Positions 1 to 64,000 of a DNA stretch of 64,000 nt are shown here, piece by piece. Position 1 is the stretch's first letter; each line of letters starts with the position of its first letter. Source of the stretch: Roseovarius sp. ZX-A-9. Lineage in GTDB: Bacteria; Pseudomonadota; Alphaproteobacteria; Rhodobacterales; Rhodobacteraceae. The notes under the pieces were generated by a model. That model had not been told where the DNA came from. It was given only the letters and a program-made list of their open reading frames with translations, and did not search any database. Made by a program: the position numbers and the translations under genes. The DNA lies in assembly GCF_028369135.1 (NCBI RefSeq), contig NZ_JAPWHW010000007.1, positions 1 to 64,000 on the forward strand, read 5' to 3'.

Positions 1-2
1 GA

Positions 3-500
3 CTGGGGGCTTTGCGCCACATACGGTGGGTCATTTTTAAATGCCATAACCGGGTCAGCTTTGAACGCTCATTGACACTGACAGTCACCGACACCCCGCT
101 GAGTACCGAAAACCTGCATGCCGCATCGACCCTCACACGTTACGTGGTTGAGCGCGCGCAGGTGTTACGCGAAGGGATCGACGCAGCCAAACCGGACATT
201 CGTCGGCTTCAGTCGCTGTCCAGCCATCAGATGGAAATCTTGCACTGGGTCTCGCAGGGCAAGACCAACCGGGAAATCGCCGTCATCGTTGGGAAATCGC
301 GCAGCACGATTGACTATCACCTGGAGGAAATTCGCAGAAAGATGGGTGTATTAACCCGCGCCCAGGCGGCCGTCATATTCACCCGCGCGAAGTTGAACGG
401 CGCGCTTTCGCAGTCCAATAGGCACCGGCGAACCTGCAGTTCGTGCTGCCAGACGAACGCAAAAGTAGAACACTCGCAAAAAGCAGACTTATCGCATTAA
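3..500 (+). CDS. LuxR-type transcriptional regulator, C-terminal part (cut by left edge)
   Basis: The frame is already open at the left edge, so the gene begins outside the window; a TTG at 12 is the first possible internal start but is unlikely to be the true one. About residues 65-130 form a LuxR-type helix-turn-helix: LSSHQMEILHW, then GKTNREIA, then STIDYHLEEIRRKMGV, with the acidic, glycine and lysine positions expected in this domain. Such regulators bind DNA as dimers and are often controlled by acyl-homoserine lactones through an N-terminal domain not visible here. The tail after the helix-turn-helix, about 30 residues with several cysteines, is longer than usual. The gene converges on the next one with only 5 bp between stop codons. 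Confidence 0.75.
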   Translation: MGALRHIRWVIFKCHNRVSFERSLTLTVTDTPLSTENLHAASTLTRYVVERAQVLREGIDAAKPDIRRLQSLSSHQMEILHWVSQGKTNREIAVIVGKSRSTIDYHLEEIRRKMGVLTRAQAAVIFTRAKLNGALSQSNRHRRTCSSCCQTNAKVEHSQKADLSH

Positions 501-505
501 ATCGA

Positions 506-1426
506 CTAGAGATGAAAATCACCGAAGGATTCCGGTTGGTAGATCACCTTCTCGATCCGGATCCGGCGAGTGCGATCCCTGACCACCCAATCGACGGTGT
601 CGCCTTCCTGATAGCCCAGGATCGCTGTGCCGACATCGGAAAGGACCGAGAGTTTCCCCGAACATTCTTCGGCATCTTGCGGATAGACCAGAGCCACGTC
701 CTTTTGTTCGTCGTCCAGCTGTAACACGACCTTGGAATTCATTGTTACAACGTCGCCCGAGACATCTTGAGGGTCAACGACGATGGCGCGCTCGATCTCG
801 TGTTGAAGTTCGACCTTTGCCGTTCCGTCTTCAAAATCAACCAGGCTCTGGAGGCGGGCTTTGTCCATCTCGGTAACGTAAATATCAGTGGAATCTGCCA
901 TCGCACCTTCGCGCAGGAGATCAAGATACCGGTCAGAGGTCATGGACAGGGAATGGAGCGTCGGCGTCTCGCGTTCGAGACGGAAACCACAGCGTTCAAA
1001 CCCTTTCATCGAACGTGTATTGTCCGGGTGAATTTTGGCGATAACCCTCTCGGCACACATGTCGAGAAAAGCAAGCTTCAGCCCTTCACGGATGGTGCTT
1101 GTGCCAAGCCTGCGGCCCCAATTGTCATGATCGCCGATGACCAGAACTATTTCACACTCGGCGCCTATCTTGACCAGACGGACAAAGCCGACCGGGATAT
1201 CGCCTCGATCATAGACCATGAAAAAACGGCCGCCCTGATTGAACAGATGTGTCAGGATCGGCATCTGAACCCGATTGACGGTTTGTGCGATGAACCGGGA
1301 TACATCGTCTGAATCACTCAGATAGCGGGTCACGCGTTCATCTTCCAACCAGTCCATAAGGATCTGTGCGTGCATCCGGGTGATTTCCGGACGCAACGAA
1401 ACAAAAGGCTTGCTTATCTTCGCCAC
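506..1426 (-). CDS. GNAT acetyltransferase fused to an Rnk-type (GreA/B C-terminal) domain
   Basis: A 306-residue protein with two parts. Residues about 1-165 look like a GNAT acetyltransferase, with the acetyl-CoA loop near NWGRRLGTST and a typical RSMKGFERCGF segment before the last strands. Residues about 177-306 resemble Rnk, the regulator of nucleoside diphosphate kinase, which shares the GreA/GreB C-terminal fold: DVVTMNSKV, a central LVYP segment, the LSVLSDVG turn and an ending YQPESFGDFHL close to that of known Rnk. A methionine at residue 176 could allow separate expression of the Rnk part, but the frame is continuous. Known Rnk-fold proteins bind RNA polymerase near the secondary channel. 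The acetyl acceptor is unknown. Confidence 0.8.
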   Translation of the reverse strand: MAKISKPFVSLRPEITRMHAQILMDWLEDERVTRYLSDSDDVSRFIAQTVNRVQMPILTHLFNQGGRFFMVYDRGDIPVGFVRLVKIGAECEIVLVIGDHDNWGRRLGTSTIREGLKLAFLDMCAERVIAKIHPDNTRSMKGFERCGFRLERETPTLHSLSMTSDRYLDLLREGAMADSTDIYVTEMDKARLQSLVDFEDGTAKVELQHEIERAIVVDPQDVSGDVVTMNSKVVLQLDDEQKDVALVYPQDAEECSGKLSVLSDVGTAILGYQEGDTVDWVVRDRTRRIRIEKVIYQPESFGDFHL

Positions 1427-1508
1427 CTTGGTCGCAAGAATGAAAGCCTGTCACGGTCGCTGCCGCGCTGGTTCTTTCGAGTCAGTATTAAAAATCGCAA
1501 AGCACTTT

Positions 1509-1949
1509 CTAGCAAGATTCAGAGCATTGCCAAGTTGTTTTAGCGGCTTTTTTTGAACAGACATGCTGCTGGGGCTTTGCTGCACGAATCGGGGTGTGAG
1601 CGGAGTGGATCCTCACTTGTCGCTTTGGCTTACGTCGCCAAACTTCGCCGAGCAACGCTTGCAATGCGAAGTTTATAGTCATGCGCGATTGCATTACCCC
1701 CCCAACGGCGCGCCGTGAGAACAGAACGATCACGACAGCCTGACAGGACCAACCTTCATGCGTCTTGATATACGTGATGTCTTTCACCCAAACACGGTCG
1801 GGGGCACTCACTTCAAACTGCCAGTCCAATGTGTTGTCAGCAACCACTGAAGGCTTGCCACCATATCGGCCAGGGCGTCGTTTGTAACCAATCCGAGGCG
1901 CAATGCCTGCAAGGCTGGCCAGGCGCGCGGCGCGTTTATCCTTCGTGAC
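1509..1949 (-). pseudogene. IS3-family transposase (OrfB) remnant
   Basis: The minus-strand reading from about 1946 down contains recognisable pieces of an IS3-family OrfB: GIAPRIGYKRRPGRYGG, a DRVWVKDITYI segment where the first catalytic aspartate of the rve integrase core lies, LFSRRAVGG, and WRRKPKRQVRIHS. Directly after IHS, where the second catalytic region HSDxGxQ should follow, the reading shifts into unrelated residues and stops. The N-terminal part and OrfA are missing, as is the final glutamate of the DDE triad. The element is therefore dead. I could not identify terminal inverted repeats or a target duplication by eye. Confidence 0.75.
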
Positions 1950-1957
1950 GGAAGCCA

Positions 1958-2055
1958 CGAAAGACTGATCGTGGCTGTGTGCGACAGAACGCGCCCATAC
2001 CGCCATTATCCTTCACCCAGACGATCAGGTTATTGAGCTCGGCATAGGCCCCCCT
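1958..2055 (-). pseudogene. DNA-methyltransferase fragment (remnant)
   Basis: On the minus strand a segment reads AYAELNNLIVWVKDNGGMG, followed by a poorer match. From memory this resembles the N4/N6 DNA-modification methylases with a ParB-like domain common in alphaproteobacteria, in which a very similar stretch precedes an FYRSxHELxFxF segment; here that part has decayed to CRTQPRSVF. Nothing further of the methylase is readable on either side, and an IS3 transposase fragment begins about 10 bp away. I read it as a leftover of an accessory gene broken by insertion or deletion. Confidence 0.5.
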
Positions 2056-2275
2056 GCCTGTCCCGCCATTGTAATCGGCGGCGCAATTCGCAGTCAGCGG
2101 TATTGGCGGCTGATTACTGAAGTCCACGCAATCGCATTTGCGGGCGGCCCGCTCTGAAAGCGCGACAAGACGACCAAGCGGGCAAACCACCCTTTGGTGG
2201 CTCACCCGTCAAAGCACCAGTCTGTCTCGAGAAACCTCCGCTCTGGACGGTCAACCAGCCGACCGGCGTGCGCGC

Positions 2276-3172
2276 TCAGATGCGGGGCAGTTGCCAATCG
2301 GCATGAATGCCGGACCGGTCGCAGAACCCGGCGATATCCGCCCCCGCGAACAGCCCGTCCCGCGTGACCAGAACCGACCGCCAGCCAGCCGCACGCGCGC
2401 CCAGAATATCGGTATGCAGAGAATCCCCGCACATCGCGATCCGGTCCGGCGCAACACCCGGCAGCGAGGCCTGCGCCATCGCGAACACATCGTCGAAGGG
2501 TTTGCCGTAAAACGACACATCCGCCTGCGTCCGGTCCATCAGCAGATGACCGTAATAACCCGGCTCCAGTGAGAACCCGTCGTCGCGCGGCGCGACCAGA
2601 TCGGCATTGGCGATCAGCACCGGGCGCGGGCGGCGGCGCAGCGCGGCTTCCAGCACCGCCTGCCGGGATGGCCCCCAGTCCGCGGCGGACAGGAACAAGA
2701 TACCCTCGACCGCGTCATAGCCTTCCACATCGTCGTGCAAACGCATCACGCGCCCCGGCACATCGGCGGCCGCGTCGCTCGTGGCCGCGATCACGCCCCA
2801 GTGGCGCGGCGCGGCGGCCTTCAGTGCCGCCTCGCGGCTGGTGATGATCTCGTCGTCATGCAGCACCATCCCCAACCGTTTGAACTTGGCGATGGCGCCC
2901 GCCCGGTCATAGCTGGCGGCGTTGGTCAGCACGCGGATCTGGCAGCCCGCGCCGCGCAACTGGTCCAGCCGCTCTGATGCTCCGGGGATCGGGGTTTCGC
3001 CGACATTCAGAACCCCGAACGCGTCAAAGACAAAGGTATCCACCTGCCCCGCGACATCCATCAGCGACCCGATGGGCTGCGTCTGCCCGAATCCCGCTGC
3101 CGCCGGCAGCCGGTGGCGGATCGCCTCGTAGCGGTCAAAGACGGACGCAGTGTCCTGCAACTCTCTGGTCAT
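2276..3172 (-). CDS. HAD-superfamily (class IIA) hydrolase at the end of the phn operon
   Basis: A 298-residue HAD phosphatase-like protein. Motif I is FDAFGVL in the FVFDAFGVLNVGETPIPG context, typical of class IIA (NagD-like) enzymes; the late motif CGDSLHTDI carries the magnesium-binding aspartates. ATG at 3172 is chosen over the longer open frame (to 3301) because the upstream part lies across the phnE stop and has no family character. It begins 35 bp after the last phosphonate permease gene on the same strand, so it is probably the operon's last gene. A role in releasing phosphate from an imported organophosphorus compound is plausible by context only; the substrate is unknown. Confidence 0.8.
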   Translation of the reverse strand: MTRELQDTASVFDRYEAIRHRLPAAAGFGQTQPIGSLMDVAGQVDTFVFDAFGVLNVGETPIPGASERLDQLRGAGCQIRVLTNAASYDRAGAIAKFKRLGMVLHDDEIITSREAALKAAAPRHWGVIAATSDAAADVPGRVMRLHDDVEGYDAVEGILFLSAADWGPSRQAVLEAALRRRPRPVLIANADLVAPRDDGFSLEPGYYGHLLMDRTQADVSFYGKPFDDVFAMAQASLPGVAPDRIAMCGDSLHTDILGARAAGWRSVLVTRDGLFAGADIAGFCDRSGIHADWQLPRI

Positions 3173-3207
3173 GGTGGCGCTCCGTTCTCTTGCCTGCGTG
3201 CCGCGCG

Positions 3208-4023
3208 TCAGATGATCGCGCCGCGCACCTTGGCCGAGACCCACTCGGAAATCACCACCGCCATCAGGATCACCAGCAGGATCAGCGCCACCTGCGGCCA
3301 TGCCAGAACATTGAGCGACGCCGACAGTTGCAGCCCGATCCCGCCCGCGCCCACCAGGCCCAGCACGGTCGATTCGCGGATGTTGATATCCCAGCGGAAC
3401 ACCGCGATGCCAGCGAATGCGGGCATGATCTGCGGCAATATCCCGTAGGCCATCACCTGCCAGCGCGACGCGCCCGTGGCGGTGATCGCCTCCACCTGCG
3501 TGCTGTCGATCTCCTCGATCGCCTCATAGAGCAGCTTGGCGCAGAACCCGACCGAGCGGATGGCGATGGCCACCACCCCGGCAAAGACACCCGGCCCGAT
3601 GATGGCGATCAGCAGCAGCGCCCAGATCAAGGAATTGATCGAGCGAGTCGAAACGATGATCAGCAGGGCAATGGGCCGGATAAAGAGCCGCGACGGCGTG
3701 GTGTTGCGCGCCGCCAGAAACGCCACCGGCACCGCCAGCAGCAACGCGATGAGCGTGCCCAGCGTGGCGATGTTCAGCGTGTCCCAGATCGGCTCGCCCA
3801 GTTGGGTGATATATTCCCATTTCGGCGGCGTGGCCCGATCCCAGATGTCGCCCGCAATGCGTGGCGCGTCCCAGACGAAAAACCACGTCGTCGCCTCTGA
3901 AATCTGCTGCCAGCAATAGGCAAAGATGGCGATGCCGATCAGCCACAGCACCCAGTGAAACAGCGATTCGCGCCCCGTGCGCCGCTTCCAGACCTGTCGG
4001 CCACTGATGTCACGCACCGGCAT
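3208..4023 (-). CDS. phnE: Phosphonate-type ABC transporter permease (PhnE, second copy)
   Basis: A 271-residue inner-membrane permease of the PhnE family. A basic N-terminus precedes one membrane span (about residues 22-42), then a periplasmic stretch and the transport core with repeated hydrophobic spans. The EAA-type loop that contacts the ATPase lies near EAITATGASRWQ, and [15 protein letters not shown] near the C-terminus is the strongly conserved PhnE signature. Its start overlaps the preceding phnE stop by one base, so translation is probably coupled. Two different PhnE subunits suggest a heterodimeric channel, as in several Rhodobacterales phosphonate or phosphite importers. Confidence 0.9.
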   Translation of the reverse strand: MPVRDISGRQVWKRRTGRESLFHWVLWLIGIAIFAYCWQQISEATTWFFVWDAPRIAGDIWDRATPPKWEYITQLGEPIWDTLNIATLGTLIALLLAVPVAFLAARNTTPSRLFIRPIALLIIVSTRSINSLIWALLLIAIIGPGVFAGVVAIAIRSVGFCAKLLYEAIEEIDSTQVEAITATGASRWQVMAYGILPQIMPAFAGIAVFRWDINIRESTVLGLVGAGGIGLQLSASLNVLAWPQVALILLVILMAVVISEWVSAKVRGAII

Positions 4024-4835
4024 TACTGAACCCTCTCGCGGATGACGCCGCTGAGGTATTCCAGCGCCATCACCACGCCGATGATGATCAGCAGGATCGC
4101 CGCTGCGGTATCGTATTCGTAACGGTCAAACGCGGTGTTCAGCGTCGCACCGATGCCGCCTGCCCCCACAAGGCCCAGAATGGCGCTCTCGCGGAAATTG
4201 ATGTCGATACGGTACATCGACAGCCCGATAAGCCGCGGCATGACCTGCGGCTGCACACCGTAATTGATCCACTGCGTCCACTTGGCCCCCGATGCCTTGA
4301 TCGCCTCGGCCTGCACCTTGTCCATGCTCTCGATATCCTCGGCCAACAGTTTCGACAGGAACCCGATGGTGGCAAAGCTGAGCGTCAGGAACCCTGCCAG
4401 CGGACCAAAACCAAAGATCGCGACCAGAAGGATCGCCACGATGATCTCTTGCAACGCCCGGCTGACCGCGATGATCGACCGACAGATCAGATAGACCGGC
4501 AGCGGGGCGATATTGCGCGCCGCCCCCAGCGCGATGGGGATCGAAATGGCGATGCCCACCACCGATGCGGCCACCGTCATGATGACGCTTTCCAGCATCC
4601 CGTCCCAGATATCGACCGACCGGGAGGTGAAATCGGGGCTGGTGAAGGCCAGCACGAACTGCTTGCCGCGCTCCAGCCCTTCGTAGACACGGGCCCAGTT
4701 GATCTCGATCGTCAGGAACGCCGCCACCAGATAGGCCGCGAACCCGAACAGCAGCGCCCAGCGCAACCAGCCTCTGCGGACAAAGGGCGGTTTCTTCCAG
4801 CGTTTGCCGACAAGTGCCTCCAGCTCGGTGCTCAT
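4023..4835 (-). CDS. phnE: Phosphonate-type ABC transporter permease (PhnE, first copy)
   Basis: A 270-residue PhnE-family permease. It has an N-terminal basic segment, a first span (about residues 28-47), a periplasmic segment rich in charged and aromatic residues, and the core spans. [13 protein letters not shown] is the cytoplasmic coupling loop and [15 protein letters not shown] the family signature, nearly the same as in the downstream paralogue, while the rest of the two proteins has clearly diverged. The start ATG overlaps the phnC stop (ATGA). With PhnC and the other PhnE it forms the membrane part of the importer. Confidence 0.9.
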
Positions 4836-5632
4836 TCGGCAGCCTCCGGCGCGTCGTCGTCCTCATCCTCGACCTTGTCGATTGTCGCCTCCCAATCCTC
4901 CGCGCCATAGATCGTTGTCAGAACATCGGGGGTCAGCGTATCGGGTGGGCCGTCGAACTCGACCGCGCCGGCCCGCAGGCCGATGACACGCTGCACGAAC
5001 ATCTGCGCCAGCGCGACATCGTGGATGTTGATGATCGCCGCCAGCCCCCGCTCCTTGCACAGCTCGCAGACCAGCCGCATGATCTGCCGCGATGTCTTGG
5101 GGTCCAGCGACGCGGTCGGCTCGTCCACCAACAGCAGCGCGGGGTTCTGGATCAGGGCGCGGCAGATGCCCACTCGCTGCCGTTGCCCGCCCGACAGCTC
5201 GTCGGCGCGCTTGTCCGCCATGGCCAGCAGCCCGACGCGGTCCAGCAGGCGAAACGCCTCATCCACATCCGCCTGCGGATATTTGCGCAAGAAGCTGCGC
5301 CAGAACCCGACATAGCCCAACCGGCCCGACAGCACGTTTTCCATCACCGACAGCCGCTCGACCAGCGCGTATTCCTGAAAGATCATGCCCATGCGGCGAC
5401 GTTCCCGGCGCAGGCTGCCAGAGGACAACCCGGTCAGTTCGACATCGCCCAGATACACCTTGCCCGAGGTCGGCTCTACCAGCCGGTTGATGCAACGGAT
5501 CAGCGTCGATTTTCCCGCGCCCGACGGGCCGATCAGGGCCAGAACCTGCCCTTCGGGAACAACCAGATCAACGGCTTTCAACGCCTGATCCCCGGTTTTG
5601 TAGGTCTTGGTTAGCTTTTCAAGCCGCAGCAT
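4832..5632 (-). CDS. phnC: Phosphonate-type ABC transporter ATP-binding protein
   Basis: A 266-residue ABC ATPase. Walker A is GPSGAGKST (about residues 35-43), the Q-loop lies near GMIFQEY, the signature is LSGGQRQR, Walker B is ALLLVDEP and the switch histidine follows in INIHD. This layout and the [13 protein letters not shown] region are typical of PhnC. The C-terminus is unusually acidic ([15 protein letters not shown]). It lies second in the operon, after phnD and a GC-rich hairpin, and its stop overlaps the start of the first phnE. Confidence 0.92.
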
Positions 5633-5666
5633 GCAGGCCCTCCCGGGGCAAAGTTAAACGCGGTAA

Positions 5667-5690
5667 GGGGCGGTCCCGTCGGGCCGCCCC
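5667..5690 (-). terminator. GC-rich intercistronic hairpin between phnD and phnC
   Basis: GGGGCGG at 5667-5673 pairs with CCGCCCC at 5684-5690, and CCC/GGG continues the stem inside a single-base bulge. It lies 22 bp after the phnD stop with no long U tract. In binding-protein-dependent transporter operons such hairpins commonly stabilise the upstream mRNA or attenuate transcription so that the binding protein is made in excess. Confidence 0.6.
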
Positions 5691-5711
5691 TCGCCAGTTA
5701 TCAGCGCAATA

Positions 5712-6686
5712 TCATTGGCAGGCGTAGCTGACGTCATTGGCCGCATCGATCTTGCGGATCACGTCCCAGTATTCCTTGTAGTTGATCTCGATGAACTGGG
5801 CCTCGCCATTCTTGCTGAATTCCTCTTCCAGGCTGGTCCCTGACCAGTCAAACTCGAAGAACGCGTTGCGGATCTTGTCCTGCAATTCGGGCTTGAGGTT
5901 ATAGACCACGCCGTAGCCAGTCGTCGGAAAGGTCTGCGACTTGTAGAGCGATACGATCTGGTCGCGGCTGACCACTTCGCGCTCGAACATCCGGGTCATC
6001 ACCGAGTTGGCGATGGCGGCGGCCGGATAGTCCTTGTTGGCCACGCCCAGCACCGAGTTGTCGTGCTTGCCTGAATAGACCGGCTCGAAATCGCGATCCG
6101 GCAGCAGGCCATAATCCGCCTTCAGGATCGCCGAGGGTGCCTTGAAGCCGGAATTCGACGTGGGCGCGGTAAAGGCCAGTTGCTTGCCCTTGATGTCCTC
6201 GATCGTCTCGATACCCGATCCGGGATAGGTGATGATCTCCATCTCGTAGCCAAAGCTGCCATCAGCCGAGGCCATGATGGTGAAGGGCGAAAAGCCCGCG
6301 CAGTTCACAGCCAGCGGGTTCGATCCGGTATTGAACCCCGCGATATGAAGCCGCCCCGAGCGCATCGCCTCGATCTGTGCCGCGTTGGACTGGACCGGGA
6401 AAAACACGACCTTCTTGCCGGTCGCGTCCTCAAGGTATGTCAGGAAATCAGCCCAGGCTTCCTTGTACACCGCCGGATCCTCGACCGGCGTGTAGGCAAA
6501 GATCAACGTGTCGGGGTCAAGCTGTTCCGCCGCATCGGTGGGCGTATCCGCGATCAGATCGCCATCCACGTCGCAGAACCGTTCGTCCAGCGCGCCATGC
6601 GGGCAATCGGCGGCCGCAGCAGCCCCTCCCAGCGCCATGCCGAAAGCAAGCGCAACACCTGATAAAAGTGTAGAAGTCATCTTCAT
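5712..6686 (-). CDS. phnD: Phosphonate-type ABC transporter substrate-binding protein
   Basis: A 324-residue periplasmic binding protein with a Sec signal peptide (about residues 1-26, cleavage after AAAAA). The mature N-terminus carries DCPHGALDERFCDVDGD, a cysteine-containing start found in one PhnD subgroup. FAYTPVEDP, FFPVQSNAAQ, RLHIAGFNTGS and FTAPTSNSGFKAPS are the ligand-pocket segments of the PhnD/phosphite/phosphonate clade; the serine/threonine-rich TSNSG loop would hold the phosphonate oxygens. The gene is first in the operon. Specificity (phosphonate, phosphite or other) cannot be read by eye. I did not find a convincing Pho box upstream. Confidence 0.9.
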   Translation of the reverse strand: MKMTSTLLSGVALAFGMALGGAAAAADCPHGALDERFCDVDGDLIADTPTDAAEQLDPDTLIFAYTPVEDPAVYKEAWADFLTYLEDATGKKVVFFPVQSNAAQIEAMRSGRLHIAGFNTGSNPLAVNCAGFSPFTIMASADGSFGYEMEIITYPGSGIETIEDIKGKQLAFTAPTSNSGFKAPSAILKADYGLLPDRDFEPVYSGKHDNSVLGVANKDYPAAAIANSVMTRMFEREVVSRDQIVSLYKSQTFPTTGYGVVYNLKPELQDKIRNAFFEFDWSGTSLEEEFSKNGEAQFIEINYKEYWDVIRKIDAANDVSYACQ

Positions 6687-6891
6687 ATCGTCGTTCTCCC
6701 TTTTTTATTGAGGCTAGATGCGATCGGGCGCTTTTCCAAAGGAAATTTTTGTGACACTCGCGCCAAGGGCCGACAATCGCGCTGCAAGCCGGAAGAAACC
6801 AAGGGCGATTACCGCCTCCCACGGCGATTACTGACGCAGGATCAACGGACAAATGCACCGGTCATAAAATCGCAATCGGCCACGCCAATCG

Positions 6892-7380
6892 TCATGGCAT
6901 CAGCACATCGCTGCGCGAAAACGCCGCCGATTCTTCGGTCAGATCATCATAGAGCAATTCCACCGTCACCGACCCGATACTGCCCAGGGGCTGCGCGATA
7001 TAGGGCAGGCCCTCGTCAGTGAGGATCGCGTTGGGTGTCGCGGTGCCCTCCAGGCAGGGCGGCATCGGCCAGACCTGCATTGGCCCGTCATTCAGGCTGT
7101 AGCGGATCTGGTGCAGCCCGCAGCGCCAGCTTAGCAGATGCGTGAAATAAAGAAGGTCCTGCCCGTCATATTCGCGCACCGCCACCCAGTTGCCGCGCGT
7201 CATGCCGAGGATCGGCTTGACCTCGGTCGCGGTGGTAAACTTGCCCGAAGGCTCCTGCGGCTCGGCCACAAATGCCGCGTCCTGCGTCGGTGCCGCCTCT
7301 GCGGCGATCGCCGGGCCGCTGTCCGCCTGCCCGTTCCCGCCCAACGCCATCGCGATGGCGATAAAGACCCAATCTATCAT
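6892..7380 (-). CDS. Conserved hypothetical protein with signal-anchor
   Basis: A 162-residue protein whose first 15-20 residues (MIDWVFIAIAMALGG) look like a signal peptide or short anchor. I do not recognise a domain. The middle contains a compact segment around EVKPILGMTRGNWVAVREYDG and a CGLHQIRYSLN stretch with one of two cysteines, perhaps a small periplasmic beta domain. ATG at 7380 is preferred to the longer open frame because a GGGGAG Shine-Dalgarno sits about 8 bases upstream and the protein character begins there. It diverges from the next gene over 100 bp. Confidence 0.65.
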   Translation of the reverse strand: MIDWVFIAIAMALGGNGQADSGPAIAAEAAPTQDAAFVAEPQEPSGKFTTATEVKPILGMTRGNWVAVREYDGQDLLYFTHLLSWRCGLHQIRYSLNDGPMQVWPMPPCLEGTATPNAILTDEGLPYIAQPLGSIGSVTVELLYDDLTEESAAFSRSDVLMP

Positions 7381-7480
7381 TGCCAATCTCCCCTTTTTCC
7401 AAATCATCGCACCTGCCCCCTTCTGCGGCGCAGGCATCGCCCCTATACTGCGCCCAAAAACAGGCAAGGCAGGGTCCAGT

Positions 7481-8485
7481 ATGGCGGCGCAGGCAGGCAA
7501 AAGACACCCTTTCAACATCCTGATCATCGGCCAGGGCGGGCGGCTGCAATACGAGGCGGTCATGTTCTGTGCCTCGCTGCGCGAGACCAGCCCGGATTTC
7601 GACGGGCGCGTGATCGTGGCAGAACCGCAACCCGGCCCGCTGTGGAAGGGTGACCCGCGCATCCAAGGCGACGAAACGGCCAGGTTGCTGGACGAGTTGG
7701 GCGCCGAGATCATCCCCTTCGAAAGCCGCCATTTCGGTCAGGCCTACCCCTATGGCAACAAGATCGAAGCGCTGCGCATCCTGCCCGAGGGTGAACCTTT
7801 CGTGTTTTTCGACACCGATACGCTGGTGACGGGCGACCTGATGGACGTGCCGTTCGATTTCGACCGGCCCAGCGCATCACTGCGCCGCGAAGGCACATGG
7901 CCCAAGCCCGAGCTCTACGGCCCCGGCTACACCGATATCTGGAAATCGCTCTACGATAAATTCGGCCTGGATTTCGCCAGCTCGCTCGACATGTCCCAGC
8001 CCGATGAATTCTGGAAGCGCTACCTCTATTTCAACGCCGGGTTCTTCTACTATCGCTGCCCGGCCGAATTCGGCGCCCGGTTCGAGGAATACGCCCTGGC
8101 GATCCGTGACGATCCCCCGCCCGAACTGGTCTGTCAGGAACTCAACCCGTGGCTGGATCAGGTCGCGCTGCCGCTGGTGATCCACAGTCTCGGCGGCGGG
8201 CGCGACACCTTGCCGCCGGGCTATCTGGATGGTGAAACCACCTGCCACTACCGGCTGCTGCCGCTGCTCTACGCCCGCGAGAGCGAACGCGTCGTGGAAG
8301 TGCTGCACGAGGTGACAACCCCCAACCGGATCAAGAAGGTGCTGAAGGAATACGACCCGATCAAGCGGATGGTGTACCAGGGGCGCGGCTTCAAGGTGCG
8401 CGACCTGTTCGATCAGGACAACCTGCCGCGCAAGGAACAGGCGATCCGCAACAAGATCAAGCGCAACGGGTTCTGGATGCGGTAG
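7481..8485 (+). CDS. Putative GT-A-fold glycosyltransferase-like protein
   Basis: A 334-residue protein, probably cytoplasmic. FNILIIGQGGRLQYEAV near the N-terminus looks like a first nucleotide-binding strand and loop, and FVFFDTDTLVTGDL about 100 residues in has the form of the DxD metal/nucleotide-sugar motif of GT-A glycosyltransferases. FNAGFFYYR and the late NPWLDQVAL segment are also reminiscent of glycogenin/GT8-like folds. The C-terminus is basic. I do not recognise the precise family. ATG at 7481 is chosen; the reading frame upstream (from 7190) is a shadow of the opposite gene. Confidence 0.6.
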   Translation: MAAQAGKRHPFNILIIGQGGRLQYEAVMFCASLRETSPDFDGRVIVAEPQPGPLWKGDPRIQGDETARLLDELGAEIIPFESRHFGQAYPYGNKIEALRILPEGEPFVFFDTDTLVTGDLMDVPFDFDRPSASLRREGTWPKPELYGPGYTDIWKSLYDKFGLDFASSLDMSQPDEFWKRYLYFNAGFFYYRCPAEFGARFEEYALAIRDDPPPELVCQELNPWLDQVALPLVIHSLGGGRDTLPPGYLDGETTCHYRLLPLLYARESERVVEVLHEVTTPNRIKKVLKEYDPIKRMVYQGRGFKVRDLFDQDNLPRKEQAIRNKIKRNGFWMR

Positions 8486-8608
8486 GCATCTGTGGTCGGG
8501 GCAAGTGACAGCCCCCCCCACGGCGCGCCCTTTCCGCGCTTATTCGTTGCCGCCGCAGCGTTGATCCCTTACAGATTCGCGCGACCCATTCCCTGAGGAG
8601 GACTATCC

Positions 8609-9886
8609 ATGGCATACGGCTTTGACACATTGCAGATCCACGCAGGCGCCCGCCCCGATCCGGCAACTGGCGCGCGACAGACGCCGATCTACCAGACGAC
8701 GGCCTATGTGTTCCGCGATGCCGACCACGCCGCCGCCCTCTTCAACCTCCAGGAAGTTGGCTATATCTACTCGCGCCTCACCAACCCCACGGTTGCCGTT
8801 CTGCAGGAACGCGTCGCGACACTCGAAGGCGGCGCCGGTGCCGTCTGCTGTTCGTCCGGGCACGCAGCTCAGATCATGGCCCTCTTTCCGCTGATGCAGC
8901 CGGGCTGCAACGTCGTGGTCTCGACCCGGCTCTATGGTGGCTCGATCACCCAGTTCAGCCAGACGATGAAACGCTTCGGCTGGGAAGCCCGCTTTGTCGA
9001 TATCGACGACACGAAAGCGATGCAGGCGACCATTGATGACAAGACGCGCGCAATCTTCTGCGAATCCATCGCCAACCCCGGCGGACATATCGCTGATCTG
9101 CGCGCCATCGCCGATGTCGCCGACGAGGCGGGCATTCCGCTGATCGTCGACAACACCACCGCCACGCCCTACCTGTGCCGCCCGATCGAGCACGGCGCGA
9201 CGCTGGTGGTGCATTCGATGACCAAATACCTGACCGGCAACGGCACCGTCACCGGCGGCGTCGTGGTGGACAGCGGCACATTCGACTGGTCCGCCTCCGA
9301 CAAGTTCCCCTCGCTCAGCCAGCCCGAACCAGCCTATCACGGGCTCAAGTTCCACGAAACATTCGGCCCGCTCGCCTTCACCTTCCACGGCATCGCCATC
9401 GGGCTGCGCGACCTCGGCATGACGCTGAACCCGCAGGCGGCACATTACACGCTGATGGGGATCGAAACGCTGAGCCTGCGCATGGAGCGCCACGTTGAGA
9501 ACGCCACGCGCGTTGCCGAATGGCTGGAGAAACACGACGCCGTGGCCAAAGTGACCTATGCCGGCCTCAAAAGCTCGCCGGTCTTTGATCGTGTCGCCAA
9601 ATACTGCCCGCGCGGCGCCAGCGGCCTGTTTACCGTGCAACTCAAGGGCGGCTATGATGCCTGCATGAAAGTGGTCGACAGCCTGGAGCTGTTCAGCCAC
9701 GTGGCCAATCTCGGCGATACCCGCAGCCTTGTCATCCACGCCGCATCGACCACCCACCGCCAGCTTACACCCGAACAGCAGACGGCAGCGGGCGCCAGCC
9801 CCGACCTGGTGCGTTTCTCCATCGGCACCGAGGATGTGAACGACCTCATCGCCGATCTTGAGCAGGCGCTGGCCAAGGCCAGCTGA
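8609..9886 (+). CDS. metY: O-acetylhomoserine sulfhydrylase
   Basis: A 425-residue PLP enzyme of the Cys/Met metabolism family, making homocysteine from O-acetylhomoserine and sulfide. N-terminal FDTLQIHAG and QTPIYQTTAY, the YSRLTNPT segment, and SMTKYLTGNGT with the PLP-lysine (SxTK) are those of MetY; a large insert around DKFPSLSQPEPAYHGL is typical of MetY rather than MetB/MetZ. GAGGAGG lies 7 bases before ATG 8609. The 122-bp upstream region was searched by eye for a SAM-II or other SAM riboswitch without a convincing match. A very stable hairpin follows the gene. Confidence 0.92.
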   Translation: MAYGFDTLQIHAGARPDPATGARQTPIYQTTAYVFRDADHAAALFNLQEVGYIYSRLTNPTVAVLQERVATLEGGAGAVCCSSGHAAQIMALFPLMQPGCNVVVSTRLYGGSITQFSQTMKRFGWEARFVDIDDTKAMQATIDDKTRAIFCESIANPGGHIADLRAIADVADEAGIPLIVDNTTATPYLCRPIEHGATLVVHSMTKYLTGNGTVTGGVVVDSGTFDWSASDKFPSLSQPEPAYHGLKFHETFGPLAFTFHGIAIGLRDLGMTLNPQAAHYTLMGIETLSLRMERHVENATRVAEWLEKHDAVAKVTYAGLKSSPVFDRVAKYCPRGASGLFTVQLKGGYDACMKVVDSLELFSHVANLGDTRSLVIHAASTTHRQLTPEQQTAAGASPDLVRFSIGTEDVNDLIADLEQALAKAS

Positions 9887-9912
9887 CCTCGCCCCGGCCC
9901 GGTCCGAAAACA

Positions 9913-9952
9913 CCGGGGGTGTTGTTGTTGCCTGCGACAATGACGCCCCCGG
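9913..9952 (+). terminator. 18-bp stem-loop after metY
   Basis: CCGGGGGT then GTTGTTGTTG (9913-9930) can pair with CGACAATGAC then GCCCCCGG (9935-9952) around a CCTG loop. All 18 positions pair if G-U pairs are allowed. It begins 26 bp after the metY stop; no U tract follows, so it may be a factor-assisted terminator or an mRNA-stabilising structure. Confidence 0.65.
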
Positions 9953-10078
9953 ACACCGGCCCGACGGCCATGGCCCCGACATCCGGCATGACTTTCTCTC
10001 GGCAGGAAGCTGCTATAGACTTCCACGCTGTGATACGGGGACTCCCCGAGCAGTGACAGCGGTGTTAGAACGCCTGAT

Positions 10079-12802
10079 ATGAAACCAAATTTCGCTCTTT
10101 CGTTGTCATTCGACGGCATCGGCCTGCTGCACCGGCGTTTCCCCGGCTGGACACTCGTGGACGAGGTATCGCTCGATATCGACGATCTGCCCGCCGCGCT
10201 GGCCGAATTGCGCGCCAAGGCTACGGCGCTGGACCCTTCGGGACTGCGCACCAAGCTGGTCATTCCCAACAGCCAGATCAAATATCTCTCCATTCCGGCC
10301 CCCGCCGCAGAACCACATGATCAGGCCGCTCGCGCGGCGCTGGATGGCGCGACCCCCTACAGTGTCGATGAACTGGTTTACGACTGGGCCGCCGACGGCC
10401 CCGATCTGAAGATCGCCGCCGTCGCCCGCGAAACTCTGGAAGAAGCCGAAGTCTTCGCCATCGATCACGCCTTTGCCCCGGTCTGCTTTGTCGCGATTCC
10501 CGACAATGGCGATTTCAAAGGCGAGCCGTTTTTCGGCGAAACCGCTCAGGCCCGCTCGATCCTGCCCGACGGCACGCAAGTGGAGCGCGACGAGGTGCCG
10601 ATCCGCATCATCAGCGTCAGCAAGGAGATGCCAGCCCCGCCCGCTCCGCCCGCCGATCCGGGCGAAGAGGCGGCCTCCCCCGCGCCAGACACCGCCCCTG
10701 CCGCCGCCGAACCAGCGCCGGTCCCGGACAAGGCCGCGCCCGCGAAACAGCCGAAACCCAAGCCGGAACCGAAAACCAAGGCCAAGGCCGCCCCAAAAGT
10801 CGACGCCCCAGATCCCGTCCCGGACGCGCCCAAGCCATTTACCAGCATTCGTGCCAGCCGTGGCGCGGCCCCGGACAACGCTGCCAAGCTCGACGCGCCA
10901 TCACGGCTCAGCGGTCTGGTCGCGTCCCGCAGCGAAGGCGCGCTGCGCCCCGGCGCCGCCGATACCGACAAGACCGCCGCGCCGGTGTTGCCCTCGCCTG
11001 CAACAGAACCGACAGTGGACCCCGCCGAACGGCTGGACAGCCCCACGCCCGCAGAGCCCGAAACGACCGGCGAAACAGCCAAGCCCCGGTTCTTCAGCGG
11101 CCGCCAGCCGCAAGCCACGCGCAAGGCGACCCCAACAAAGAAAACCGAGAGCAAACCCGTCAGCAGTGCCAAGACCCGTTTCGAGGACGAAAAGCAGCGC
11201 ATGACGGTCTTTGGTGCGCGACAGCCCCAGGTCGGCGGCAAGCCGCGCTTCCTGGGCCTGATCCTGTTGGCGGCGCTGCTTCTCTTCCTTGTCGCCGTGG
11301 CCGCATGGGCGTCGATCTTCCTGGACGATGGGCTGGCCCGGCTCTTTGGCGGCCCCAAGGAAATCCATGTCGCCGACGATGTGTCTGCCTCAGCGGAGAC
11401 GGAACCAATACAGCCGATGCGCGTGGCCATGCCCGCCGCAACCGAACCCCTCGCGCCAATGGCGCCCGCCCAGAGTGAAGAGACCGATCAGGCCGCGCTC
11501 ACCCTGCCCGAGACGCACATCGAACCGCCTGCCGCTCCCGCTGCCGAGTCGCCAGCACCCGAGCCCGCGCCAGAACCTGCGCCCGTGGTCAGCACCCCGG
11601 CCCCCGCACCCGAACCTCTGACGCCAAGCGCGGCGCTCGCGCGCTATGCCGCCACCGGCATCTGGCAAATGGCGCCCGAGCCCCCCACGGCCCCGCGCGC
11701 CAGCGGCGATGCCGAACGCATTTTCCGCATCTCGGTCGACCCGGACGTCCAGTTTGACGACCCCACCATCCTGCCCAGCAGCCCCGGGGCGCAGCGCGAT
11801 GCCCCCCCCGAAGTCGTTGCCCTGCCACACACCCCCGGCGAGACATTCGATTTCGATGAAAACAATCTCGTGCGCGCAACCCCGGAAGGCGCGATGACGC
11901 CACAGGGCGTGCGGGTCCATGCCGGGCGCCCGGTGGTCGAACCACCCGCAGCGATGCAGCGTGTCGACGCGCCCACTGTTACGACGGAGCCTGCGCTGGT
12001 CGCAGAGGCAGAGCCGGCCGCCGTGACCGATCCGGCAGAGCCACAGGCCGACGCCGGGCAACCCACATCGCCACTGGCCGCGGTCCGCCCGCGCCCGCGC
12101 CCCGCCAGCCTCGCCCCCGAAGCGCAGAGCCAAGCCACGCCGGATGCCGACGCGGATGCCGTAACCCAGAGCGTGACCGAGGACGAAGCCTCGCTGCCCG
12201 TCGTCGATCCCGCCCTCGCTGCGTTCCGCCCGCGCGTGCGCCCCGACACGATCACCGCCGCCACCGAAACTGCGGCCACCGAAACTGCGGCCACGACCGA
12301 AGCCGCCCTGGTCGATTCAGAGGCGCTGGAAGCGGCCCTGGCCTTGGCCAATGCTGACGCCGATGCCGAAGCCACCAGCGAGGCAGAAGCCGAGGTTGAC
12401 GAGTCCCAGTTCGAAAACCCGACACCGCAAGCAGTCACCGCCTCGCTGACGCCGCTGAACCGTCCCAAGAATTTCGCCGCCATTGTCGCGCGCGCCCGCG
12501 AAAGCGAGGCCGCGCAACCTGTCGCCACGGCACAGGTGCTGGCCCCGTCCGTGCCCTCGACCGCTTCGGTCGCCAAGGAGGCGACGAATCGCAACGTGCT
12601 GAACCTGCGTGACGTCAACCTGATCGGCGTCTACGGCACGCCCAACAATCGCCGCGCGCTGGTGCGCCTGTCCAACGGGCGCTACAAGAAGGTCAAGGTG
12701 GGTGACAGGCTCGACGGCGGCAAAGTCGCGGCCATAGGCGACAGCGAGTTGCGCTACGTCAAGAAGGGCCGGAACGTGACACTGCGCATGCCAAAGGGCT
12801 GA
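10079..12802 (+). CDS. Large Ala/Pro-rich single-span membrane protein with PilM-like head and PilP-like tail
   Basis: A 907-residue protein in three parts. Residues 1 to about 180 form a soluble domain reminiscent of PilM/actin-like proteins, with LRTKLVIPNSQIKYLSIP and a DELVYDW segment. Residues about 180-390 are a low-complexity linker rich in Pro, Ala and Lys. One membrane span lies at about 391-415, followed by 400 residues of Ala/Pro/Glu-rich sequence. The last 70 residues (from about 839) form a compact domain NLIGVYGTPNNRRALVRL...VGDRLDGGKV...LRYVKKGRNV resembling PilP/type II secretion GspC-like domains. The topology would put the head in the cytoplasm and the tail in the periplasm. 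The function is unknown; it may be an inner-membrane alignment protein. Confidence 0.7.
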   Translation: MKPNFALSLSFDGIGLLHRRFPGWTLVDEVSLDIDDLPAALAELRAKATALDPSGLRTKLVIPNSQIKYLSIPAPAAEPHDQAARAALDGATPYSVDELVYDWAADGPDLKIAAVARETLEEAEVFAIDHAFAPVCFVAIPDNGDFKGEPFFGETAQARSILPDGTQVERDEVPIRIISVSKEMPAPPAPPADPGEEAASPAPDTAPAAAEPAPVPDKAAPAKQPKPKPEPKTKAKAAPKVDAPDPVPDAPKPFTSIRASRGAAPDNAAKLDAPSRLSGLVASRSEGALRPGAADTDKTAAPVLPSPATEPTVDPAERLDSPTPAEPETTGETAKPRFFSGRQPQATRKATPTKKTESKPVSSAKTRFEDEKQRMTVFGARQPQVGGKPRFLGLILLAALLLFLVAVAAWASIFLDDGLARLFGGPKEIHVADDVSASAETEPIQPMRVAMPAATEPLAPMAPAQSEETDQAALTLPETHIEPPAAPAAESPAPEPAPEPAPVVSTPAPAPEPLTPSAALARYAATGIWQMAPEPPTAPRASGDAERIFRISVDPDVQFDDPTILPSSPGAQRDAPPEVVALPHTPGETFDFDENNLVRATPEGAMTPQGVRVHAGRPVVEPPAAMQRVDAPTVTTEPALVAEAEPAAVTDPAEPQADAGQPTSPLAAVRPRPRPASLAPEAQSQATPDADADAVTQSVTEDEASLPVVDPALAAFRPRVRPDTITAATETAATETAATTEAALVDSEALEAALALANADADAEATSEAEAEVDESQFENPTPQAVTASLTPLNRPKNFAAIVARARESEAAQPVATAQVLAPSVPSTASVAKEATNRNVLNLRDVNLIGVYGTPNNRRALVRLSNGRYKKVKVGDRLDGGKVAAIGDSELRYVKKGRNVTLRMPKG

Positions 12803-12813
12803 TCCGCCCCCGC

Positions 12814-12830
12814 GCCCGTCATGTACGGGC
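12814..12830. terminator. Hairpin between convergent genes
   Basis: GCCCGT at 12814-12819 and ACGGGC at 12825-12830 form a 6-bp stem with a CATGT loop in the 45 bp between the stops of the chimera gene and hppD. It could serve both strands; there is no clear U tract. Confidence 0.4.
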
Positions 12831-12847
12831 CACGCCAGCAGCCACCG

Positions 12848-13948
12848 TCAATCAGCAGGTGCCACCAGTTCACCGGCGTTGATCTGTTCCTGTTCGATTG
12901 ATTCGAACAGCGCCTGGAAATTACCCTCGCCGAATCCGTCATCGCCCTTGCGCTGGATGAACTCGAAAAAGATCGGGCCGATCACGGTTTTTGAAAAAAT
13001 CTGCAACAGGATCCGCGTCTCGCCGCCATCCACCACACCCTCGCCATCGATCAAGATGCCGTGTTTCTTCATCCTCTCCAGCGGCTCGGTATGCCCCGCG
13101 ACGCGCTCAAGGCTGAGGTCATAATAGCTGTCAGGCGGCGGCGGCATGAACCGCAGCCCGCGCGCCGCAATCTCGTCGGTCGCGTCATAGAGCGCCTCGG
13201 TGCCCACCGCGATATGCTGGATTCCCTCGCCGCGATACTTGTTCAGATAGGCCACGATCTGCCCGGTCTCGCCCCGGTCCTCGTTGATCGGGATGCGGAT
13301 GCGCCCGCAGGGCGAGGTCAGCGCGCGGCTGAACAACCCGGTGAACTTGCCCTTGATGTCAAAGAACCGGATTTCGCGAAAGCCGAACACATCGCTGTAA
13401 AACCGAAACCAGCGATCCATGTTGCCCTTGTAGACATTATGCGTCAGGTGATCGAGATAGTAGAACCCGCCCCCCTCGGGCTTGGGCTCCGTCAGCCACG
13501 CATATTCACTGCCATAGACGGCGCGCGGATCGGTTTCCTCGACGAAATAGATCAGCGATCCGCCGATCCCCCGGATCGCGGGCACGTCCAGCGCCTTGCC
13601 CGGCCCGTCATAGACCTCTGCCCCCTTCGAGAGCGTATGCGCCAGCGCCTTTTGCGCATCCGCCACGCGCCAGCCCATCGACGGGGCCGAAGCCCCATGC
13701 GCTGCCTGAAACTCATGCGCGAAACTCTTCGCATCGCTGGTCAGGATATAGGTGATATCGCCCTGCTGCCAAATCTCCGCCGCGCGACTCTTGTGTCTGG
13801 CAGTGCAGGCAAAGCCCATCCGCGCAAATAGCGCACGTGCCTCTGCCGGGCGGGGATGGGTGAATTCAACGAATTCAAACCCGTTCGTGCCAACGGGATT
13901 GTCGGCAGTGATGCCGGATTGCGGCGTGTCATGCGGGAAAGGTCCCAT
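12848..13948 (-). CDS. hppD: 4-hydroxyphenylpyruvate dioxygenase
   Basis: A 366-residue non-heme iron dioxygenase that turns 4-hydroxyphenylpyruvate into homogentisate in tyrosine breakdown. It has the two vicinal-oxygen-chelate halves of the family. The iron ligands are visible: His167 in YLDHLTHN, His245 in IQHIAVG and Glu329 in FFEFIQRKGD; QIFSKTVIGP precedes the last one as expected. Length is normal for a bacterial HPPD. GAAGG lies about 11 bases upstream of ATG 13948. It is transcribed away from an Lrp-type regulator, the usual arrangement when such a regulator controls amino-acid catabolism. Confidence 0.95.
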   Translation of the reverse strand: MGPFPHDTPQSGITADNPVGTNGFEFVEFTHPRPAEARALFARMGFACTARHKSRAAEIWQQGDITYILTSDAKSFAHEFQAAHGASAPSMGWRVADAQKALAHTLSKGAEVYDGPGKALDVPAIRGIGGSLIYFVEETDPRAVYGSEYAWLTEPKPEGGGFYYLDHLTHNVYKGNMDRWFRFYSDVFGFREIRFFDIKGKFTGLFSRALTSPCGRIRIPINEDRGETGQIVAYLNKYRGEGIQHIAVGTEALYDATDEIAARGLRFMPPPPDSYYDLSLERVAGHTEPLERMKKHGILIDGEGVVDGGETRILLQIFSKTVIGPIFFEFIQRKGDDGFGEGNFQALFESIEQEQINAGELVAPAD

Positions 13949-14068
13949 CGCGGCGCGGCCTTCTGTAAGTGATCTGCGTCACAATACCATGCCACCCATG
14001 CGTCGTTCGCGCATTCTTCGCTTCGATCTTTTGCTATCTGCGTATTTATTGCAATCGACAGACATTAT

Positions 14069-14085
14069 ATGCATGATTAGTGCAT
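14069..14085. promoter_or_regulatory. Inverted repeat overlapping the lrp-like start codon
   Basis: ATGCA at 14069-14073 and TGCAT at 14081-14085 are separated by 7 bp in a locally AT-rich stretch, and the second arm contains the start codon of the Lrp-type gene (ATG 14084). The spacing and symmetry would suit a regulator dimer, so autoregulation and control of divergent hppD are plausible. Short arms make chance occurrence possible. Confidence 0.4.
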
Positions 14086-14539
14086 GCTCGACAATACGGA
14101 TACCCGCCTTGTCCAGGCGCTACAGGAAAATGCCCATCTCACCGTTCAGGAACTGGGCGCATTGCTCAACCTGTCGCCCAGCCAGGCGGGACGACGCCGG
14201 CAGCGGCTGGAACGATCCGGGGTGATCGCGGGCTATACCGCCCGGCTCGACCCGATGCTGGCCGGGCTTGACGTGCAAGCCTTCGTGCAGGTCGAAATGG
14301 CCAGCCACCGCCCCGAAGACGCGCGCAGCTTTGCCCGTCTGGTCGCCACCCAGCCGCAAATCGTCAGCGCCTGGACCCTCACCGGGACCGCCGATTATCT
14401 GCTGCGGGTCTATTGCAAAGACCTTCCCGCGTTGAACGATCTGATCCACGCGGTATTGTTACCCCACCGTGCCGTCGCAAAGGTGCATAGCCAAATCGTG
14501 ATGAACCAGCTCAAGGCGGACGCGCCGCTGCCCACCTGA
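14084..14539 (+). CDS. Lrp/AsnC-family transcriptional regulator
   Basis: A 151-residue regulator: an N-terminal winged helix-turn-helix (LDNTDTRLVQALQENAHLTVQELGALLNLS, split here as LVQALQENAHLT and QELGALLNLSPSQ) and a C-terminal RAM ligand-binding domain (AFVQVEM, SAWTLTGTADYLLRVYCKD, LHAVLLPH-like end). Both halves have usual length. No Shine-Dalgarno is visible before ATG 14084, and the only other ATG nearby is out of frame, so the message may be leaderless. Its position opposite hppD suggests control of tyrosine catabolism, as for other HPPD-linked Lrp proteins; this is inference. Confidence 0.85.
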   Translation: MLDNTDTRLVQALQENAHLTVQELGALLNLSPSQAGRRRQRLERSGVIAGYTARLDPMLAGLDVQAFVQVEMASHRPEDARSFARLVATQPQIVSAWTLTGTADYLLRVYCKDLPALNDLIHAVLLPHRAVAKVHSQIVMNQLKADAPLPT

Positions 14540-14555
14540 CCCAAAAGGACCCCCG

Positions 14556-16463
14556 ATGGAAGGTTTCCTCTACCAGGCGTCGATCTACCTTGCCGCAGCC
14601 GTGATCGCGGTGCCGATTGCCGCCCGGCTTGGTCTGGGATCGGTGCTGGGGTACCTCGCCGCGGGCATCATCATCGGCCCGGTTCTGGGGCTCGTTGGCC
14701 ATGAAACCGAGGAATTGCAGCACTTTGCCGAATTCGGCGTGGTGATGATGCTGTTTCTCATCGGGCTGGAACTGGAACCGAGGGCGCTGTGGGACATGCG
14801 CCACAGGCTGTTGGGCCTTGGCGGGTTGCAGACCGCCATCACCACGCTGGCGGTGATGGTCGGCGCGATGATGTTCGGCCAGGTCTGGAGCGTCGCGCTC
14901 GCTGTCGGGCTGATCTTTGCGCTCTCCTCAACCGCGATTGTCCTTCAGACCCTTTCGGAAAAGGGGCTGATGCAGACCGGCGGCGGGCGCTCGGCCTTTT
15001 CCGTCCTGCTGACACAGGACATCGCGGTGATCCCGATGCTGGCGCTCTTGCCGCTGCTGGCCCTGCCCAAATCACCCGACAAGGTGCTGGGCGACGTGCT
15101 GGAGAATTCCGCAGATGCACTCGCGGGCGGTGGCGCCCATCACGACGTCTCGCTGTCGCTGGTGGCCGGGCTGCCGGGCTGGGGCGTCACGCTGGTGACG
15201 CTGGGCGCGGTGGCGGCGGTGATCCTCTCTGGCGTCTACCTGATCGCGCCTGTGTTCCGCTTCATCCATGCCGCGCGCCTGCGCGAGATGTATACCGCGC
15301 TGGCCCTGCTCATCGTCTGCGGCATCAGCTTCGTGATGTACCTGGTGGGCCTCTCGCCGGCCCTCGGCGCGTTTCTGGCCGGCGTGGTGCTGGCCAACAG
15401 CGAATTCCGGCACGAGCTGGAATCGGATGTCGAGCCGTTCAAGGGGCTGTTGCTGGGCCTCTTTTTCATCACGGTTGGTGCGGGCATCAACTTTGCCATC
15501 TTCTTTGGCGCGCCCTTCCTGATCCTCGGCATCGCCCTTGCGGTGATCGTGACCAAAGGCGTGATCCTCTACCTGCTGGGCCGGGTGTTCAACCTGCGGC
15601 GGCGCGATCTGTGGCTCTTCACCCTGTCGCTGGCGCAAGCGGGCGAATTCGGCTTCGTGCTGATCTCGTTCTCGTCGCAACAAAACGTGGTGCCGCCCGC
15701 CCTTACCGAAATCCTGCTGCTGGTGGTGGCGCTCACCATGCTGATCACGCCGCTACTCTTCATCCTGTACGACTGGCTGTCGAACCATATGGAGACCGCG
15801 GCCGAACTGCACGAGCCGGACACCATCGACCAGAAAGGCCCGGTAATCATCGTCGGCATCGGGCGCTTCGGTCAGATCGTCAATCGGCTGGTGCGCTCGG
15901 CGGGCTACAGTACCGTCGTGCTTGATCACGACCTCGCGGCGATCCAGCGTATGCGCCGCTTTGGCGTCAAGGGGTTCTTCGGTGATCCGACGCGGCCCGA
16001 ACTGCTGATCGCTGCCGGCCTGAAAGACGCTAGAGTGCTGGTGGCAGCGCTTGATGATCCGGACGCAGCCACCCGGCTGGTGGCCTTCGCCCGGCGCGAA
16101 CGGCCCGATCTGCACATCGTCGCCCGCGCCCGCGACCGCACCCATGTGTTCCGCCTCTATCAGGCGGGGGCCAACGATATCGTGCGCGAGATGTTCGACA
16201 GCTCGCTGCGCGCCGGGCGTTACGTGTTGGAAAATATCGGCCTCACAGAATACGAGGCATCGGAAATGGAAGAGATGTTCTACCACCACGACCGGCATTC
16301 AGTGCGCGAACTGGCGACCCTGTGGGATCCGGACATTCCAACCATCGAGAACGAGGCCTATATCATCCGGGCGCAGGAACTGGAAAAGGAACTCGAAACG
16401 ATGCTGCTGTCGCAACTCGAGGAAAGCGCAGAGGTCGACAAGACGAAAAAGCGCCAGCGGTAG
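14556..16463 (+). CDS. CPA2-family cation:proton antiporter (KefB/KefC-like) with RCK domain
   Basis: A 635-residue membrane protein. Residues 1 to about 405 hold some 12-13 spans of the Na+/H+ exchanger fold, with LLTQDIAVIP (the CPA2 aspartate in a transmembrane helix) and the SPALGAFLAGVVLANSEF segment. From about residue 425 a TrkA-N/RCK domain follows: VIIVGIGRFGQIV is the glycine-rich NAD(H) loop, ending with the acidic VVLDHD. The C-terminal 80 residues are charged and helical. It could extrude potassium or sodium under stress or alkaline pH. A KefF/KefG partner is not seen nearby. It starts 16 bp after the Lrp gene, possibly co-transcribed. Confidence 0.88.
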   Translation: MEGFLYQASIYLAAAVIAVPIAARLGLGSVLGYLAAGIIIGPVLGLVGHETEELQHFAEFGVVMMLFLIGLELEPRALWDMRHRLLGLGGLQTAITTLAVMVGAMMFGQVWSVALAVGLIFALSSTAIVLQTLSEKGLMQTGGGRSAFSVLLTQDIAVIPMLALLPLLALPKSPDKVLGDVLENSADALAGGGAHHDVSLSLVAGLPGWGVTLVTLGAVAAVILSGVYLIAPVFRFIHAARLREMYTALALLIVCGISFVMYLVGLSPALGAFLAGVVLANSEFRHELESDVEPFKGLLLGLFFITVGAGINFAIFFGAPFLILGIALAVIVTKGVILYLLGRVFNLRRRDLWLFTLSLAQAGEFGFVLISFSSQQNVVPPALTEILLLVVALTMLITPLLFILYDWLSNHMETAAELHEPDTIDQKGPVIIVGIGRFGQIVNRLVRSAGYSTVVLDHDLAAIQRMRRFGVKGFFGDPTRPELLIAAGLKDARVLVAALDDPDAATRLVAFARRERPDLHIVARARDRTHVFRLYQAGANDIVREMFDSSLRAGRYVLENIGLTEYEASEMEEMFYHHDRHSVRELATLWDPDIPTIENEAYIIRAQELEKELETMLLSQLEESAEVDKTKKRQR

Positions 16464-16488
16464 GCCGGGCTTGAGGCCCGACCCGGCC
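16463..16488. terminator. Terminator-like hairpin between antiporter and cobT
   Basis: GGCCGGG at 16463-16469 pairs with CCCGGCC at 16482-16488, with a nested CGGGC/GCCCG alternative. It occupies the whole 25-bp gap between the two convergent stop codons and overlaps the antiporter stop. Confidence 0.5.
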
Positions 16489-17499
16489 CTAGCCCGCCGC
16501 CACGCCCGCCTCGGCGAATGTCGCCATGCCGCTATGACAGGCCAGCGCGCCCTGCATCACCCCAATGGCTAGCGCCGCACCTGAGCCTTCGCCCAGCCGC
16601 ATGCCCAGCGACAGGATCGGCACCTTGCCGAGCCGCTCCAGCGCCGCGTCATGCGCGGCCTCGGCGCTGACATGCCCCGCCAGACAGTGATCCAGCGCAC
16701 CGGGCGCGGCACTATGCAGGCAGGCCGCCGCTGCGGTGCAGATGAACCCGTCCAGCAACACCGGAATGCCCTGCACCCGCGCCCGCAGGATCGCGCCCGC
16801 CATCGCCGCCAGCTCTCGCCCGCCGACCCGTGCCAGCACCTCCAGCCCCGTCGCACCACGGTGCAATACCGCCGCATCGCGCACCACCCGCGTCTTGAGC
16901 GCGAGCCCCGCCGCATCCACGCCGGTCCCCTGCCCGGTCCAGTCGCCCGCATCACCACCGTAAAGCAGATGCAGGATCGCCGAGGCGCTGGTGGTGTTGC
17001 CGATCCCCATCTCGCCCACGACCAGCAGATCGCTGCCCGGATCGACCGCGTCCCACCCGGCACGCAGCGCCGCCACCATCTCGGCCTCGGTCATCGCCGG
17101 GCCCTGAGTGAAATCCGCTGTCGGGTTCTCCAAAGCCAGCGCATGCACGTCCATGCGCGCGCCATAGCATCGGGCAAGCTGATTAATCGCCGCCCCGCCT
17201 GCCTGGAAATTGGCCACCATCTGGGCGGTCACTTCGGCCGGAAAGGCCGAAACGCCTTGCGCCGTGACCCCGTGATTCCCGGCAAAGACGATGATCTGCG
17301 GCTCGTCAATCCGCGCCTGCCCGTCGCCGCGCCAGGCACAATACCAGATCGCGAGGTCCTCCAACCGCCCCAGCGCGCCGGGTGGCTTGGTCAACTGCCC
17401 ATTGCGGGCCTCCGCCGCGGCACCTGCCGCTTCGTCCGGCCCGCGCAGCGTCTCCAGAATCGCCTGCACCTCTGAAATCTGCGTAAATCCCTGCCCCAT
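16489..17499 (-). CDS. cobT: Nicotinate-nucleotide--dimethylbenzimidazole phosphoribosyltransferase
   Basis: A 336-residue enzyme of cobalamin lower-ligand activation: it moves phosphoribose from nicotinate mononucleotide to 5,6-dimethylbenzimidazole. Diagnostic segments are [14 protein letters not shown] near the N-terminus, [19 protein letters not shown], the phosphate-binding [13 protein letters not shown], and [11 protein letters not shown] glutamate in the last third ([12 protein letters not shown]) is the proposed catalytic base. ATG at 17499 is chosen; the open frame beyond it runs antisense through cobS. It diverges from cobS, which acts next in the same pathway. Confidence 0.93.
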
Positions 17500-17577
17500 C
17501 CGAGCCCCCGTTGTCTTTGCCTTGCGCCTTATGTATCGCAGCGGTGACCCCTGCAAGGCATCCGATTGACCGCCCAC

Positions 17578-18333
17578 ATGACCAAAAACGACACCTCTCG
17601 ATTCGACCCTGCCGACATTGCCGAGGCGCTGACCCTGCTCAGCCGCCTGCCGGTGGCCGCGCGGGGAACGCGCGGCGGCGCGGCGGCCTGGGCCTATCCC
17701 GTGGCCGGGCTGGTGATCGGCGGTATCGCCGGTCTGGCGGGCTGCCTCGCCACATATTTCGGCCTGCCAGCCGCGATTGCGGCGGTGGTCGCGCTGACCT
17801 GCCAGGTCGTGATCACCGGCGCGATGCACGAAGACGGGCTGGCCGACAGTGCTGACGGTCTCTGGGGCGGTTGGGACCGCGCGCGACGGCTGGAGATCAT
17901 GAAGGACAGCCGAATCGGCGCTTACGGCGTGATCGCGCTCTGCCTCTCGCTCCTCTGCCGCTGGGCCCTGCTCTGGCTGCTGTTCGAGGCGTCCGCCGGG
18001 GGCGCGCTTGCCGCGATCATCGCAACTGCGGCCCTCTCGCGGGCCGCGATCCCGGTGCTGATGTGGCGCCTGCCGCAGGCGCGCGCAGACGGCCTGTCAC
18101 ACAGCGTCGGGGCGCCGGACGGGCAGACTGTGCTGACCGGGCTGGCCCTTGCCGCCATCGCGGCATTCATCCTGATCTGGGGCTCGGCTCTTTCGGCGAT
18201 CCTGCTTGCCGCTCTGGTGACACTGGGTGCGGGCCGCATCGCACGGGCCAAGATCGGCGGTCAGACCGGCGACATCCTGGGCGCAGCGCAGCAACTGGTC
18301 GAGATCGCAGTGCTGATGGCGATTGTCGCCTGA
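17578..18333 (+). CDS. cobS: Adenosylcobinamide-GDP ribazoletransferase (cobalamin synthase)
   Basis: A 251-residue polytopic inner-membrane enzyme joining adenosylcobinamide-GDP to alpha-ribazole, the last step of B12 assembly. LTLLSRLPV near the N-terminus, [18 protein letters not shown] with its acidic metal-binding cluster, and [14 protein letters not shown] are the CobS family hallmarks; five to seven hydrophobic spans follow. ATG at 17578 is preferred, though a TTG at 17566 in frame is possible. No cobalamin riboswitch is seen in the 78 bp shared with divergent cobT. Confidence 0.93.
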
Positions 18334-18384
18334 CACGAAAAAGGGCCGCAGCCCAACGGGATACGGCCCTGTATCACTTCGTGT
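18333..18384. terminator. Long bidirectional hairpin between cobS and carD
   Basis: ACACGAA (18333-18339) pairs with TTCGTGT (18378-18384), and inside it AGGGCCG (18342-18348) pairs with CGGCCCT (18364-18370). The two convergent genes end at either side, so it probably terminates both. Confidence 0.7.
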
Positions 18385-18391
18385 TTCCTGT

Positions 18392-18904
18392 TCAGGCGGC
18401 GGCGCGCGAGATCAGCACATCACCAACCTGCTTGGCGGCTTCCACCTCGTCATCCCCGCTGACCGCAGCGACTTCACGGGTCAGACGCTCCAGCGCCGCC
18501 TCGTAAAGCTGGCGCTCCGAATAGCTCTGCTCGCGCTGGTCATCGGTGCGGTGCAGGTCGCGCACCACTTCGGCAATCGCGATCAGATCGCCCGAGTTGA
18601 TCTTCTGCTCGTATTCCTGGGCACGACGCGACCACATGGCGCGCTTGGCCTTGGCCTTGCCCTTCAGCGTTGTCATCGCCCTGGACACCACATCGGGGCT
18701 GGACAGACCGCGCATACCGATCTCGGTCGCCTTGTGCGTGGGCACGCGCAACGTCATCTTGTCTTTTTCAAAGGAAATGACGAACAGTTCCAGTTCGATC
18801 CCGGCAATTTCCTGGCTTTCAATCGACACGATCTGTCCGACGCCGTGGGCGGGGTACACAACAAAATCATTGGGGCGAAATTCGGATTTCTTCGATTTGG
18901 TCAT
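18392..18904 (-). CDS. carD: CarD/CdnL-family RNA polymerase-binding regulator
   Basis: A 170-residue CarD-like protein. The N-terminal Tudor-like RNA polymerase interaction domain (FRPNDFVVYPAHGVGQI, then LFVISFEKDKMTLRVP) is followed by an all-helical DNA-binding domain with the basic KAKRAMWSRRAQEY, where the conserved tryptophan sits that wedges the upstream edge of the promoter bubble. Members stabilise open complexes, often at rRNA promoters, and are usually essential or growth-limiting. It lies downstream of fdxA on the same strand but 296 bp away, so it probably has its own promoter. Confidence 0.92.
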   Translation of the reverse strand: MTKSKKSEFRPNDFVVYPAHGVGQIVSIESQEIAGIELELFVISFEKDKMTLRVPTHKATEIGMRGLSSPDVVSRAMTTLKGKAKAKRAMWSRRAQEYEQKINSGDLIAIAEVVRDLHRTDDQREQSYSERQLYEAALERLTREVAAVSGDDEVEAAKQVGDVLISRAAA

Positions 18905-19200
18905 TCAGATCTTCCTCTTACGTCTGCCGCTTCGCCGCACGCAGGACCGACAAGGGGAGAGCCCCCTGTTTCATTTCGGTCAATCTGAGGCGCAAAGAAA
19001 TCCGACCCTGGCTCGCGGCAAGGACAGATGGATATCGGGCATGACACTACATTTGTCCAACTAATGTATCATAAATTTTGACCTACCGGAAGGGAGGCCC
19101 AAAATCACACATACACGCCTACCAAATCAATAGGTTACGCATCTTTTCTCATGCAAAATGCAAGCGATTTCAGTCCGATTTCCGAATCAGGTCTTCCGGC
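18905..19200. other. Intergenic region, AT-rich, carD promoter region
   Basis: About 296 bp without a gene between fdxA and carD. The middle part (about 19045-19170) is clearly richer in A/T than its surroundings and probably holds the carD promoter and untranslated leader. I see no RNA gene, riboswitch or clear operator in it. Confidence 0.5.
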
Positions 19201-19539
19201 TCAGCCGCCCTCGCCGGGCTTCTCGGAAAAGTACTTTTCCAGCTTGCCTTCTTCGCCGTCACGCTCTGCCGCTTCGGGCAGCTCGTCCTTCTTGGTGATG
19301 ATCACCGGCCAGAGTTCCGCGTATTTCCGGTTGAACTCCACCCATTTCTCCATGTCCGGCTCGGTGTCCGGGCGGATGGCGTCGGCCGGGCATTCCGGCT
19401 CGCAGACGCCGCAATCAATGCATTCATCCGGGTGGATGACCAGCATGTTCTCGCCTTCGTAAAAGCAATCGACCGGGCACACTTCGACACAGTCTGTGTA
19501 TTTGCAGGCGATACAGGCGTCATTGACGATATAGGTCAT
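19201..19539 (-). CDS. fdxA: Seven-iron ferredoxin (3Fe-4S/4Fe-4S)
   Basis: A 112-residue FdxA-type ferredoxin. The N-terminus has [17 protein letters not shown], which holds the 3Fe-4S cluster and donates one cysteine to the second cluster, followed by [12 protein letters not shown] for the 4Fe-4S cluster. The C-terminal half ([18 protein letters not shown]) is the extension seen in Azotobacter-type ferredoxin I. It is a soluble electron carrier. It lies in the helicase-S4-fdxA-carD gene order that I recall from other Rhodobacterales. Confidence 0.95.
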
Positions 19540-19601
19540 GTCCGTCTCTCAAATCGGGAACCATAGGTGCATCTGTGGCGTACCTAATCCAGAGCCAAAC
19601 A

Positions 19602-19997
19602 TCATTCAAGCGCCCCGGAGCGATTGAGGTCGAGTTTACGCCGCACCTTCTTGGTCGGACGCCCCTTTCCGTCATAGGCGGGGTTTTGCGGAACATCGTC
19701 CCGGCTGGCGCGGGCCTCGGGCGGATCAAGGTCATCATAGAGCGCCTGCGCCTCGGGGGCGGGGCCGCGCCGCGTTCCGATTCCAAGGATCCGGATCACC
19801 CGAACCTGACGGCCCTGTGTAAAGGTCAGCACATCCTGCGCGCGCACCACTGTTGCCGGTTTGACCACCCGCTCGCTGTTGACCCGGACATGCCCCGCGC
19901 CGACCTCTTTCGCCGCAATCGAGCGGGTCTTGAAGAACCGGGCGTGCCAGAGCCATTTGTCGAGTCGAATTTTCTGGCCTTGATCAGTATCTTGCAC
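19602..19997 (-). CDS. S4-domain RNA-binding protein (Hsp15-like)
   Basis: A 131-residue basic protein starting with GTG at 19997. Residues about 9-60 form an S4 RNA-binding domain: IRLDKWLWHARFFKTRSIA, then VGAGHVRVNSERV and KPATVVRAQDVL. This is the Hsp15 (heat-shock protein 15) pattern; that protein binds 50S subunits carrying stalled nascent chains. The C-terminal tail is charged. It begins 8 bp after the helicase stop, so the two are probably translated from one message, which fits a joint role in RNA metabolism. Confidence 0.85.
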   Translation of the reverse strand: MQDTDQGQKIRLDKWLWHARFFKTRSIAAKEVGAGHVRVNSERVVKPATVVRAQDVLTFTQGRQVRVIRILGIGTRRGPAPEAQALYDDLDPPEARASRDDVPQNPAYDGKGRPTKKVRRKLDLNRSGALE

Positions 19998-20005
19998 GGC
20001 AATCT

Positions 20006-22855
20006 TCAGGTTTTGTCCCTGAGCCCCATCAAGGCCGCGGCAAACGGATTATCCGGGTCGATCCGGTCTTTCTTGACCGGTTTCGCAGAAAACTTCTTGG
20101 GCGCATTTCCACCGTCGTCACGCGGCTTGCCCTTGCCCTTGTTCCGGCCTCCGGGTTTGCCCTGACCGCGCCCTTCCGGTTTGCCAGCCCGCCCCTGCGC
20201 CGCGCCAGCGCGGCGTGCGCGCCCGGCCCAGGTAAAGGTGTAATAGACTTCCAGTTCCGGCGTGACGGCTTCTGCCGGGGATTCGCCCGGCAGCATTTCG
20301 GTTGCGGCCACTTCGGGAATTTCCGCAGGCACCGCGGCCTCTTCGGCCGGTTCGGCGGCAATCGGGGCGATTCCTTCGTCGACGATTTCGGCAACCTGAT
20401 CCGCGGCTGTCTCGGGGGCTGCCTCGCCCCCCTCTGCTGCGGTCTGCGTCGGTGCTTCCGCCACCGCGCGATCCACCGGCTTGACCTTTTCGCGCTCGCC
20501 GCGCTCGGCCTTGTAGCCCAGCCCCTGCATCAGGTCGACGAACTGCTCCAGCGTCATGCCGGTGATTGACAGCATGTCGGCATTCGCCTCGAAACCGCCC
20601 CGGCTATCAAGGCCCCGCAGCATGTCCGCGAGCCGCTCCAGCATGTCGATGCGGATCGCCCGCTCGCCCGAGGCGCGGTAGCCCGCCATCGTGTAATACC
20701 CCTGCGGCACCCGGCCTGCCGGCACTGTCACCAACCCCGGTGGCGGCGCTTCAGGAAACTCGTCCAGCCCCTTGTAAAGAGACCACAAAACAAGTCTCAG
20801 GCGAGTTGCCGCAGGCTTCAGCAGCAGCGGCATGAAAATAGTGAACTGGCCAAAGCGGATGCCGTGCTTGCGCAGCGCAGCGCGCGCGTCCTGATCCAGC
20901 GCCTTGACCTCATCGGCGACCTCGCCGCGCGGGATCACTCCCAGCGCTTCGACCATGCGGAAACCAAAGCCCCGCGCCAGCCCGGTCAGCGCCTCGTCGC
21001 GACCCAGTGCCAGCAGCGGCTCGAACAGCGTCGCCACCTTGCGGTCGATGAAATGCTGCAACCGCCGCTCGACCTTCTGCGCCACGTCCGCACCCGCCTC
21101 GTCATCGACGAACGGCTTGATCATCGGCTTCAGCGGATCAGAGCCCTTGACCAGCTTGCCCACCGCCTGGCTGCCCCACATCAGGCCGCCCTGCTCGGTA
21201 AAGTCGATCTCGGTATCGGGGGCGTTGTAAAACCGGTCGGCGCGCAGATGAAAATGCGGCGCCAGCGCCTGCAGGCTCGCCTGACCAAGCGTCTTGGCCT
21301 CCTGCCCGGTCGCGGATTTGTCCGCCAGAAAGCGAAAGCCCTCCAGCCGTCCGACAAATTCGCCCTCTACGGTCACTTCACCTTGATCATTCACTTCGGC
21401 CACGATGGCTTCCTTCTGCTTGAGCCGGCGCAAGAGCACGGCTGTGCGCCGGTCCACAAATCGTTGGGTCAGCGCCCCGTGCAAGGCATCTGACAGTCGG
21501 TCTTCTACAGCGCGCGTCGCGGCGCGCCAATGACTTTCGTCCTCAAGCCAGCCTTTTCGCTGCGAAACATAGGTCCAGGTGCGGATATAAGCCAGTCTTT
21601 TGGACAAGGTATCAATATCGCCATCGGTGCGGTCAATACGGCGAATTTGCCGGGCCAGCCAATCATCGGGCAGCGTCCCGTGATCGTGCAGATCGCGATA
21701 AATGATTTCCAGCAGGCCCGCGTGTTCGCTCTGACTGATGCCGCGAAAATCGGGGATGCGGCACACGTCCCATAGCAGCCGCACCGACGCCCCATCGACA
21801 GCGCGCGAGCGGATATCGGGAATGTCCGACAATGTGCGCAGCGCGGTCACGTCGTCAGATTCGCGCGCGCGCACCAGCAGCTCATTGTCCGGGCGCGCCT
21901 CAAGCGACGTGATCAACGCCCCCACATTGCCCAGCGACAGGTCCGCATTGCGCCACTCCAGCTTTCGGATCGGCGCAAAACGGTGCTCCATGATCGCCTG
22001 CGCCACCTCATCGTGCAGCGGCGGCGCCTCGCCTGTCACGCCGAATGTGCCGCTCTTCATGCCGCGTCCGGCGCGGCCCGCGATCTGGGCCAGTTCGTTG
22101 GGCATCAGCTCCCGCATCCGCCGCCCGTCAAACTTGGAAAGCGCCGAGAACGCCACATGCCCGACATCCAGGTTCAGCCCCATCCCGATGGCGTCCGTCG
22201 CCACCAGGTAATCGACCTCGCCGTTCTGGTACATTTCGACCTGCGCATTGCGCGTGCGCGGGCTGAGCGCGCCCATGACCACCGCTGCGCCACCCTTCTG
22301 GCGGCGCAGAAGCTCGGCTATGGCATATACATTTTCAACCGAAAATCCGACGATTGCAGTGCGCGCAGGCAGTTTGCTTATCTTTTTCGAACCTGAGTAG
22401 GTTAATTCCGACATTCGCGTGCGCGGCACGAATTCCACGCCCGGCACCAGTTGCGCGATGACACTGCGCATCGTCGCGGCACCCAGAAACTGCGTCTCGC
22501 GCAGCCCGCGCATCCGCAGCAGCCGGTCGGTGAACACATGCCCGCGCTCGGGATCAGCGCAGAGCTGTATCTCGTCGATGGCGACAAAATCCGCCCCCAT
22601 GCCTTGCGGCATCGCCTCGACCGTGCAGACCCAATATCGGGCGCGCGGCGGCACGATACGCTCCTCGCCGGTGACCAGCGCCACCACCGACGGACCGCGT
22701 ATGCTGACGATCTTGTCATAGACCTCGCGCGCCAGCAGGCGCAGCGGCAGGCCGATGATGCCCGTCCGGTATCCCAGCATCCGCTCGATGGCGTAATGGG
22801 TCTTGCCGGTGTTGGTTGGGCCCAGAACCGCGAGGGTTCTTGACGGTTCGGCCAT
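20006..22855 (-). CDS. Suv3-like ATP-dependent RNA helicase
   Basis: A 949-residue superfamily 2 helicase. Walker A is GPTNTGKT (residues 11-18), motif II is DEIQ, motif III is near GAATMRS, motif V is TDAIGMGLNLDV and motif VI is QIAGRAGRG. This set and their order match Suv3/SUPV3L1, the mitochondrial degradosome helicase, whose alphaproteobacterial relatives are widespread. The middle third (about residues 330-750) is the helicase C-terminal region; the last 200 residues are low in complexity with a very basic end containing GRGQGKPGGRNKGKGK, probably for RNA contact. The S4 gene follows directly. A role in RNA decay or ribosome work is likely. Confidence 0.9.
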   Translation of the reverse strand: MAEPSRTLAVLGPTNTGKTHYAIERMLGYRTGIIGLPLRLLAREVYDKIVSIRGPSVVALVTGEERIVPPRARYWVCTVEAMPQGMGADFVAIDEIQLCADPERGHVFTDRLLRMRGLRETQFLGAATMRSVIAQLVPGVEFVPRTRMSELTYSGSKKISKLPARTAIVGFSVENVYAIAELLRRQKGGAAVVMGALSPRTRNAQVEMYQNGEVDYLVATDAIGMGLNLDVGHVAFSALSKFDGRRMRELMPNELAQIAGRAGRGMKSGTFGVTGEAPPLHDEVAQAIMEHRFAPIRKLEWRNADLSLGNVGALITSLEARPDNELLVRARESDDVTALRTLSDIPDIRSRAVDGASVRLLWDVCRIPDFRGISQSEHAGLLEIIYRDLHDHGTLPDDWLARQIRRIDRTDGDIDTLSKRLAYIRTWTYVSQRKGWLEDESHWRAATRAVEDRLSDALHGALTQRFVDRRTAVLLRRLKQKEAIVAEVNDQGEVTVEGEFVGRLEGFRFLADKSATGQEAKTLGQASLQALAPHFHLRADRFYNAPDTEIDFTEQGGLMWGSQAVGKLVKGSDPLKPMIKPFVDDEAGADVAQKVERRLQHFIDRKVATLFEPLLALGRDEALTGLARGFGFRMVEALGVIPRGEVADEVKALDQDARAALRKHGIRFGQFTIFMPLLLKPAATRLRLVLWSLYKGLDEFPEAPPPGLVTVPAGRVPQGYYTMAGYRASGERAIRIDMLERLADMLRGLDSRGGFEANADMLSITGMTLEQFVDLMQGLGYKAERGEREKVKPVDRAVAEAPTQTAAEGGEAAPETAADQVAEIVDEGIAPIAAEPAEEAAVPAEIPEVAATEMLPGESPAEAVTPELEVYYTFTWAGRARRAGAAQGRAGKPEGRGQGKPGGRNKGKGKPRDDGGNAPKKFSAKPVKKDRIDPDNPFAAALMGLRDKT

Positions 22856-22886
22856 TGGCCCGTCTCCATTTTCTCTGAGGCTTGCT

Positions 22887-23450
22887 TTAGATTTCGGAGC
22901 CGCCGAATTCGGCGTCCAGACGTTCCAGCGCCGTGGTCACGTCCTCGAAATAGGGATGGATCGCCAGAACCTGCGTGTAGGCATCATGTGCCAGCTTTTC
23001 ATGGCCAACCTCCTCCAACAATGCGCCAAGCGATGCAATCGCGTCGAAATGGTGCGGATTCAGCGCCAATGCGCGCTCGATATCGGCGAGTGCCGGACCA
23101 TAAAGCCCGACCCTTGCATAGGCAATGGCGCGGGTGTGCCAGCCATCGGCGAAATCCGGCGCATGGTCGGTCAGCGCCGTCAGATGTTCGATCGCCTGCT
23201 CAAGATCGCCCGCCTCCATCGCATCGCGCCCGCGCTTGAGCAGCAGGTCCATCGCTGCCGACCCCGATTTCGACTGTTCCAGCTGGATTTCCTTGGCGAT
23301 CCGCTGCGCCTCCACTGGCTCGGCCTGTTTCAGCTCGGCATAGAGCGCTTCCAGCCGCCCGCCAGTCTCGGCACTCAGCGGCAGGGAAAACAGGATCGCC
23401 AGCAGAAATGCCGTGACGGTACTGTTGAGAATTGGGCGTTCTGCGCTCAT
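22887..23450 (-). CDS. Exported tetratricopeptide-repeat protein
   Basis: A 187-residue protein with a signal peptide (AFLLAILFSLPLSAETGG, cleavage near residue 28) and at least three TPR units between about residues 75 and 180, such as DLEQAIEHLTALTDHAPDF and PALADIERALALNPHHFD. It is likely periplasmic and mediates protein contacts; the partner is unknown. It lies 31 bp upstream of the helicase gene on the same strand, and diverges from the SCP2-type gene over 74 bp. Confidence 0.8.
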   Translation of the reverse strand: MSAERPILNSTVTAFLLAILFSLPLSAETGGRLEALYAELKQAEPVEAQRIAKEIQLEQSKSGSAAMDLLLKRGRDAMEAGDLEQAIEHLTALTDHAPDFADGWHTRAIAYARVGLYGPALADIERALALNPHHFDAIASLGALLEEVGHEKLAHDAYTQVLAIHPYFEDVTTALERLDAEFGGSEI

Positions 23451-23524
23451 AACATCTCAGAGTGTAGCGCAGGTTGCCGGAATGCAAACCCCCTCCGGCG
23501 CCAGATAAGCAGAAAGGACATTTT

Positions 23525-23815
23525 ATGAGCGATGTTGTGACCAAGGCGGTGGACGCCCTGAATGAAAAAATGGCAGGCCGCCCGTTTGACGGTTCGGCCA
23601 AGTTCGTGATCGAGGGCGAAGGTGCCGTGATCATCGACGAAAACGGCGCCCATGCCGGCGACGAAGACACCGAAGTGACCCTCACAGCCGATAGCGATAC
23701 GTTCGAATCGATCCTGTCGGGCGATCTCGATGCCACCGCTGCCTTCATGACAGGCAAACTGACCGTTGATGGCGACATGGGGCTCGCCATGAAGCTGGGC
23801 AGCGTCCTGGCCTGA
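23525..23815 (+). CDS. SCP2 sterol-carrier-type lipid-binding protein
   Basis: A 96-residue single-domain SCP2 protein: AVDALNEKMAGRPFDGSAKFVIEG at the start, VTLTADSDTFESILSGDLDATAAFMTGKLTVDGDMGLAMKL at the end (quoted here only as landmarks in parts), the helix and strand that close the lipid tunnel. It has usual bacterial length. ATG 23525 is chosen because AGAAAGGA lies upstream and residues before it are not of the family. Bacterial members bind fatty acyl or other hydrophobic ligands. It is followed after 7 bp by a lipase-like gene, so the two probably work on the same class of lipids. Confidence 0.88.
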   Translation: MSDVVTKAVDALNEKMAGRPFDGSAKFVIEGEGAVIIDENGAHAGDEDTEVTLTADSDTFESILSGDLDATAAFMTGKLTVDGDMGLAMKLGSVLA

Positions 23816-23822
23816 CCGCAAA

Positions 23823-24806
23823 ATGGAGCGCGCCCCCTTCTACGACGATGTGGCACCTGGGCCCCCGGATGGGGACGCCTGGTGGATCACCACGTCCGAC
23901 GGGGTGCGCCTGCGCATCGGTCATTGGCCCTGCGAAGGGGCCAAGGGCACGGTGCTGCTCTTCCCCGGCCGCACCGAATATATTGAGAAATACGACTTCG
24001 CGGCGGCTGATCTGGCGGCGCGCGGCTATGCCACGCTTGCGATCGACTGGCGCGGTCAGGGCCTGTCGGACCGGCTGACAACAGACCAGATGGCCGGCCA
24101 TGTGCATCTCTTCTCGGACTATCAGCGCGACGTCGGTGCGATGGTGCAGGCTGCCGAGGCCCTTGGTGTCGCCCGCCCGTTGCACCTGCTGGCGCATTCG
24201 ATGGGCGGCTGCATCGGCCTGCGCGCCGCGATCGAGGGGCTGCCAGTCGCCTCTTGCGTCTTTTCCGGCCCGATGTGGGGCATCCAGATTTCCACCGCGC
24301 TGCGCCCCGTCGCATGGTCCCTGTCCTGGGGCACCAGCCTTGTGGGAATGGGCCATCTCTACGCCCCCGGCAGCGCCGGAGAAAGCTATGTGCTCAAGGA
24401 ACCCTTTGCCTCCAACAAGCTGACCAACGACGCCGAGATGTACCAGCACATGATCGACCAGACCCGCGCTCATGCCGAGCTGGGCCTCGGCGGACCCAGC
24501 CTGCGCTGGCTGCGCGAGGCATTGCGCGAATGCCTCGTCCTGTCGCGGCGCCCCTCGCCCGACCTGCCCTGTCTCACGGTGGTGGGCAGCAATGAAGAGA
24601 TCGTCGACATAGCCCGCATCACCCAGCGGATGCAGAACTGGCCGCGCGGCGAGCTACACGTGGTGGACGGCGGACGCCACGAAGTGCTGATGGACAAACC
24701 CGCCATCCGGCGCGAGCTTTTTGACCGTATTTGCGCGCTCTACGACGCTCAGTCCGATACCCCCGACCGGGCCCGCGATCGCTCCGGCGTATCCGCGCAG
24801 TCCTAG
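23823..24806 (+). CDS. Alpha/beta hydrolase, lysophospholipase/monoacylglycerol lipase type
   Basis: A 327-residue serine hydrolase. The nucleophile elbow is AHSMGG (GxSxG type), an early FPGRTEYIEKYD loop may form the oxyanion region, and a late GGRHEVLMD gives the catalytic histidine with the acid residue in between (near NEEIVDIA). DWRGQGLSDR is the usual segment before the elbow. No signal peptide is seen. The likely substrate is a lysophospholipid or monoacylglycerol; this follows from family resemblance to PldB only. Confidence 0.85.
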   Translation: MERAPFYDDVAPGPPDGDAWWITTSDGVRLRIGHWPCEGAKGTVLLFPGRTEYIEKYDFAAADLAARGYATLAIDWRGQGLSDRLTTDQMAGHVHLFSDYQRDVGAMVQAAEALGVARPLHLLAHSMGGCIGLRAAIEGLPVASCVFSGPMWGIQISTALRPVAWSLSWGTSLVGMGHLYAPGSAGESYVLKEPFASNKLTNDAEMYQHMIDQTRAHAELGLGGPSLRWLREALRECLVLSRRPSPDLPCLTVVGSNEEIVDIARITQRMQNWPRGELHVVDGGRHEVLMDKPAIRRELFDRICALYDAQSDTPDRARDRSGVSAQS

Positions 24807-24848
24807 CCCGCGAGCCCCGATCGGGCCGGGCGCAAAGCCCACCGTCGC

Positions 24849-24881
24849 GGCACCGATCTGATACCGACGCGATACCGACCT
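24849..24881 (+). repeat. 11-bp direct-repeat array, locus 1 (3 units, upstream of pepF)
   Basis: Three tandem 11-bp units, GGCACCGATCT, GATACCGACGC and GATACCGACCT, with the core ACCGA at 24852, 24863 and 24874, exactly 11 bp apart. The array ends 14 bp before a possible -35 box and 70 bp before the pepF ATG. The same unit recurs at two other intergenic sites in this window. Helical phasing suggests a protein-binding array. Confidence 0.7.
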
Positions 24882-24895
24882 CCGAAAAACCTGCC

Positions 24896-24924
24896 TTGAG
24901 CCTGCCGCGCCGCGCCCCTATGTC
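24896..24924 (+). promoter_or_regulatory. Possible pepF promoter
   Basis: TTGAGC at 24896-24901 and TATGTC at 24919-24924 are separated by 17 bp, just downstream of the 11-bp repeat array and 27 bp upstream of the pepF start. Agreement with the sigma-70 consensus is moderate. Confidence 0.4.
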
Positions 24925-24951
24925 TGTTGCAAACCCAGAGGAGAGCCGTCC

Positions 24952-26772
24952 ATGATCCATCGCCCCACCCCCGTCCATGATGCCAATGCCAGCTCCGGCG
25001 CAGGTGATCTGGGCAATCTGCCGGAATGGGACCTGAGCGATCTCTACACGGCCGAGGACGCCCCCGAACTCAAGCGCGATCTCGACTGGCTGGAGGCCGC
25101 CTGCGCCGATTTCGCCAGCGATTACGAGGGCAGGCTGGCCGACCTTGATGCGGGCGGATTGCTGGAATGCATCAAGCGCAACGAGGCCATCAGCACCACC
25201 GCCGGGCGCATTATGTCCTTTGCCGGGCTGCGCTATTACCAGCTGACCACCGATGGCGGGCGCACCAAGTTCCTGTCCGACACCCAGGAAAAGATCACCA
25301 ATTACACCACGCCGCTGGTGTTCTTCACGCTGGAACTGAACCGGCTGGAGGACGACCACCTGTCGACCCTGCTGGCACAGGACGCAGACCTCGCCCGCTA
25401 CCGTCCCGTGCTGGACCGTATCCGCGCGATGAAGCCTTATCAGCTCAGCGACGAACTGGAAAAATTCCTGCATGATCTGGGGGTTGTCGGCGACGCGTGG
25501 GAACGGCTGTTTGACGAAACCATCGCCGGCCTCAGCTTCGAGGTGGATGGCGAAACGCTCGGCATCGAGGCCACGCTGACCCTGCTGACCGAACAGGACC
25601 GCAGCAAACGCGAGGCCGCCAGCCGCGAACTGGCCCGTGTCTTTGGCGAGAATATCCGCACCTTCGCCCGCGTGCACAACACTACGGCCAAGGAAAAGGA
25701 AGTGATGGACCGCTGGCGCGGCATGCCCACCGCCCAGACCGGACGCCACTTGAGCAACGATGTGGAACCCGAAGTGGTCGAGGCGCTGCGCGATGCGGTC
25801 GTCGCCGCCTACCCCCGGCTCAGCCACCGCTATTACGAGCTGAAGCGCAAATGGCTCGGCCTCGATGTGATGCAGGTCTGGGACCGCAACGCGCCGCTGC
25901 CGATGGAAGAAACGAAAACCGTGGGCTGGGATGCCGCCCGCAGCACCGTGATGGAGGCCTACACCGCTTTTGATCCGCGCATGGGCGATCTGGCCGCCCC
26001 CTTCTTCGAGCGTGGCTGGATCGATGCGGGCGTGAAACCCGGCAAGGCGCCGGGCGCTTTCGCCCATCCCACCGTCACGACGGTCCACCCCTATGTGATG
26101 CTAAACTATCTGGGAAAACCCCGCGATGTCATGACCTTGGCGCACGAGCTGGGCCACGGCGTGCATCAGGTTCTGGCCGCCGAACAGGGCGAACTGCTCA
26201 GTTCCACACCGCTGACGCTGGCCGAAACCGCCAGTGTGTTCGGCGAAATGCTGACCTTCCGCAAGATGCTGGACGGGGCCACCAACGATGCAGAGCGCAA
26301 GATCCTGCTGGCAGGCAAGGTCGAGGACATGATCAACACGGTCGTGCGCCAGATCGCCTTCTACGATTTCGAATGCAAGCTGCACGCCGCCCGTCGGCAA
26401 GGTGAGCTCACGCCAGAGGATATCAACGCGCTGTGGATGTCCGTTCAGGCCCAAAGCCTCGGCCCGGCCTTCGAGTTCATGGACGGATACGAAACCTTCT
26501 GGGCCTACATCCCGCATTTCGTGCACTCGCCCTTCTACGTCTACGCCTATGCCTTCGGCGACGGCTTGGTGAACGCGCTCTACGCGGTCTACGAAGAAAA
26601 TCCCGACGGCTTCCAGGACAAGTATTTCGACATGCTCAAGGCGGGCGGCTCCAAGCACCACAAGGCGCTTCTGGCCCCCTTCGGCCTTGATGCCAGCGAT
26701 CCGAAATTCTGGGACAAGGGCCTTAACATGATCTCCGGCATGATCGACGAATTGGAGGCGATGGAGGGGTGA
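24952..26772 (+). CDS. pepF: Oligoendopeptidase F, M3 family
   Basis: A 606-residue cytoplasmic zinc metallopeptidase of the M3B (PepF) group that cuts oligopeptides. The zinc site is HELGHGVHQ at about residue 398, with the third ligand glutamate in LAETASVFGEM about 28 residues later. Upstream LPEWDLSDLY is a typical PepF start, and the C-terminal region with YVYAYAFGDGLVNALY forms the substrate channel. GAGGAGAG sits just upstream of ATG 24952. The 11-bp repeat array and a possible promoter lie upstream. Length matches the family. Confidence 0.93.
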   Translation: MIHRPTPVHDANASSGAGDLGNLPEWDLSDLYTAEDAPELKRDLDWLEAACADFASDYEGRLADLDAGGLLECIKRNEAISTTAGRIMSFAGLRYYQLTTDGGRTKFLSDTQEKITNYTTPLVFFTLELNRLEDDHLSTLLAQDADLARYRPVLDRIRAMKPYQLSDELEKFLHDLGVVGDAWERLFDETIAGLSFEVDGETLGIEATLTLLTEQDRSKREAASRELARVFGENIRTFARVHNTTAKEKEVMDRWRGMPTAQTGRHLSNDVEPEVVEALRDAVVAAYPRLSHRYYELKRKWLGLDVMQVWDRNAPLPMEETKTVGWDAARSTVMEAYTAFDPRMGDLAAPFFERGWIDAGVKPGKAPGAFAHPTVTTVHPYVMLNYLGKPRDVMTLAHELGHGVHQVLAAEQGELLSSTPLTLAETASVFGEMLTFRKMLDGATNDAERKILLAGKVEDMINTVVRQIAFYDFECKLHAARRQGELTPEDINALWMSVQAQSLGPAFEFMDGYETFWAYIPHFVHSPFYVYAYAFGDGLVNALYAVYEENPDGFQDKYFDMLKAGGSKHHKALLAPFGLDASDPKFWDKGLNMISGMIDELEAMEG

Positions 26773-26793
26773 GTTCGGCAAACGCTGCCGAAC
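26773..26793 (+). terminator. Hairpin directly after pepF
   Basis: GTTCGGCA (26773-26780) and TGCCGAAC (26786-26793) form a perfect 8-bp stem with a 5-base loop starting right after the pepF stop codon. Confidence 0.55.
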
Positions 26794-26834
26794 CACGCCA
26801 GTCATAGCATCTTCTGGCCAGAAATATCCCGAGA

Positions 26835-26856
26835 CTCTGGGGGCAGTGCCCCAGAG
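26835..26856. terminator. Second hairpin between pepF and the zinc-finger gene
   Basis: CTCTGGGG (26835-26842) and CCCCAGAG (26849-26856) form a perfect 8-bp stem with a 6-base loop, 58 bp from the stop of the convergent zinc-finger gene. It may serve either strand. Confidence 0.5.
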
Positions 26857-26914
26857 CCTGCGTGGCCTGAACGCAATCAGACCTGCGCGCCGCAGGCGCA
26901 CCGCGTGATCGCAG

Positions 26915-27184
26915 TTACTTCAGCTGGCTGTCCTTGGACCCACGCCGGTTGATCCCGCCGCGCGCCTGATAGGCTTGATCGCGTTCCTGCATGCAATCAA
27001 TGCACAGCTTGACCCCCGGCAGGGCAACACGGCGCGCCTCGGGGATCGGCTCCTCGCATTCGGCGCAATGCGTGCGGCTCTCACCTGTGGCCACCCGCCG
27101 CGCCTTGAGGCGGGCCAATTCATCGGCAATCGAGGCTTCTATCTGTTCATTCACCGCGCCATCGCGCGCCCATCCACCAGCCAT
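26915..27184 (-). CDS. DksA/TraR-type small C4 zinc-finger protein
   Basis: An 89-residue protein with a short helical N-terminal half (EASIADELARLKARR) and a C4 zinc finger HCAECEEPIPEARR...KLCIDCMQ, the DksA/TraR pattern with two CxxC pairs 17 residues apart. It lacks the long coiled coil with the paired aspartates that full-length DksA inserts into the polymerase channel, so it belongs with the small TraR/YbiI-like proteins. The function of these is mostly unknown. The gene stands alone between convergent pepF and the esterase gene. Confidence 0.85.
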   Translation of the reverse strand: MAGGWARDGAVNEQIEASIADELARLKARRVATGESRTHCAECEEPIPEARRVALPGVKLCIDCMQERDQAYQARGGINRRGSKDSQLK

Positions 27185-27264
27185 GCGGCACCTCCTGTAT
27201 CCACCTTCATAAGCTAGGGAATCGGGTGCCGCTTGCCAAGAGGCACACCCATCACCGAAGCCGC

Positions 27265-28338
27265 TCAGGGGGCCGGGGCATCCAGAACAAGGTATTCATC
27301 AAAGCCCGTGCCCGATTGCTGGGCCTGCGCAATCATGCCCTGCAACACCGACACCGCGGCAGGCGAGGACACCGGCACCATGTGGTTCAGCCCCTCGCCA
27401 TCTGCGAGCGCGGTGAAATCCACAACCGTCACACCCTTCAGGTCCGCCACTTTTTCGGGCCCGTCAATCACCCCCAGCCGTGGCTTGCGCCCGGTGAGGA
27501 ACCCGGCCAGCGACAGCGCGCGATCCTGCCGCGAGACGAAAATCATGAACGGATCAGGCAGCTTGCCGATGCTGTTGACCTGCCGGCGGAAGAGATCGGG
27601 ATCGATATCGGGTGACATCAGGACGACGCCGCTGATCCGGTCCAGCAGCTTGCGGTTGCCACGCAGTGCTGCCTGACGCAACACTTCCATCGTCAGGTTC
27701 GCGCCCATCGAATGCGCCAGCAGAAACACCTTTTCACCGGGTGCGGCCGTCAGACTGTTCAGCACTTCCTCCAGATCGTCGCGCGCATGCAGAACGCTGT
27801 CACGGTCATAGATATAGCCGCGCGCATCGCCCGCCGACTGCCACGAGAACAGGACCCCCGGCATCCCGGTCTTGAAATCGGTCTGGATCTGCGCCAGCCG
27901 GTACATGGCATCCGAAAGGGTGTTGTTGTAGCCGTGCACAAAGACCAGCGTTTCCGAGCCTTTCCGGCGTGCGCGCAGATGCGAGCGCATCTCACGCATC
28001 CCCGAAAAAATCTTGGTGTCGGTGACGACAAAGTCGGTCGCCGCGTCAGGCGGGCCTTCGGGCCATTCCACATGGCCCGCCACATGGTTTGGCGGCACCG
28101 AAATCACGTTGCGGAAAAACCGCAACCCGTCGGGCCGCAACTGGCCGAAATAAGGGCCGGTGCGGTCCAGCTTGCGCTGCGTCGCGACGTAAATCGGTTG
28201 CGCCGTGGCCGCAGGGTTGGGAGGGGCGACCTGCGCTGTCTCGCGCGGCGCGCAAGCGGCCAGCAGCACAAACAGTATCGCGCCAATCACACGGTGAAAG
28301 GTCAGCGGATTTCGTCCGGTAAATTCAGCAGCAGACAT
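27265..28338 (-). CDS. Alpha/beta hydrolase of the DUF900 type, probable lipoprotein
   Basis: A 357-residue hydrolase. The N-terminus has a hydrophobic segment ending in LLAACAP, a lipobox, so the protein is probably anchored to a membrane. The hydrolase part has ETLVFVHGYNNTLSDAMYR, which is the hallmark of the DUF900 esterase group, the nucleophile elbow AHSMGAN, and a late GLNHM giving the histidine. ATG at 28338 is chosen because the lipobox then sits at a normal distance. The would-be ribosome-binding GGGGG is inside a hairpin that follows rpoH. The substrate is unknown. Confidence 0.82.
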   Translation of the reverse strand: MSAAEFTGRNPLTFHRVIGAILFVLLAACAPRETAQVAPPNPAATAQPIYVATQRKLDRTGPYFGQLRPDGLRFFRNVISVPPNHVAGHVEWPEGPPDAATDFVVTDTKIFSGMREMRSHLRARRKGSETLVFVHGYNNTLSDAMYRLAQIQTDFKTGMPGVLFSWQSAGDARGYIYDRDSVLHARDDLEEVLNSLTAAPGEKVFLLAHSMGANLTMEVLRQAALRGNRKLLDRISGVVLMSPDIDPDLFRRQVNSIGKLPDPFMIFVSRQDRALSLAGFLTGRKPRLGVIDGPEKVADLKGVTVVDFTALADGEGLNHMVPVSSPAAVSVLQGMIAQAQQSGTGFDEYLVLDAPAP

Positions 28339-28344
28339 GAACAA

Positions 28345-28370
28345 GCCCCCATAGGCGATCCTATGAGGGC
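28345..28370 (-). terminator. Hairpin between rpoH and the DUF900 hydrolase gene
   Basis: GCCCCCATAGG (28345-28355) and CCTATGAGGGC (28360-28370) pair with one mismatch around a CGAT loop. It lies 30 bp after the rpoH stop and 6 bp before the next start codon, so it may end the rpoH message and also hide the next gene's ribosome-binding site. Confidence 0.6.
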
Positions 28371-28400
28371 TTATCCGGTTTTCTGACCTGTGCATAGCTC

Positions 28401-29297
28401 TCAGGCGCTGGTCAGCATGCCTTTCTCCTGAGCCAGGCTGCGCATCCGCTTTTGCAGTTTCTCGAATGCCCGCACCTCGATCTGACGGATGCGTTCGCGG
28501 CTCACGTCGTATTGGGTGCTCAGGTCTTCCAGCGTGACGGTCTTGTCGCTCAGCCGGCGCTGGGTCAGAACGTCCTTTTCGCGGTCGTTGAGAACATCCA
28601 TCGCTTCGGCGAGCAATTCACGCCGCGCCTCCAACTCGTCACGCGCCTCGTAATCGCTGGCCTGGTCGGCATCTTCGTCCTCCAACCAGTCCTGCCATTG
28701 CATCGTGCCCTCGCCTTCGGATCCGACCGTGGCGTTCAGCGAAGCATCGCCGCCCGACATGCGCCGGTTCATCGAGATCACTTCCGCCTCGGTCACGCCC
28801 AGCTGGGTCGCGATCGTCTTGACGTTGTCGGGATGCATGTCGCCGTCTTCCAGCGCGCCGATCTTGGACTTGGCCTTGCGCAGGTTGAAAAACAGCTTCT
28901 TCTGCGCCGATGTCGTCCCCATCTTCACCAGGCTCCACGAGCGCAGGATGTATTCCTGAATGCTCGCACGGATCCACCACATCGCGTAGGTCGCGAGGCG
29001 GAAACCCTTTTCCGGGTCAAAGCGTTTAACGGCCTGCATCAGGCCGACATTCGCCTCCGAAATGACTTCGGCCTGCGGCAGGCCGTAACCGCGATATCCC
29101 ATCGCGATCTTGGCCGCGAGCCGCAGGTGCGACGTGACCATCCTGTGCGCGGCTTCGGTGTCACCCTGCTCGACCCAGCGCTTGGCGAGCATATATTCTT
29201 CTTCCGGCTCCAGAAGCGGAAATTTTCGAATTTCCTGCATATAGCGGTTCAGGCCGCCTTCCGGTGTCGGTGCCGGCAGATTTGCATAATTTGCCAT
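28401..29297 (-). CDS. rpoH: RNA polymerase heat-shock sigma factor
   Basis: A 298-residue sigma-70-family factor of the RpoH (sigma-32) group. Region 2 contains LRLAAKIAMGYRGYGLPQAEVISEANVGLMQAVKRFDPEKG (seen in parts), with the aromatic -10 contacts in FRLATYAMWWIRASIQEYI. The RpoH box region is near QKKLFFNLRKAK, which identifies RpoH among primary-like factors. Region 4 ends with LSTQYDVSRERIRQIEVRAFEKLQ, which reads the -35 box. Alphaproteobacteria often have two RpoH copies; which one this is cannot be told here. A possible promoter lies upstream. Confidence 0.95.
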   Translation of the reverse strand: MANYANLPAPTPEGGLNRYMQEIRKFPLLEPEEEYMLAKRWVEQGDTEAAHRMVTSHLRLAAKIAMGYRGYGLPQAEVISEANVGLMQAVKRFDPEKGFRLATYAMWWIRASIQEYILRSWSLVKMGTTSAQKKLFFNLRKAKSKIGALEDGDMHPDNVKTIATQLGVTEAEVISMNRRMSGGDASLNATVGSEGEGTMQWQDWLEDEDADQASDYEARDELEARRELLAEAMDVLNDREKDVLTQRRLSDKTVTLEDLSTQYDVSRERIRQIEVRAFEKLQKRMRSLAQEKGMLTSA

Positions 29298-29342
29298 GAA
29301 ACTGACCCTCCAGACTCACACCATGTTTAGTGTATTAACATC

Positions 29343-29371
29343 TATCTAGGAACCCGCCATGCGCTTTGCAA
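29343..29371 (-). promoter_or_regulatory. Possible rpoH promoter
   Basis: On the minus strand TTGCAA (29371-29366) and TAGATA (29348-29343) are exactly 17 bp apart, about 45 bp upstream of the rpoH ATG. This fits a housekeeping-sigma promoter. I did not see a clear sigma-32-type pair. Confidence 0.5.
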
Positions 29372-29463
29372 GCCTGATATCCTCGATACCTTAACACCAG
29401 ATTAAGACCGATAGTTCCGTTTGCCAGTAATGTGTCGGCCGTTCACACAACTGTGCTGGCCTG

Positions 29464-30495
29464 TCACAATGTCTGCGACAATGCCGCGATCAAATCGGCC
29501 ATATCCAGTGGCAAGGCAGCGTCAAACCGCATCATCTCGCCCGTCGCGGGGTGCTCAAACCCCAAATGCGCCGCGTGCAGCGCCTGCCGCTCAAAGCCGC
29601 ACGCGGCTGTCAGCGCCGCCTCCGGCAGGGCCTTGGTCGACAGTTTGCGCCGCCCGCCATAGGTGGGATCACCGATCAGCCCGTGGCCCGCATAGGCCAT
29701 GTGAACGCGGATCTGGTGAGTGCGCCCGGTTTCCAGCCAGCATTCCACCAAAGCCGCCGCCGCGGGGGTGCCGAATCGCTCGACAATGCGCGCACGGGTG
29801 ACGGCATGCCGCCCGCCGGTCTGGTACACGGCCTGTTTCTGCCGGTCCGTCTTGTGCCGGGCCAGACGGGTTTCGATCCGCATGATATTGCCCGGCTCAA
29901 AGCTGATGCCACGCAAGCCGCGCAGGCGCGGGTCACTGGCATCGGGGACACCGTGACAGACGGCAAGGTACTGCCGCTCCACGTCATGCGCCTCGAATTG
30001 CGCCGCCAGCCCGTGATGCGCGCGGTCAGATTTCGCCACCACCAGCAGGCCGCTGGTCTCCTTGTCGATCCGGTGCACGATGCCGGGGCGCTTGGCGCCA
30101 CCGACGCCAGACAGGTTCCCGCCGAAATGATGCAGCAGCGCATTTACCAGCGTGCCCGACGGCGTGCCCGGCGCGGGATGCACGACCATGCCGGCCGGTT
30201 TGTCGACCACCACCAGATCGTCATCCTCATAGACGATATCCAACGCAATATCCTCGGGCGCGATATGGCTCTCTTCGGCCACCGGCACGGTGATCTGCAC
30301 CGTGTCGCCCTCGGCCACGCGCGCCTTGGCGTCGGTGACGCATGCACCGTTCACCGCGATCTGGCCCGCTGCAATCAGCCGCGCCAGACGGGTGCGCGAC
30401 AATGCGGCGGCCTCTGGCACATCACGCGCCAGTGCCTTATCAAGGCGCGGCGGCGGGTTCGGCCCGATCTCAAAGTTAAGGGTGGTAGACCCCAT
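29464..30495 (-). CDS. rluD: 23S rRNA pseudouridine synthase RluD-type
   Basis: A 343-residue RluA-family pseudouridine synthase. An N-terminal S4 domain (LARLIAAGQIAVNG) is followed by the catalytic domain with HRIDKETSGLLVVAK, where the aspartate is the nucleophile, and with VVDKPAGMVVHPA and GRTHQIRVHMAYAGHGLIGDPTYGG (landmarks). The set best fits RluD, which modifies positions in helix 69 of 23S rRNA. ATG at 30495 is preferred to GTG at 30504 because GAGGAG lies 8 bases before the ATG. This start codon overlaps the start codon of the divergent gene. Confidence 0.9.
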   Translation of the reverse strand: MGSTTLNFEIGPNPPPRLDKALARDVPEAAALSRTRLARLIAAGQIAVNGACVTDAKARVAEGDTVQITVPVAEESHIAPEDIALDIVYEDDDLVVVDKPAGMVVHPAPGTPSGTLVNALLHHFGGNLSGVGGAKRPGIVHRIDKETSGLLVVAKSDRAHHGLAAQFEAHDVERQYLAVCHGVPDASDPRLRGLRGISFEPGNIMRIETRLARHKTDRQKQAVYQTGGRHAVTRARIVERFGTPAAAALVECWLETGRTHQIRVHMAYAGHGLIGDPTYGGRRKLSTKALPEAALTAACGFERQALHAAHLGFEHPATGEMMRFDAALPLDMADLIAALSQTL

Positions 30496-30796
30496 GAACG
30501 ACACTCCTCAGCCCCCGCCGATCGATCCGGGAATGGTCAGATACCTGCGCCTGTTGGTCACGATCCTGACGGCGACGATGGTGATCGGGTTCATAGTGAT
30601 CGTCGCGCTCTTTGTCACCAAGTTCTCGGACGCGTTCGGCCCGAAACTGCCCGATGTGATCACCCTGCCCGACGGATCGGAACCGCTGGCCTTCACCCAG
30701 GGGTCGGACTGGTACGCCATAGTAACCGAGGACGACCGCGTGCTGATCTATGACCGCGAGACCGGCGTACTGCGCCAGACGCTGCAAATCGACTGA
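30494..30796 (+). CDS. Small single-span membrane protein (DUF6476-like)
   Basis: A 100-residue protein with one membrane span (about residues 20-43, LLVTILTATMVIGFIVIVALFV) preceded by a short proline-rich cytoplasmic end and followed by a soluble domain with VITLPDGSEPLAF and DRVLIYDRETG. The latter looks like a tiny beta-propeller-blade-like strand pair. It matches, from memory, a Rhodobacterales-limited family. The start ATG (30494-30496) overlaps the divergent rluD ATG (30495-30493) on the other strand; GGTGG about 10 bases upstream is its likely ribosome-binding site. Confidence 0.75.
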   Translation: MNDTPQPPPIDPGMVRYLRLLVTILTATMVIGFIVIVALFVTKFSDAFGPKLPDVITLPDGSEPLAFTQGSDWYAIVTEDDRVLIYDRETGVLRQTLQID

Positions 30797-30846
30797 CTTC
30801 ACAAAGGTCGGTGTTGCTGGCACCCTGCCCTCGGGGAGGACACGCC

Positions 30847-31224
30847 ATGCGCCGCATGTCATGGATCTGGATACTTTTTGCGCTCTGGGCCGGGCTATAT
30901 GTCGCGTCCTTCGTCGTTGCGCATTTCACGGCACCGACCGGTGACAGCTTTCTGCGGGGGGCGAACCGGCTGATGATCTTCATTCAATTCCAGATCGCCG
31001 CGGCCATCGTCGCCATCGTCATCTGGAACATGGGGCGCGCCTTTGACAAAGGCACTTGGCAGCGCTGGCTTGCCCGTGCCCCTGCCCTGCTGGCGGTTGG
31101 ATTGCTGGTGCTGATCATAGGAATCATTGTGGTCGCCGCTATCGGCAAGCCGTCGCCACAGAACGCCCCGTATGTGGCCCCGAATCCGATGACCGAACCA
31201 GCCCCTGCCGCTATTGCAGAATAG
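30847..31224 (+). CDS. Small polytopic membrane protein, unknown function
   Basis: A 125-residue protein with three hydrophobic spans: about residues 5-25, 42-62 and 78-100. The loops are short and the C-terminal 25 residues are rich in Pro and Ala. I do not recognise a family. ATG 30847 is chosen over earlier in-frame positions because GGGGAGG lies 7 bases before it. The gene follows the DUF6476-like gene by 50 bp and ends 35 bp before the tRNA gene of the opposite strand. Confidence 0.7.
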   Translation: MRRMSWIWILFALWAGLYVASFVVAHFTAPTGDSFLRGANRLMIFIQFQIAAAIVAIVIWNMGRAFDKGTWQRWLARAPALLAVGLLVLIIGIIVVAAIGKPSPQNAPYVAPNPMTEPAPAAIAE

Positions 31225-31259
31225 ACCGCACAAAGCACCGCGAACTGTCAAGAAAAGGG

Positions 31260-31336
31260 TGGTACCACCTCCTGGTCTCGAACCAGGGACCTCTTGATCC
31301 ACAATCAAGCGCTCTAACCAACTGAGCTAAGGCGGC
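31260..31336 (-). tRNA. tRNA-His (GTG)
   Basis: The minus strand folds as a full cloverleaf: acceptor GCCGCCT (from 31336) pairs with AGGTGGT, the D arm has AGCTCAGTTGGTTAGAG, the anticodon stem CTTGA/TCAAG encloses TTGTGGA with anticodon GTG, and the T arm contains GGTTCGAGACC. CCA is encoded (31262-31260). The base before position 1 is T rather than G and the discriminator is A, so the usual G-1:C73 pair of tRNA-His is absent. This matches the known alphaproteobacterial exception. Confidence 0.95.
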
Positions 31337-31463
31337 ACTGGGCGTCGATTTAGCCGCCGCGCACCTGAAATGCAAGCCTATTGGCGCGCAATTTCCCAGC
31401 TTTGTGCCACCATTTCGCACCCAGGGGAGAACGGTCGACTGGCACGCCATTTTCGCACCCGCA

Positions 31464-32684
31464 TCAAAATGACAGCCTGATGCCGGTCCCGATCACGAAG
31501 CCATCGACATCGTCCCCCGGCGTACCAATGCCGCCATCGCCCACATCCTCGTCAAAATTGACGTAAGAGGCAAAACCGAACAGGTTGATGCCGACCCCGT
31601 TCTGCAACCCGCGATGAGTCTCATAGCCCGATCCGGGCCGTGGTGGCCCTGCCGGGCGCTCGGGATGACCCGTCAAGGAATAGTTCATCGCGACAGTGAA
31701 CGCCTCGAATCGTTCCTTCGCACCGAATCCCGCATTCTCATTATCCACATTGCGCCCCCGCAGGTAAGAGAAGCTGTAGCCGTAGCGCCCGGACTGGTAG
31801 GAAATGCCCAGATCATAGGCTTCGCCATCCGTGATACCATTCGAACTGTTGTTGCTCTCGGCAAAACTGCCGCCGATGGTAAAGCCGCCATAGCCCAAAT
31901 TGGCCCCCGCGCCCCAGTATTCGGGGTTGGCGTTCGGGTCTGCTGTGTTGTTGGCAATCCCCCATCTGGCCGAAAGGCCGATATCTAAATCCCCGAAACT
32001 GTTGACGTAATTCGCCCCGATGTCATAGAAATCCTGCCGATTTGGCGCCGTATTCGCCTCCTCATGTGCATAGCTCAGGCCCAGCTGGAACCCGGAGAAA
32101 CGCGGCGTGAAATAGGTGATGCGCCCTTGGGTTTGCTCGCCCATGTTCGACACTTTCGTACTGCCCAGCGTGCCGCGGAACAGATCATCGCCCACAAGGC
32201 GGTTGTTGTGCACACCCGAAAACGGGATGAACGAGGCCAGCGTGCCAGAGTTTATCCCGCCAAAGTTGGTCACCGGGCCGAAACCGATCGGTGCGCCAAA
32301 GCCCATGTGATTGCCCGGCGTATCCGATTTGCCGAACAGGATCTCGCCAAAGCTGCCCCTGGCGAACAGGAACGCCTCGTCGACCTCGGCGCCCGCGTTG
32401 CGTTCGCCGACATGGCCGTCCAACTCGATATGCGCGCCGAACTTTATACCGTTGTCCAGCGTGACCGTCGGCAGGAAGAAAAACTCGCCCGAGCCAACCG
32501 AATCGATCCCGTCGAAATCGCTGGCCGTCGCGCTGTCATAAGAGACGTAGCCGATGCTCTGCTCCAGATAGGCGCCCAGCTGGATGTCCCAATCTGCCGC
32601 CGCAACCGGCGCCGCCCCCAAGAGCATCGTCAACGATGTGCTGCAGATCAGCGCATTGCGCGAGTTCAACCTGTTGGTGCCCAT
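31464..32684 (-). CDS. Gram-negative porin, outer-membrane beta-barrel
   Basis: A 406-residue protein with a signal peptide (cleavage near PVAAA, residue 30) and a series of amphipathic strands ending with SF, the terminal phenylalanine needed for outer-membrane insertion. Alternating segments such as GIKFGAHIELDGHVG, EAFLFARGSFGEILFGK (constriction-loop region) and YGYSFSYLRGRNV are typical of trimeric Rhodobacter-type general porins. ATG 32684 is chosen because the signal peptide follows directly. It diverges from a small gene over 143 bp. Selectivity cannot be judged. Confidence 0.88.
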   Translation of the reverse strand: MGTNRLNSRNALICSTSLTMLLGAAPVAAADWDIQLGAYLEQSIGYVSYDSATASDFDGIDSVGSGEFFFLPTVTLDNGIKFGAHIELDGHVGERNAGAEVDEAFLFARGSFGEILFGKSDTPGNHMGFGAPIGFGPVTNFGGINSGTLASFIPFSGVHNNRLVGDDLFRGTLGSTKVSNMGEQTQGRITYFTPRFSGFQLGLSYAHEEANTAPNRQDFYDIGANYVNSFGDLDIGLSARWGIANNTADPNANPEYWGAGANLGYGGFTIGGSFAESNNSSNGITDGEAYDLGISYQSGRYGYSFSYLRGRNVDNENAGFGAKERFEAFTVAMNYSLTGHPERPAGPPRPGSGYETHRGLQNGVGINLFGFASYVNFDEDVGDGGIGTPGDDVDGFVIGTGIRLSF

Positions 32685-32827
32685 TGTCGCTTCCCCGTCA
32701 GTGCGAGAGCTATCCGCATGCGTCATTCTACGGTGATCGGTGAAATCGCACAACATCGCCGCCACCGCCGCGCTTGCAAAAAGCAGGCGGTCCCCCTATG
32801 CCCCGCAGACAGACCAAGGAGGGGAAC

Positions 32828-33013
32828 ATGGGTATCAATTCCGAACGCGACGTCGAAGCGAACCTGCAGATCGGACCGACGGATCAGGGCATGGTGCGCA
32901 TTTTCGTGGAATCACACGGCACCGAAATCCCGATGGATTTCACCCCCGAAGAGGCAGACGAGATCGCCGCAGAGATCATCGCCGCCGCCAAGGCCGCGTC
33001 AAGACGGGGCTGA
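32828..33013 (+). CDS. Small acidic protein (DUF6324-like)
   Basis: A 61-residue protein, MGINSERDVEANLQIGP at the start and EEADEIAAEIIAAAKAA at the end. It is probably a two-strand plus helix fold. It resembles a small protein I recall from Rhodobacterales genomes without a known role. AAGGAGGGG lies just upstream of ATG 32828, a strong ribosome-binding site, which supports the start. Its stop codon directly abuts the stop of mmcB on the other strand. Confidence 0.75.
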   Translation: MGINSERDVEANLQIGPTDQGMVRIFVESHGTEIPMDFTPEEADEIAAEIIAAAKAASRRG

Positions 33014-33466
33014 TCACCGCGGATCACGCAGCGCCTGCAGGCGCCGCGCCGCATCGCGGGCGAATTTGCGGATGATGGCCGTGCGGCGGGGGCCGGGCAG
33101 CTTGTTTTCAGGGCCCATCCGCACGACCTCTCCCCCATAGGCGTCCGCGATGATCAGGCCGGTCTCTGCGGGCAGCAGCCCGGTCGGAAAATCCGCATCG
33201 ACCGCCCAGAAGAACCGGTCACACCACTGCAGATAGCCGTCCCACTTGGAATCCGACAGGAAATCGGCGCGGCTCGATTTGCACTCGATCACCCAGATCT
33301 CCCCCTTGGGCCCCAGCGCCATCACGTCGACCCGCTTACCGCGTTCCGGCACATATTCCTCCAGCGCACTGAAATTGTAAGAGGCCAGATGACGGCACAC
33401 GCCCCGCGCCAGCAATTGGCCGGGTGTGAGCGCTGGCAGCGCCGCGGATAATTGTATTTCGCTCAT
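33014..33466 (-). CDS. mmcB: MmcB-family DNA repair-associated protein
   Basis: A 150-residue protein of the MmcB family. RGVCRHLASYNFSALEEYVPERGKRVDVMALGPKGEIWVIECKSSRADF (landmarks in parts) shows the PD-(D/E)xK nuclease-like pattern: a glutamate in the first helix, RVDVMAL and IECKSS with the acidic-lysine pair. In Caulobacter MmcB is part of the SOS/DNA-damage response. ATG at 33466 is chosen; the open frame above it runs into the 6S RNA promoter. It lies divergent from the 6S RNA gene. Confidence 0.82.
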   Translation of the reverse strand: MSEIQLSAALPALTPGQLLARGVCRHLASYNFSALEEYVPERGKRVDVMALGPKGEIWVIECKSSRADFLSDSKWDGYLQWCDRFFWAVDADFPTGLLPAETGLIIADAYGGEVVRMGPENKLPGPRRTAIIRKFARDAARRLQALRDPR

Positions 33467-33504
33467 GCCCCAATAATGAACAAAGGATGAACGTGCGCAA
33501 CCCC

Positions 33505-33533
33505 TTGTAGCGGGGTCACGCACACCCTAGATT
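33505..33533 (+). promoter_or_regulatory. Promoter of the 6S RNA gene
   Basis: TTGTAG (33505-33510) and TAGATT (33528-33533) are separated by 17 bp. The -10 box ends about 5 bases before the first base of the 6S closing stem, which is the expected distance to the transcription start. Confidence 0.6.
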
Positions 33534-33537
33534 AAGC

Positions 33538-33704
33538 AGTGGCGGGTTCTGCCCTTCTCGTGAACGGTTGCATTCCGGTGGCCTTAAGCAATTCCGAGGG
33601 AGCTGGCTCTGTCCGGGCCTTGGTCCGGTTACCCGGCGCCCACCTGTACATACAGGTCCTCGGGAATGAGAGAACCAAACGGTTGCGTGCGGGCCCGCCA
33701 CTTT
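33538..33704 (+). ncRNA. ssrS: 6S RNA
   Basis: About 165 nt. AGTGGCGGG (33538-33546) pairs perfectly with CCCGCCACT (33694-33702), giving the closing stem. The apical arm is visible as nested pairs: TTGGT/ACCAA (33620-33624 and 33673-33677), CCCG/CGGG, and ACCTGT with an ACAT loop and ACAGGT (33642-33657). Between arm and closing stem lies a large unpaired region on the 5' side and a shorter one on the 3' side (ACGGTTGCGTGCGGG), as in 6S RNA. Phrases such as GAGCTGGCTCTGTCCGGG and GGCGCCCACCTG recall alphaproteobacterial 6S. It binds housekeeping RNA polymerase by mimicking an open promoter. No protein gene fits this stretch. Confidence 0.82.
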
Positions 33705-33768
33705 CTTGCAGACAGACGATTCCTTTGGCGCGCAGGCCGTTCTCGCGCGCCTATCCGCCTGCGCGGTG

Positions 33769-33808
33769 CACAGACGTGATATCGACGTCATACCGACGTG
33801 AAACTGAC
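33769..33808 (+). repeat. 11-bp direct-repeat array, locus 2 (4 units, after 6S RNA)
   Basis: Four 11-bp units with GAC cores at 33773, 33784, 33795 and 33806. The best units read GATATCGACGT and CATACCGACGT, and the outer two are decayed. It lies 65 bp beyond the 6S RNA and 67 bp before the stop of the next minus-strand gene; no plus-strand gene lies downstream. Confidence 0.65.
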
Positions 33809-33874
33809 CTTGGAAATTTGATGGAATGAGTGCATATCCGGATATCCCGGATGCAGTGCGCCGCTAGCGGCGCT

Positions 33875-34207
33875 CTACCCGTTGCGGCCGCCCTGCCGGT
33901 CCCCGGCGGCGACCCGGATCGGGATCATCTGCGGCGACGCAGGCAAGACTCGCTGACGGCGTCCACCGCGCGGGCCGTCGTCGTCATCGTCCTTCATGCG
34001 CATCACCGCGATGGCAAACTGCACGCCAGCGAAAACGATCCCGTTGGCGACCCACAAGACCAGCAACGCCAGCCAGCCCTTTTCAGAGGTGCTGATGAGA
34101 TGCCACAGGTTCGCAATATCGAACCACAGCAACATCCCGACGAAAACAGCGGCGATACCAAACCCGATGCAGACATGCGTGATATATAGGCGAATAAGTT
34201 TGGGCAT
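33875..34207 (-). CDS. Small two-span membrane protein, unknown function
   Basis: A 110-residue protein with two hydrophobic spans (about residues 8-28 and 45-66), a short acidic run (KDDDDDGPRGG) and a polar C-terminus containing QRVLPASPQMIPIRV. It may be a small inner-membrane protein with its tail in the cytoplasm. I do not recognise a named family, though similar proteins occur in Rhodobacterales. It stands downstream of nusB by 90 bp on the same strand. Confidence 0.65.
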   Translation of the reverse strand: MPKLIRLYITHVCIGFGIAAVFVGMLLWFDIANLWHLISTSEKGWLALLVLWVANGIVFAGVQFAIAVMRMKDDDDDGPRGGRRQRVLPASPQMIPIRVAAGDRQGGRNG

Positions 34208-34297
34208 TTACGCCCCCTTTGTCATGCGTCCCTACAACAATATAGCGCTCTGGCGCCACCACTCAAGGGCATGCGCGGGGAATGGCCGGTCCAGCTG

Positions 34298-34783
34298 TCA
34301 AAAAGCTTCAGGCTGTGCTTCCCGCGCCATGTGATCGAGCACGGCATTGACAAATTTCGCCTCGCGGCCTTCGGGAAAGAAGCTCTTGGCGACATCCACG
34401 AATTCGCTGATCACCACGCGGGGCGGCGCGGATTTTGACACCATTTCAGCACCGGCGGCACGAAACAGCGCGCGCAGCGTCGGGTCGATCCGGGCAATCG
34501 GCCACTTGGCCACCAGCGCGCGGTCGGTCATCTGGTCGATTTTCGCCTGCCGGTCCACCGCCACGTCCAGGATCGCGCGAAAGAGGTCCACATCACCGTC
34601 GATCATGTCGGTGCCTTCATCGACCTCGGCACCGAAGCGGTGTTCGAGGAACTCGGCATAAACGCCGTCGACATCCTGATTGGAATGTTCCATCTGAAAC
34701 AGCGCCTGCACCGCATAGAGCCGGGCAGCGGAGCGCATCAGCCGTTTCTTGTTACCGGACAGGGGAACGACGGGATCGGTCAT
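34298..34783 (-). CDS. nusB: Transcription antitermination factor NusB
   Basis: A 161-residue all-helical protein. RSAARLYAVQALFQMEH near the N-terminus carries the arginine-rich helix for boxA RNA and NusE (S10) contact; VAKWPIARIDPTLRALFRAA and VVISEFVDVAKSFFPEGREAKFVNAVLDHMA (landmarks) are the second-half signatures. It supports rRNA operon antitermination. ATG 34783 overlaps the ribH stop (ATGA), the common ribH-nusB coupling. The longer open frame (to 34870) is a shadow of ribH. Confidence 0.95.
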   Translation of the reverse strand: MTDPVVPLSGNKKRLMRSAARLYAVQALFQMEHSNQDVDGVYAEFLEHRFGAEVDEGTDMIDGDVDLFRAILDVAVDRQAKIDQMTDRALVAKWPIARIDPTLRALFRAAGAEMVSKSAPPRVVISEFVDVAKSFFPEGREAKFVNAVLDHMAREAQPEAF

Positions 34784-35325
34784 GCGGTGGGTGTATCCTT
34801 GGGTGTGCCCGCGATTTGCAGCTCTTCGGTATCGGGCAAAAATCCGACGCCCTTGCGGGGAGCGCCCCATTTACGGGTCAGCGCCACCAGATGCAAGGCC
34901 GCCGCCGCAGCCCCTGCCCCCTTGTTCATCGCCTCGGGATCGGCGCGCACCTCAGCCTGTGCGCGGGTCTCGACCGTCAGGATGCCGTTGCCGATGCAAT
35001 GCCCCTGAAGCCCCAGCAAGGTGATCCCGCGGCTGCTGTCGTTGCACACCGTCTCGTAATGAGTCGTCTCGCCGCGGATGACGCAGCCCAAGGCCACGTA
35101 ACCGTCGTAGTTGCTCAACCGCCCGGCAAGCGCGATGGCCGTGGGCACTTCCAGCGCGCCGGGCACTTCAACAATATCCCAGGTCGCACCTGTCGCTTCG
35201 ATTTCGGCCTTGGCCCCTGCGATCAGGTTGTCGGCGATATCGCGATAGAAAGGCGCCACCACGATCAGCAGTTTCACAGGCTTCTCAAACGTTGGGCGCG
35301 GCAGAGTATAGTCCGTATCGGCCAT
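34780..35325 (-). CDS. ribH: 6,7-dimethyl-8-ribityllumazine synthase
   Basis: A 181-residue lumazine synthase, second-last step of riboflavin synthesis. VEVPGALEVPTAIALAG contains the substrate-phosphate loop, VALGCVIRGETTHYETVCNDSSRGI holds the catalytic histidine in the ETTHYE segment, and GNGILTVET follows. The C-terminal tail is a little longer than usual. It lies between ribBX (4-bp gap) and nusB (overlap) and gets 3,4-dihydroxy-2-butanone 4-phosphate from the RibB part of its neighbour. Confidence 0.95.
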   Translation of the reverse strand: MADTDYTLPRPTFEKPVKLLIVVAPFYRDIADNLIAGAKAEIEATGATWDIVEVPGALEVPTAIALAGRLSNYDGYVALGCVIRGETTHYETVCNDSSRGITLLGLQGHCIGNGILTVETRAQAEVRADPEAMNKGAGAAAAALHLVALTRKWGAPRKGVGFLPDTEELQIAGTPKDTPTA

Positions 35326-35329
35326 GGGT

Positions 35330-36463
35330 CTATCCTTTGCTCAGGGGACGGGTGCCGGTGATGGTGATACCGTAGGCATCCAGCCCCAGATAGCGCGTGT
35401 CGGGACTGTCGGTCAGCAGGATCAGTTCATGTACCCCCATGGTGGACATGATTTGCGCGCCAAGCCCGGTCTGCTTGATCGTGCGCGGCCCATCATCGTC
35501 GATCTCGCTGGCGAGTTTGGGCCGCGGCTGGCGAAAGAGAAAGACCGCGCCGCGCCCTTCCTCGGCGACGATCTGCATCGCGCGGGGCAGCTTGCCGCCC
35601 GGAGCACCTCCAATGCCCAGCACATCCTCGAGCGCATCGAGCGCGTGTGCGCGCGCCAGAACCGGCCCGCCCGTCGTGATGTCACCCTTGATCAGCACGA
35701 CATGTTCCGTGCCGCTGATCACGTCGGTGAAAATCCGCATCTCCCATGTGCCGCCAACATGCGACTGGACGGTTTCGCGCCGCGTTTCACGCACCAGATT
35801 GTCATGCTTGTGCCGATAAGCGATCAGGTCACTGATCGTGCCGATCTTCATGCCATGTCGCTTGGCGAACTCGATCAGCTCGGGCAAGCGCGACATTGTC
35901 CCGTCTTCATTCATGATCTCGCAGATCACGCCCGACGGGTTCAACCCGGCAAGACGCGATACATCGACAGCCGCCTCGGTATGGCCTGCGCGCACCAGCA
36001 CACCGCCATTGCGCGCCCGCAACGGAAAGACATGGCCCGGCGTCGCAATCGAACTGGCCGTGTTCTGTTCGTTGATCGCGGTCGCCACGGTCAGCGCCCG
36101 GTCGGCGGCGGAAATGCCGGTGCTGACGCCTTCGCGTGCCTCGATCGAGACGGTAAAGGCCGTCTCGTGGCGCGAGGAATTGTTTACTGCCATCATCGGC
36201 AGGCCCAGTTGCTCTATCCGCTCTGCCGTCATCGGCAGGCAGATCAGGCCACGGCCATGCATCGCCATGAAATTGATCGCGTCAGCATCGGCGAACTCGG
36301 CAGGGATCACCAGATCGCCTTCGTTTTCGCGGTCCTCATGATCCACGAGGATATACATCCGCCCGGCCTTCGCTTCGGCGATGATCTCTTCGGTGCTGGA
36401 AATCGCATCGCGCAGGTCGGACTCGACCGGTCCGGGTTTCTGGAATGGCGTTGTATCTGTCAT
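35330..36463 (-). CDS. ribB: DHBP synthase with degenerate GTP cyclohydrolase II-like domain (RibBX type)
   Basis: A 377-residue protein. Residues about 15-215 are 3,4-dihydroxy-2-butanone-4-phosphate synthase: VDHEDRENEGDLVIPAEF with the acidic metal ligands, TGISAADRALT, PGHVFPLRARNGGVLVRAGHTEAAVD (landmarks). The rest matches the position and length of GTP cyclohydrolase II, but the zinc-binding cysteines expected in a ...C...CDC...-type motif are missing: the segment is MRIFTDVISGTEHVVLIKGD. It therefore probably supplies only DHBP. Such RibBX proteins are known elsewhere; a separate RibA must exist outside the window. Confidence 0.9.
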   Translation of the reverse strand: MTDTTPFQKPGPVESDLRDAISSTEEIIAEAKAGRMYILVDHEDRENEGDLVIPAEFADADAINFMAMHGRGLICLPMTAERIEQLGLPMMAVNNSSRHETAFTVSIEAREGVSTGISAADRALTVATAINEQNTASSIATPGHVFPLRARNGGVLVRAGHTEAAVDVSRLAGLNPSGVICEIMNEDGTMSRLPELIEFAKRHGMKIGTISDLIAYRHKHDNLVRETRRETVQSHVGGTWEMRIFTDVISGTEHVVLIKGDITTGGPVLARAHALDALEDVLGIGGAPGGKLPRAMQIVAEEGRGAVFLFRQPRPKLASEIDDDGPRTIKQTGLGAQIMSTMGVHELILLTDSPDTRYLGLDAYGITITGTRPLSKG

Positions 36464-36505
36464 GAAGTCTCTCGCGTTTGCGCCTGCAAATAGCGCAGCG
36501 CGCCG

Positions 36506-37915
36506 CTATTGACCAGAGCCGAGTGCCGCGCGCACATGGCGGGTAAAGTCATCGCCGCGCTGTTCGAAATTGTCATATTGGTCAAAGCTGGCTGCGGCGG
36601 GTGCCAGCAACACCGTGTCGCCCGGCTGCGCATCGGCGACAGCATGCGCCACGGCAGCTTGCATCGTGGTGCAGACCTTGGCATCGACGCCTTCGAGCTG
36701 CACCGCGAAACCTGCCGCTTCGCGGCCGATCACATAGGCGCGCGTGACATGGTGCAGGCCCGGCTGCAGTCCGGCAATGCCGCCGTCCTTCTCAAGCCCG
36801 CCACAGATCCAGCGGATGCGCTCGAATGCCAGCAACGCCTTCAAGGCGCTGTCCACATTGGTGGCCTTGCTGTCGTTGACGAACGTGATACCGCCCGCTT
36901 CGGCGATGATCTGGCTACGGTGCGGCAGGCCCGGATAGCTGTGCAATGCCGCCTCGATCACCTTGGGCGCCAGCCCGACGCTGCGGCACGCAGCATAAGC
37001 CGCACAGGCGTTCTGATGGTTATGCGCGCCCGGCAGCCCCTTGATCGTGCGCAGGTCGATGCTGCCCGCCTGGCGCCCCTTGCGGTATTCGGACAAAAAC
37101 CCCTTGCGCGCAAAGACCTGCCAGCCCGGCCCGGTCAGCTTGGTCCCCGATGATACCCGGATCACCCGGTCATCCCCCGGCCCCTCGCCCAGTTGTCCGG
37201 CCAGAAACCGCCCCTCGGGCTCGTCCACACCGATCACCGCACGATCCGGCCCGCCCTCGGCAAAGAGGCGACGTTTCGCTGCGAAATACCCGCCGAGGCC
37301 GCCGTGGCGATCGAGGTGATCGGGGGTGAGGTTGGTGAAAACGGCGATGTCGGGGGTGAGCGCGCGGGCCAGTTCGGTCTGGTAACTGCTGAGTTCCAGC
37401 ACAACGACGCCGCCATCGCTGGGCGGGTCGAGGTCGAGCACACCGCGCCCGATATTGCCCGCCAGCTGCGCCGGGCGGCCAGCCTCGGTCAGGATGTGGT
37501 GGATGAGCGCGGATGTAGTGGATTTACCGTTCGAGCCAGTCACGGCGATCACCCGCGGGACGGTCTCGTATTCCTCCCAGCCCTGGGTGGCGAAGGAGCG
37601 GAAGAACAGGCCGATATCGTTATCCACCGGCACGCCAAGTGTCTGGGCTGCCGCGACAATTCGGTTCGGGCTGGGGTAGAGATGCGGGATTCCGGGGCTG
37701 ACGATCAGGCTGGCCACGCCCTCCAGCGCGCCCTCGCGGGCCAGATCGCGGATCTCGAAATCCTCGGCCTCTGCCGCCACGCGTGCCAGCGCGTTGTCAT
37801 CCCAGCAAAGCACTTCCGCCCCGCCCGCACGCAGCGCCCGCGCCGCGCTGAGGCCCGAGCGGCCAAGGCCCAGAACGGCGACCAAACGATCCTGAAATCC
37901 CACCACCGGTATCAT
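36506..37915 (-). CDS. murD: UDP-N-acetylmuramoylalanine--D-glutamate ligase
   Basis: A 469-residue cytoplasmic Mur ligase adding D-glutamate to UDP-MurNAc-L-Ala. The N-terminal UDP-binding domain has [17 protein letters not shown]; the ATP loop is [13 protein letters not shown]; the glutamate and histidine ligands are in LELSSYQ and LDRHGG; the C-terminal domain holds FVNDSKATN and GGLEKDGG. Normal length. It is separated from mraY by a tandem-repeat TPR gene, whereas the two are usually adjacent. An 11-bp repeat array lies 76 bp upstream. Confidence 0.95.
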
Positions 37916-37991
37916 GCCGCACCCCTTGCTCTGCCCTGATGTCCAGAGCTACCCGAGGGCGCGGACGGCGTCCAGAGGCACGCGGTTTCGG

Positions 37992-38036
37992 GCTGTCGGT
38001 ATCGTGTCGGTATCACGTCGGTTTTGCATCGGTGCG
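37992..38036 (-). repeat. 11-bp direct-repeat array, locus 3 (4 units, upstream of murD)
   Basis: Read on the minus strand, four copies of ACCGA are spaced exactly 11 bp apart; the two best units read GATACCGACAC and GATACCGACAG, preceded by AAACCGACGTG-like and CACCGATGC-like units. The array ends 76 bp upstream of the murD ATG in the same orientation as the array before pepF has to pepF. Confidence 0.7.
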
Positions 38037-38037
38037 A

Positions 38038-39597
38038 TCAGTCGGGATTCGCGGGCGGCGGGGTTTGGGATTCGAGCAGGTGGTCGAGGTTTTCGCGGCA
38101 AGTTATGGTCTTGGGATGGTCCGGCCCTAGGGTGCGTTCGGCGATCTCCAGCGCCTCACAATAAAGCCCCTCGGCCTCCGCGTGACGGCCCTGCGCCTGA
38201 ACCGCACCCGCGAGGTTGTTGAGATCGGTGGCATAGCCCGGATGCCCCTCGCCAATCGTTGCGAGATCAATCTTCAGCGCCTCGCGGTAGAGCCCCTCGG
38301 CCTCCGCGTGGCGGCCCTGCGCCGCAACCACGAGCGCGAGGTTGTTGAGGTGCGTGGCATAGTCCGGATGCCCCGTGCCAATCGTGGCGCGGTCAATCTC
38401 CAGCGCCTCGCGATAGAGACCCTCGGCCTCCGCGTGGCAACCCTGCGCCTGAACCGCATACGCGAGGTTGTTGAGGTCCGTAGCATAACCCGGATGCCCC
38501 TCGCCAATCGTTGCGCGATCAATCTCCAACACCTCTCGGTAGAGACCCTCGGCTTCCGCGTGACGGCCCTGCGCCTGAACCACGAGCGCGAGATTGTTGA
38601 GGTGAGTGGCATAGGCCGGATGGCCCGCGCCAATGGTCGCGCGAATAATCTTCAACGCCTCGCGGTAAAGCTCCTCGGCCTCCTCATTGCGGTCCTGCGC
38701 CGCAACCACGAGCGCGAGGTTGTTGAGACGGGTGGCGTAGTTGGGATGCTCCTCGCCAATCGTGGAGCGGTCGATCCCCAATGCCTCACGGTATATCGGT
38801 TCCGCCTCGGAGTTTCGTTCCAAGCGCCAGAGAATAGTTGCCTGCCGATCCAAAGCACGGGAAAGCGCCACATCATCCGCGTTTTGGCGTGCCAAGGCTA
38901 CCAAATCTTCTGCCATACGTTCAGCGCGTTGATACTCCCCGGCGAGTTGCGAGAAGTCCACCGCGTTATAAAGGCTATCAAATTCTGGGTGAAGCCGCGC
39001 AGCCCGCGCGTAATGGGCGGCGGCATCGGCCCAGCGCACTTCGGCCTCTGCGATCTCGCCACGGCCATAGGCGGCGCGGGCAGCTTCCTGCACTTCCATC
39101 TCTCGGCGGGCTTCGATTTCGGCAAAAAGATCGTCGGCGATGGAATAGTCGCCTTGCTCAAGCGCGTTGCGGGCCTCGGTCAGGCGGTCGCCGCCGATCT
39201 CGTTCCCAGAGCGTTCGAGCAATGCCTCCAGTTCGGTGATGCGTTTTTTGGCCTCCGCCAACGCCGGTTCGGGGTCGGCGATCTGCGATTCGAGTTCAGC
39301 GATCCGCGCACGCAGTTGTTGTTTTTCACCTTGAGAGGCTTGGGCCAATTCGGTCACAAGCTCGGATTTCAACTCGCGGCGGATGCGTATGAATTCGGTG
39401 ACCGTGAGGGCGGGACCGTCTTTTGCCTTTGGCGCGCTAAGGGCTTCGCGGCTTTCCCGCCCCAACTCGACAGTTTCGACCTTGCGAAAGGCCTTGCGGA
39501 ACGGGGCGAACACAGTCTCGATGATCGCCAGAATTGCCGCGAGGGCGCCCAAAGGAATCGCGTAATCCGACAAAAAGCCAAGAATGGTTTCCAGCAT
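38038..39597 (-). CDS. Membrane-anchored coiled-coil and kinesin-light-chain-type TPR protein
   Basis: A 519-residue protein: a short N-terminal membrane span (about residues 8-28), a charged coiled coil (about 65-135, with RARIAELESQIADPEPALAEAKKRITELEALL as heptads, seen in parts), a divergent TPR region (140-260), then six 42-residue TPRs of the kinesin-light-chain type from about 264 to 511. Repeats 1-5 are very alike, each with YREALEIDRATIG, HPxYAT and LNNLA. It probably binds other proteins. Its place inside the cell-wall operon is unusual. A partner cannot be named. Confidence 0.8.
   Translation of the reverse strand: MLETILGFLSDYAIPLGALAAILAIIETVFAPFRKAFRKVETVELGRESREALSAPKAKDGPALTVTEFIRIRRELKSELVTELAQASQGEKQQLRARIAELESQIADPEPALAEAKKRITELEALLERSGNEIGGDRLTEARNALEQGDYSIADDLFAEIEARREMEVQEAARAAYGRGEIAEAEVRWADAAAHYARAARLHPEFDSLYNAVDFSQLAGEYQRAERMAEDLVALARQNADDVALSRALDRQATILWRLERNSEAEPIYREALGIDRSTIGEEHPNYATRLNNLALVVAAQDRNEEAEELYREALKIIRATIGAGHPAYATHLNNLALVVQAQGRHAEAEGLYREVLEIDRATIGEGHPGYATDLNNLAYAVQAQGCHAEAEGLYREALEIDRATIGTGHPDYATHLNNLALVVAAQGRHAEAEGLYREALKIDLATIGEGHPGYATDLNNLAGAVQAQGRHAEAEGLYCEALEIAERTLGPDHPKTITCRENLDHLLESQTPPPANPD
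38067..38808 (-). repeat. 126-bp tandem repeats encoding TPR units
   Basis: Six consecutive units of 126 bp encode the 42-residue repeats of the TPR gene. The inner units are almost the same at the DNA level too, for example the repeated plus-strand phrases CTCGGCCTCCGCGTG and CGCGAGGTTGTTGAG. Such near-identity points to recent duplication or ongoing gene conversion and makes the unit number likely to vary between strains. Confidence 0.8.
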
Positions 39598-39695
39598 CCA
39601 ATGCCCCTACAGAATTCCGCAAAGGTACCTGATAAATGCCAAAAGGAAAGCGGCAGACTAGAAGGCACCCGCTGAGGGCGGAGGAGCGGTCGCTG

Positions 39696-40778
39696 TTACC
39701 GCACCTTCAGTGTCGCCAGGCCGATCACCGCGAGGATCAGCGAGATGATCCAGAAGCGGATGACGATCTGCGGCTCGGACCAGCCCTTTTTCTCGTAGTG
39801 GTGGTGGATGGGCGCCATCAGGAAGACGCGTTTGCCGGTGCGTTTGAAATAGAGCACCTGGATGATCACCGAAAGCGCCTCGACCACGAACAGCCCGCCG
39901 ACGATGGCCAGCACGATCTCGTGCTTGGTGGCCACGGCAATCGCGCCCAGCGCGCCGCCCAGGGCCAGGCTGCCGGTGTCGCCCATGAACACCGCCGCGG
40001 GCGGGGCATTATACCACAAGAAGCCCAGACCGCCGCCAATGAGACCCGCGACAAAGACCAGGATCTCGCCTGTCCCGGCCACGTAATGCACATCGAGATA
40101 TTCGGTAAAGTCGACCCGGCCGACCGCGTAGGCGATCGCACCCAGCGTGCCCGCGGCGATCATCACCGGCATGATCGCGAGGCCATCCAGCCCGTCGGTC
40201 AGGTTGACCGCATTGGCGGAGCCGACGATCACGATGGTGGCAAAGGGCACGAACAGGAAACCGAGATTGATCAGCGTGTCCTTGAACACCGGCAGGGCCA
40301 GTTGGTTCTGCAAGTCTGCAGGGTGATACATCGTCGCCCAATAGGCCGCGATCCCGGCGATGATAAAGCCCAGCCCCAGCCGCAACTTACCCGGCACGCC
40401 GGAAATCGTCTGCTTGGACACCTTGGCATAATCATCGGCAAACCCGATGAGGCCGAAGGAAATGGTGACAAAGAGGACCAGCCACACGAAAGGATTGTCG
40501 AGCCGCGCCCAGAGCAGTGTGGAGGTCAACAATGCCCCGACGATCAGCAGGCCACCCATCGTCGGCGTGCCGGCCTTGACGAAATGCCCCTCGGGGCCGT
40601 CCTCGCGAATGGGCTGGCCCTTGCCCTGGCGTTTGCGCAGCACGTTGATCAGCGGCGGGCCGAACAGAAAGCCGAAGATCAGCGCCGTCATGAACGCGCC
40701 ACCGGTTCGGAACGTGATATACCTGAACAGGTTGAAGAAATCACCGCCGTCGGAGAGCGCGGTCAGCCAGTAGAACAT
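39696..40778 (-). CDS. mraY: Phospho-N-acetylmuramoyl-pentapeptide transferase
   Basis: A 360-residue integral membrane enzyme making lipid I by moving phospho-MurNAc-pentapeptide to undecaprenyl phosphate. [10 protein letters not shown] near the N-terminal third, FADDYAK with the adjacent acidic pair for magnesium, [13 protein letters not shown] with the catalytic aspartate, and [11 protein letters not shown] near the C-terminus are all present. About ten spans. Its start codon directly follows the murF stop with no gap. Confidence 0.96.
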
Positions 40779-42218
40779 TCAGTCGTCCCTTGTTTGCGAG
40801 CGGCTGTGCCGCCCCGTTTTGCGCAGCGCCTCGGCGATCAGACTGACCTTGCTGCCCTTGGAGCCTTTGACCAGCACCACGTCGCCGGCGTCTATCATGC
40901 CTGGCACGTGGGGTACCAGTGCCTCTGCGGTTTCGACCCAATGGCCGCGCAGGGCATTGGGCAGCGCGTCATGAAGCAGCCGCATCCGCGGCCCGACGCA
41001 GTGGATACATGCCAGCGCGTCGACATGCGGCAGGCGGGCAATCGCGCGGTGCATTTCGGCCTCGTCCGCGCCCAGTTCCAGCATGTCGCCGAGAATGGCG
41101 ATGCGGCGGCCCCGGGCCACCCGGCCTACCCCGTCATGCGGCGTGGCGGCGGCCAGCACCTCGAGCGCCGCCGTCATGGATGTGGGGTTGGCATTGAAAG
41201 CATCGTCGATCAGCTCGATCGTCCAGCTTTCGTCGCCGGGATCGAGAGAGACGGTCTCGCGCGTGCCGCGCCCGGCGGGCGGTGCCCAGGCCGCCAGATC
41301 GGGGGCCGCGACGCCCGAATCCGCCCCCAGCGCCTCGACCGTTGCCAGCACGGCAAGGCCGTTCATCGCGAAATGGCGGCCCGCACTGCCCAGCTTGAAC
41401 GTGACTGGGGTGCCGCGCAGATCGGCCTGTACGATGGTCTGATCATTGCTGAGCTTTGCAGAAATCAGGTGATACTGGTCGCTCTGCGTGCCAAATGTCA
41501 CCGTCTGCGCCCCTTGCGCGGCAGCCGCCGCCAGCAGCAGGTGTGCCGTGTCCAGATCGACATTGACGATGGCGGTGCCGCCGGGTTCCAGCCCTTCAAA
41601 GATCGCGGCCTTTTCCACCGCGATCCCGTCGATATTGTTGAACGCCTCGAGATGTGCGGCGGCGACGGTGGTGATCAGCGCCACATGCGGGCGTGCCATG
41701 CGGCTGAGCGGCGCGATCTCGCCGGGGTGGTTCATGCCGATCTCGATCACGGCAAATTCGGTGTCTGCGGGCATCCGCGCCAGCGTCAGCGGCACACCCC
41801 AGTGGTTGTTGTAGCTGGCTTGCGCCGCGTGGGTGCGGCCCTGCGCCGCCAGCACGCCGCGCAGCATCTCTTTGGTCGAGGTCTTGCCGACAGAGCCGGT
41901 GACGGCGACGACCCGAGCCTTGGTGCGGGCGCGCGCGGCGCGGCCCAGAGCCTCCAAGCCCGTCAGGACATCCTCGACGATCAGCAAGGGCGCGTCTGGT
42001 GCCACGCCCTCGGGGACGCGGCTGACCATTGCGGCGGCAGCGCCCTGCTCCAGCGCCTGCGCCACGAAATCATGCCCGTCGCGCGCCGCCTGAAGGGCGA
42101 CGAAGAGATCGCCAGGGGCCAGATTGCGGGTGTCGATGGACACGCCACCCGCTTGCCAGTCGCCCGTCACCCGCCCGCCGGTCGCGGCGGCGGCCTCGGC
42201 TGCGGTCCACAGGCTCAT
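40779..42218 (-). CDS. murF: UDP-N-acetylmuramoyl-tripeptide--D-alanyl-D-alanine ligase
   Basis: A 479-residue Mur ligase that attaches D-Ala-D-Ala to the UDP-MurNAc tripeptide. The ATP loop is VTGSVGKTSTKEML; SYNNHWGVPLTLA and EIGMNHPGEI are MurF-specific; DDAFNANPTSMTAALEVL (the adenine-side motif) and LGDMLELG follow. N-terminal domain starts with WTAAEAAAATGG. Its start overlaps the murE stop by 4 bp. Confidence 0.95.
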   Translation of the reverse strand: MSLWTAAEAAAATGGRVTGDWQAGGVSIDTRNLAPGDLFVALQAARDGHDFVAQALEQGAAAAMVSRVPEGVAPDAPLLIVEDVLTGLEALGRAARARTKARVVAVTGSVGKTSTKEMLRGVLAAQGRTHAAQASYNNHWGVPLTLARMPADTEFAVIEIGMNHPGEIAPLSRMARPHVALITTVAAAHLEAFNNIDGIAVEKAAIFEGLEPGGTAIVNVDLDTAHLLLAAAAAQGAQTVTFGTQSDQYHLISAKLSNDQTIVQADLRGTPVTFKLGSAGRHFAMNGLAVLATVEALGADSGVAAPDLAAWAPPAGRGTRETVSLDPGDESWTIELIDDAFNANPTSMTAALEVLAAATPHDGVGRVARGRRIAILGDMLELGADEAEMHRAIARLPHVDALACIHCVGPRMRLLHDALPNALRGHWVETAEALVPHVPGMIDAGDVVLVKGSKGSKVSLIAEALRKTGRHSRSQTRDD

Positions 42219-43714
42219 GCGATGCCTCCATCAAGCGCCGAGACAGCCACGCTGGCTTGCTCGGCATCATCAAAGGGAAGAACATCGTCGCCCACGGTCT
42301 GGCCAGTCTCATGGCCTTTGCCCAGCACCAGCAGCGCGTCGCCGGGGCCGAGCGCGTCGACACCCCGCAAGATTGCCTCGGCGCGGTCGCCCACTTCGGT
42401 CGCGTCGGGGCATCCTTGCAGGACGGCGGCGCGGATCACGGCGGGGTCTTCGCTGCGCGGGTTGTCATCGGTGACGATCACCAGATCGGCATTCTCGGCG
42501 GCGGCACGGCCCATCAGGGGGCGTTTTGCGGTGTCACGGTCGCCGCCCGCGCCGACGATGGCAACGAGGCGCCCCATCACATGCGGGCGCAGCGCGCGAA
42601 TGGCGGTTTCGACCGCACCGGGCGTATGGGCGTAATCGACAAAAACCGCCGCGCCGTTTTCGCGGGTGGCGGCCAATTGCATACGCCCGCGTACGGTCCG
42701 CATGTGCGGCAGGGTTTCGAACACGCGTTCGGGGGCGGCGCCGGTGGCGATCACCAGACCAGCGGCCAGCAGCACGTTCTCGGCCTGAAATCCACCGATG
42801 AGCGGCAACGTGCATTGGTATGGCCGACCGTTCCAGGCAAAGCGCATGGTCTGTCCCGTCGCCTCGAACCGCTGCGCCTGCAGGCACAGGTTTGCGCCTT
42901 CGGTCCGGCCCACCGTGATCACCTCTTGCCCGCGATCATGGGCGATCAGCGCCATATCCGGCCCGCGCGAATCGTCGATATTGATCACCGCGATCCCGTC
43001 ATCGGGCAGCACGCGCTCGAAAAGGCCCGCCTTGGCGTTGAAATAGGCGGAAAAGCTGTCGTGATAATCCAGATGATCCTGAGTGAAGTTGGTAAACCCC
43101 GCCGCGGCCAGCCGCACCCCGTCCAGACGGCGCTGTTCCAGCCCGTGGCTGGACGCCTCCATTGCGGCGTGATCGACACCTGCGTGGGCGGCCTCGGCCA
43201 GAACCCGGTGCAGGGTGATCGGCTCGGGCGTGGTGTGGGCCAGTGGCGCGGCATAATCGCCCTCGACACCGGTGGTGCCCAGATTGATCGCCAGGTGCCC
43301 CAGTTCCGACCAGATCTGGCGGGTAAAACTGGCCACGGAGGTCTTGCCGTTGGTGCCGGTCACCGCCACCATCACCTCGGGCTGCACACCAAACCAGAGA
43401 GCCGCGGTATAGGCCAGCGTCTGGCGCGGGTCTTGCGCGATCACCAGTGCGGCATCGCTGGCGGCCAGTTCCGTAGCGGCGATGCGCGCACCTTCGCTGT
43501 CGGTGAGGATGGCAGAGGCCCCCTGCCGCAGCGCGTATTGGATAAATTCGCCACCATGCACCCGCGTGCCCGGCAATGCGGCAAAGAGCGTGCCGTCCTT
43601 CACCTTGCGACTGTCAACGGCCAGCCCGGTGATGCGCGTCTGCGCGCCGCGACCGATGCCGCCCTGCGCGGTCAGCCCAAGCTCCGCCAATGTCTTTTCC
43701 TGCGCTGCCGACAT
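42215..43714 (-). CDS. murE: UDP-N-acetylmuramoyl-tripeptide synthetase
   Basis: A 499-residue Mur ligase adding the third amino acid, expected to be meso-diaminopimelate. The ATP loop is VTGTNGKTSVASF; NLGTTGVEGD, MEASSHGLEQRR and the carbamylated-lysine region LDYHDSFSAYFNAKAGLF follow; TDDNPRSEDP is close to the DNPR motif that recognises diaminopimelate, which supports mDAP rather than lysine. It lies 133 bp downstream of ftsI. Confidence 0.95.
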   Translation of the reverse strand: MSAAQEKTLAELGLTAQGGIGRGAQTRITGLAVDSRKVKDGTLFAALPGTRVHGGEFIQYALRQGASAILTDSEGARIAATELAASDAALVIAQDPRQTLAYTAALWFGVQPEVMVAVTGTNGKTSVASFTRQIWSELGHLAINLGTTGVEGDYAAPLAHTTPEPITLHRVLAEAAHAGVDHAAMEASSHGLEQRRLDGVRLAAAGFTNFTQDHLDYHDSFSAYFNAKAGLFERVLPDDGIAVINIDDSRGPDMALIAHDRGQEVITVGRTEGANLCLQAQRFEATGQTMRFAWNGRPYQCTLPLIGGFQAENVLLAAGLVIATGAAPERVFETLPHMRTVRGRMQLAATRENGAAVFVDYAHTPGAVETAIRALRPHVMGRLVAIVGAGGDRDTAKRPLMGRAAAENADLVIVTDDNPRSEDPAVIRAAVLQGCPDATEVGDRAEAILRGVDALGPGDALLVLGKGHETGQTVGDDVLPFDDAEQASVAVSALDGGIA

Positions 43715-43847
43715 CCGTCCGCCACCCTGCGTCAGATCCTGCTTGCTGTGTTTCCGAACGACGAAAACCGGCGGAACAGGCCCGCGCTCCTCTAAAGCTG
43801 TGGACGTTCCGCGCGGATTTCGTGAGTCGGAGTCAGCGCAAAACGAG

Positions 43848-45632
43848 TTAATTCGATGTCAGCGTTATACCAGTCAGCTGGGCGGGTTCAACGCTCGGTC
43901 TGAGCCCCAGAAGCGGTGCCACGCGGGTGATGATTTCGGCCGCTACCGGCACGGCTGTCCAGCCTGCGGTGCGGCGCGGTTTGTCGCCCGAAGTCTCGGT
44001 CGGCTCGTCCAGTGTGACGACCAGAACATAGCGCGGATCATGGGCCGGAAAGACTGCCGCGAATGTGGCGATCACCTTGTCATCGTAATAGCCGCCCTGC
44101 GGTTTTGGCTTGTCAGCCGTGCCGGTCTTGCCGCCGACGGCATAGCCGGGAACTTCGCCAAAGCTGGCAGTGCCCGAGGACACGACGCGGCGCAGCATCC
44201 GGCGCGCAGCGGCGGCGGTGGATTCGGACATGACCCGCGTGCCTTCCTGCGGCGCGTCGCGGCGCAGCAATGTCGGCGCGATCATGCGGCCGCCATTGGC
44301 GATGGCCGCGTAGCCTGCCGCCAGATGCAGCGGGCTGGACGACAACCCGTGCCCGTAGGAGATGGTGACTGCCGAAAGATCGGTCCAACGCTTGGGCAGC
44401 AGTGGCTTGCCACCACTGGCCTCGATGATCTCAAGCGGGGTTGGCTCGAACAACCCCAATGATTTCAGGAAGGTCTGCTGCCGTTCCGGCCCGATCTGAA
44501 GCGCGATGCGCCCGGTGCCGCGGTTCGAGCTTTTGACGATGATATCCGAGGTGCTCAGCTTACCATAGTTCTTGTTGTGAAACTCGCCGATGGGAAAGCC
44601 GCCGACGCGCATCGGGCCGGATGTGTCGATGATGGTATTCTCGTCGACCAGCCCGAGCTCGATCGCTTGGGCGATTGCGAAAATCTTGAAGGTCGAGCCC
44701 AGTTCATACACGCCCTGAACCGCCCGGTTGAAAAGCGGGCTGTCCGCGGCATCGCCCGAGGTCAGGGGGCGCGGCCGGTCGTTCGGGTCAAAATCAGGCA
44801 GCGAGGCGATGGCGATGATTTCGCCGGTATGCACATCCATGAGGACGGCTGCCGCCCCCTTGGCGTTCATGATGCTCATGCCACCGGCCAGCACATGTTC
44901 GGTCGCCGCCTGCACCGTGAGGTCCAGTGACAGCTCCAACGGGCGGGCCCCGTAGGCCGGATCGCGCAGGCGCTCGTCAAAGTACTTTTCGATGCCCGCA
45001 ACGCCGATCACCTCGGCGGCGTGAACACCCTCGCGGCCAAAGCCCGCGCCACCCAGAACATGCGCGGCCAGGTTGCCGTTGGGATAGAGCCGCATTTCGC
45101 GCGGGCCAAACAGCAGACCCGGTTCGCCGATGTCATGCACCTGCTGTTGCTGTTCGGGGCTGATGACTTTCTTGATCCACAGGAATTTGCGCTTGCCGGT
45201 GAAATCCCGAACGAGGCGCGCCTCGTCGAGATCGGGGAAGATCTCGGCCAGTGCGCGCGCGGCGCGCTCGGGTTCGATCATCTGTTGTGGCTGGGCGTAG
45301 AGGCTGTGGGTATCGAAATTGGTCGCAAGGATGCGCCCGTGCCGGTCCACGATATCGGCGCGCTGTGCCAGAATCTCGGCCCCCGCCGCGCTGGCGCGTG
45401 GCTCTGACGGCTCGGACTGGGCCAGAACGCCCATGCGGCCGCCGATCAGGGCGAAGCCGCAGAAGAACATGACGCCCAGCACCAGAAGCCGCCCTTCGGC
45501 CCGGCGGCGCGCGCGGTCGCGCATCTGCTCGTGGCGCAGGCGAATATTCTCGCGCTCGATGGCATCAGGGTTTTCCCCCTTGTCACGGGCCAGCAGGATA
45601 CGGGCGAGCGGGCGGAGAGGCGTGCGGATCAT
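43848..45632 (-). CDS. ftsI: Septal peptidoglycan transpeptidase FtsI (PBP3)
   Basis: A 594-residue class B penicillin-binding protein. A charged cytoplasmic N-terminus is followed by one span (about residues 48-68), the pedestal domain with RADIVDRHGRILATNF, and the transpeptidase domain: GSTFK has the active serine (SxxK), SSN is the second motif and KTGTA the third. It crosslinks peptidoglycan at the division site with FtsW. ftsW itself is not in this cluster. Its start overlaps the ftsL stop. Confidence 0.95.
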   Translation of the reverse strand: MIRTPLRPLARILLARDKGENPDAIERENIRLRHEQMRDRARRRAEGRLLVLGVMFFCGFALIGGRMGVLAQSEPSEPRASAAGAEILAQRADIVDRHGRILATNFDTHSLYAQPQQMIEPERAARALAEIFPDLDEARLVRDFTGKRKFLWIKKVISPEQQQQVHDIGEPGLLFGPREMRLYPNGNLAAHVLGGAGFGREGVHAAEVIGVAGIEKYFDERLRDPAYGARPLELSLDLTVQAATEHVLAGGMSIMNAKGAAAVLMDVHTGEIIAIASLPDFDPNDRPRPLTSGDAADSPLFNRAVQGVYELGSTFKIFAIAQAIELGLVDENTIIDTSGPMRVGGFPIGEFHNKNYGKLSTSDIIVKSSNRGTGRIALQIGPERQQTFLKSLGLFEPTPLEIIEASGGKPLLPKRWTDLSAVTISYGHGLSSSPLHLAAGYAAIANGGRMIAPTLLRRDAPQEGTRVMSESTAAAARRMLRRVVSSGTASFGEVPGYAVGGKTGTADKPKPQGGYYDDKVIATFAAVFPAHDPRYVLVVTLDEPTETSGDKPRRTAGWTAVPVAAEIITRVAPLLGLRPSVEPAQLTGITLTSN

Positions 45633-45976
45633 GGGTCCTGTTCCTGGTCGGAAACGTCGATGGGATTGTCAAAGATCAGCGGCTGATCGGCAGGCGGGAA
45701 GGCGACCTGGTCGATCCGGCCAAACTGGTAGGGTTGCAGCGGCATCAGGCCCAGACGTTCGAAATTGATCTCGGCCAGTTCGCGCAGGCGGCTGGGCCGG
45801 TTGAGATAGGCCCATTCGGCATTGAGCACGCGCAGCCGCTGACGCGCCAGCGCGATCTGTTCTTCCAGCCTGTCGGCCTGGGACTGGACGTGCTGGGTGC
45901 GGTAATTTTCGTGGTAGGCCCAGTAAGCCAGGGCAATCACCGCCAACGCGCTGAGAACATAAAACAGGCTGCGCAT
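45629..45976 (-). CDS. ftsL: Cell division protein FtsL
   Basis: A 115-residue single-span bitopic protein: span at about residues 4-22, then a coiled coil QADRLEEQIALARQRLRVLNAEWAYL (leucine-rich heptads, in parts) ending with RPSRLRELAEINFERLGLMPL, the usual FtsL end. It forms the FtsQLB complex that triggers FtsWI. It overlaps rsmH by one base and ftsI by four. Confidence 0.9.
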   Translation of the reverse strand: MRSLFYVLSALAVIALAYWAYHENYRTQHVQSQADRLEEQIALARQRLRVLNAEWAYLNRPSRLRELAEINFERLGLMPLQPYQFGRIDQVAFPPADQPLIFDNPIDVSDQEQDP

Positions 45977-46953
45977 CAGCGGTCTCCCTTCAGGAGCGGC
46001 ATGCCCAGCGCCGCGCGGTCGGTGACACCCGGAGGTGCATCGGTGCGCGTGCCCACCCGCAGCCGTGCCGAACGCGAACGCGGATTGCTCGCCAGTTCGG
46101 CCTCGTCTGCCGCGATGGCCTTGCGGCTGTCCTGGATGAATTGCGGCGCAAAACTCTCCAACTCGGGCGCGTGACGACTACCGCCGCCGCCACCTGCGCG
46201 GGATTGAAAGAAGCGTTTGACCATGCGGTCCTCGATCGAGTGAAAGGTCACGACTGCCAGCTTTCCGCCGGGACGCAGGGCGCGTTCAGCCGCCTCTAGC
46301 CCGCCGATCAGTTCGGCATATTCGTCGTTCACGGCGATGCGGATCGCCTGAAAGCTGCGCGTCGCCGGATGGGCCTGCCCCGGTTTGGCGCGCGGCAGGC
46401 ATCCTTCGATGATCTCGGCCAGTTGCAGCGTGCTGACGATCGGCACTTCGGCGCGTTTGCGGATGATGGCGCGTGCAATGCGGCGGCTGGCGCGCTCTTC
46501 GCCATAGAGAAACAGGATATCGGCCAGTTCACCCTCGTCCACGGAATTGACCAGATCGGCAGCGGTCATGCCATCCTGGCTCATCCGCATGTCGAGCGGC
46601 CCATCACGCATGAAGGAAAACCCGCGCCGCGCCTGATCAAGCTGCATCGAAGACACGCCGAGATCGAGCACGACGCCGTCGGCGGCATCGGCAAGTTCGT
46701 CCATCTTCGAGAAAACGCCCGGCACCAGCGTCAGCCGGTCACCGAAGGGTGCGGCCCAACTCGCGGCCATCTCGATCGCCAGCGGATCGCGGTCGATACC
46801 GGTCACCCGGTCCGCGCCTGCTTCGAGCAGCGCGCGCGCGTAGCCACCCGCACCGAGCGTGCCGTCGATCCAGTGCCCTTTGATCGGGGCACAGGCGGCA
46901 ATCAGCGGTGCGATGAGTACCGGAACATGGGGGGTATCGGCAGCTTTCCCCAT
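45976..46953 (-). CDS. rsmH: 16S rRNA (cytosine-1402-N4) methyltransferase
   Basis: A 325-residue SAM-dependent enzyme (formerly MraW). [10 protein letters not shown], then [18 protein letters not shown] is the SAM-binding loop; [22 protein letters not shown] is the diagnostic motif; [17 protein letters not shown] lies near the C-terminus. It methylates C1402 in the ribosomal P site. It lies 3 bp after mraZ as in most bacteria. Confidence 0.96.
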
Positions 46954-46956
46954 CGC

Positions 46957-47460
46957 TCAGCCCCCTTCCGGAAGGCTGATAAGCGTGAGGGGATCGAAAT
47001 CGTCTGGTTGCTCAGCCAGCCATTCGGCTGTCTCCGCCGCCTCGACCTCTTCATAGGTCCGGGCGTTCCATATCTCGAAATACTCGCCCATCGCGACCAT
47101 CACCGCCTCGCCGTCAAGTCCGATCTGCTGGCGCAGACGCTGGGGCAGCACGATCCGGCCATCCTTGTCCACCTCGGTGTCCCAGGATTTGCCCAGGATC
47201 ATCCGGCTGGCCTGCTTGCGCTCCACGGAGCCGCGCGGCAGACGGCGAATGCCGGCTTCGATCTCGGCCATGGCGTCAATGGTATAGGCGTGAAGGCAGT
47301 TTTTCAGGTGAGGGCCGTGCAGAACCACCATGCGCGGCAGGGGCTCTTCGGGGCAACGCGGGTCACCATCGGCCAGCACAGCGCGAAAATCGGCAGGGAT
47401 CGACATCCGACCCTTACCGTCAACCTTCTGGTTGAACTCGCCTCTGAAGCTGAGAACCAC
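46957..47460 (-). CDS. mraZ: Transcriptional regulator MraZ
   Basis: A 167-residue protein with two SpoVT-AbrB-like DNA-binding halves: KVDGKGRMSIPADFRA near the N-terminus and EVDKDGRIVLPQRLRQQIGL in the second half. MraZ binds its own promoter and controls the division and cell-wall cluster. It starts with GTG at 47460; AGAGAGG lies about 13 bases upstream. The typical TGGG repeats that MraZ binds in other bacteria were not obvious upstream, but a hairpin or operator lies 54 bp before the start. Confidence 0.93.
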   Translation of the reverse strand: MVLSFRGEFNQKVDGKGRMSIPADFRAVLADGDPRCPEEPLPRMVVLHGPHLKNCLHAYTIDAMAEIEAGIRRLPRGSVERKQASRMILGKSWDTEVDKDGRIVLPQRLRQQIGLDGEAVMVAMGEYFEIWNARTYEEVEAAETAEWLAEQPDDFDPLTLISLPEGG

Positions 47461-47514
47461 TGTCCCGGTCGCCTCTCTATCCCCCGATGAAAATACCCCT
47501 TAAACAGGAAACGA

Positions 47515-47544
47515 CGGGTTGATCTGCTGCCACTGATCAACCCG
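47515..47544 (-). promoter_or_regulatory. Perfect 10-bp inverted repeat upstream of mraZ
   Basis: CGGGTTGATC (47515-47524) and GATCAACCCG (47535-47544) form a perfect inverted repeat with a 10-base spacer, 54 bp upstream of the mraZ start. It could be an attenuator stem-loop in the leader RNA or an operator. Confidence 0.55.
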
Positions 47545-48120
47545 CCGCCCTCGTCCCGCTCTTGCGGGGGTGTCCGACTGCGCGCGCCACCTGGGGGGAT
47601 GTCTGCTCGCCCGCGCGCCGGATCCTTCGTACTTGATGAAGCGGAAGTGCCTGTATGAAACCTGACTTGGGTTGTTTTATTCGGGGTCGTTTGGTGCCCC
47701 TTGTTCCCGTCCTCATCGTGTAAACAGGTTTGCCATGGTACTTCATGGAAATCAACGAAAAAATACCCCATAGGCCACTGCATATTGTTTTTGAAGGGTC
47801 CGGAAAACAAGATGATGTGGCGCAAATTGCCGCACACACCGCATGACCTAGTGAATGCCACCAAAGTCAGCACTACATGTGGTGAACACCGGCCCAGCCA
47901 AATTAGTTCCACATTTTCCCGGAAGATTCACCATTTCAGCAAAAATAATGCGCTGAGATGGCTCAGAATCTGGATTTCGGCCCGGAAAATCCCGGTGGGA
48001 GCAGCGAATCCCGGACTGAATCGCATTGATTCGTCGTGAATCTGGCCAGCACCGCCCAAAGCACCGCCTCTTGGCTTCCGAGAAAACCATGCCGATCCCA
48101 TGAATTCCCAGAAGTTCACG
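47545..48120. other. Gene-free region upstream of the mraZ cluster
   Basis: About 575 bp with no credible protein gene. The part from 47650 to 48060 is clearly richer in A/T than the rest of the window, so it probably contains the promoter and a long leader for the mraZ-nusB cluster. Short symmetries such as CCATG...CATGG at 47734-47749 occur. I see no tRNA, RNase P RNA or riboswitch pattern. Confidence 0.5.
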
Positions 48121-48152
48121 AAAAAGGGCCCCGGCGATACCCGCCGGGGCCC
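48121..48152 (-). terminator. Intrinsic terminator of acuI
   Basis: On the minus strand GGGCCCCGGCG pairs with CGCCGGGGCCC (48126-48136 with 48142-48152), an 11-bp stem with a 5-base loop, followed by TTTTT (48125-48121). It lies 25 bp after the acuI stop. Confidence 0.85.
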
Positions 48153-48176
48153 CTGCCCGCCTTGGTTTGCCCAAAG

Positions 48177-49166
48177 TCAGGCGTTGACGTCGACCACCAC
48201 GCGGCCGCGCACCTGCCCTTTCAGGATGTCGGCCCCAAGCTGCGGAAGATCGGACAGCGTCGCGGGCTGAACCATCGCTTCCAGCTTATCCATCGGCAGG
48301 ACCTCGGCGATACGGCTCCAGGCACGCAGACGGCTCTCGTAGGGCTGCATCACGGAATCGATGCCGAGCAGGTTCACCCCCCGCAGAATGAAGGGGGTGA
48401 TCAGCGCGCCGTCGATCTTGGCTCCGCCGGCCAGCCCGATTGCAGCCACCGAACCGCCATACCTGATCTGCTTGAGCACCCGGCCGAGCATCACGCCCGC
48501 CACGGCGTCCACGCAACCACCCCATTGCTCGCTCTCGAGCGGCTTGCGGGTCTCCTCGCTGAACTCTTCGCGCGCAACGATCTGAGTGGCGCCGAGAGAC
48601 TTGAGATAGTCCGCCTGTTCCGGCCGACCGGTGACGCCGGCCACCTCGTGACCCAGCGCGGCCAAAATCGCCACGGCGACCGAGCCCACGCCGCCGGCGG
48701 CACCAGTGACCAACACCGGACCCTCCTTGATCCCGTGATCCTCCAGCGCCTGCACGGCGAGCATCGCGGTGAAACCCGCCGTGCCCACGGCCATCGCCTG
48801 GCGCGTGGTCAGACCTTCGGGCAGCGGCACCAGCCAGTCGGCCCTGACCCGCGCCTTCTGCGAATAGCCGCCCCAATGCGCCTCGCCCACGCGCCAACCG
48901 GTAAGCACCACCTTGTCGCCGGGCTTGTAGCGGTCATCCTCCGAAGCCTCGACGGTGCCTGCGAAATCGATCCCCGGCACATGGGGGTAGTTCCGTACAA
49001 GCCCACCGCCCGGCCCGATGCAAAGCCCGTCTTTGTAATTCACCGTCGAATACTCGACTGCGACAGTCACTTCGCCGTCGGGCAGTTGATCTTCGGAAAT
49101 CTGCTGTACGGCGGCATGGGTCTTGCCGCTCTCTGCGTCCTTTTCAACAACCAGTGCGTTGAACAT
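48177..49166 (-). CDS. acuI: Acrylyl-CoA reductase AcuI (MDR family)
   Basis: A 329-residue medium-chain dehydrogenase/reductase of the YhdH/AcuI group. EYSTVNYKDGL and NYPHVPGIDFAG at the N-terminus, the NADPH loop VTGAAGGVGSVAVAILAALG, GGCVDAVAG and LGIDSVMQP are family marks; zinc ligands are absent, as expected. AcuI reduces acryloyl-CoA to propionyl-CoA and removes the toxic product of DMSP cleavage or demethylation. ATG 49166 is preferred because AGGAGA lies 8 bases upstream. It follows dmdA on the same strand, the arrangement I recall from Ruegeria pomeroyi. Confidence 0.9.
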   Translation of the reverse strand: MFNALVVEKDAESGKTHAAVQQISEDQLPDGEVTVAVEYSTVNYKDGLCIGPGGGLVRNYPHVPGIDFAGTVEASEDDRYKPGDKVVLTGWRVGEAHWGGYSQKARVRADWLVPLPEGLTTRQAMAVGTAGFTAMLAVQALEDHGIKEGPVLVTGAAGGVGSVAVAILAALGHEVAGVTGRPEQADYLKSLGATQIVAREEFSEETRKPLESEQWGGCVDAVAGVMLGRVLKQIRYGGSVAAIGLAGGAKIDGALITPFILRGVNLLGIDSVMQPYESRLRAWSRIAEVLPMDKLEAMVQPATLSDLPQLGADILKGQVRGRVVVDVNA

Positions 49167-49219
49167 GTCGTTCTCCTTTTCTGAGGCTTTCATCTTTCCA
49201 AAAATACCGCGGGGTGAGC

Positions 49220-49263
49220 GTTGAAACCCGGCAGGGTTTCAACGCGAGGGGCTGGCCCCTCGC
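49220..49263 (-). terminator. Two tandem perfect hairpins between dmdA and acuI
   Basis: GTTGAAACCC/GGGTTTCAAC (49220-49229 and 49234-49243) form a perfect 10-bp stem with a GGCA loop. GCGAGGGGC/GCCCCTCGC (49244-49252 and 49255-49263) form a perfect 9-bp stem immediately beside it. They begin 17 bp after the dmdA stop and probably modulate or process the dmdA-acuI message. Confidence 0.7.
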
Positions 49264-49280
49264 GCCCCTGACGCACGCGC

Positions 49281-50390
49281 TCAGGCCCAGAAACCCGGGC
49301 GTACCGTCACCACGCGCTCTTCGCCCAGCACATCGGCGCGCAGCACGGTGCCGGCATCCCAGTGGGTCATGCGCACCATACCGATGGCGACATTGGTGCC
49401 GAAATCGGGCGACCAGGCCGCCGAAGTGATCTGTCCCACTTGCGCCTCGCCGGCATAGAGCGGCCAGGGCCGGTCGCAGCCGGGCACCGCGTCGCCCGCG
49501 ATATCAAGGGCTCGGATCTGCTGCACCGGGCCTTCCTTGGCGACGCGCAGCAGCGCATCGCGCCCGATACAGCCGATCGCGGTGTTGGTGTTGCAGAACC
49601 GGCCCAGCCCACATTCATGCGGCGTGTTGTCGGCGGTCATGTCGTTGCCATAGCTCAACAGCCCCGACTCGATCCGCTCGATCAGGTTCGGACAGCCCGC
49701 GCGCACCTCCAGATCGCGGCCCGCCTCGAACAGCGCGTTCCACAATGGCATGCCGATATCGCCGCCTTCGACATAGATCTCGAACCCGCCCTGCTTGGAA
49801 TAGCCCGACCGCGCCACGACCATGTCGCGGCCTTCGAAGCTGAAAATTCCGTAGCGAAAGAACCGTATGTTGCGCACTCCATCGCCAAAGACCCGCGCCA
49901 TCAGCTCGTCGGCCTTGGGGCCCTGCACCCCCAGCGGCGACACGTCCGGCTCAACCACCAGCACATCGAGGCGGTAGCCGCTGGCGATCCCCTTGACCCA
50001 AAGCAGCAGATCGCTGTCGGCGATGGAAATCCACCAGCGGTCCTCGGCCAGTTTGACCGCCACTGGGTCGTTCAGCATGCCGCCCGTCTCGTCGACGATC
50101 GGCACGTAACAGCATTGGCCCACGGTCATGCCACGCAGGTCGCGGGGCGTGAGCATCTGCATCAGCCGGGCGGCATCCGGGCCGCGCAGTTCCACCTGCC
50201 GCTCGCAAGAGACATCCCAGACCTGCACGTGCTTTTTCAGATGGTGATAATCGGCCTGCACGCTCTCGAACACGGTCGGCAGCAGCATACGGTTATAGAC
50301 CGTGTAGGCCTTGACCCCCTGGGCCTCGACGCCGGCGGAAAAGGGTGTGCGCCTGACCCGGCGCGAGGGTGACAGAAGTGGTGCGGTCAT
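49281..50390 (-). CDS. dmdA: Dimethylsulfoniopropionate demethylase DmdA
   Basis: A 369-residue tetrahydrofolate-dependent enzyme of the GcvT-like fold that takes a methyl from DMSP, giving methylmercaptopropionate. Segments recalled from the Ruegeria protein are present almost unchanged: GVKAYTVYNRMLLPTVF, HVQVWDVSCERQV, GGMLNDPVAVKLA, EPDVSPLGVQGP, RSGYSKQGGFEIYVEG and ESGLLSYGNDMT. The start of the mature protein SPSRRVRRTPF fits too. This set separates DmdA from the glycine-cleavage T protein. ATG 50390 overlaps the dinB stop (ATGA). acuI follows. Confidence 0.92.
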   Translation of the reverse strand: MTAPLLSPSRRVRRTPFSAGVEAQGVKAYTVYNRMLLPTVFESVQADYHHLKKHVQVWDVSCERQVELRGPDAARLMQMLTPRDLRGMTVGQCCYVPIVDETGGMLNDPVAVKLAEDRWWISIADSDLLLWVKGIASGYRLDVLVVEPDVSPLGVQGPKADELMARVFGDGVRNIRFFRYGIFSFEGRDMVVARSGYSKQGGFEIYVEGGDIGMPLWNALFEAGRDLEVRAGCPNLIERIESGLLSYGNDMTADNTPHECGLGRFCNTNTAIGCIGRDALLRVAKEGPVQQIRALDIAGDAVPGCDRPWPLYAGEAQVGQITSAAWSPDFGTNVAIGMVRMTHWDAGTVLRADVLGEERVVTVRPGFWA

Positions 50391-50902
50391 AGGCCGATAT
50401 CCTCCGGCATCACGAACAGATCGGTGTCGCCCGGGCGCGCGCCCGCGGCGGTCAGCATGGCGTGGATCTGCCCCCGGTGATGGGTCTGGTGGTTGAAGAA
50501 ATGCGCAATGCACAAGGCAAAGGGCCGGGTCACGTTGCGGCCCAACACACCAGAATGCCAGCTCAGGTCGCCCAGCAGGTCATCGGGGTCGAGCCGGTCG
50601 GCCCAGCCGAGGATCTGTCGATCCACCCGCGCACGCTCGGCCTTGAACGCGGCCCAGTCGGTATGCAGCGTGGCACTGCCCGAAAGGCCGCCGCCGGGGG
50701 CGGCCCAGCCGTCAAATCGCGACATCCATATCGTGTCGCCCCACAACAGATGGCTGAAAGTGCCCATGATCGAGCCGAAGAACGCGCCACGATCCGCCAC
50801 GCGCGCGGCGTCATCCAGCGCGTCCGCGGCTTCGACAAGCGAAGCATTCTGCCATTTGTTGTAGCGCGCCATCATCGCGCAGTATGACGGCGAGACGATC
50901 AT
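50387..50902 (-). CDS. DinB-family four-helix protein
   Basis: A 171-residue protein of the DinB/YfiT-like metalloprotein fold. RYNKWQNASLVEAAD is the usual first helix, GTFSHLLWGDTIWM carries the first metal-site histidine, and FFNHQTHHRGQIHAML has the HxxxHRGQ motif with the two further histidines, all three ligands being present. Many members act as thiol-dependent transferases. It is coupled by overlaps to both the DUF1326 gene upstream and dmdA downstream, so it probably belongs to the same transcript. Confidence 0.88.
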   Translation of the reverse strand: MIVSPSYCAMMARYNKWQNASLVEAADALDDAARVADRGAFFGSIMGTFSHLLWGDTIWMSRFDGWAAPGGGLSGSATLHTDWAAFKAERARVDRQILGWADRLDPDDLLGDLSWHSGVLGRNVTRPFALCIAHFFNHQTHHRGQIHAMLTAAGARPGDTDLFVMPEDIGL

Positions 50903-51546
50903 TTGGCGCCACCGCCCCATTCGATCGGGCAAATCTCGGCCGATTTGCCGCCGAAATCCCAGACCCGGCCATGGTCGCGCACCCGGCTCTTGAGCCCCTT
51001 GGCGGCAATGATGTCCGGCCCCATCCAGTATTGCGAGTTGGTGATCGTCACCGGCTGATCGGGGCTGGCGCCGTCGATCATCTCGATCTCGCCCTGGATC
51101 TTGCGCCCGATGCGGATGCTGCGTTTCTTGCCGTCGCGGACGATCTCGACCGGCTCGCGCGCGACGCCGATGATCTCTGACACCAGCATGGTGAAAAGGC
51201 CCGTGGTGCCCCCTGCCGTGCCCGAGAATATCTGGCAGATGCCGTCAAATGCCGCATCGCTTGCACTGTCATCGACATAGAGGGCGACCTTCCAGTTGCC
51301 CTCGCCCATGCGGCCCGGAATATCGGCCAGGATTCCCACGTTCACGCCCGAAATATCCTCGCCCTCGAAATGGCCCTCGTCGATCGCAATGGCCATCCAG
51401 GCGTGGCAGTATCCTTCGGTCGGGCGATAGGCGCCAAGGCTAACGACGCAGGGGCAGAACACGTCGCACGAACAGTTGAGGAACAGCTCGCCCTTGATGG
51501 CCCAGTCCGGCAAACTCGCCCGGTCTTGTTTCGATGTCGCAGCCAT
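50899..51546 (-). CDS. DUF1326-family cysteine-rich protein
   Basis: A 215-residue soluble protein of the DUF1326 family. Near the N-terminus GELFLNCSCDVFCPCVVSLG gives a CxCxxxCxC cluster well suited to binding a metal, and further on GYCHAWMAIAIDEGHFEGEDISG holds another Cys/His. FSGTAGG and the VTITNSQYWMG end are family features. The function is unknown. It is coupled to dinB (ATGA overlap) and lies 3 bp after a DUF2182 membrane protein, a pairing common in bacteria. Confidence 0.85.
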   Translation of the reverse strand: MAATSKQDRASLPDWAIKGELFLNCSCDVFCPCVVSLGAYRPTEGYCHAWMAIAIDEGHFEGEDISGVNVGILADIPGRMGEGNWKVALYVDDSASDAAFDGICQIFSGTAGGTTGLFTMLVSEIIGVAREPVEIVRDGKKRSIRIGRKIQGEIEMIDGASPDQPVTITNSQYWMGPDIIAAKGLKSRVRDHGRVWDFGGKSAEICPIEWGGGAK

Positions 51547-51549
51547 GTC

Positions 51550-52350
51550 TTATCCTCCGGTCAGATGTGGGGCAGCCAGAACGGCCAACCCGCCAAGTAT
51601 CAGCAGAACGCCCATCGGGCGAGTTACGCGGTGCCCGATCTGCGGCAGTTTCTCGATCACCATGAAAAGCGTGGCGAGGCCCATCCAGGCAAGGTTCATC
51701 ACCCCGCCGACGAAGCCCAGTGCCATGAAACCCCAGCAACATCCGACGCAGAACGCCCCGAGGCCAAGCCCCATGCGCAATCCGCCGACCGCGCCGGTGC
51801 GCCAGTGGCCCAGGAAATACACCATCGGGCTGTGACAGACCCCGTGGCAGGTTTCCTTGACGCGGGTGAACTGGAACGCGCCGACCGCGATCAGCAGACC
51901 GCCCGCAAAGAGTGGCGACCTGGCGATGCCCAGCATGTCCACCACCCCGCCATACAGCAGCGCCAGTTGCACACCCGTGATCGCGGCGGCAAAGCCCACC
52001 CAGACAGCGAAATACCCGGCCAGCACGCCCAGGCACCCGGCGCGGCTGCCGTTGGCGGATACGATCAGATCCTCGTAGCTGCGCAGCGTCGGCACCAGCG
52101 TCGGCAGCATCATCGCCGCCATCATGATCGCCCACATCGCAAAGAGCGGCCCGAAACGCGCCATCGGCATGTCCATCGGCATACGCGGGTCCATTGCCGC
52201 CATCGCGGCCCCCTGTGCGCCCGGCCGGCCCAGCAGGTCGAGGTCCATCTGCATCGCCATGGCATACATCAGCCACCACGCAACAAGGATTGCAGCGAAA
52301 AACCCGAGCCACGCGAAGCTGCGCAGAGGCGTTGCAAGAAGGGTGCGCAC
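51550..52350 (-). CDS. DUF2182-family metal-binding-type membrane protein
   Basis: A 266-residue polytopic membrane protein of the DUF2182 family starting with GTG at 52350 after AAGGAAA. About seven spans. A Met-rich loop (AMDPRMPMDMPMARF), MWAIMMAAMMLPTLVP, ETCHGVCHSPM and GCCWGFMALGF give many methionine, cysteine and histidine positions; the family is described as predicted metal-binding. It may work with DUF1326. It diverges from the gntR gene across 71 bp that hold a perfect palindrome. Confidence 0.85.
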   Translation of the reverse strand: MRTLLATPLRSFAWLGFFAAILVAWWLMYAMAMQMDLDLLGRPGAQGAAMAAMDPRMPMDMPMARFGPLFAMWAIMMAAMMLPTLVPTLRSYEDLIVSANGSRAGCLGVLAGYFAVWVGFAAAITGVQLALLYGGVVDMLGIARSPLFAGGLLIAVGAFQFTRVKETCHGVCHSPMVYFLGHWRTGAVGGLRMGLGLGAFCVGCCWGFMALGFVGGVMNLAWMGLATLFMVIEKLPQIGHRVTRPMGVLLILGGLAVLAAPHLTGG

Positions 52351-52396
52351 GGCGGCTTTCCTTTGTTGAGTCGCGATTCAGTTCTTGCCCGGAAAA

Positions 52397-52420
52397 TGTC
52401 AGACCTTTAAACGTCTGACA
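52397..52420. promoter_or_regulatory. Palindromic operator before the GntR gene
   Basis: TGTCAGAC (52397-52404) and GTCTGACA (52413-52420) are perfect 8-bp arms around CTTTAAAC, giving a 24-bp near-palindrome. It ends one base before the start codon of the GntR gene and 47 bp from the divergent DUF2182 start. Symmetry and place fit a GntR/FadR-type operator. Confidence 0.75.
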
Positions 52421-52421
52421 A

Positions 52422-53162
52422 ATGAAATCTGACCCCACCTCCAAGCCAGAGCCGAAATCGGACCTCTCGGCGCAGATCGCAAAGGCGATCCGAGACGCGA
52501 TCATCGAGGGACGCATGATCGTGGACGAGCGTCTGCCATCAGAGGCGGAGCTGGCCGAACAGTTCAACGTATCTCGCCCCACTGTGCGCGAGGCCCTGAA
52601 ACGGCTGGCGGCGCAATCGCTGATACGCACCCAGCGCGGCGCGTTCGGCGGCGCTTTTGTCAACCGGCTGAGCTATTCAGAAGCCTATGGCCAACAGATC
52701 ACCACTGCGACGCTGCTGCTGAGCATGAACGATGTCAGCTTTGATGTGGCCTGCGAGGCGCGCTATGCGCTGGAACGCGCCTGTGCGCCGCTGTCGGCGC
52801 AACGCTGCACGCCCGATCTGCTGGCCAGCATGCGGGCCGAGATTCACAGGCAGGGGCAGCCGGGTCTCAGCGACGAAGGGTTCTGCGCCTCGGACGTGGC
52901 GTTTCACCGGGCGTTGGTGGACGGGGCGGGCAACCCGGTGCTGAGTTATCAACTGGCCGGTGCCATCGAGGCGATGCAGCCGCTGATGAACATGATCACC
53001 TTTACCGCCCGGTCACGCGGCGCGATCATCGCACTGCACACCCGCATCGCCGACGCGCTGGAGGCCCACGATGCGACCGCGGCCGACATCGCCTTGCAGG
53101 AGCTGGAGCAGTATACCCTGCGGCTTGGGCAGGATGTCATGGCGGCGCGCAACAAGGCGTAA
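52422..53162 (+). CDS. GntR-family (FadR/FCD type) transcriptional regulator
   Basis: A 246-residue regulator. The N-terminal winged helix (residues about 16-80) shows IVDERLPSEAELAEQFNVSRPTVREALKRLAAQSLIRTQRG (landmarks in parts), the GntR motif. The C-terminal FCD domain is helical with LVDGAGNPVL and the metal-site Asp/His in SDVAFHRALV and ALHTRIADAL. Genes of this type beside dmdA act as DMSP-responsive repressors (DmdR) in Roseobacter species; here it is separated from dmdA by three genes, so control of the whole block is inference. No Shine-Dalgarno is visible since the palindrome abuts the start. Confidence 0.85.
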   Translation: MKSDPTSKPEPKSDLSAQIAKAIRDAIIEGRMIVDERLPSEAELAEQFNVSRPTVREALKRLAAQSLIRTQRGAFGGAFVNRLSYSEAYGQQITTATLLLSMNDVSFDVACEARYALERACAPLSAQRCTPDLLASMRAEIHRQGQPGLSDEGFCASDVAFHRALVDGAGNPVLSYQLAGAIEAMQPLMNMITFTARSRGAIIALHTRIADALEAHDATAADIALQELEQYTLRLGQDVMAARNKA

Positions 53163-53168
53163 CGCCTG

Positions 53169-53846
53169 TCAGTTGGACGCCGGGAAGTGCTGTGTTTTGC
53201 CGTCGCCCAGCACGGTCATCGACATCGGGATATCCCACGGCATCGGATAGATCGTCTTGATCCGGCAATTCGGCGCACCGATGCCGATCACCAGCGGTTT
53301 TTTGTCCAAGGCGGCAAGGGTGCGGTCGTAATAGCCGCCGCCATTGCCCAGCCGGTAGCCGGCCTCGTCCACGCCCAGCAACGGCGAGATCACGGTATCG
53401 GGTATGGCTTCGGCCCCGTCGGCAGGCACGGGAATATTCCAGATGCCGCGTTCCATCGCGCAGCCCGGTGTCCATTGGCGAAAGATCAGCGGCGCGTTCT
53501 TGGTCACCACCACGGGCAACAGGATGCGCGCGCCGGCCTCGTGGGCGCGGGTCATCCAGGCGCGCAGGTCGGGCTCGGAGCGGATCGGCCAATAGACGGC
53601 GATGGTGCGGTCGGCCAGATCGGTCAGTGCTTGGTCAAGCTCTGCGGCAATATTGTCCGAAAGCTGCGCGCGGTCCGCGACGGTGCCTTCGTTGCGCAGC
53701 GCGTAGAGCCGCGCGCGCTCGGCCTTGCGGAAGCGGTTAACATCACGGGCTGTGTCCGGGTCGATGGCATGGCCGGCCACGATGAGGTGCTGATAACAAG
53801 GGTCTTCGCCCGGCCTGTCGTCGTCTGCTCTGTCGTCGGAATGCAT
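53169..53846 (-). CDS. 5-formyltetrahydrofolate cyclo-ligase
   Basis: A 225-residue enzyme of the YgfA/MTHFS family that turns 5-formyl-THF into 5,10-methenyl-THF with ATP. RKAERARLYALR near the start, IAVYWPIRSEPDL, LLPVVV, and the nucleotide/folate loop GVDEAGYRLGNGGGYYDRTLA are present; the family end IPMSMTV is also seen. ATG 53846 is chosen; the open frame above it has no family character. It converges on the GntR gene (6 bp between stops). In other bacteria this gene often accompanies 6S RNA, but here 6S lies 20 kb away. Confidence 0.9.
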   Translation of the reverse strand: MHSDDRADDDRPGEDPCYQHLIVAGHAIDPDTARDVNRFRKAERARLYALRNEGTVADRAQLSDNIAAELDQALTDLADRTIAVYWPIRSEPDLRAWMTRAHEAGARILLPVVVTKNAPLIFRQWTPGCAMERGIWNIPVPADGAEAIPDTVISPLLGVDEAGYRLGNGGGYYDRTLAALDKKPLVIGIGAPNCRIKTIYPMPWDIPMSMTVLGDGKTQHFPASN

Positions 53847-53952
53847 CGCCCTGCCGCCTGTCTGATACCTGCTGCAATCAATGCCGGAACGTGAGCATAT
53901 CATACGCGCGGTTGCAAGGCGGCGGGCCGCGACAAATTCAACAGCTGGAGCC

Positions 53953-54192
53953 TTAGTTGCCCCCCGGCGGCGGGCCGTCTGCATCGGGGTCGGCCTTGCC
54001 CACCCCGAGAAAGACGAACTTGAACGGCAGTATCCATGCGAATCCCAACACCACGTAGAGCGGCAGCTGAACCCACCGGGGCAGCTCGCCCAGCCAGTTG
54101 ACCAGGCTGACCGCCAGCACGATATAGGCCGGCAGCCCGATCAGAAGGATCACCAGCGACCAGCGACGGCGAGCTTTGTAGCTGAGCGCCAT
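53953..54192 (-). CDS. DUF2842-family small membrane protein
   Basis: A 79-residue protein with two spans (about residues 14-33 and 42-62), starting [11 protein letters not shown] and ending with an acidic proline/glycine-rich tail (DPDADGPPPGGN). It matches DUF2842, a small alphaproteobacterial family without known function. The start codon overlaps the purA stop by one base, so it is probably translated with purA. Confidence 0.82.
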   Translation of the reverse strand: MALSYKARRRWSLVILLIGLPAYIVLAVSLVNWLGELPRWVQLPLYVVLGFAWILPFKFVFLGVGKADPDADGPPPGGN

Positions 54193-55487
54193 CAGTCGGC
54201 GAACGGATCGGTGACGAGGATCGTGTCGTCGCGCTCGGGCGAGGTGGAGACCATCGCGACCGGGCAATCAATCAGCTCTTCGACGCGGCGCACATACTTG
54301 ATGGCGTTGGCAGGCAGATCGGCCCAACTGCGCGCGCTTTCGGTCGATTCGCTCCAGCCGGGCAGTTCTTCGTAGATCGGTGTGCACCGGGCCTGGCTGT
54401 TGGCCGCCGTCGGCAGATAGTCGAGCCGTTGCCCATCCAGATCATAGCCGACGCAGATCTTCAGCACGTCAAATCCGTCAAGCACGTCAAGTTTGGTCAG
54501 CGCGATTCCCTTGACGCCCGAGGTGGCGCAGGTCTGGCGTACGAGCGCCGCGTCGAACCAGCCGCAGCGGCGTTTGCGCCCGGTGACGGTGCCGAACTCG
54601 TGGCCCCGCTCGCCCAGACGCTGACCGTCGTCATCGTCAAGCTCGGTCGGGAACGGGCCTTCGCCGACGCGGGTGGTGTAGGCCTTGACGATCCCCAGCA
54701 CGTAATTGATGGCGTTTGGCCCTACGCCCACGCCGGTGGCCGCCTGCCCCGCGATCACGTTGGACGAGGTGACAAAGGGATAGGTGCCAAAGTCGATATC
54801 CAGCAGCGCGCCTTGCGCCCCCTCGAAGAGGATGCGTTTGCCGGCCTTGCGTTTGTCGTTGAGCACCTTCCAGACCGGCGCGGCATATTGCAGGATTTCC
54901 GGAGCGATCTCGCGCAGCTGAGCGATCAGCGCGTCGCGGTCCACCGGCTCAATCCCCAACCCACGGCGCAAAGGATCATGGTGCTGGAGCGCGCGGTCCA
55001 CCCGCGCCTCGAGCGTGGCATCATCGGCCAGGTCCGCCACGCGAACCGAGCGGCGGCCAACCTTATCCTCGTAGGCGGGGCCGATGCCGCGCCCGGTGGT
55101 GCCGATCTTGGTGCCCTTGCTTGCCGCCTCTTCGCGGGCGCGGTCCAGTTCGCCATGAATGGGCAGGATCAGCGGCGTGTTTTCCGCGATCATCAGCGTC
55201 TCGGGCGTGATTTCGACGCCCTGCAGGCGAATCTTCGCGATCTCGTCCACCAGATGCCAAGGGTCGAGCACGACACCATTGCCGATCACGCTGAGCTTGC
55301 CGCCGCGCACCACGCCCGAAGGCAGCGCGTTCAGCTTGTAGACCTTGCCTTCCACAACGAGTGTATGTCCGGCATTGTGCCCGCCCTGAAAGCGCGCGAT
55401 CACATCGGCGCGCTCACTGAGCCAGTCCACGATCTTGCCTTTTCCCTCGTCGCCCCACTGGGCGCCTACGACAACAACATTGGCCAT
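54192..55487 (-). CDS. purA: Adenylosuccinate synthetase
   Basis: A 431-residue enzyme joining IMP and aspartate with GTP in AMP synthesis. [16 protein letters not shown] at the N-terminus is the GTP/IMP loop with the catalytic aspartate; [13 protein letters not shown] has the catalytic histidine; [41 protein letters not shown] and TTTG-like aspartate loop regions near the end follow (landmarks). The full length is normal. Confidence 0.96.
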
Positions 55488-55742
55488 GCTGATCCTCTTG
55501 GCTGATGCGTTTCGCGGAAAACCTGATTCACAGATTCTTGCGAGACGCGCACGACATATAAGGGTTGCTTGCGTTTCGCCTTAAACTGATGGCTCAGATC
55601 AAAGGTGAAGCGCTTTAGCGGTCAAACCCGCGCCGGTATAGCGGGGTCGGCACGGCGGCGAAACCGTTAAATCGCCCTGCCCTCTGGACAGGACGTGCCG
55701 GTTTCGACCATTTTGAGCGCAAAGGTTCGCAGAGAGAGGCAA

Positions 55743-56138
55743 ATGGGGTTCATCATCCGCTGGCTGGTCGCATTTGCTTTGCTTGCCGCCACCTTCAATC
55801 CGACCGAGTGGAACTACACCTCTTGGGTCGCGCGTAATTTTTCAGATCAAATGCCGCTGGCGGTGCTGATCGGGCTGCTGCTGGCCGCGGGCTATATCAT
55901 CTACCTTCGCGCGACACTGCGGTCGATCGGCGGCTTCGGGATGCTGCTGGTGGCGGCGATCATCGGCGCGGTGCTGTGGGTGCTGTATGATTACGGTGTG
56001 TTCACGCTCCGAAACGACGCGGCAATGGTCTGGCTGGGCCTTGTCACGCTGGCCACGGTGCTGGGCATCGGGCTGAGCTGGAGCCATGTGCGCCGCCGTC
56101 TGAGCGGGCAGTCTGACATGGACGATATCGGCGACTGA
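55743..56138 (+). CDS. DUF6524-like membrane protein
   Basis: A 131-residue protein with four hydrophobic spans (about residues 5-20, 38-57, 64-88, 93-112) and a short charged end. FNPTEWNYTSW between spans 1 and 2 is a distinctive loop I recall from a Rhodobacterales family of unknown role. ATG 55743 is preferred because GAGAGAGG lies just upstream. It stands alone between purA (divergent) and secG. Confidence 0.75.
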   Translation: MGFIIRWLVAFALLAATFNPTEWNYTSWVARNFSDQMPLAVLIGLLLAAGYIIYLRATLRSIGGFGMLLVAAIIGAVLWVLYDYGVFTLRNDAAMVWLGLVTLATVLGIGLSWSHVRRRLSGQSDMDDIGD

Positions 56139-56254
56139 ACGCGCGACGGCCCAACGCGGGCCCAACCGGCGCCACGCGGGGGCGATTGCCGGGTTGCGGG
56201 ACCGGACGTTATTGCATAGATACCCCCCTGAACCATTCCAACGCGGGCCGCTAC

Positions 56255-56614
56255 ATGGAAAACGTCGTCCTCATCATTCATCTCCTTCTGGCACTGGCGC
56301 TGATTGGCGTCGTGCTGATCCAGCGCTCGGAAGGGGGCGGACTTGGCATGGGAGGCGGCGGTGCTGTCGCCGGCCGCTCGGCAGCGACGGCACTGGGCAA
56401 GATGACGTGGATCCTGGCGATCGCCTTTCTTTGCACCTCGATGGCGCTGACGATCATCGCGGCACGCAATGCGGCAGGCAGTTCGGTACTGGACCGCATC
56501 ATGGACGCGCCGGCACCCGCGGCAGCAGAAGAAGAAGCGCCCGACCTGACCGGAGGCAGCCTGTTGCCGCCAGCGGCCGGTGACGATGCGCCACTTCTAC
56601 CCACAGCAGAGTAA
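56255..56614 (+). CDS. secG: Preprotein translocase subunit SecG
   Basis: A 119-residue inner-membrane protein with two spans (about residues 3-22 and 52-72) around the conserved loop LIQRSEGGGLGMGGGG, the SecG signature. The C-terminal tail is acidic and alanine/proline-rich, as in other alphaproteobacteria. It stabilises SecYEG. ATG 56255 is chosen; the earlier part of the open frame has no family character. pyrG follows 184 bp later, as in related genomes. Confidence 0.92.
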   Translation: MENVVLIIHLLLALALIGVVLIQRSEGGGLGMGGGGAVAGRSAATALGKMTWILAIAFLCTSMALTIIAARNAAGSSVLDRIMDAPAPAAAEEEAPDLTGGSLLPPAAGDDAPLLPTAE

Positions 56615-56646
56615 CCAAAACTAAGCCTTGGGGCATATCGGAATGA

Positions 56647-56663
56647 CGCAACATCATGTTGCG
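56647..56663 (+). terminator. Small hairpin after secG
   Basis: CGCAAC (56647-56652) and GTTGCG (56658-56663) form a perfect 6-bp stem with a 5-base loop 32 bp after the secG stop, without a U tract. Confidence 0.4.
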
Positions 56664-56798
56664 GCCCGGTTGCATATCAAGGCCGAATCCTGATAGGCTT
56701 AAACCCCGTGGGCAGCGGTTCATCGCAGGCCGCCAGCGGCGCTATTGGGCCGATCTGACAAGGCAAGAGCCAAGCATAGCACGGGGGATCACCGACAC

Positions 56799-58442
56799 AT
56801 GGCGCGCTATATCTTCATCACAGGCGGTGTCGTTTCCTCGCTGGGCAAGGGGCTGGCATCGGCGGCACTCGGGGCGTTGTTGCAGGCACGCGGCTTCTCG
56901 GTGCGGCTGCGCAAGCTTGATCCTTATCTCAACGTCGATCCCGGCACGATGTCGCCTTTCGAGCATGGCGAGGTGTTCGTCACCGATGATGGCGCGGAAA
57001 CCGACCTTGACCTGGGCCATTACGAGCGGTTCACCGGCGTACCCGCCCGGATGACCGACTCGGTCAGTTCGGGGCGCATCTATTCCAACGTTCTGGAAAA
57101 GGAGCGCCGAGGCGATTACCTCGGCAAGACCATTCAGGTGGTCCCGCACGTCACCAACGAGATCAAGGATTTCCTGAATATCGGCGATGACGAGGTCGAT
57201 TTCATGCTCTGCGAAATCGGCGGCACGGTGGGCGACATCGAGGGCCTGCCCTTTTTCGAGGCGATCCGGCAGTTCAGCCATGACCGCCCGCGCGGCCAGT
57301 GTATCTTCATGCATCTGACGTTGCTGCCTTACCTTGCGGCCAGCGGCGAGTTGAAGACCAAGCCGACCCAGCACAGCGTCAAGGAATTGCAGAGCATCGG
57401 CATCGCGCCCGATATCCTGGTCTGCCGCTCGGAACATCCCATCCCGGACAAGGAGCGCGAGAAAATCGCGCTGTTCTGCAATGTCCGCAAAGAGGCCGTG
57501 GTGGCCGCCTATGACCTGGCGTCGATTTACGAGGCACCCCTGGCCTATCATCGCGAAGGGTTGGATCAGGCGGTGCTGGACGCGTTTCAGATTTCGCCCG
57601 CGCCGCGCCCCGATCTGGCGGTCTGGCGGGATGTGGCCGACCGCATCCACAAGACTGACGGCACGGTGAATATCGCGATCGTCGGGAAATATGTGCAGCT
57701 TGAAGACGCCTACAAGTCGATCAAGGAAGCGTTGACCCATGGCGGCATGGCCAACCGGGTCAAGGTCAATGTCGAATGGGTCGATGCCGAAGTGTTCGAC
57801 ACCCAGGACCCCGCGCCGCATCTCGAAGGCTTTCATGCGATCCTGGTGCCCGGCGGCTTTGGCGAGCGCGGCACCGAGGGCAAGATCAAGGCAGCCCAGT
57901 TCGCCCGCGAACGGAAAATCCCCTACCTGGGGATCTGCCTTGGAATGCAGCTGGCGGTAATCGAGGCGGCGCGCAACGTCGCCGGGATGGCGACAGCGGG
58001 ATCGGAGGAATTCGATCACGAGACCGGCCAGAAACGCTTTGAGCCGGTGGTCTACCACCTGAAGGAATGGGTGCAGGGCAACGCCAAGGTGCGCCGCAAG
58101 GTCGGCGACGACAAGGGCGGCACGATGCGCCTGGGGGCCTATGACGCGACGCTCAAGGAAGGCTCCAAGGTGGCCGGGATCTATGGCACGACCTCAATCG
58201 AGGAACGCCACCGGCATCGCTACGAGGTGGATATCAAATACATGGAAAACCTGGAAGAGCACGGCCTGCGTTTTTCCGGCATGTCCCCCGATGGCCGCCT
58301 GCCCGAGATCGTCGAGTGGACAAACCATCCGTGGTTCATCGGGGTTCAGTTCCACCCCGAGCTGAAATCCAAACCCTTCGCGCCGCATCCGCTCTTTGCC
58401 GATTTCGTGCGCGCCGCGATCGAGACTTCGCGCCTGGTCTGA
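56799..58442 (+). CDS. pyrG: CTP synthase
   Basis: A 547-residue enzyme aminating UTP to CTP. The N-terminal synthase domain has [22 protein letters not shown] (ATP loop) and [22 protein letters not shown]; the C-terminal glutaminase domain has [14 protein letters not shown] and GICLGMQ with the nucleophilic cysteine, and ends with the His/Glu pair in FHPELKS. ATG 56799 is chosen because the family begins with it. Full normal length. Confidence 0.97.
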
Positions 58443-58540
58443 GCCCGCAGTCGCGGCAACGGTCCTTTGTGGGATATGAGGCCTGAGCCGCGAATCCTTC
58501 CGGCTTGTGTGCCCTGAGGCAGCAATCTACCTTGCCTCGC

Positions 58541-58939
58541 ATGATTCCCCGCGAGTCCTTCAGATTGCGCGCGCTTTTGCTGCGCGGGCTTGTTCTCCTG
58601 TCTCTGTTTTTGTCGGGAATTGTCCCCGATGGAATGATGCGGCTGGCAGAGGACGGCGGCACGCGTCTTGTGCTTTGCACAGGTGACGGCCCGCAGGAGA
58701 TCTGGTTGACGCCAGATGGGGAACGTCGGCCAGTACCCCCCGGGGACACGAACGAGGCCGCGCATCAGCAACACTGCATTCAGGTGAGCCTCGCCCTGAG
58801 CGATGTTCAGCCTCAGGCCGTGGCCCGATTGTTGCAGGTCGCGCTGCCCGTGGAATTTGCGGCAGGCGCGCATCAAACTTTCAAACGCCTGAACGCGGCC
58901 ACGGCGGCCTCCCCTCGCGCACCGCCAATCCTGCTGTAA
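58541..58939 (+). CDS. DUF2946-like protein
   Basis: A 132-residue protein with a basic start, a hydrophobic segment (about residues 9-27) like a signal peptide, GIVPDGMMR, then RLVLCTGDGPQEIWLTPDG and HQQHCIQVSLAL. The Cys of VLCTGDG and the HxxHC group are the spots where DUF2946 proteins carry their conserved Cys/His, so it may bind a metal in the periplasm. DUF2946 genes often precede TonB-type metal-uptake genes. Here the metal-importer genes follow after 254 bp. The start is uncertain; ATG 58541 lacks a strong ribosome-binding site. Confidence 0.6.
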   Translation: MIPRESFRLRALLLRGLVLLSLFLSGIVPDGMMRLAEDGGTRLVLCTGDGPQEIWLTPDGERRPVPPGDTNEAAHQQHCIQVSLALSDVQPQAVARLLQVALPVEFAAGAHQTFKRLNAATAASPRAPPILL

Positions 58940-59193
58940 CCAAAAGGACGTCCACGACGTCTGGACTGCAGGCGGCCGCCGATGAGGTGGCGCGTATTTT
59001 TACAGCCACGCACCAACCACGACCCACCGCCCGAATTGCGCCAAAGCCCCCTGTCGGGAGCCGGGCGAAAATGCGGTGTGCTGCGCGGCATGGCCATTTG
59101 CATCCAGACACGTAGGCGGGACCGTCGGGCGTTCTCACGCCCTGAAAGCGCAGGATTGCGCCAGCCCCAACATTTGAAATCTGGAAAAAGACA

Positions 59194-60294
59194 ATGTCTC
59201 TCACACTTAAATCGGTCATGGCCGCAGGCCTTCTTGCGGCGATCGGCTCTACAGCTGTTGCTGAAATCACCATCACGGATCTGCGCGACCGCACGGTCAC
59301 GCTGGAAAATCCCGCACAACGGGTCATGCTCGGGTTCTACTACCAGGATTTCCTTGCCATCACCGGCGAAGGCGCGATGGATCGCATCGTTGGCCTTTCA
59401 CGCGGCCCCTGGGCAGAGTGGAGACCGGGCCAATGGGAGGTCTACACGCAAGCCTTTCCGCAACTGGCAGACCTGCCAGATGTCGGCGACACCGGAAGCT
59501 CCACCTTCTCTATCGAAGCTGCAATCGCGACCGATCCCGATCTCGTGATTCTTGCGGCATGGCAATATGACGCCCTTGGCGAAAGCGCCGAGCAATTCGC
59601 GGCGGCGGATATCCCGGTGTTGGTTGTCGACTACAACGCGCAGACGCTGGAAAAACACCTCGCTTCCACCCGCGCCATTGGGGCGGCAATGGGGACGGAA
59701 GACCGCGCTGAACAGATTGCCACGTTCTACGAAGACATGCTGGCCGACACGGCAAGCCGCGTCGCGGCCTCAACGGAGGCGCCGAAACGGATCTATGTCG
59801 AGCTTGCCCAGAAGGGGCCGGACGAGGTCGGCAACTCCTATTCCGGCGGCATGTGGGGGGGCATCATTGACGGCCTCGGGGGGCACAATATCGCGAACGG
59901 GCAAATCGAAAACTGGGGGCCGCTGGCACCAGAATATGTTCTGGCGCAGCAACCAGAGGTCATCGTGCTTGCGGGTTCGGAATGGCTTGACCGTCCTGCT
60001 GCGGTCCCGCTGGGTTTTGCGCAGGATGCCGATCTGGCCAAGGCACGGATGCGTGCCTATCTGGGGCGGCCCGGTTGGGCGGAACTTCCTGCCGCGCAAG
60101 ACGGGCAGCTTTTCGGGATCTACCACGGCGGCACTCGGTCGATTTCGGATTTCGCCTATTTCCGCTTTCTGGGAAAGGTCCTGCATCCCGAAGCTTTCGC
60201 CGATGTTGATCCGCAGGCCGAACTTGCAAAGTTCTATGCCGACTGGCTTCCCGTCAGACTTGACGGCACATTCATGATCCAAGCGGATGAGTGA
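59194..60294 (+). CDS. Metal/metal-chelate ABC transporter substrate-binding protein (FecB/FepB type)
   Basis: A 366-residue periplasmic binding protein of the BtuF/FepB clan (cluster A-II). A signal peptide (cleavage near STAVAEI, residue 23) is followed by ITDLRDRTVTLENPAQRVM, the family start, then IEAAIATDPDLVILA and PEVIVLAGSEW, the matching segments of the two lobes. No lipobox. Ligand could be a ferric or zinc chelate or heme; it cannot be read by eye. It overlaps the permease gene by 8 bp and is the first gene of a three-gene importer. Confidence 0.85.
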   Translation: MSLTLKSVMAAGLLAAIGSTAVAEITITDLRDRTVTLENPAQRVMLGFYYQDFLAITGEGAMDRIVGLSRGPWAEWRPGQWEVYTQAFPQLADLPDVGDTGSSTFSIEAAIATDPDLVILAAWQYDALGESAEQFAAADIPVLVVDYNAQTLEKHLASTRAIGAAMGTEDRAEQIATFYEDMLADTASRVAASTEAPKRIYVELAQKGPDEVGNSYSGGMWGGIIDGLGGHNIANGQIENWGPLAPEYVLAQQPEVIVLAGSEWLDRPAAVPLGFAQDADLAKARMRAYLGRPGWAELPAAQDGQLFGIYHGGTRSISDFAYFRFLGKVLHPEAFADVDPQAELAKFYADWLPVRLDGTFMIQADE

Positions 60295-61333
60295 TGTCAT
60301 CCCAAGCCTGAGTGGTGTTCCACGCCGCGCTGGTTTGACTCGCGCGGGGGCGGTTCTTGCCGCCCTCGCCGGGCTTGTTTGCCTGATGGTGGGGGATCTG
60401 ATCACGGGTCCAGCGGGCCTTCCGCTGAGCGAAGTTCTGACGGGCATAGCCGCCGGGCCTTCGGGTGCGGACAAGGGGCTGGCCACCATCCTGTGGCTGT
60501 TGCGGATGCCGCAAACTCTCACGGCGGCATTGGTGGGGGCGTGTCTGGGGGTTGCGGGGCTGATGATGCAAACCATCCTGGCGAACCCGTTAGCCAGCCC
60601 CTATACGCTTGGGTTCTCGGCTGCTGCGGGCTCTGGCGCGGCCAGTGTCATTCTGTTTGGCTCTGCCCTGCCGGTGGCGATGTGGCTTGGCGTTCCGCTT
60701 GCGGCATTTGCAGGCACGCTGGTTGCTGCGGGCCTGATCTATCTCGTTGCGAAATATCGCGGTTCTTCGCCCGAGATCCTCGTTCTGGCGGGGATTGCCG
60801 TGTTGTTTTTCTTCCAGTCCTTGCAATCCCTGCTGCAATTCATGGCCGCGCCGGAAATATTGCAGCAGATCGTTTTCTGGCTGTTCGGCAGCCTGCTGAA
60901 GGCCACCTGGACAAGCGTCAAGGTTATCACGGTGCTGTTTGCGCTTTGCCTGCCCTTCCTGCTGCGCGATGCGTGGAACCTTACCTCATTGCGCCTTGGC
61001 GACAGCAATGCGGCAAGCCTCGGGCTTGATGTCGACGCGCTGCGCCGCCGGACGCTTGTGATCGTCGCGGTGTTAACGGCGGCGGCGGTGAGCTTTACGG
61101 GGACCATCGGATTCGTTGGCCTGATCGCACCGCATGTTGCCCGAACGCTGGTCGGCGAAGACCATCGTTTCGCGCTGCCGATGTCGGCGATCATGGGGGC
61201 TATCGTTCTTGTTGCTGCCTCGGTGGCGGGGAAACTCATCTCTCCCGGGGCCGTGATCCCCGTGGGGATCATCACCGCCATCGCGGGCATCCCGATGCTT
61301 GTCGGCGTCATCTTGCGGAAAGGAACACGCTGA
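60287..61333 (+). CDS. FecCD-type ABC transporter permease
   Basis: A 348-residue inner-membrane permease with about nine to ten spans. RMPQTLTAALVGACLGVAGLMMQTILANPLASPYTLGFSAAAGSGA (landmarks in parts) is the FecCD hallmark, and GTIGFVGLIAPHVARTLVGEDHR is the cytoplasmic coupling loop for the ATPase. It has the normal length. It is coupled by overlaps to the binding protein (8 bp) and the ATPase (1 bp). Confidence 0.92.
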   Translation: MSDVIPSLSGVPRRAGLTRAGAVLAALAGLVCLMVGDLITGPAGLPLSEVLTGIAAGPSGADKGLATILWLLRMPQTLTAALVGACLGVAGLMMQTILANPLASPYTLGFSAAAGSGAASVILFGSALPVAMWLGVPLAAFAGTLVAAGLIYLVAKYRGSSPEILVLAGIAVLFFFQSLQSLLQFMAAPEILQQIVFWLFGSLLKATWTSVKVITVLFALCLPFLLRDAWNLTSLRLGDSNAASLGLDVDALRRRTLVIVAVLTAAAVSFTGTIGFVGLIAPHVARTLVGEDHRFALPMSAIMGAIVLVAASVAGKLISPGAVIPVGIITAIAGIPMLVGVILRKGTR

Positions 61334-62124
61334 TGGGTCGCTTCACCCTCAACCGCTTTTGCGTCCATGTGAAAAAGCGATGCTTGCTTCAGATCGATGC
61401 CCTCGATCTGCCCTCGCACGGGATTATCGGGGTTCTTGGTCCGAACGGGGCCGGAAAATCCACCCTCCTGCGCGCGCTTGCGGGCATTGCGCGCCACTCG
61501 GGGGAAAAGTCACTCGACGGGTCATGGCCTTCGCCGGAAGACATCGGGTTTCTGCCACAGAATTTCACGGTGAATGCCGCGTTAAGCGTTTCCGAATGTG
61601 TGCTTCTGGGGCGGCGCGAGCAACTGGGCTGGCGTGTCACCGACAAGGACCGCCTGATCGTCCATGATGCGCTTGCGCGTTTTGGCCTGACCCATTTGGC
61701 CGAACGCCCCATGACATCGCTTTCAGGGGGGCAGCAACAACTCGTCCTTTTGGCGCAGCGCCTGTCACGCGCCCCGCGCCTGCTGATCCTTGACGAGCCG
61801 ACCAGCGCGCTTGATCTGCGCCACCAGATCAATGTGCTGAGCTACCTCAGGGACTTTCACAGTGACCACACGCTCATCATTGCCGCGCTGCATGACCTCA
61901 CCCTTGCAGGACGGTTTTCCGATGCGCTTGTCCTGATCGAGAACGGCAGATTGCATGCGCAGGGGCTGCCGAGCGAGATCCTGAGTCCCGAGATGCTTGA
62001 TCCTGTTTACGAGATTTCGAGCGAGTGCTTGCAAGATCGTTCGGGGGCTCCGGTCGTGGTGCCTCACATGGCGGGGAAATCGGCTCTTGGTATCTTCGAT
62101 GCCAAGACAGATACCCGCCCTTGA
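61333..62124 (+). CDS. Metal-chelate ABC transporter ATP-binding protein (FecE type)
   Basis: A 263-residue ABC ATPase. Walker A is GPNGAGKST, the Q-loop is near GFLPQNF, the signature is LSGGQQQ, Walker B is LLILDEP and the switch histidine is in ALHDL. Q-loop and signature types fit FecE/FhuC ATPases. The C-terminus carries HMAGKSALGIFDAK, somewhat longer than usual. Start overlaps the permease stop (TGATG). Confidence 0.9.
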   Translation: MGRFTLNRFCVHVKKRCLLQIDALDLPSHGIIGVLGPNGAGKSTLLRALAGIARHSGEKSLDGSWPSPEDIGFLPQNFTVNAALSVSECVLLGRREQLGWRVTDKDRLIVHDALARFGLTHLAERPMTSLSGGQQQLVLLAQRLSRAPRLLILDEPTSALDLRHQINVLSYLRDFHSDHTLIIAALHDLTLAGRFSDALVLIENGRLHAQGLPSEILSPEMLDPVYEISSECLQDRSGAPVVVPHMAGKSALGIFDAKTDTRP

Positions 62125-62129
62125 AGCGG

Positions 62130-62219
62130 CGCGACTCTGAAAAAAGGGGGGGACGCGTTGGTCGCGCAGGCCCGGTCCTGCGGTGGCGGGGCCAATTTTC
62201 CCCCTTCTTCAGTGTCGCG
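62130..62219. repeat. 90-bp imperfect inverted-repeat element
   Basis: CGCGAC...CTGAA...GGGGG (62130-62150) pairs with CCCCC...TTCAG...GTCGCG (62200-62219), about 20 bp with two mismatches and a bulge. Inside it CGCAGG (62165-62170) pairs with CCTGCG (62177-62182). It begins 5 bp after the ATPase stop and lies 40 bp before the aquaporin start. It may be a terminator-like structure or a MITE-type remnant. Confidence 0.6.
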
Positions 62220-62258
62220 ATTGCACCATAACGAGCCGATCAACAGAGAGGCTTCACT

Positions 62259-62999
62259 ATGAAAAAAGAAATTGCAGAAATATTTGGGACATTCGTTCTG
62301 GTTTTCTTCGGGGTTGGTTCCGCTGTCCTTGCCGGTGGCGGGATCGGCGTGGCTACCCCCATTTCCATCACCGGGATCAGCCTGGCATTCGGGATTTCGG
62401 TTGTCGCGATGGCCTATTCGATCGGGCAAGTGTCCGGGGCGCATCTCAACCCGGCGGTGTCGCTGGGCGCCATGGTGGCTGGCCGGATCGATTCAAAAAC
62501 ATTCATCAGCTATTCCATCGCGCAAACGCTGGGCGCGACCCTCGCGGCGCTTGCAGTCTTTCTGATCGCCAAAAACAGTTCTGGCGGGTTCGATATCGCT
62601 GCGAACGGGCTCGGCCAGAATGGATTTGGTGAAGGGTATGGCGGGGAGTTCAACCTGTTGGGCGCCTTCATCTTCGAGTTCGTGGCAACCATGGTCTTCA
62701 TCGTTGTCATCCTGGGTGTGACCGAAGAGAAGACAGGCTCGCCCATGCTTGCTGGTCTCGTGATCGGCTTGACGCTGACCATGATTCACCTTGTGGGTAT
62801 CACCGTGACAGGAACGTCGGTCAATCCGGCGCGCTCGATCGGGCCGGCCCTGTTTGTCGGTGGTACAGCCCTCGCACAGCTTTGGCTGTTCATCGTCGCG
62901 CCACTGCTTGGCGCATTGGCGGGCGGGATGCTGCATAAGCTCAAGGTGACATCGCCACCTGAGAACACGGAAGAAGTCGCATCAGGCAGCGAGGCGTAG
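62259..62999 (+). CDS. aqpZ: Aquaporin, AqpZ type (water channel)
   Basis: A 246-residue MIP-family channel with six spans and two half-helices. The two NPA loops are SGAHLNPAVS and GTSVNPARS. The selectivity-filter positions read like E. coli AqpZ: a phenylalanine in span 1, histidine in MIHLVGITV, and threonine/arginine next to the second NPA (SVNPAR), which predicts a water-specific rather than glycerol channel. Codon choice is less GC-biased than in the core genes. GAGAGG lies upstream of ATG 62259. Its link to the metal importer is not clear. Confidence 0.9.
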   Translation: MKKEIAEIFGTFVLVFFGVGSAVLAGGGIGVATPISITGISLAFGISVVAMAYSIGQVSGAHLNPAVSLGAMVAGRIDSKTFISYSIAQTLGATLAALAVFLIAKNSSGGFDIAANGLGQNGFGEGYGGEFNLLGAFIFEFVATMVFIVVILGVTEEKTGSPMLAGLVIGLTLTMIHLVGITVTGTSVNPARSIGPALFVGGTALAQLWLFIVAPLLGALAGGMLHKLKVTSPPENTEEVASGSEA

Positions 63000-63017
63000 T
63001 TTCACGTCGAAAAATGG

Positions 63018-63038
63018 CCGGGGGCAAAACGCCCCCGG
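63018..63038. terminator. Terminator hairpin between aqpZ and the DUF3299 gene
   Basis: CCGGGGGC (63018-63025) and GCCCCCGG (63031-63038) form a perfect 8-bp stem with an AAAAC loop in the gap between two convergent genes. Confidence 0.7.
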
Positions 63039-63112
63039 TTCAACATCCGAATTCAGGATGGCGGGCTGACCCGGAACCCGGCTGATCTTTCGCCCAAAGG
63101 GTTCAGGCGGCG

Positions 63113-63625
63113 TCACATCCACTCGTAAAGCTCGATCTCATCGACCTCGATCTCGTAGCCGATTTCAGCCAGGTTCGTGCTGATCGGGTTGACCTTGATC
63201 GTTCCGGTCACCCAGATCGCATCCCACATCGATTCACTCGGCCACGGGGTCTTTGTCGTGGCAAATACCAGTTGATTGGGCGGCGGCGGCGGGACGTGGA
63301 TACATGCGCCGACATAGGGTGTCAGAATAAACTCTGTAATGCCGGTCCCGCCCGTTTCGAGCGGGAGCATGTATCCCGGCATCTTGATCCGTGTTCCGTC
63401 AAGCGACAGGTTGAACTTCGTGGCGTTCTCGTCGAATTCGGGTAGCCATGTGTCGCTCTGTTCGTCCAGATTTCCGTCGCCAACGATTTCCGGATAGGGA
63501 ACGCCCGTCGGGATGAGATCCTCCCAGGTGATTTCGCGAACCGGGGCCGCAAGGGCCGGATGCCGCGCACAGAGGAGCGAAACACTTGCAAGGCCAAACA
63601 TGGCGGCGCGGCGGGACGTATTCAT
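63113..63625 (-). CDS. DUF3299-family exported protein
   Basis: A 170-residue protein with a Tat-like or Sec signal (NTSRRAAMFGLASVSLLC, cleavage near residue 26). The mature part has ITWEDLIPTG, IKMPGYMLPLE and FILTPYVGACIHVPPPPPNQLVF, the DUF3299 signature with one cysteine and histidine that could bind a metal. In Pseudomonas, from memory, a DUF3299 gene sits with MacB-like ABC genes in a zinc-starvation operon. Here an FtsX-like permease gene directly precedes it on the same strand. Confidence 0.88.
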   Translation of the reverse strand: MNTSRRAAMFGLASVSLLCARHPALAAPVREITWEDLIPTGVPYPEIVGDGNLDEQSDTWLPEFDENATKFNLSLDGTRIKMPGYMLPLETGGTGITEFILTPYVGACIHVPPPPPNQLVFATTKTPWPSESMWDAIWVTGTIKVNPISTNLAEIGYEIEVDEIELYEWM

Positions 63626-63645
63626 GTAAAACTCCTCCTTTTCAT

Positions 63646-64000
63646 TCAGCTTCTGACGGTCATGCCATCCGACAATGACAGCCTGTAGGCGCGAAGCGCG
63701 GGAAACAGGCTGGTCACGGCGGCCGCGAGGACAACGCCAAGCGCGACGACTGCTTCTCGGGATGACAGTGGCTCCATGGGCAAATACAGACCGAATGCAG
63801 CATCAACATATGGCCGGCCCACCCACAAGCCCGCGTAGAGCAGGCCGATCCCGAGCAGGACGGCGATCATGGCCATCAGGACCGCTTCCAGCATCAACAG
63901 CCCCATGATGGTCAGCGGCCTCGCGCCGACCGCGCGCAGGATCGCCATCTCTCGGCGGCGTTCGTTCAGCCCGGAAAAGATCATCGCGGCCATCCCCAGA
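63646..64000 (-). CDS. FtsX/MacB-type ABC transporter permease, C-terminal part (cut by right edge)
   Basis: The last 115-118 residues of an FtsX-like permease that continues past the right edge. NERRREMAILRAVGARPLTIMGLLMLEA is the conserved coupling segment before a membrane span, followed by two more spans and the typical end FPALRAYRLSLSDGMTVRS. Such permeases pair with a MacB/LolD-type ATPase, expected just outside the window. It lies 20 bp upstream of the DUF3299 gene and is probably in its operon. Confidence 0.88.
   Translation of the reverse strand, partial: LGMAAMIFSGLNERRREMAILRAVGARPLTIMGLLMLEAVLMAMIAVLLGIGLLYAGLWVGRPYVDAAFGLYLPMEPLSSREAVVALGVVLAAAVTSLFPALRAYRLSLSDGMTVRS

Follow-up and report, generated by a model that had tools for sequence, protein, structure and literature searches.

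Phased 11-bp repeat arrays in the chromosomes of Roseovarius and related Rhodobacterales: possible binding sites of a DNA-binding protein lost in some lineages

Repeat arrays in the murD region

The window, i.e., the whole stretch of 64,000 nucleotides that was analysed, belongs to the 4.69-Mb genome of Roseovarius sp. ZX-A-9 (62 contigs; G000 in the comparisons below). It carries three arrays of short direct repeats among the following features, for which genes were called by a codon-score script and nine of the encoded proteins were compared with Pfam.

24841-24884, plus strand: pepF-side array of four units, the first of them degenerate, 67 bp upstream of pepF, with a counterpart before pepF in G263
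24952-26772, plus strand: gene for a pepF-type oligoendopeptidase (Pfam Peptidase_M3, 2.9e-38), downstream of the pepF-side array
33543-33699, plus strand: 6S RNA gene (Rfam RF00013, 44.0 bits, E 1.1e-07; gathering score 46.4), upstream of the weaker array
33770-33813, plus strand: weaker array of four units, its best three cores matching at 13/15 bases, 71 bp past the 6S RNA gene
36506-37915, minus strand: murD (Pfam Mur_ligase_M, 1e-26, and Mur_ligase_C, 1e-11), start at 37915
37990-38033, minus strand: murD-side array of four 11-bp units, ACCGATGCAAA ACCGACGTGAT ACCGACACGAT ACCGACAGCCC, 74 bp upstream of murD
38038-39597, minus strand: gene for a TPR-repeat protein (Pfam TPR_12, 2.1e-85), between mraY and the murD-side array

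The search pattern ACCGA-N6-ACCGA-N6-ACCGA with up to 2 mismatches matched six times in the window against 0.10 expected, the largest count in 100 shuffles being one, and the six matches collapse into the three arrays at 24841-24884 (+), 33770-33813 (+) and 38033-37990 (-). The first-pass annotation of this DNA had described four ACCGA cores upstream of murD with a strict period of 11 bp, and these were indeed found on the minus strand, at 38033, 38022, 38011 and 38000, in an array that begins 4 bp past the stop codon of the upstream TPR gene. The matching orientation that it had seen at murD and pepF is borne out as well, the gaps to the two genes measuring 74 and 67 bp, respectively. The three arrays fall within 13.2 kb (24841-38033), and the chance of any such cluster among the 27 arrays of the genome is P 0.06; a true clustering in the window was therefore rejected.

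The RF00013 match at 33543-33699 scores slightly below the Rfam gathering score, and the weakest array of the window lies 71 bp 3' of it. The murD-side array is separated from mraY by the TPR gene; in the stretch read from the relatives G258, G264 and G269, murD directly follows the end of mraY.

Census and anatomy of the repeat unit

The array noted before murD is one of 27 in the genome. The exact pattern occurs 31 times in G000 (22 + 9; control, 1), and with up to 2 mismatches there are 65 matches against 15 in the control, which collapse to these 27 arrays. A search for two units with up to one mismatch found no further arrays in G000, hence no two-box remnants. The unit, ATACCGAC-NNN, consists of a core of 8 bp and a spacer of 3 bp that varies more freely, and it is repeated directly, in one orientation, a palindrome being absent. 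Four units make up 21 of the 27 arrays, and arrays of 3-6 units occur over five genomes. At the core positions that the search pattern left unfixed, the consensus base was present in 62 (position 6), 58 (position 10) and 63 (position 11) of 73 G000 units; in the spacer, the information content is about half a bit at each of positions 8 and 9 and about one bit at position 7, and it averages less than 0.1 bit over the 40-bp array flanks. In these units the core is more conserved than both spacer and flanks.

An array-like row of five units is located inside the valS reading frame of G000 (L051), and in Roseovarius litoreus an array lies directly 3' of valS (L132). The valS-internal stretch may have arisen by chance; it is counted among the 27 arrays, was omitted from the unit, flank and motif statistics, and was scored as convergent in the five-genome context count.

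Placement relative to genes

According to the codon-score gene calls, 26 of the 27 G000 arrays are intergenic, the remaining one being that inside valS. Their contexts comprise co-directional genes (10 ++ and 7 --), convergent genes (6), divergent genes (3) and a gene interior (1). Over five genomes with 132 arrays, 41 ++, 29 --, 45 convergent, 16 divergent and 1 unresolved placements were counted, and the comparison of 45 convergent with 16 divergent arrays gives P 0.0003 with the valS array scored as convergent. The 80 listed arrays in named loci, which partly duplicate those of G242 and G268, are distributed as 20 ++, 23 --, 18 convergent, 8 divergent, 1 in-gene and 10 incomplete. Several G000 arrays sit inside operon-like gene pairs, and some lie 0-14 bp past stop codons. 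The flanking genes are, judged by eye, mixed housekeeping genes, and the neighbours that recur are likewise mixed.

The distance from an array to a co-oriented downstream start, available for 13 G000 arrays, spreads from 9 to 120 bp; 67 bp at pepF and 74 bp at murD are therefore unremarkable, and the equal distance in which the first-pass annotation had seen meaning is nothing special. The same annotation had proposed a shared regulator that links cell-wall synthesis with peptide turnover, a proposal that it tied to an upstream preference of the motif. Over five genomes the arrays occur without such a preference, and a regulon linking murD and pepF was therefore rejected. The part of the proposal that survives is the shared factor, since a DNA-binding factor common to the sites best explains the arrays, and the part that is unsupported is the cell-wall and peptide-turnover regulon.

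Distribution among genomes, plasmids and viruses

With one genome per genus searched in the family, 15 of 248 genomes (G000 included) had an exact match, ten of them at least 7, against no more than 3 in the control. Within the genus, 27 of 60 genomes (again with G000) had a match, 14 of them at least 12. A scan of public sequences returned at least 117 matching stretches; among the 80 listed, Roseovarius, Salinihabitans, Pseudooceanicola, Shimia, Silicimonas, Sedimentitalea, Sulfitobacter and others are represented, and the titles of all 80 name what we take to be Rhodobacterales genera, or Rhodobacteraceae or Rhodobacterales bacteria. Roseovarius litoreus, Pseudooceanicola spongiae and Shimia aestuarii are array carriers among cultivated marine bacteria. 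One locus (L131) is cut at a contig end, and the array was not found there.

A plasmid-borne origin was rejected, as the arrays had no match at E <=0.01 in a collection of 72,556 plasmid records. A phage-borne origin was rejected as well, as only two viral contigs match: L345, whose genes look bacterial by eye, and L344, which is uninformative over the 1.8 kb read. In G263 (6.2 Mb, 5 contigs), every exact match of a stricter pattern is on the 5.45-Mb contig, and in G254, five arrays are on the 573-kb second contig, which is also the site of murD. The possibility that an array-less genome uses a substitute array sequence was likewise abandoned: 400 kb sampled from the array-less G269 held no recurrent 11-bp phased repeat, and a G254 sample of the same size put ACCGAC on top.

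Strand polarity and chromosomal spacing

In four genomes, 136 of 185 arrays (73.5%) point one way relative to dnaA; genome by genome, the bias is significant in G263 and G254 and stands at P 0.06 in G279 and G302. In intergenic G254 DNA, the strand ratio of eight-mers that match the core in composition is 1.29, and a share of 68-74% follows from this for arrays of 3-4 units. Base composition therefore predicts the observed polarity and a functional polarity is not needed; with the G254 composition control accounting for the 136 of 185, the latter was rejected. A replication-oriented chromosome motif of the KOPS or Chi kind would be expected to carry a strand bias in excess of base composition, which the arrays do not exhibit.

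The spacing of the arrays in G263 is not even (CV 0.90 vs 0.99 for random, P 0.21). The terminus third contains 3 of 34 arrays in G279 and 3 of 35 in G302, which are related genomes, and 32 of 86 in G263; terminus depletion, present in the former two and absent in the latter, was rejected as a general feature.

Conservation between species

Orthologous arrays were paired by adjacent homologous genes. This gave 22 pairs between species, and the orientation relative to the gene is kept in 22 of 22, six of these pairs coming from the single murD locus (G000, G261, G268 and G281, two of which were examined because of murD). The murD-side array retains position and orientation in these four species, the pepF-side array is common to two (G000 and G263), and several orthologous pairs hold the array at the 5' end of the gene. 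G000 (27 arrays) and G254 (35 arrays) have 6 arrays in common vs 0.3-0.6 expected under an assumed number of gaps; most of their arrays are unshared, and the turnover is therefore high.

For 24 of 34 G279 arrays, G302 has a same-strand counterpart near the mirrored dnaA distance (random mean 12.5, maximum 21). The identity over ten G279/G302 pairs is 274/300 in the core, 75/90 in the spacer and 655/760 in the flank, the core being only modestly above the flank; the core value is lowered partly by unit shifts, and it is biased upward by the way the arrays were found, i.e., via an exact core match in both genomes. Two of the ten pairs differ by exactly one whole unit. The targets of the G281 and G294 comparison described below are free of that search bias.

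Core and phase recur in related genomes, and the flanks are species-specific. Of the flank modules TTAACC-GATTC of G263 and G268, 15 of 15 in the loci examined lie within 120 bp of an array, and an A-tract precedes about nine G254 arrays. The sharing of flank modules within a genome shows that the copies have spread, as a dispersed repeat would. At six G263 loci (L133, L134, L139, L140, L142 and L148), a module GTTGCGC is present further to the left, with a stretch near CACACAACATCTCGC and often GTTGCGC again; this left-hand module recurs, and the G263 elements are therefore mosaic.

Erosion of the arrays in a sister species

The murD gene was aligned with 59 genus members, and in the murD tree, which covers 30 of the 60 genus members, G254 (40 matches) and G294 (3 matches) are sisters, with G281 (65 matches) adjoining (support 100/99 and 100/100). 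G000 is placed among eight match-less genomes. The array label does not cluster significantly in this tree (three changes, a number no higher in 90 of 500 shuffles).

The genes adjoining the 35 G254 arrays were traced in G281 and G294, and the best three-core window was scored at the same gene end. Two of the query genes (L347 and L374) fall on one locus, so that 26 distinct loci were scored in G281 and 29 in G294; among the G294 loci, a counterpart was missing for four of the 35 query genes, and a fifth gene was left out at 41% identity. In G281, the array is perfect and in the same orientation at 11 of 26 loci and perfect but flipped at 1, none scores 12-14 of 15 bases, and the rest score 8-11. 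In G294, one of 29 loci is perfect, 8 score 12-14 of 15, and 20 score 11 or fewer. The two genomes differ both in perfect same-orientation arrays (11/26 vs 1/29, P 0.0007) and in intermediates (0/26 vs 8/29, P 0.005), and of the 11 loci perfect in both G254 and G281, none is perfect in G294. In the array-bearing relative the arrays are perfect or gone, while in the nearly array-less G294 they are half-decayed at several loci. The erosion in G294 could be assigned to selection that relaxed after the loss of a putative shared trans-acting partner.

Possible role of the arrays and rival explanations

We hypothesize, with a probability of roughly 45%, that the arrays are bound by a putative DNA-binding protein that some lineages have lost and that acts independently of the neighbouring genes, most likely in chromosome organisation. 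It appears quite probable that a trans-acting partner exists, that selection for the arrays depends on it and that lineages lose it. The further step, that this protein organises or positions the chromosome as a nucleoid protein or a centromere-like adaptor comparable to ParR on parC rather than runs a regulon, is suggested more weakly, by array sites that show no tie to promoters or to a single class of genes. Each array would comprise 3-5 boxes that follow one another at every helical turn, with an 8-bp ATACCGAC core and a 3-bp spacer, and the putative protein would fill adjacent boxes along the same face of the helix; such geometry would fit a protein that binds cooperatively at intervals of one helical turn. 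Perfect arrays in some relatives and joint decay in others suggest docking sites for a putative DNA-binding protein rather than a two-gene switch. In lineages that lose the putative partner, selection would relax and the arrays would decay at many loci. The second-contig arrays of G254, the high turnover, the lack of even spacing in G263, the terminus depletion confined to the related G279 and G302, the strand polarity predicted by base composition alone, the flank modules shared within a genome and the modest core excess in G279/G302 count against this reading.

A distributed centromere-like system is a tentative and on the whole unlikely account, in which a lineage-specific adaptor on 27 to at least 86 arrays would organise or segregate the chromosome and could be dropped, the arrays then eroding together. 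The geometry of ParR boxes counts in favour of the binding reading as a whole. According to the accessible part of PMC9426499, ParR of R1 requires two or more 11-bp repeats, and a ParR from Clostridium uses a pair of 8-bp repeats separated by 3 bp; parC would have in common with the arrays the lines of direct repeats occupied next to one another and the geometry of 8 + 3 bp. Short direct repeats in helical phase were found here as well, with an 11-bp phase and 3-6 units in five genomes. However, parC is a single plasmid site next to parMR, whereas the arrays occupy at least 27 chromosomal sites and have no match among plasmid records.

The chief rivals to binding by a gene-independent chromosomal protein are a broadly acting transcription factor and a REP-like dispersed repeat, each of which we consider rather improbable. 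CtrA, CenR, ChvI, PhoB and RegA are widespread in alphaproteobacteria, whereas arrays were present in 15 of 248 family genomes, and sites of such a known regulator are a very improbable explanation, although several of these proteins use an 11-bp spacing in the portions of the literature available. Consensus sequences of CtrA, CenR (TGA-N8-TGA) and ChvI (GCC-N8-GCC and TTGC-N3-GCAA), taken from the same accessible literature, matched 0, 1, 1 and 0 times, respectively, in the 26 intergenic G000 arrays and 0, 2, 4 and 0 times in control segments 300 bp away; the motifs are not enriched, and operators of CtrA, CenR and ChvI were rejected. A transcription factor particular to the lineage, OmpR/PhoB-like or of another kind, that used the arrays as operators of a broad regulon would account for the murD and pepF arrays being kept across species in the same orientation and for the orthologous pairs with the array at the gene 5' end. 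OmpR-family regulators such as CenR bind direct repeats 11 bp apart, and the CenR operator, as far as the accessible text of PMC9275681 goes, is a tandem TGA-N8-TGA of two half-sites less than 100 bp upstream of regulated units; the arrays differ in having 3-5 boxes of another sequence and no upstream preference. The 45 convergent against 16 divergent placements, the arrays that lie inside operons or follow stop codons by 0-14 bp, and a scan of 37850-38150 that found no sigma-70-like promoter argue against a transcription factor, for which the 3'-end and intra-operon arrays would serve as road-blocks or affect antisense transcripts.

A selfish or domesticated repeat of the REP/BIME type, spread by a mobilising enzyme and decaying once the enzyme is lost, would explain the intergenic and 3'-end placement, the species-specific flank modules common to several copies, the patchy presence and the erosion in G294. 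REP and BIME elements are likewise dispersed, intergenic and located mostly at 3' ends and in operons of certain lineages (PMC2817692 and PMC3116915, in their accessible parts). However, they are palindromes, whereas the arrays are direct 11-bp boxes without a palindromic unit, single copies of which stay perfect in place between species: the G254/G281 loci are perfect or gone, with 0/26 intermediates while spacers and flanks differ, and the orientation is kept in 22/22 orthologous pairs. An RNA-level element working in transcripts could be expected in the transcribed operon gaps where many arrays lie, but it is scarcely credible in view of the near-equal strands beside co-directional genes (41 ++ vs 29 --) and the many arrays between convergent genes.

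The nearest match in the literature is a family of TAACTGA repeats in Beggiatoaceae, cyanobacteria and Bacteroidetes, which, according to the part of PMC4679880 available, resembles the arrays as abundant, short, intergenic direct repeats that are patchy and have no known partner. The TAACTGA repeats are heptamers joined head to tail, most of which closely precede start codons in the main genome, and the arrays differ from them in unit sequence, spacing and placement as far as this source goes. We found no description of the present arrays; as subscription papers were covered incompletely, an earlier description is possible.

The binding-type arrays form a chromosome-wide set, intact to the last letter in some species and half decayed in a sister species. 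The natural pair of G254, with arrays, and G294, nearly without them, should expose the putative partner protein by gene-content comparison, and a dispensable chromosome-wide binding system would be directly testable in the cultivated marine carriers. A second, palindromic intergenic repeat (e.g., gaaatcttttgaagatttc and ccgatgtcttgaaaagacatcgg) occurs in G254 and G294, upstream of murD at L191 and L201 and also, in G294, beside L388.
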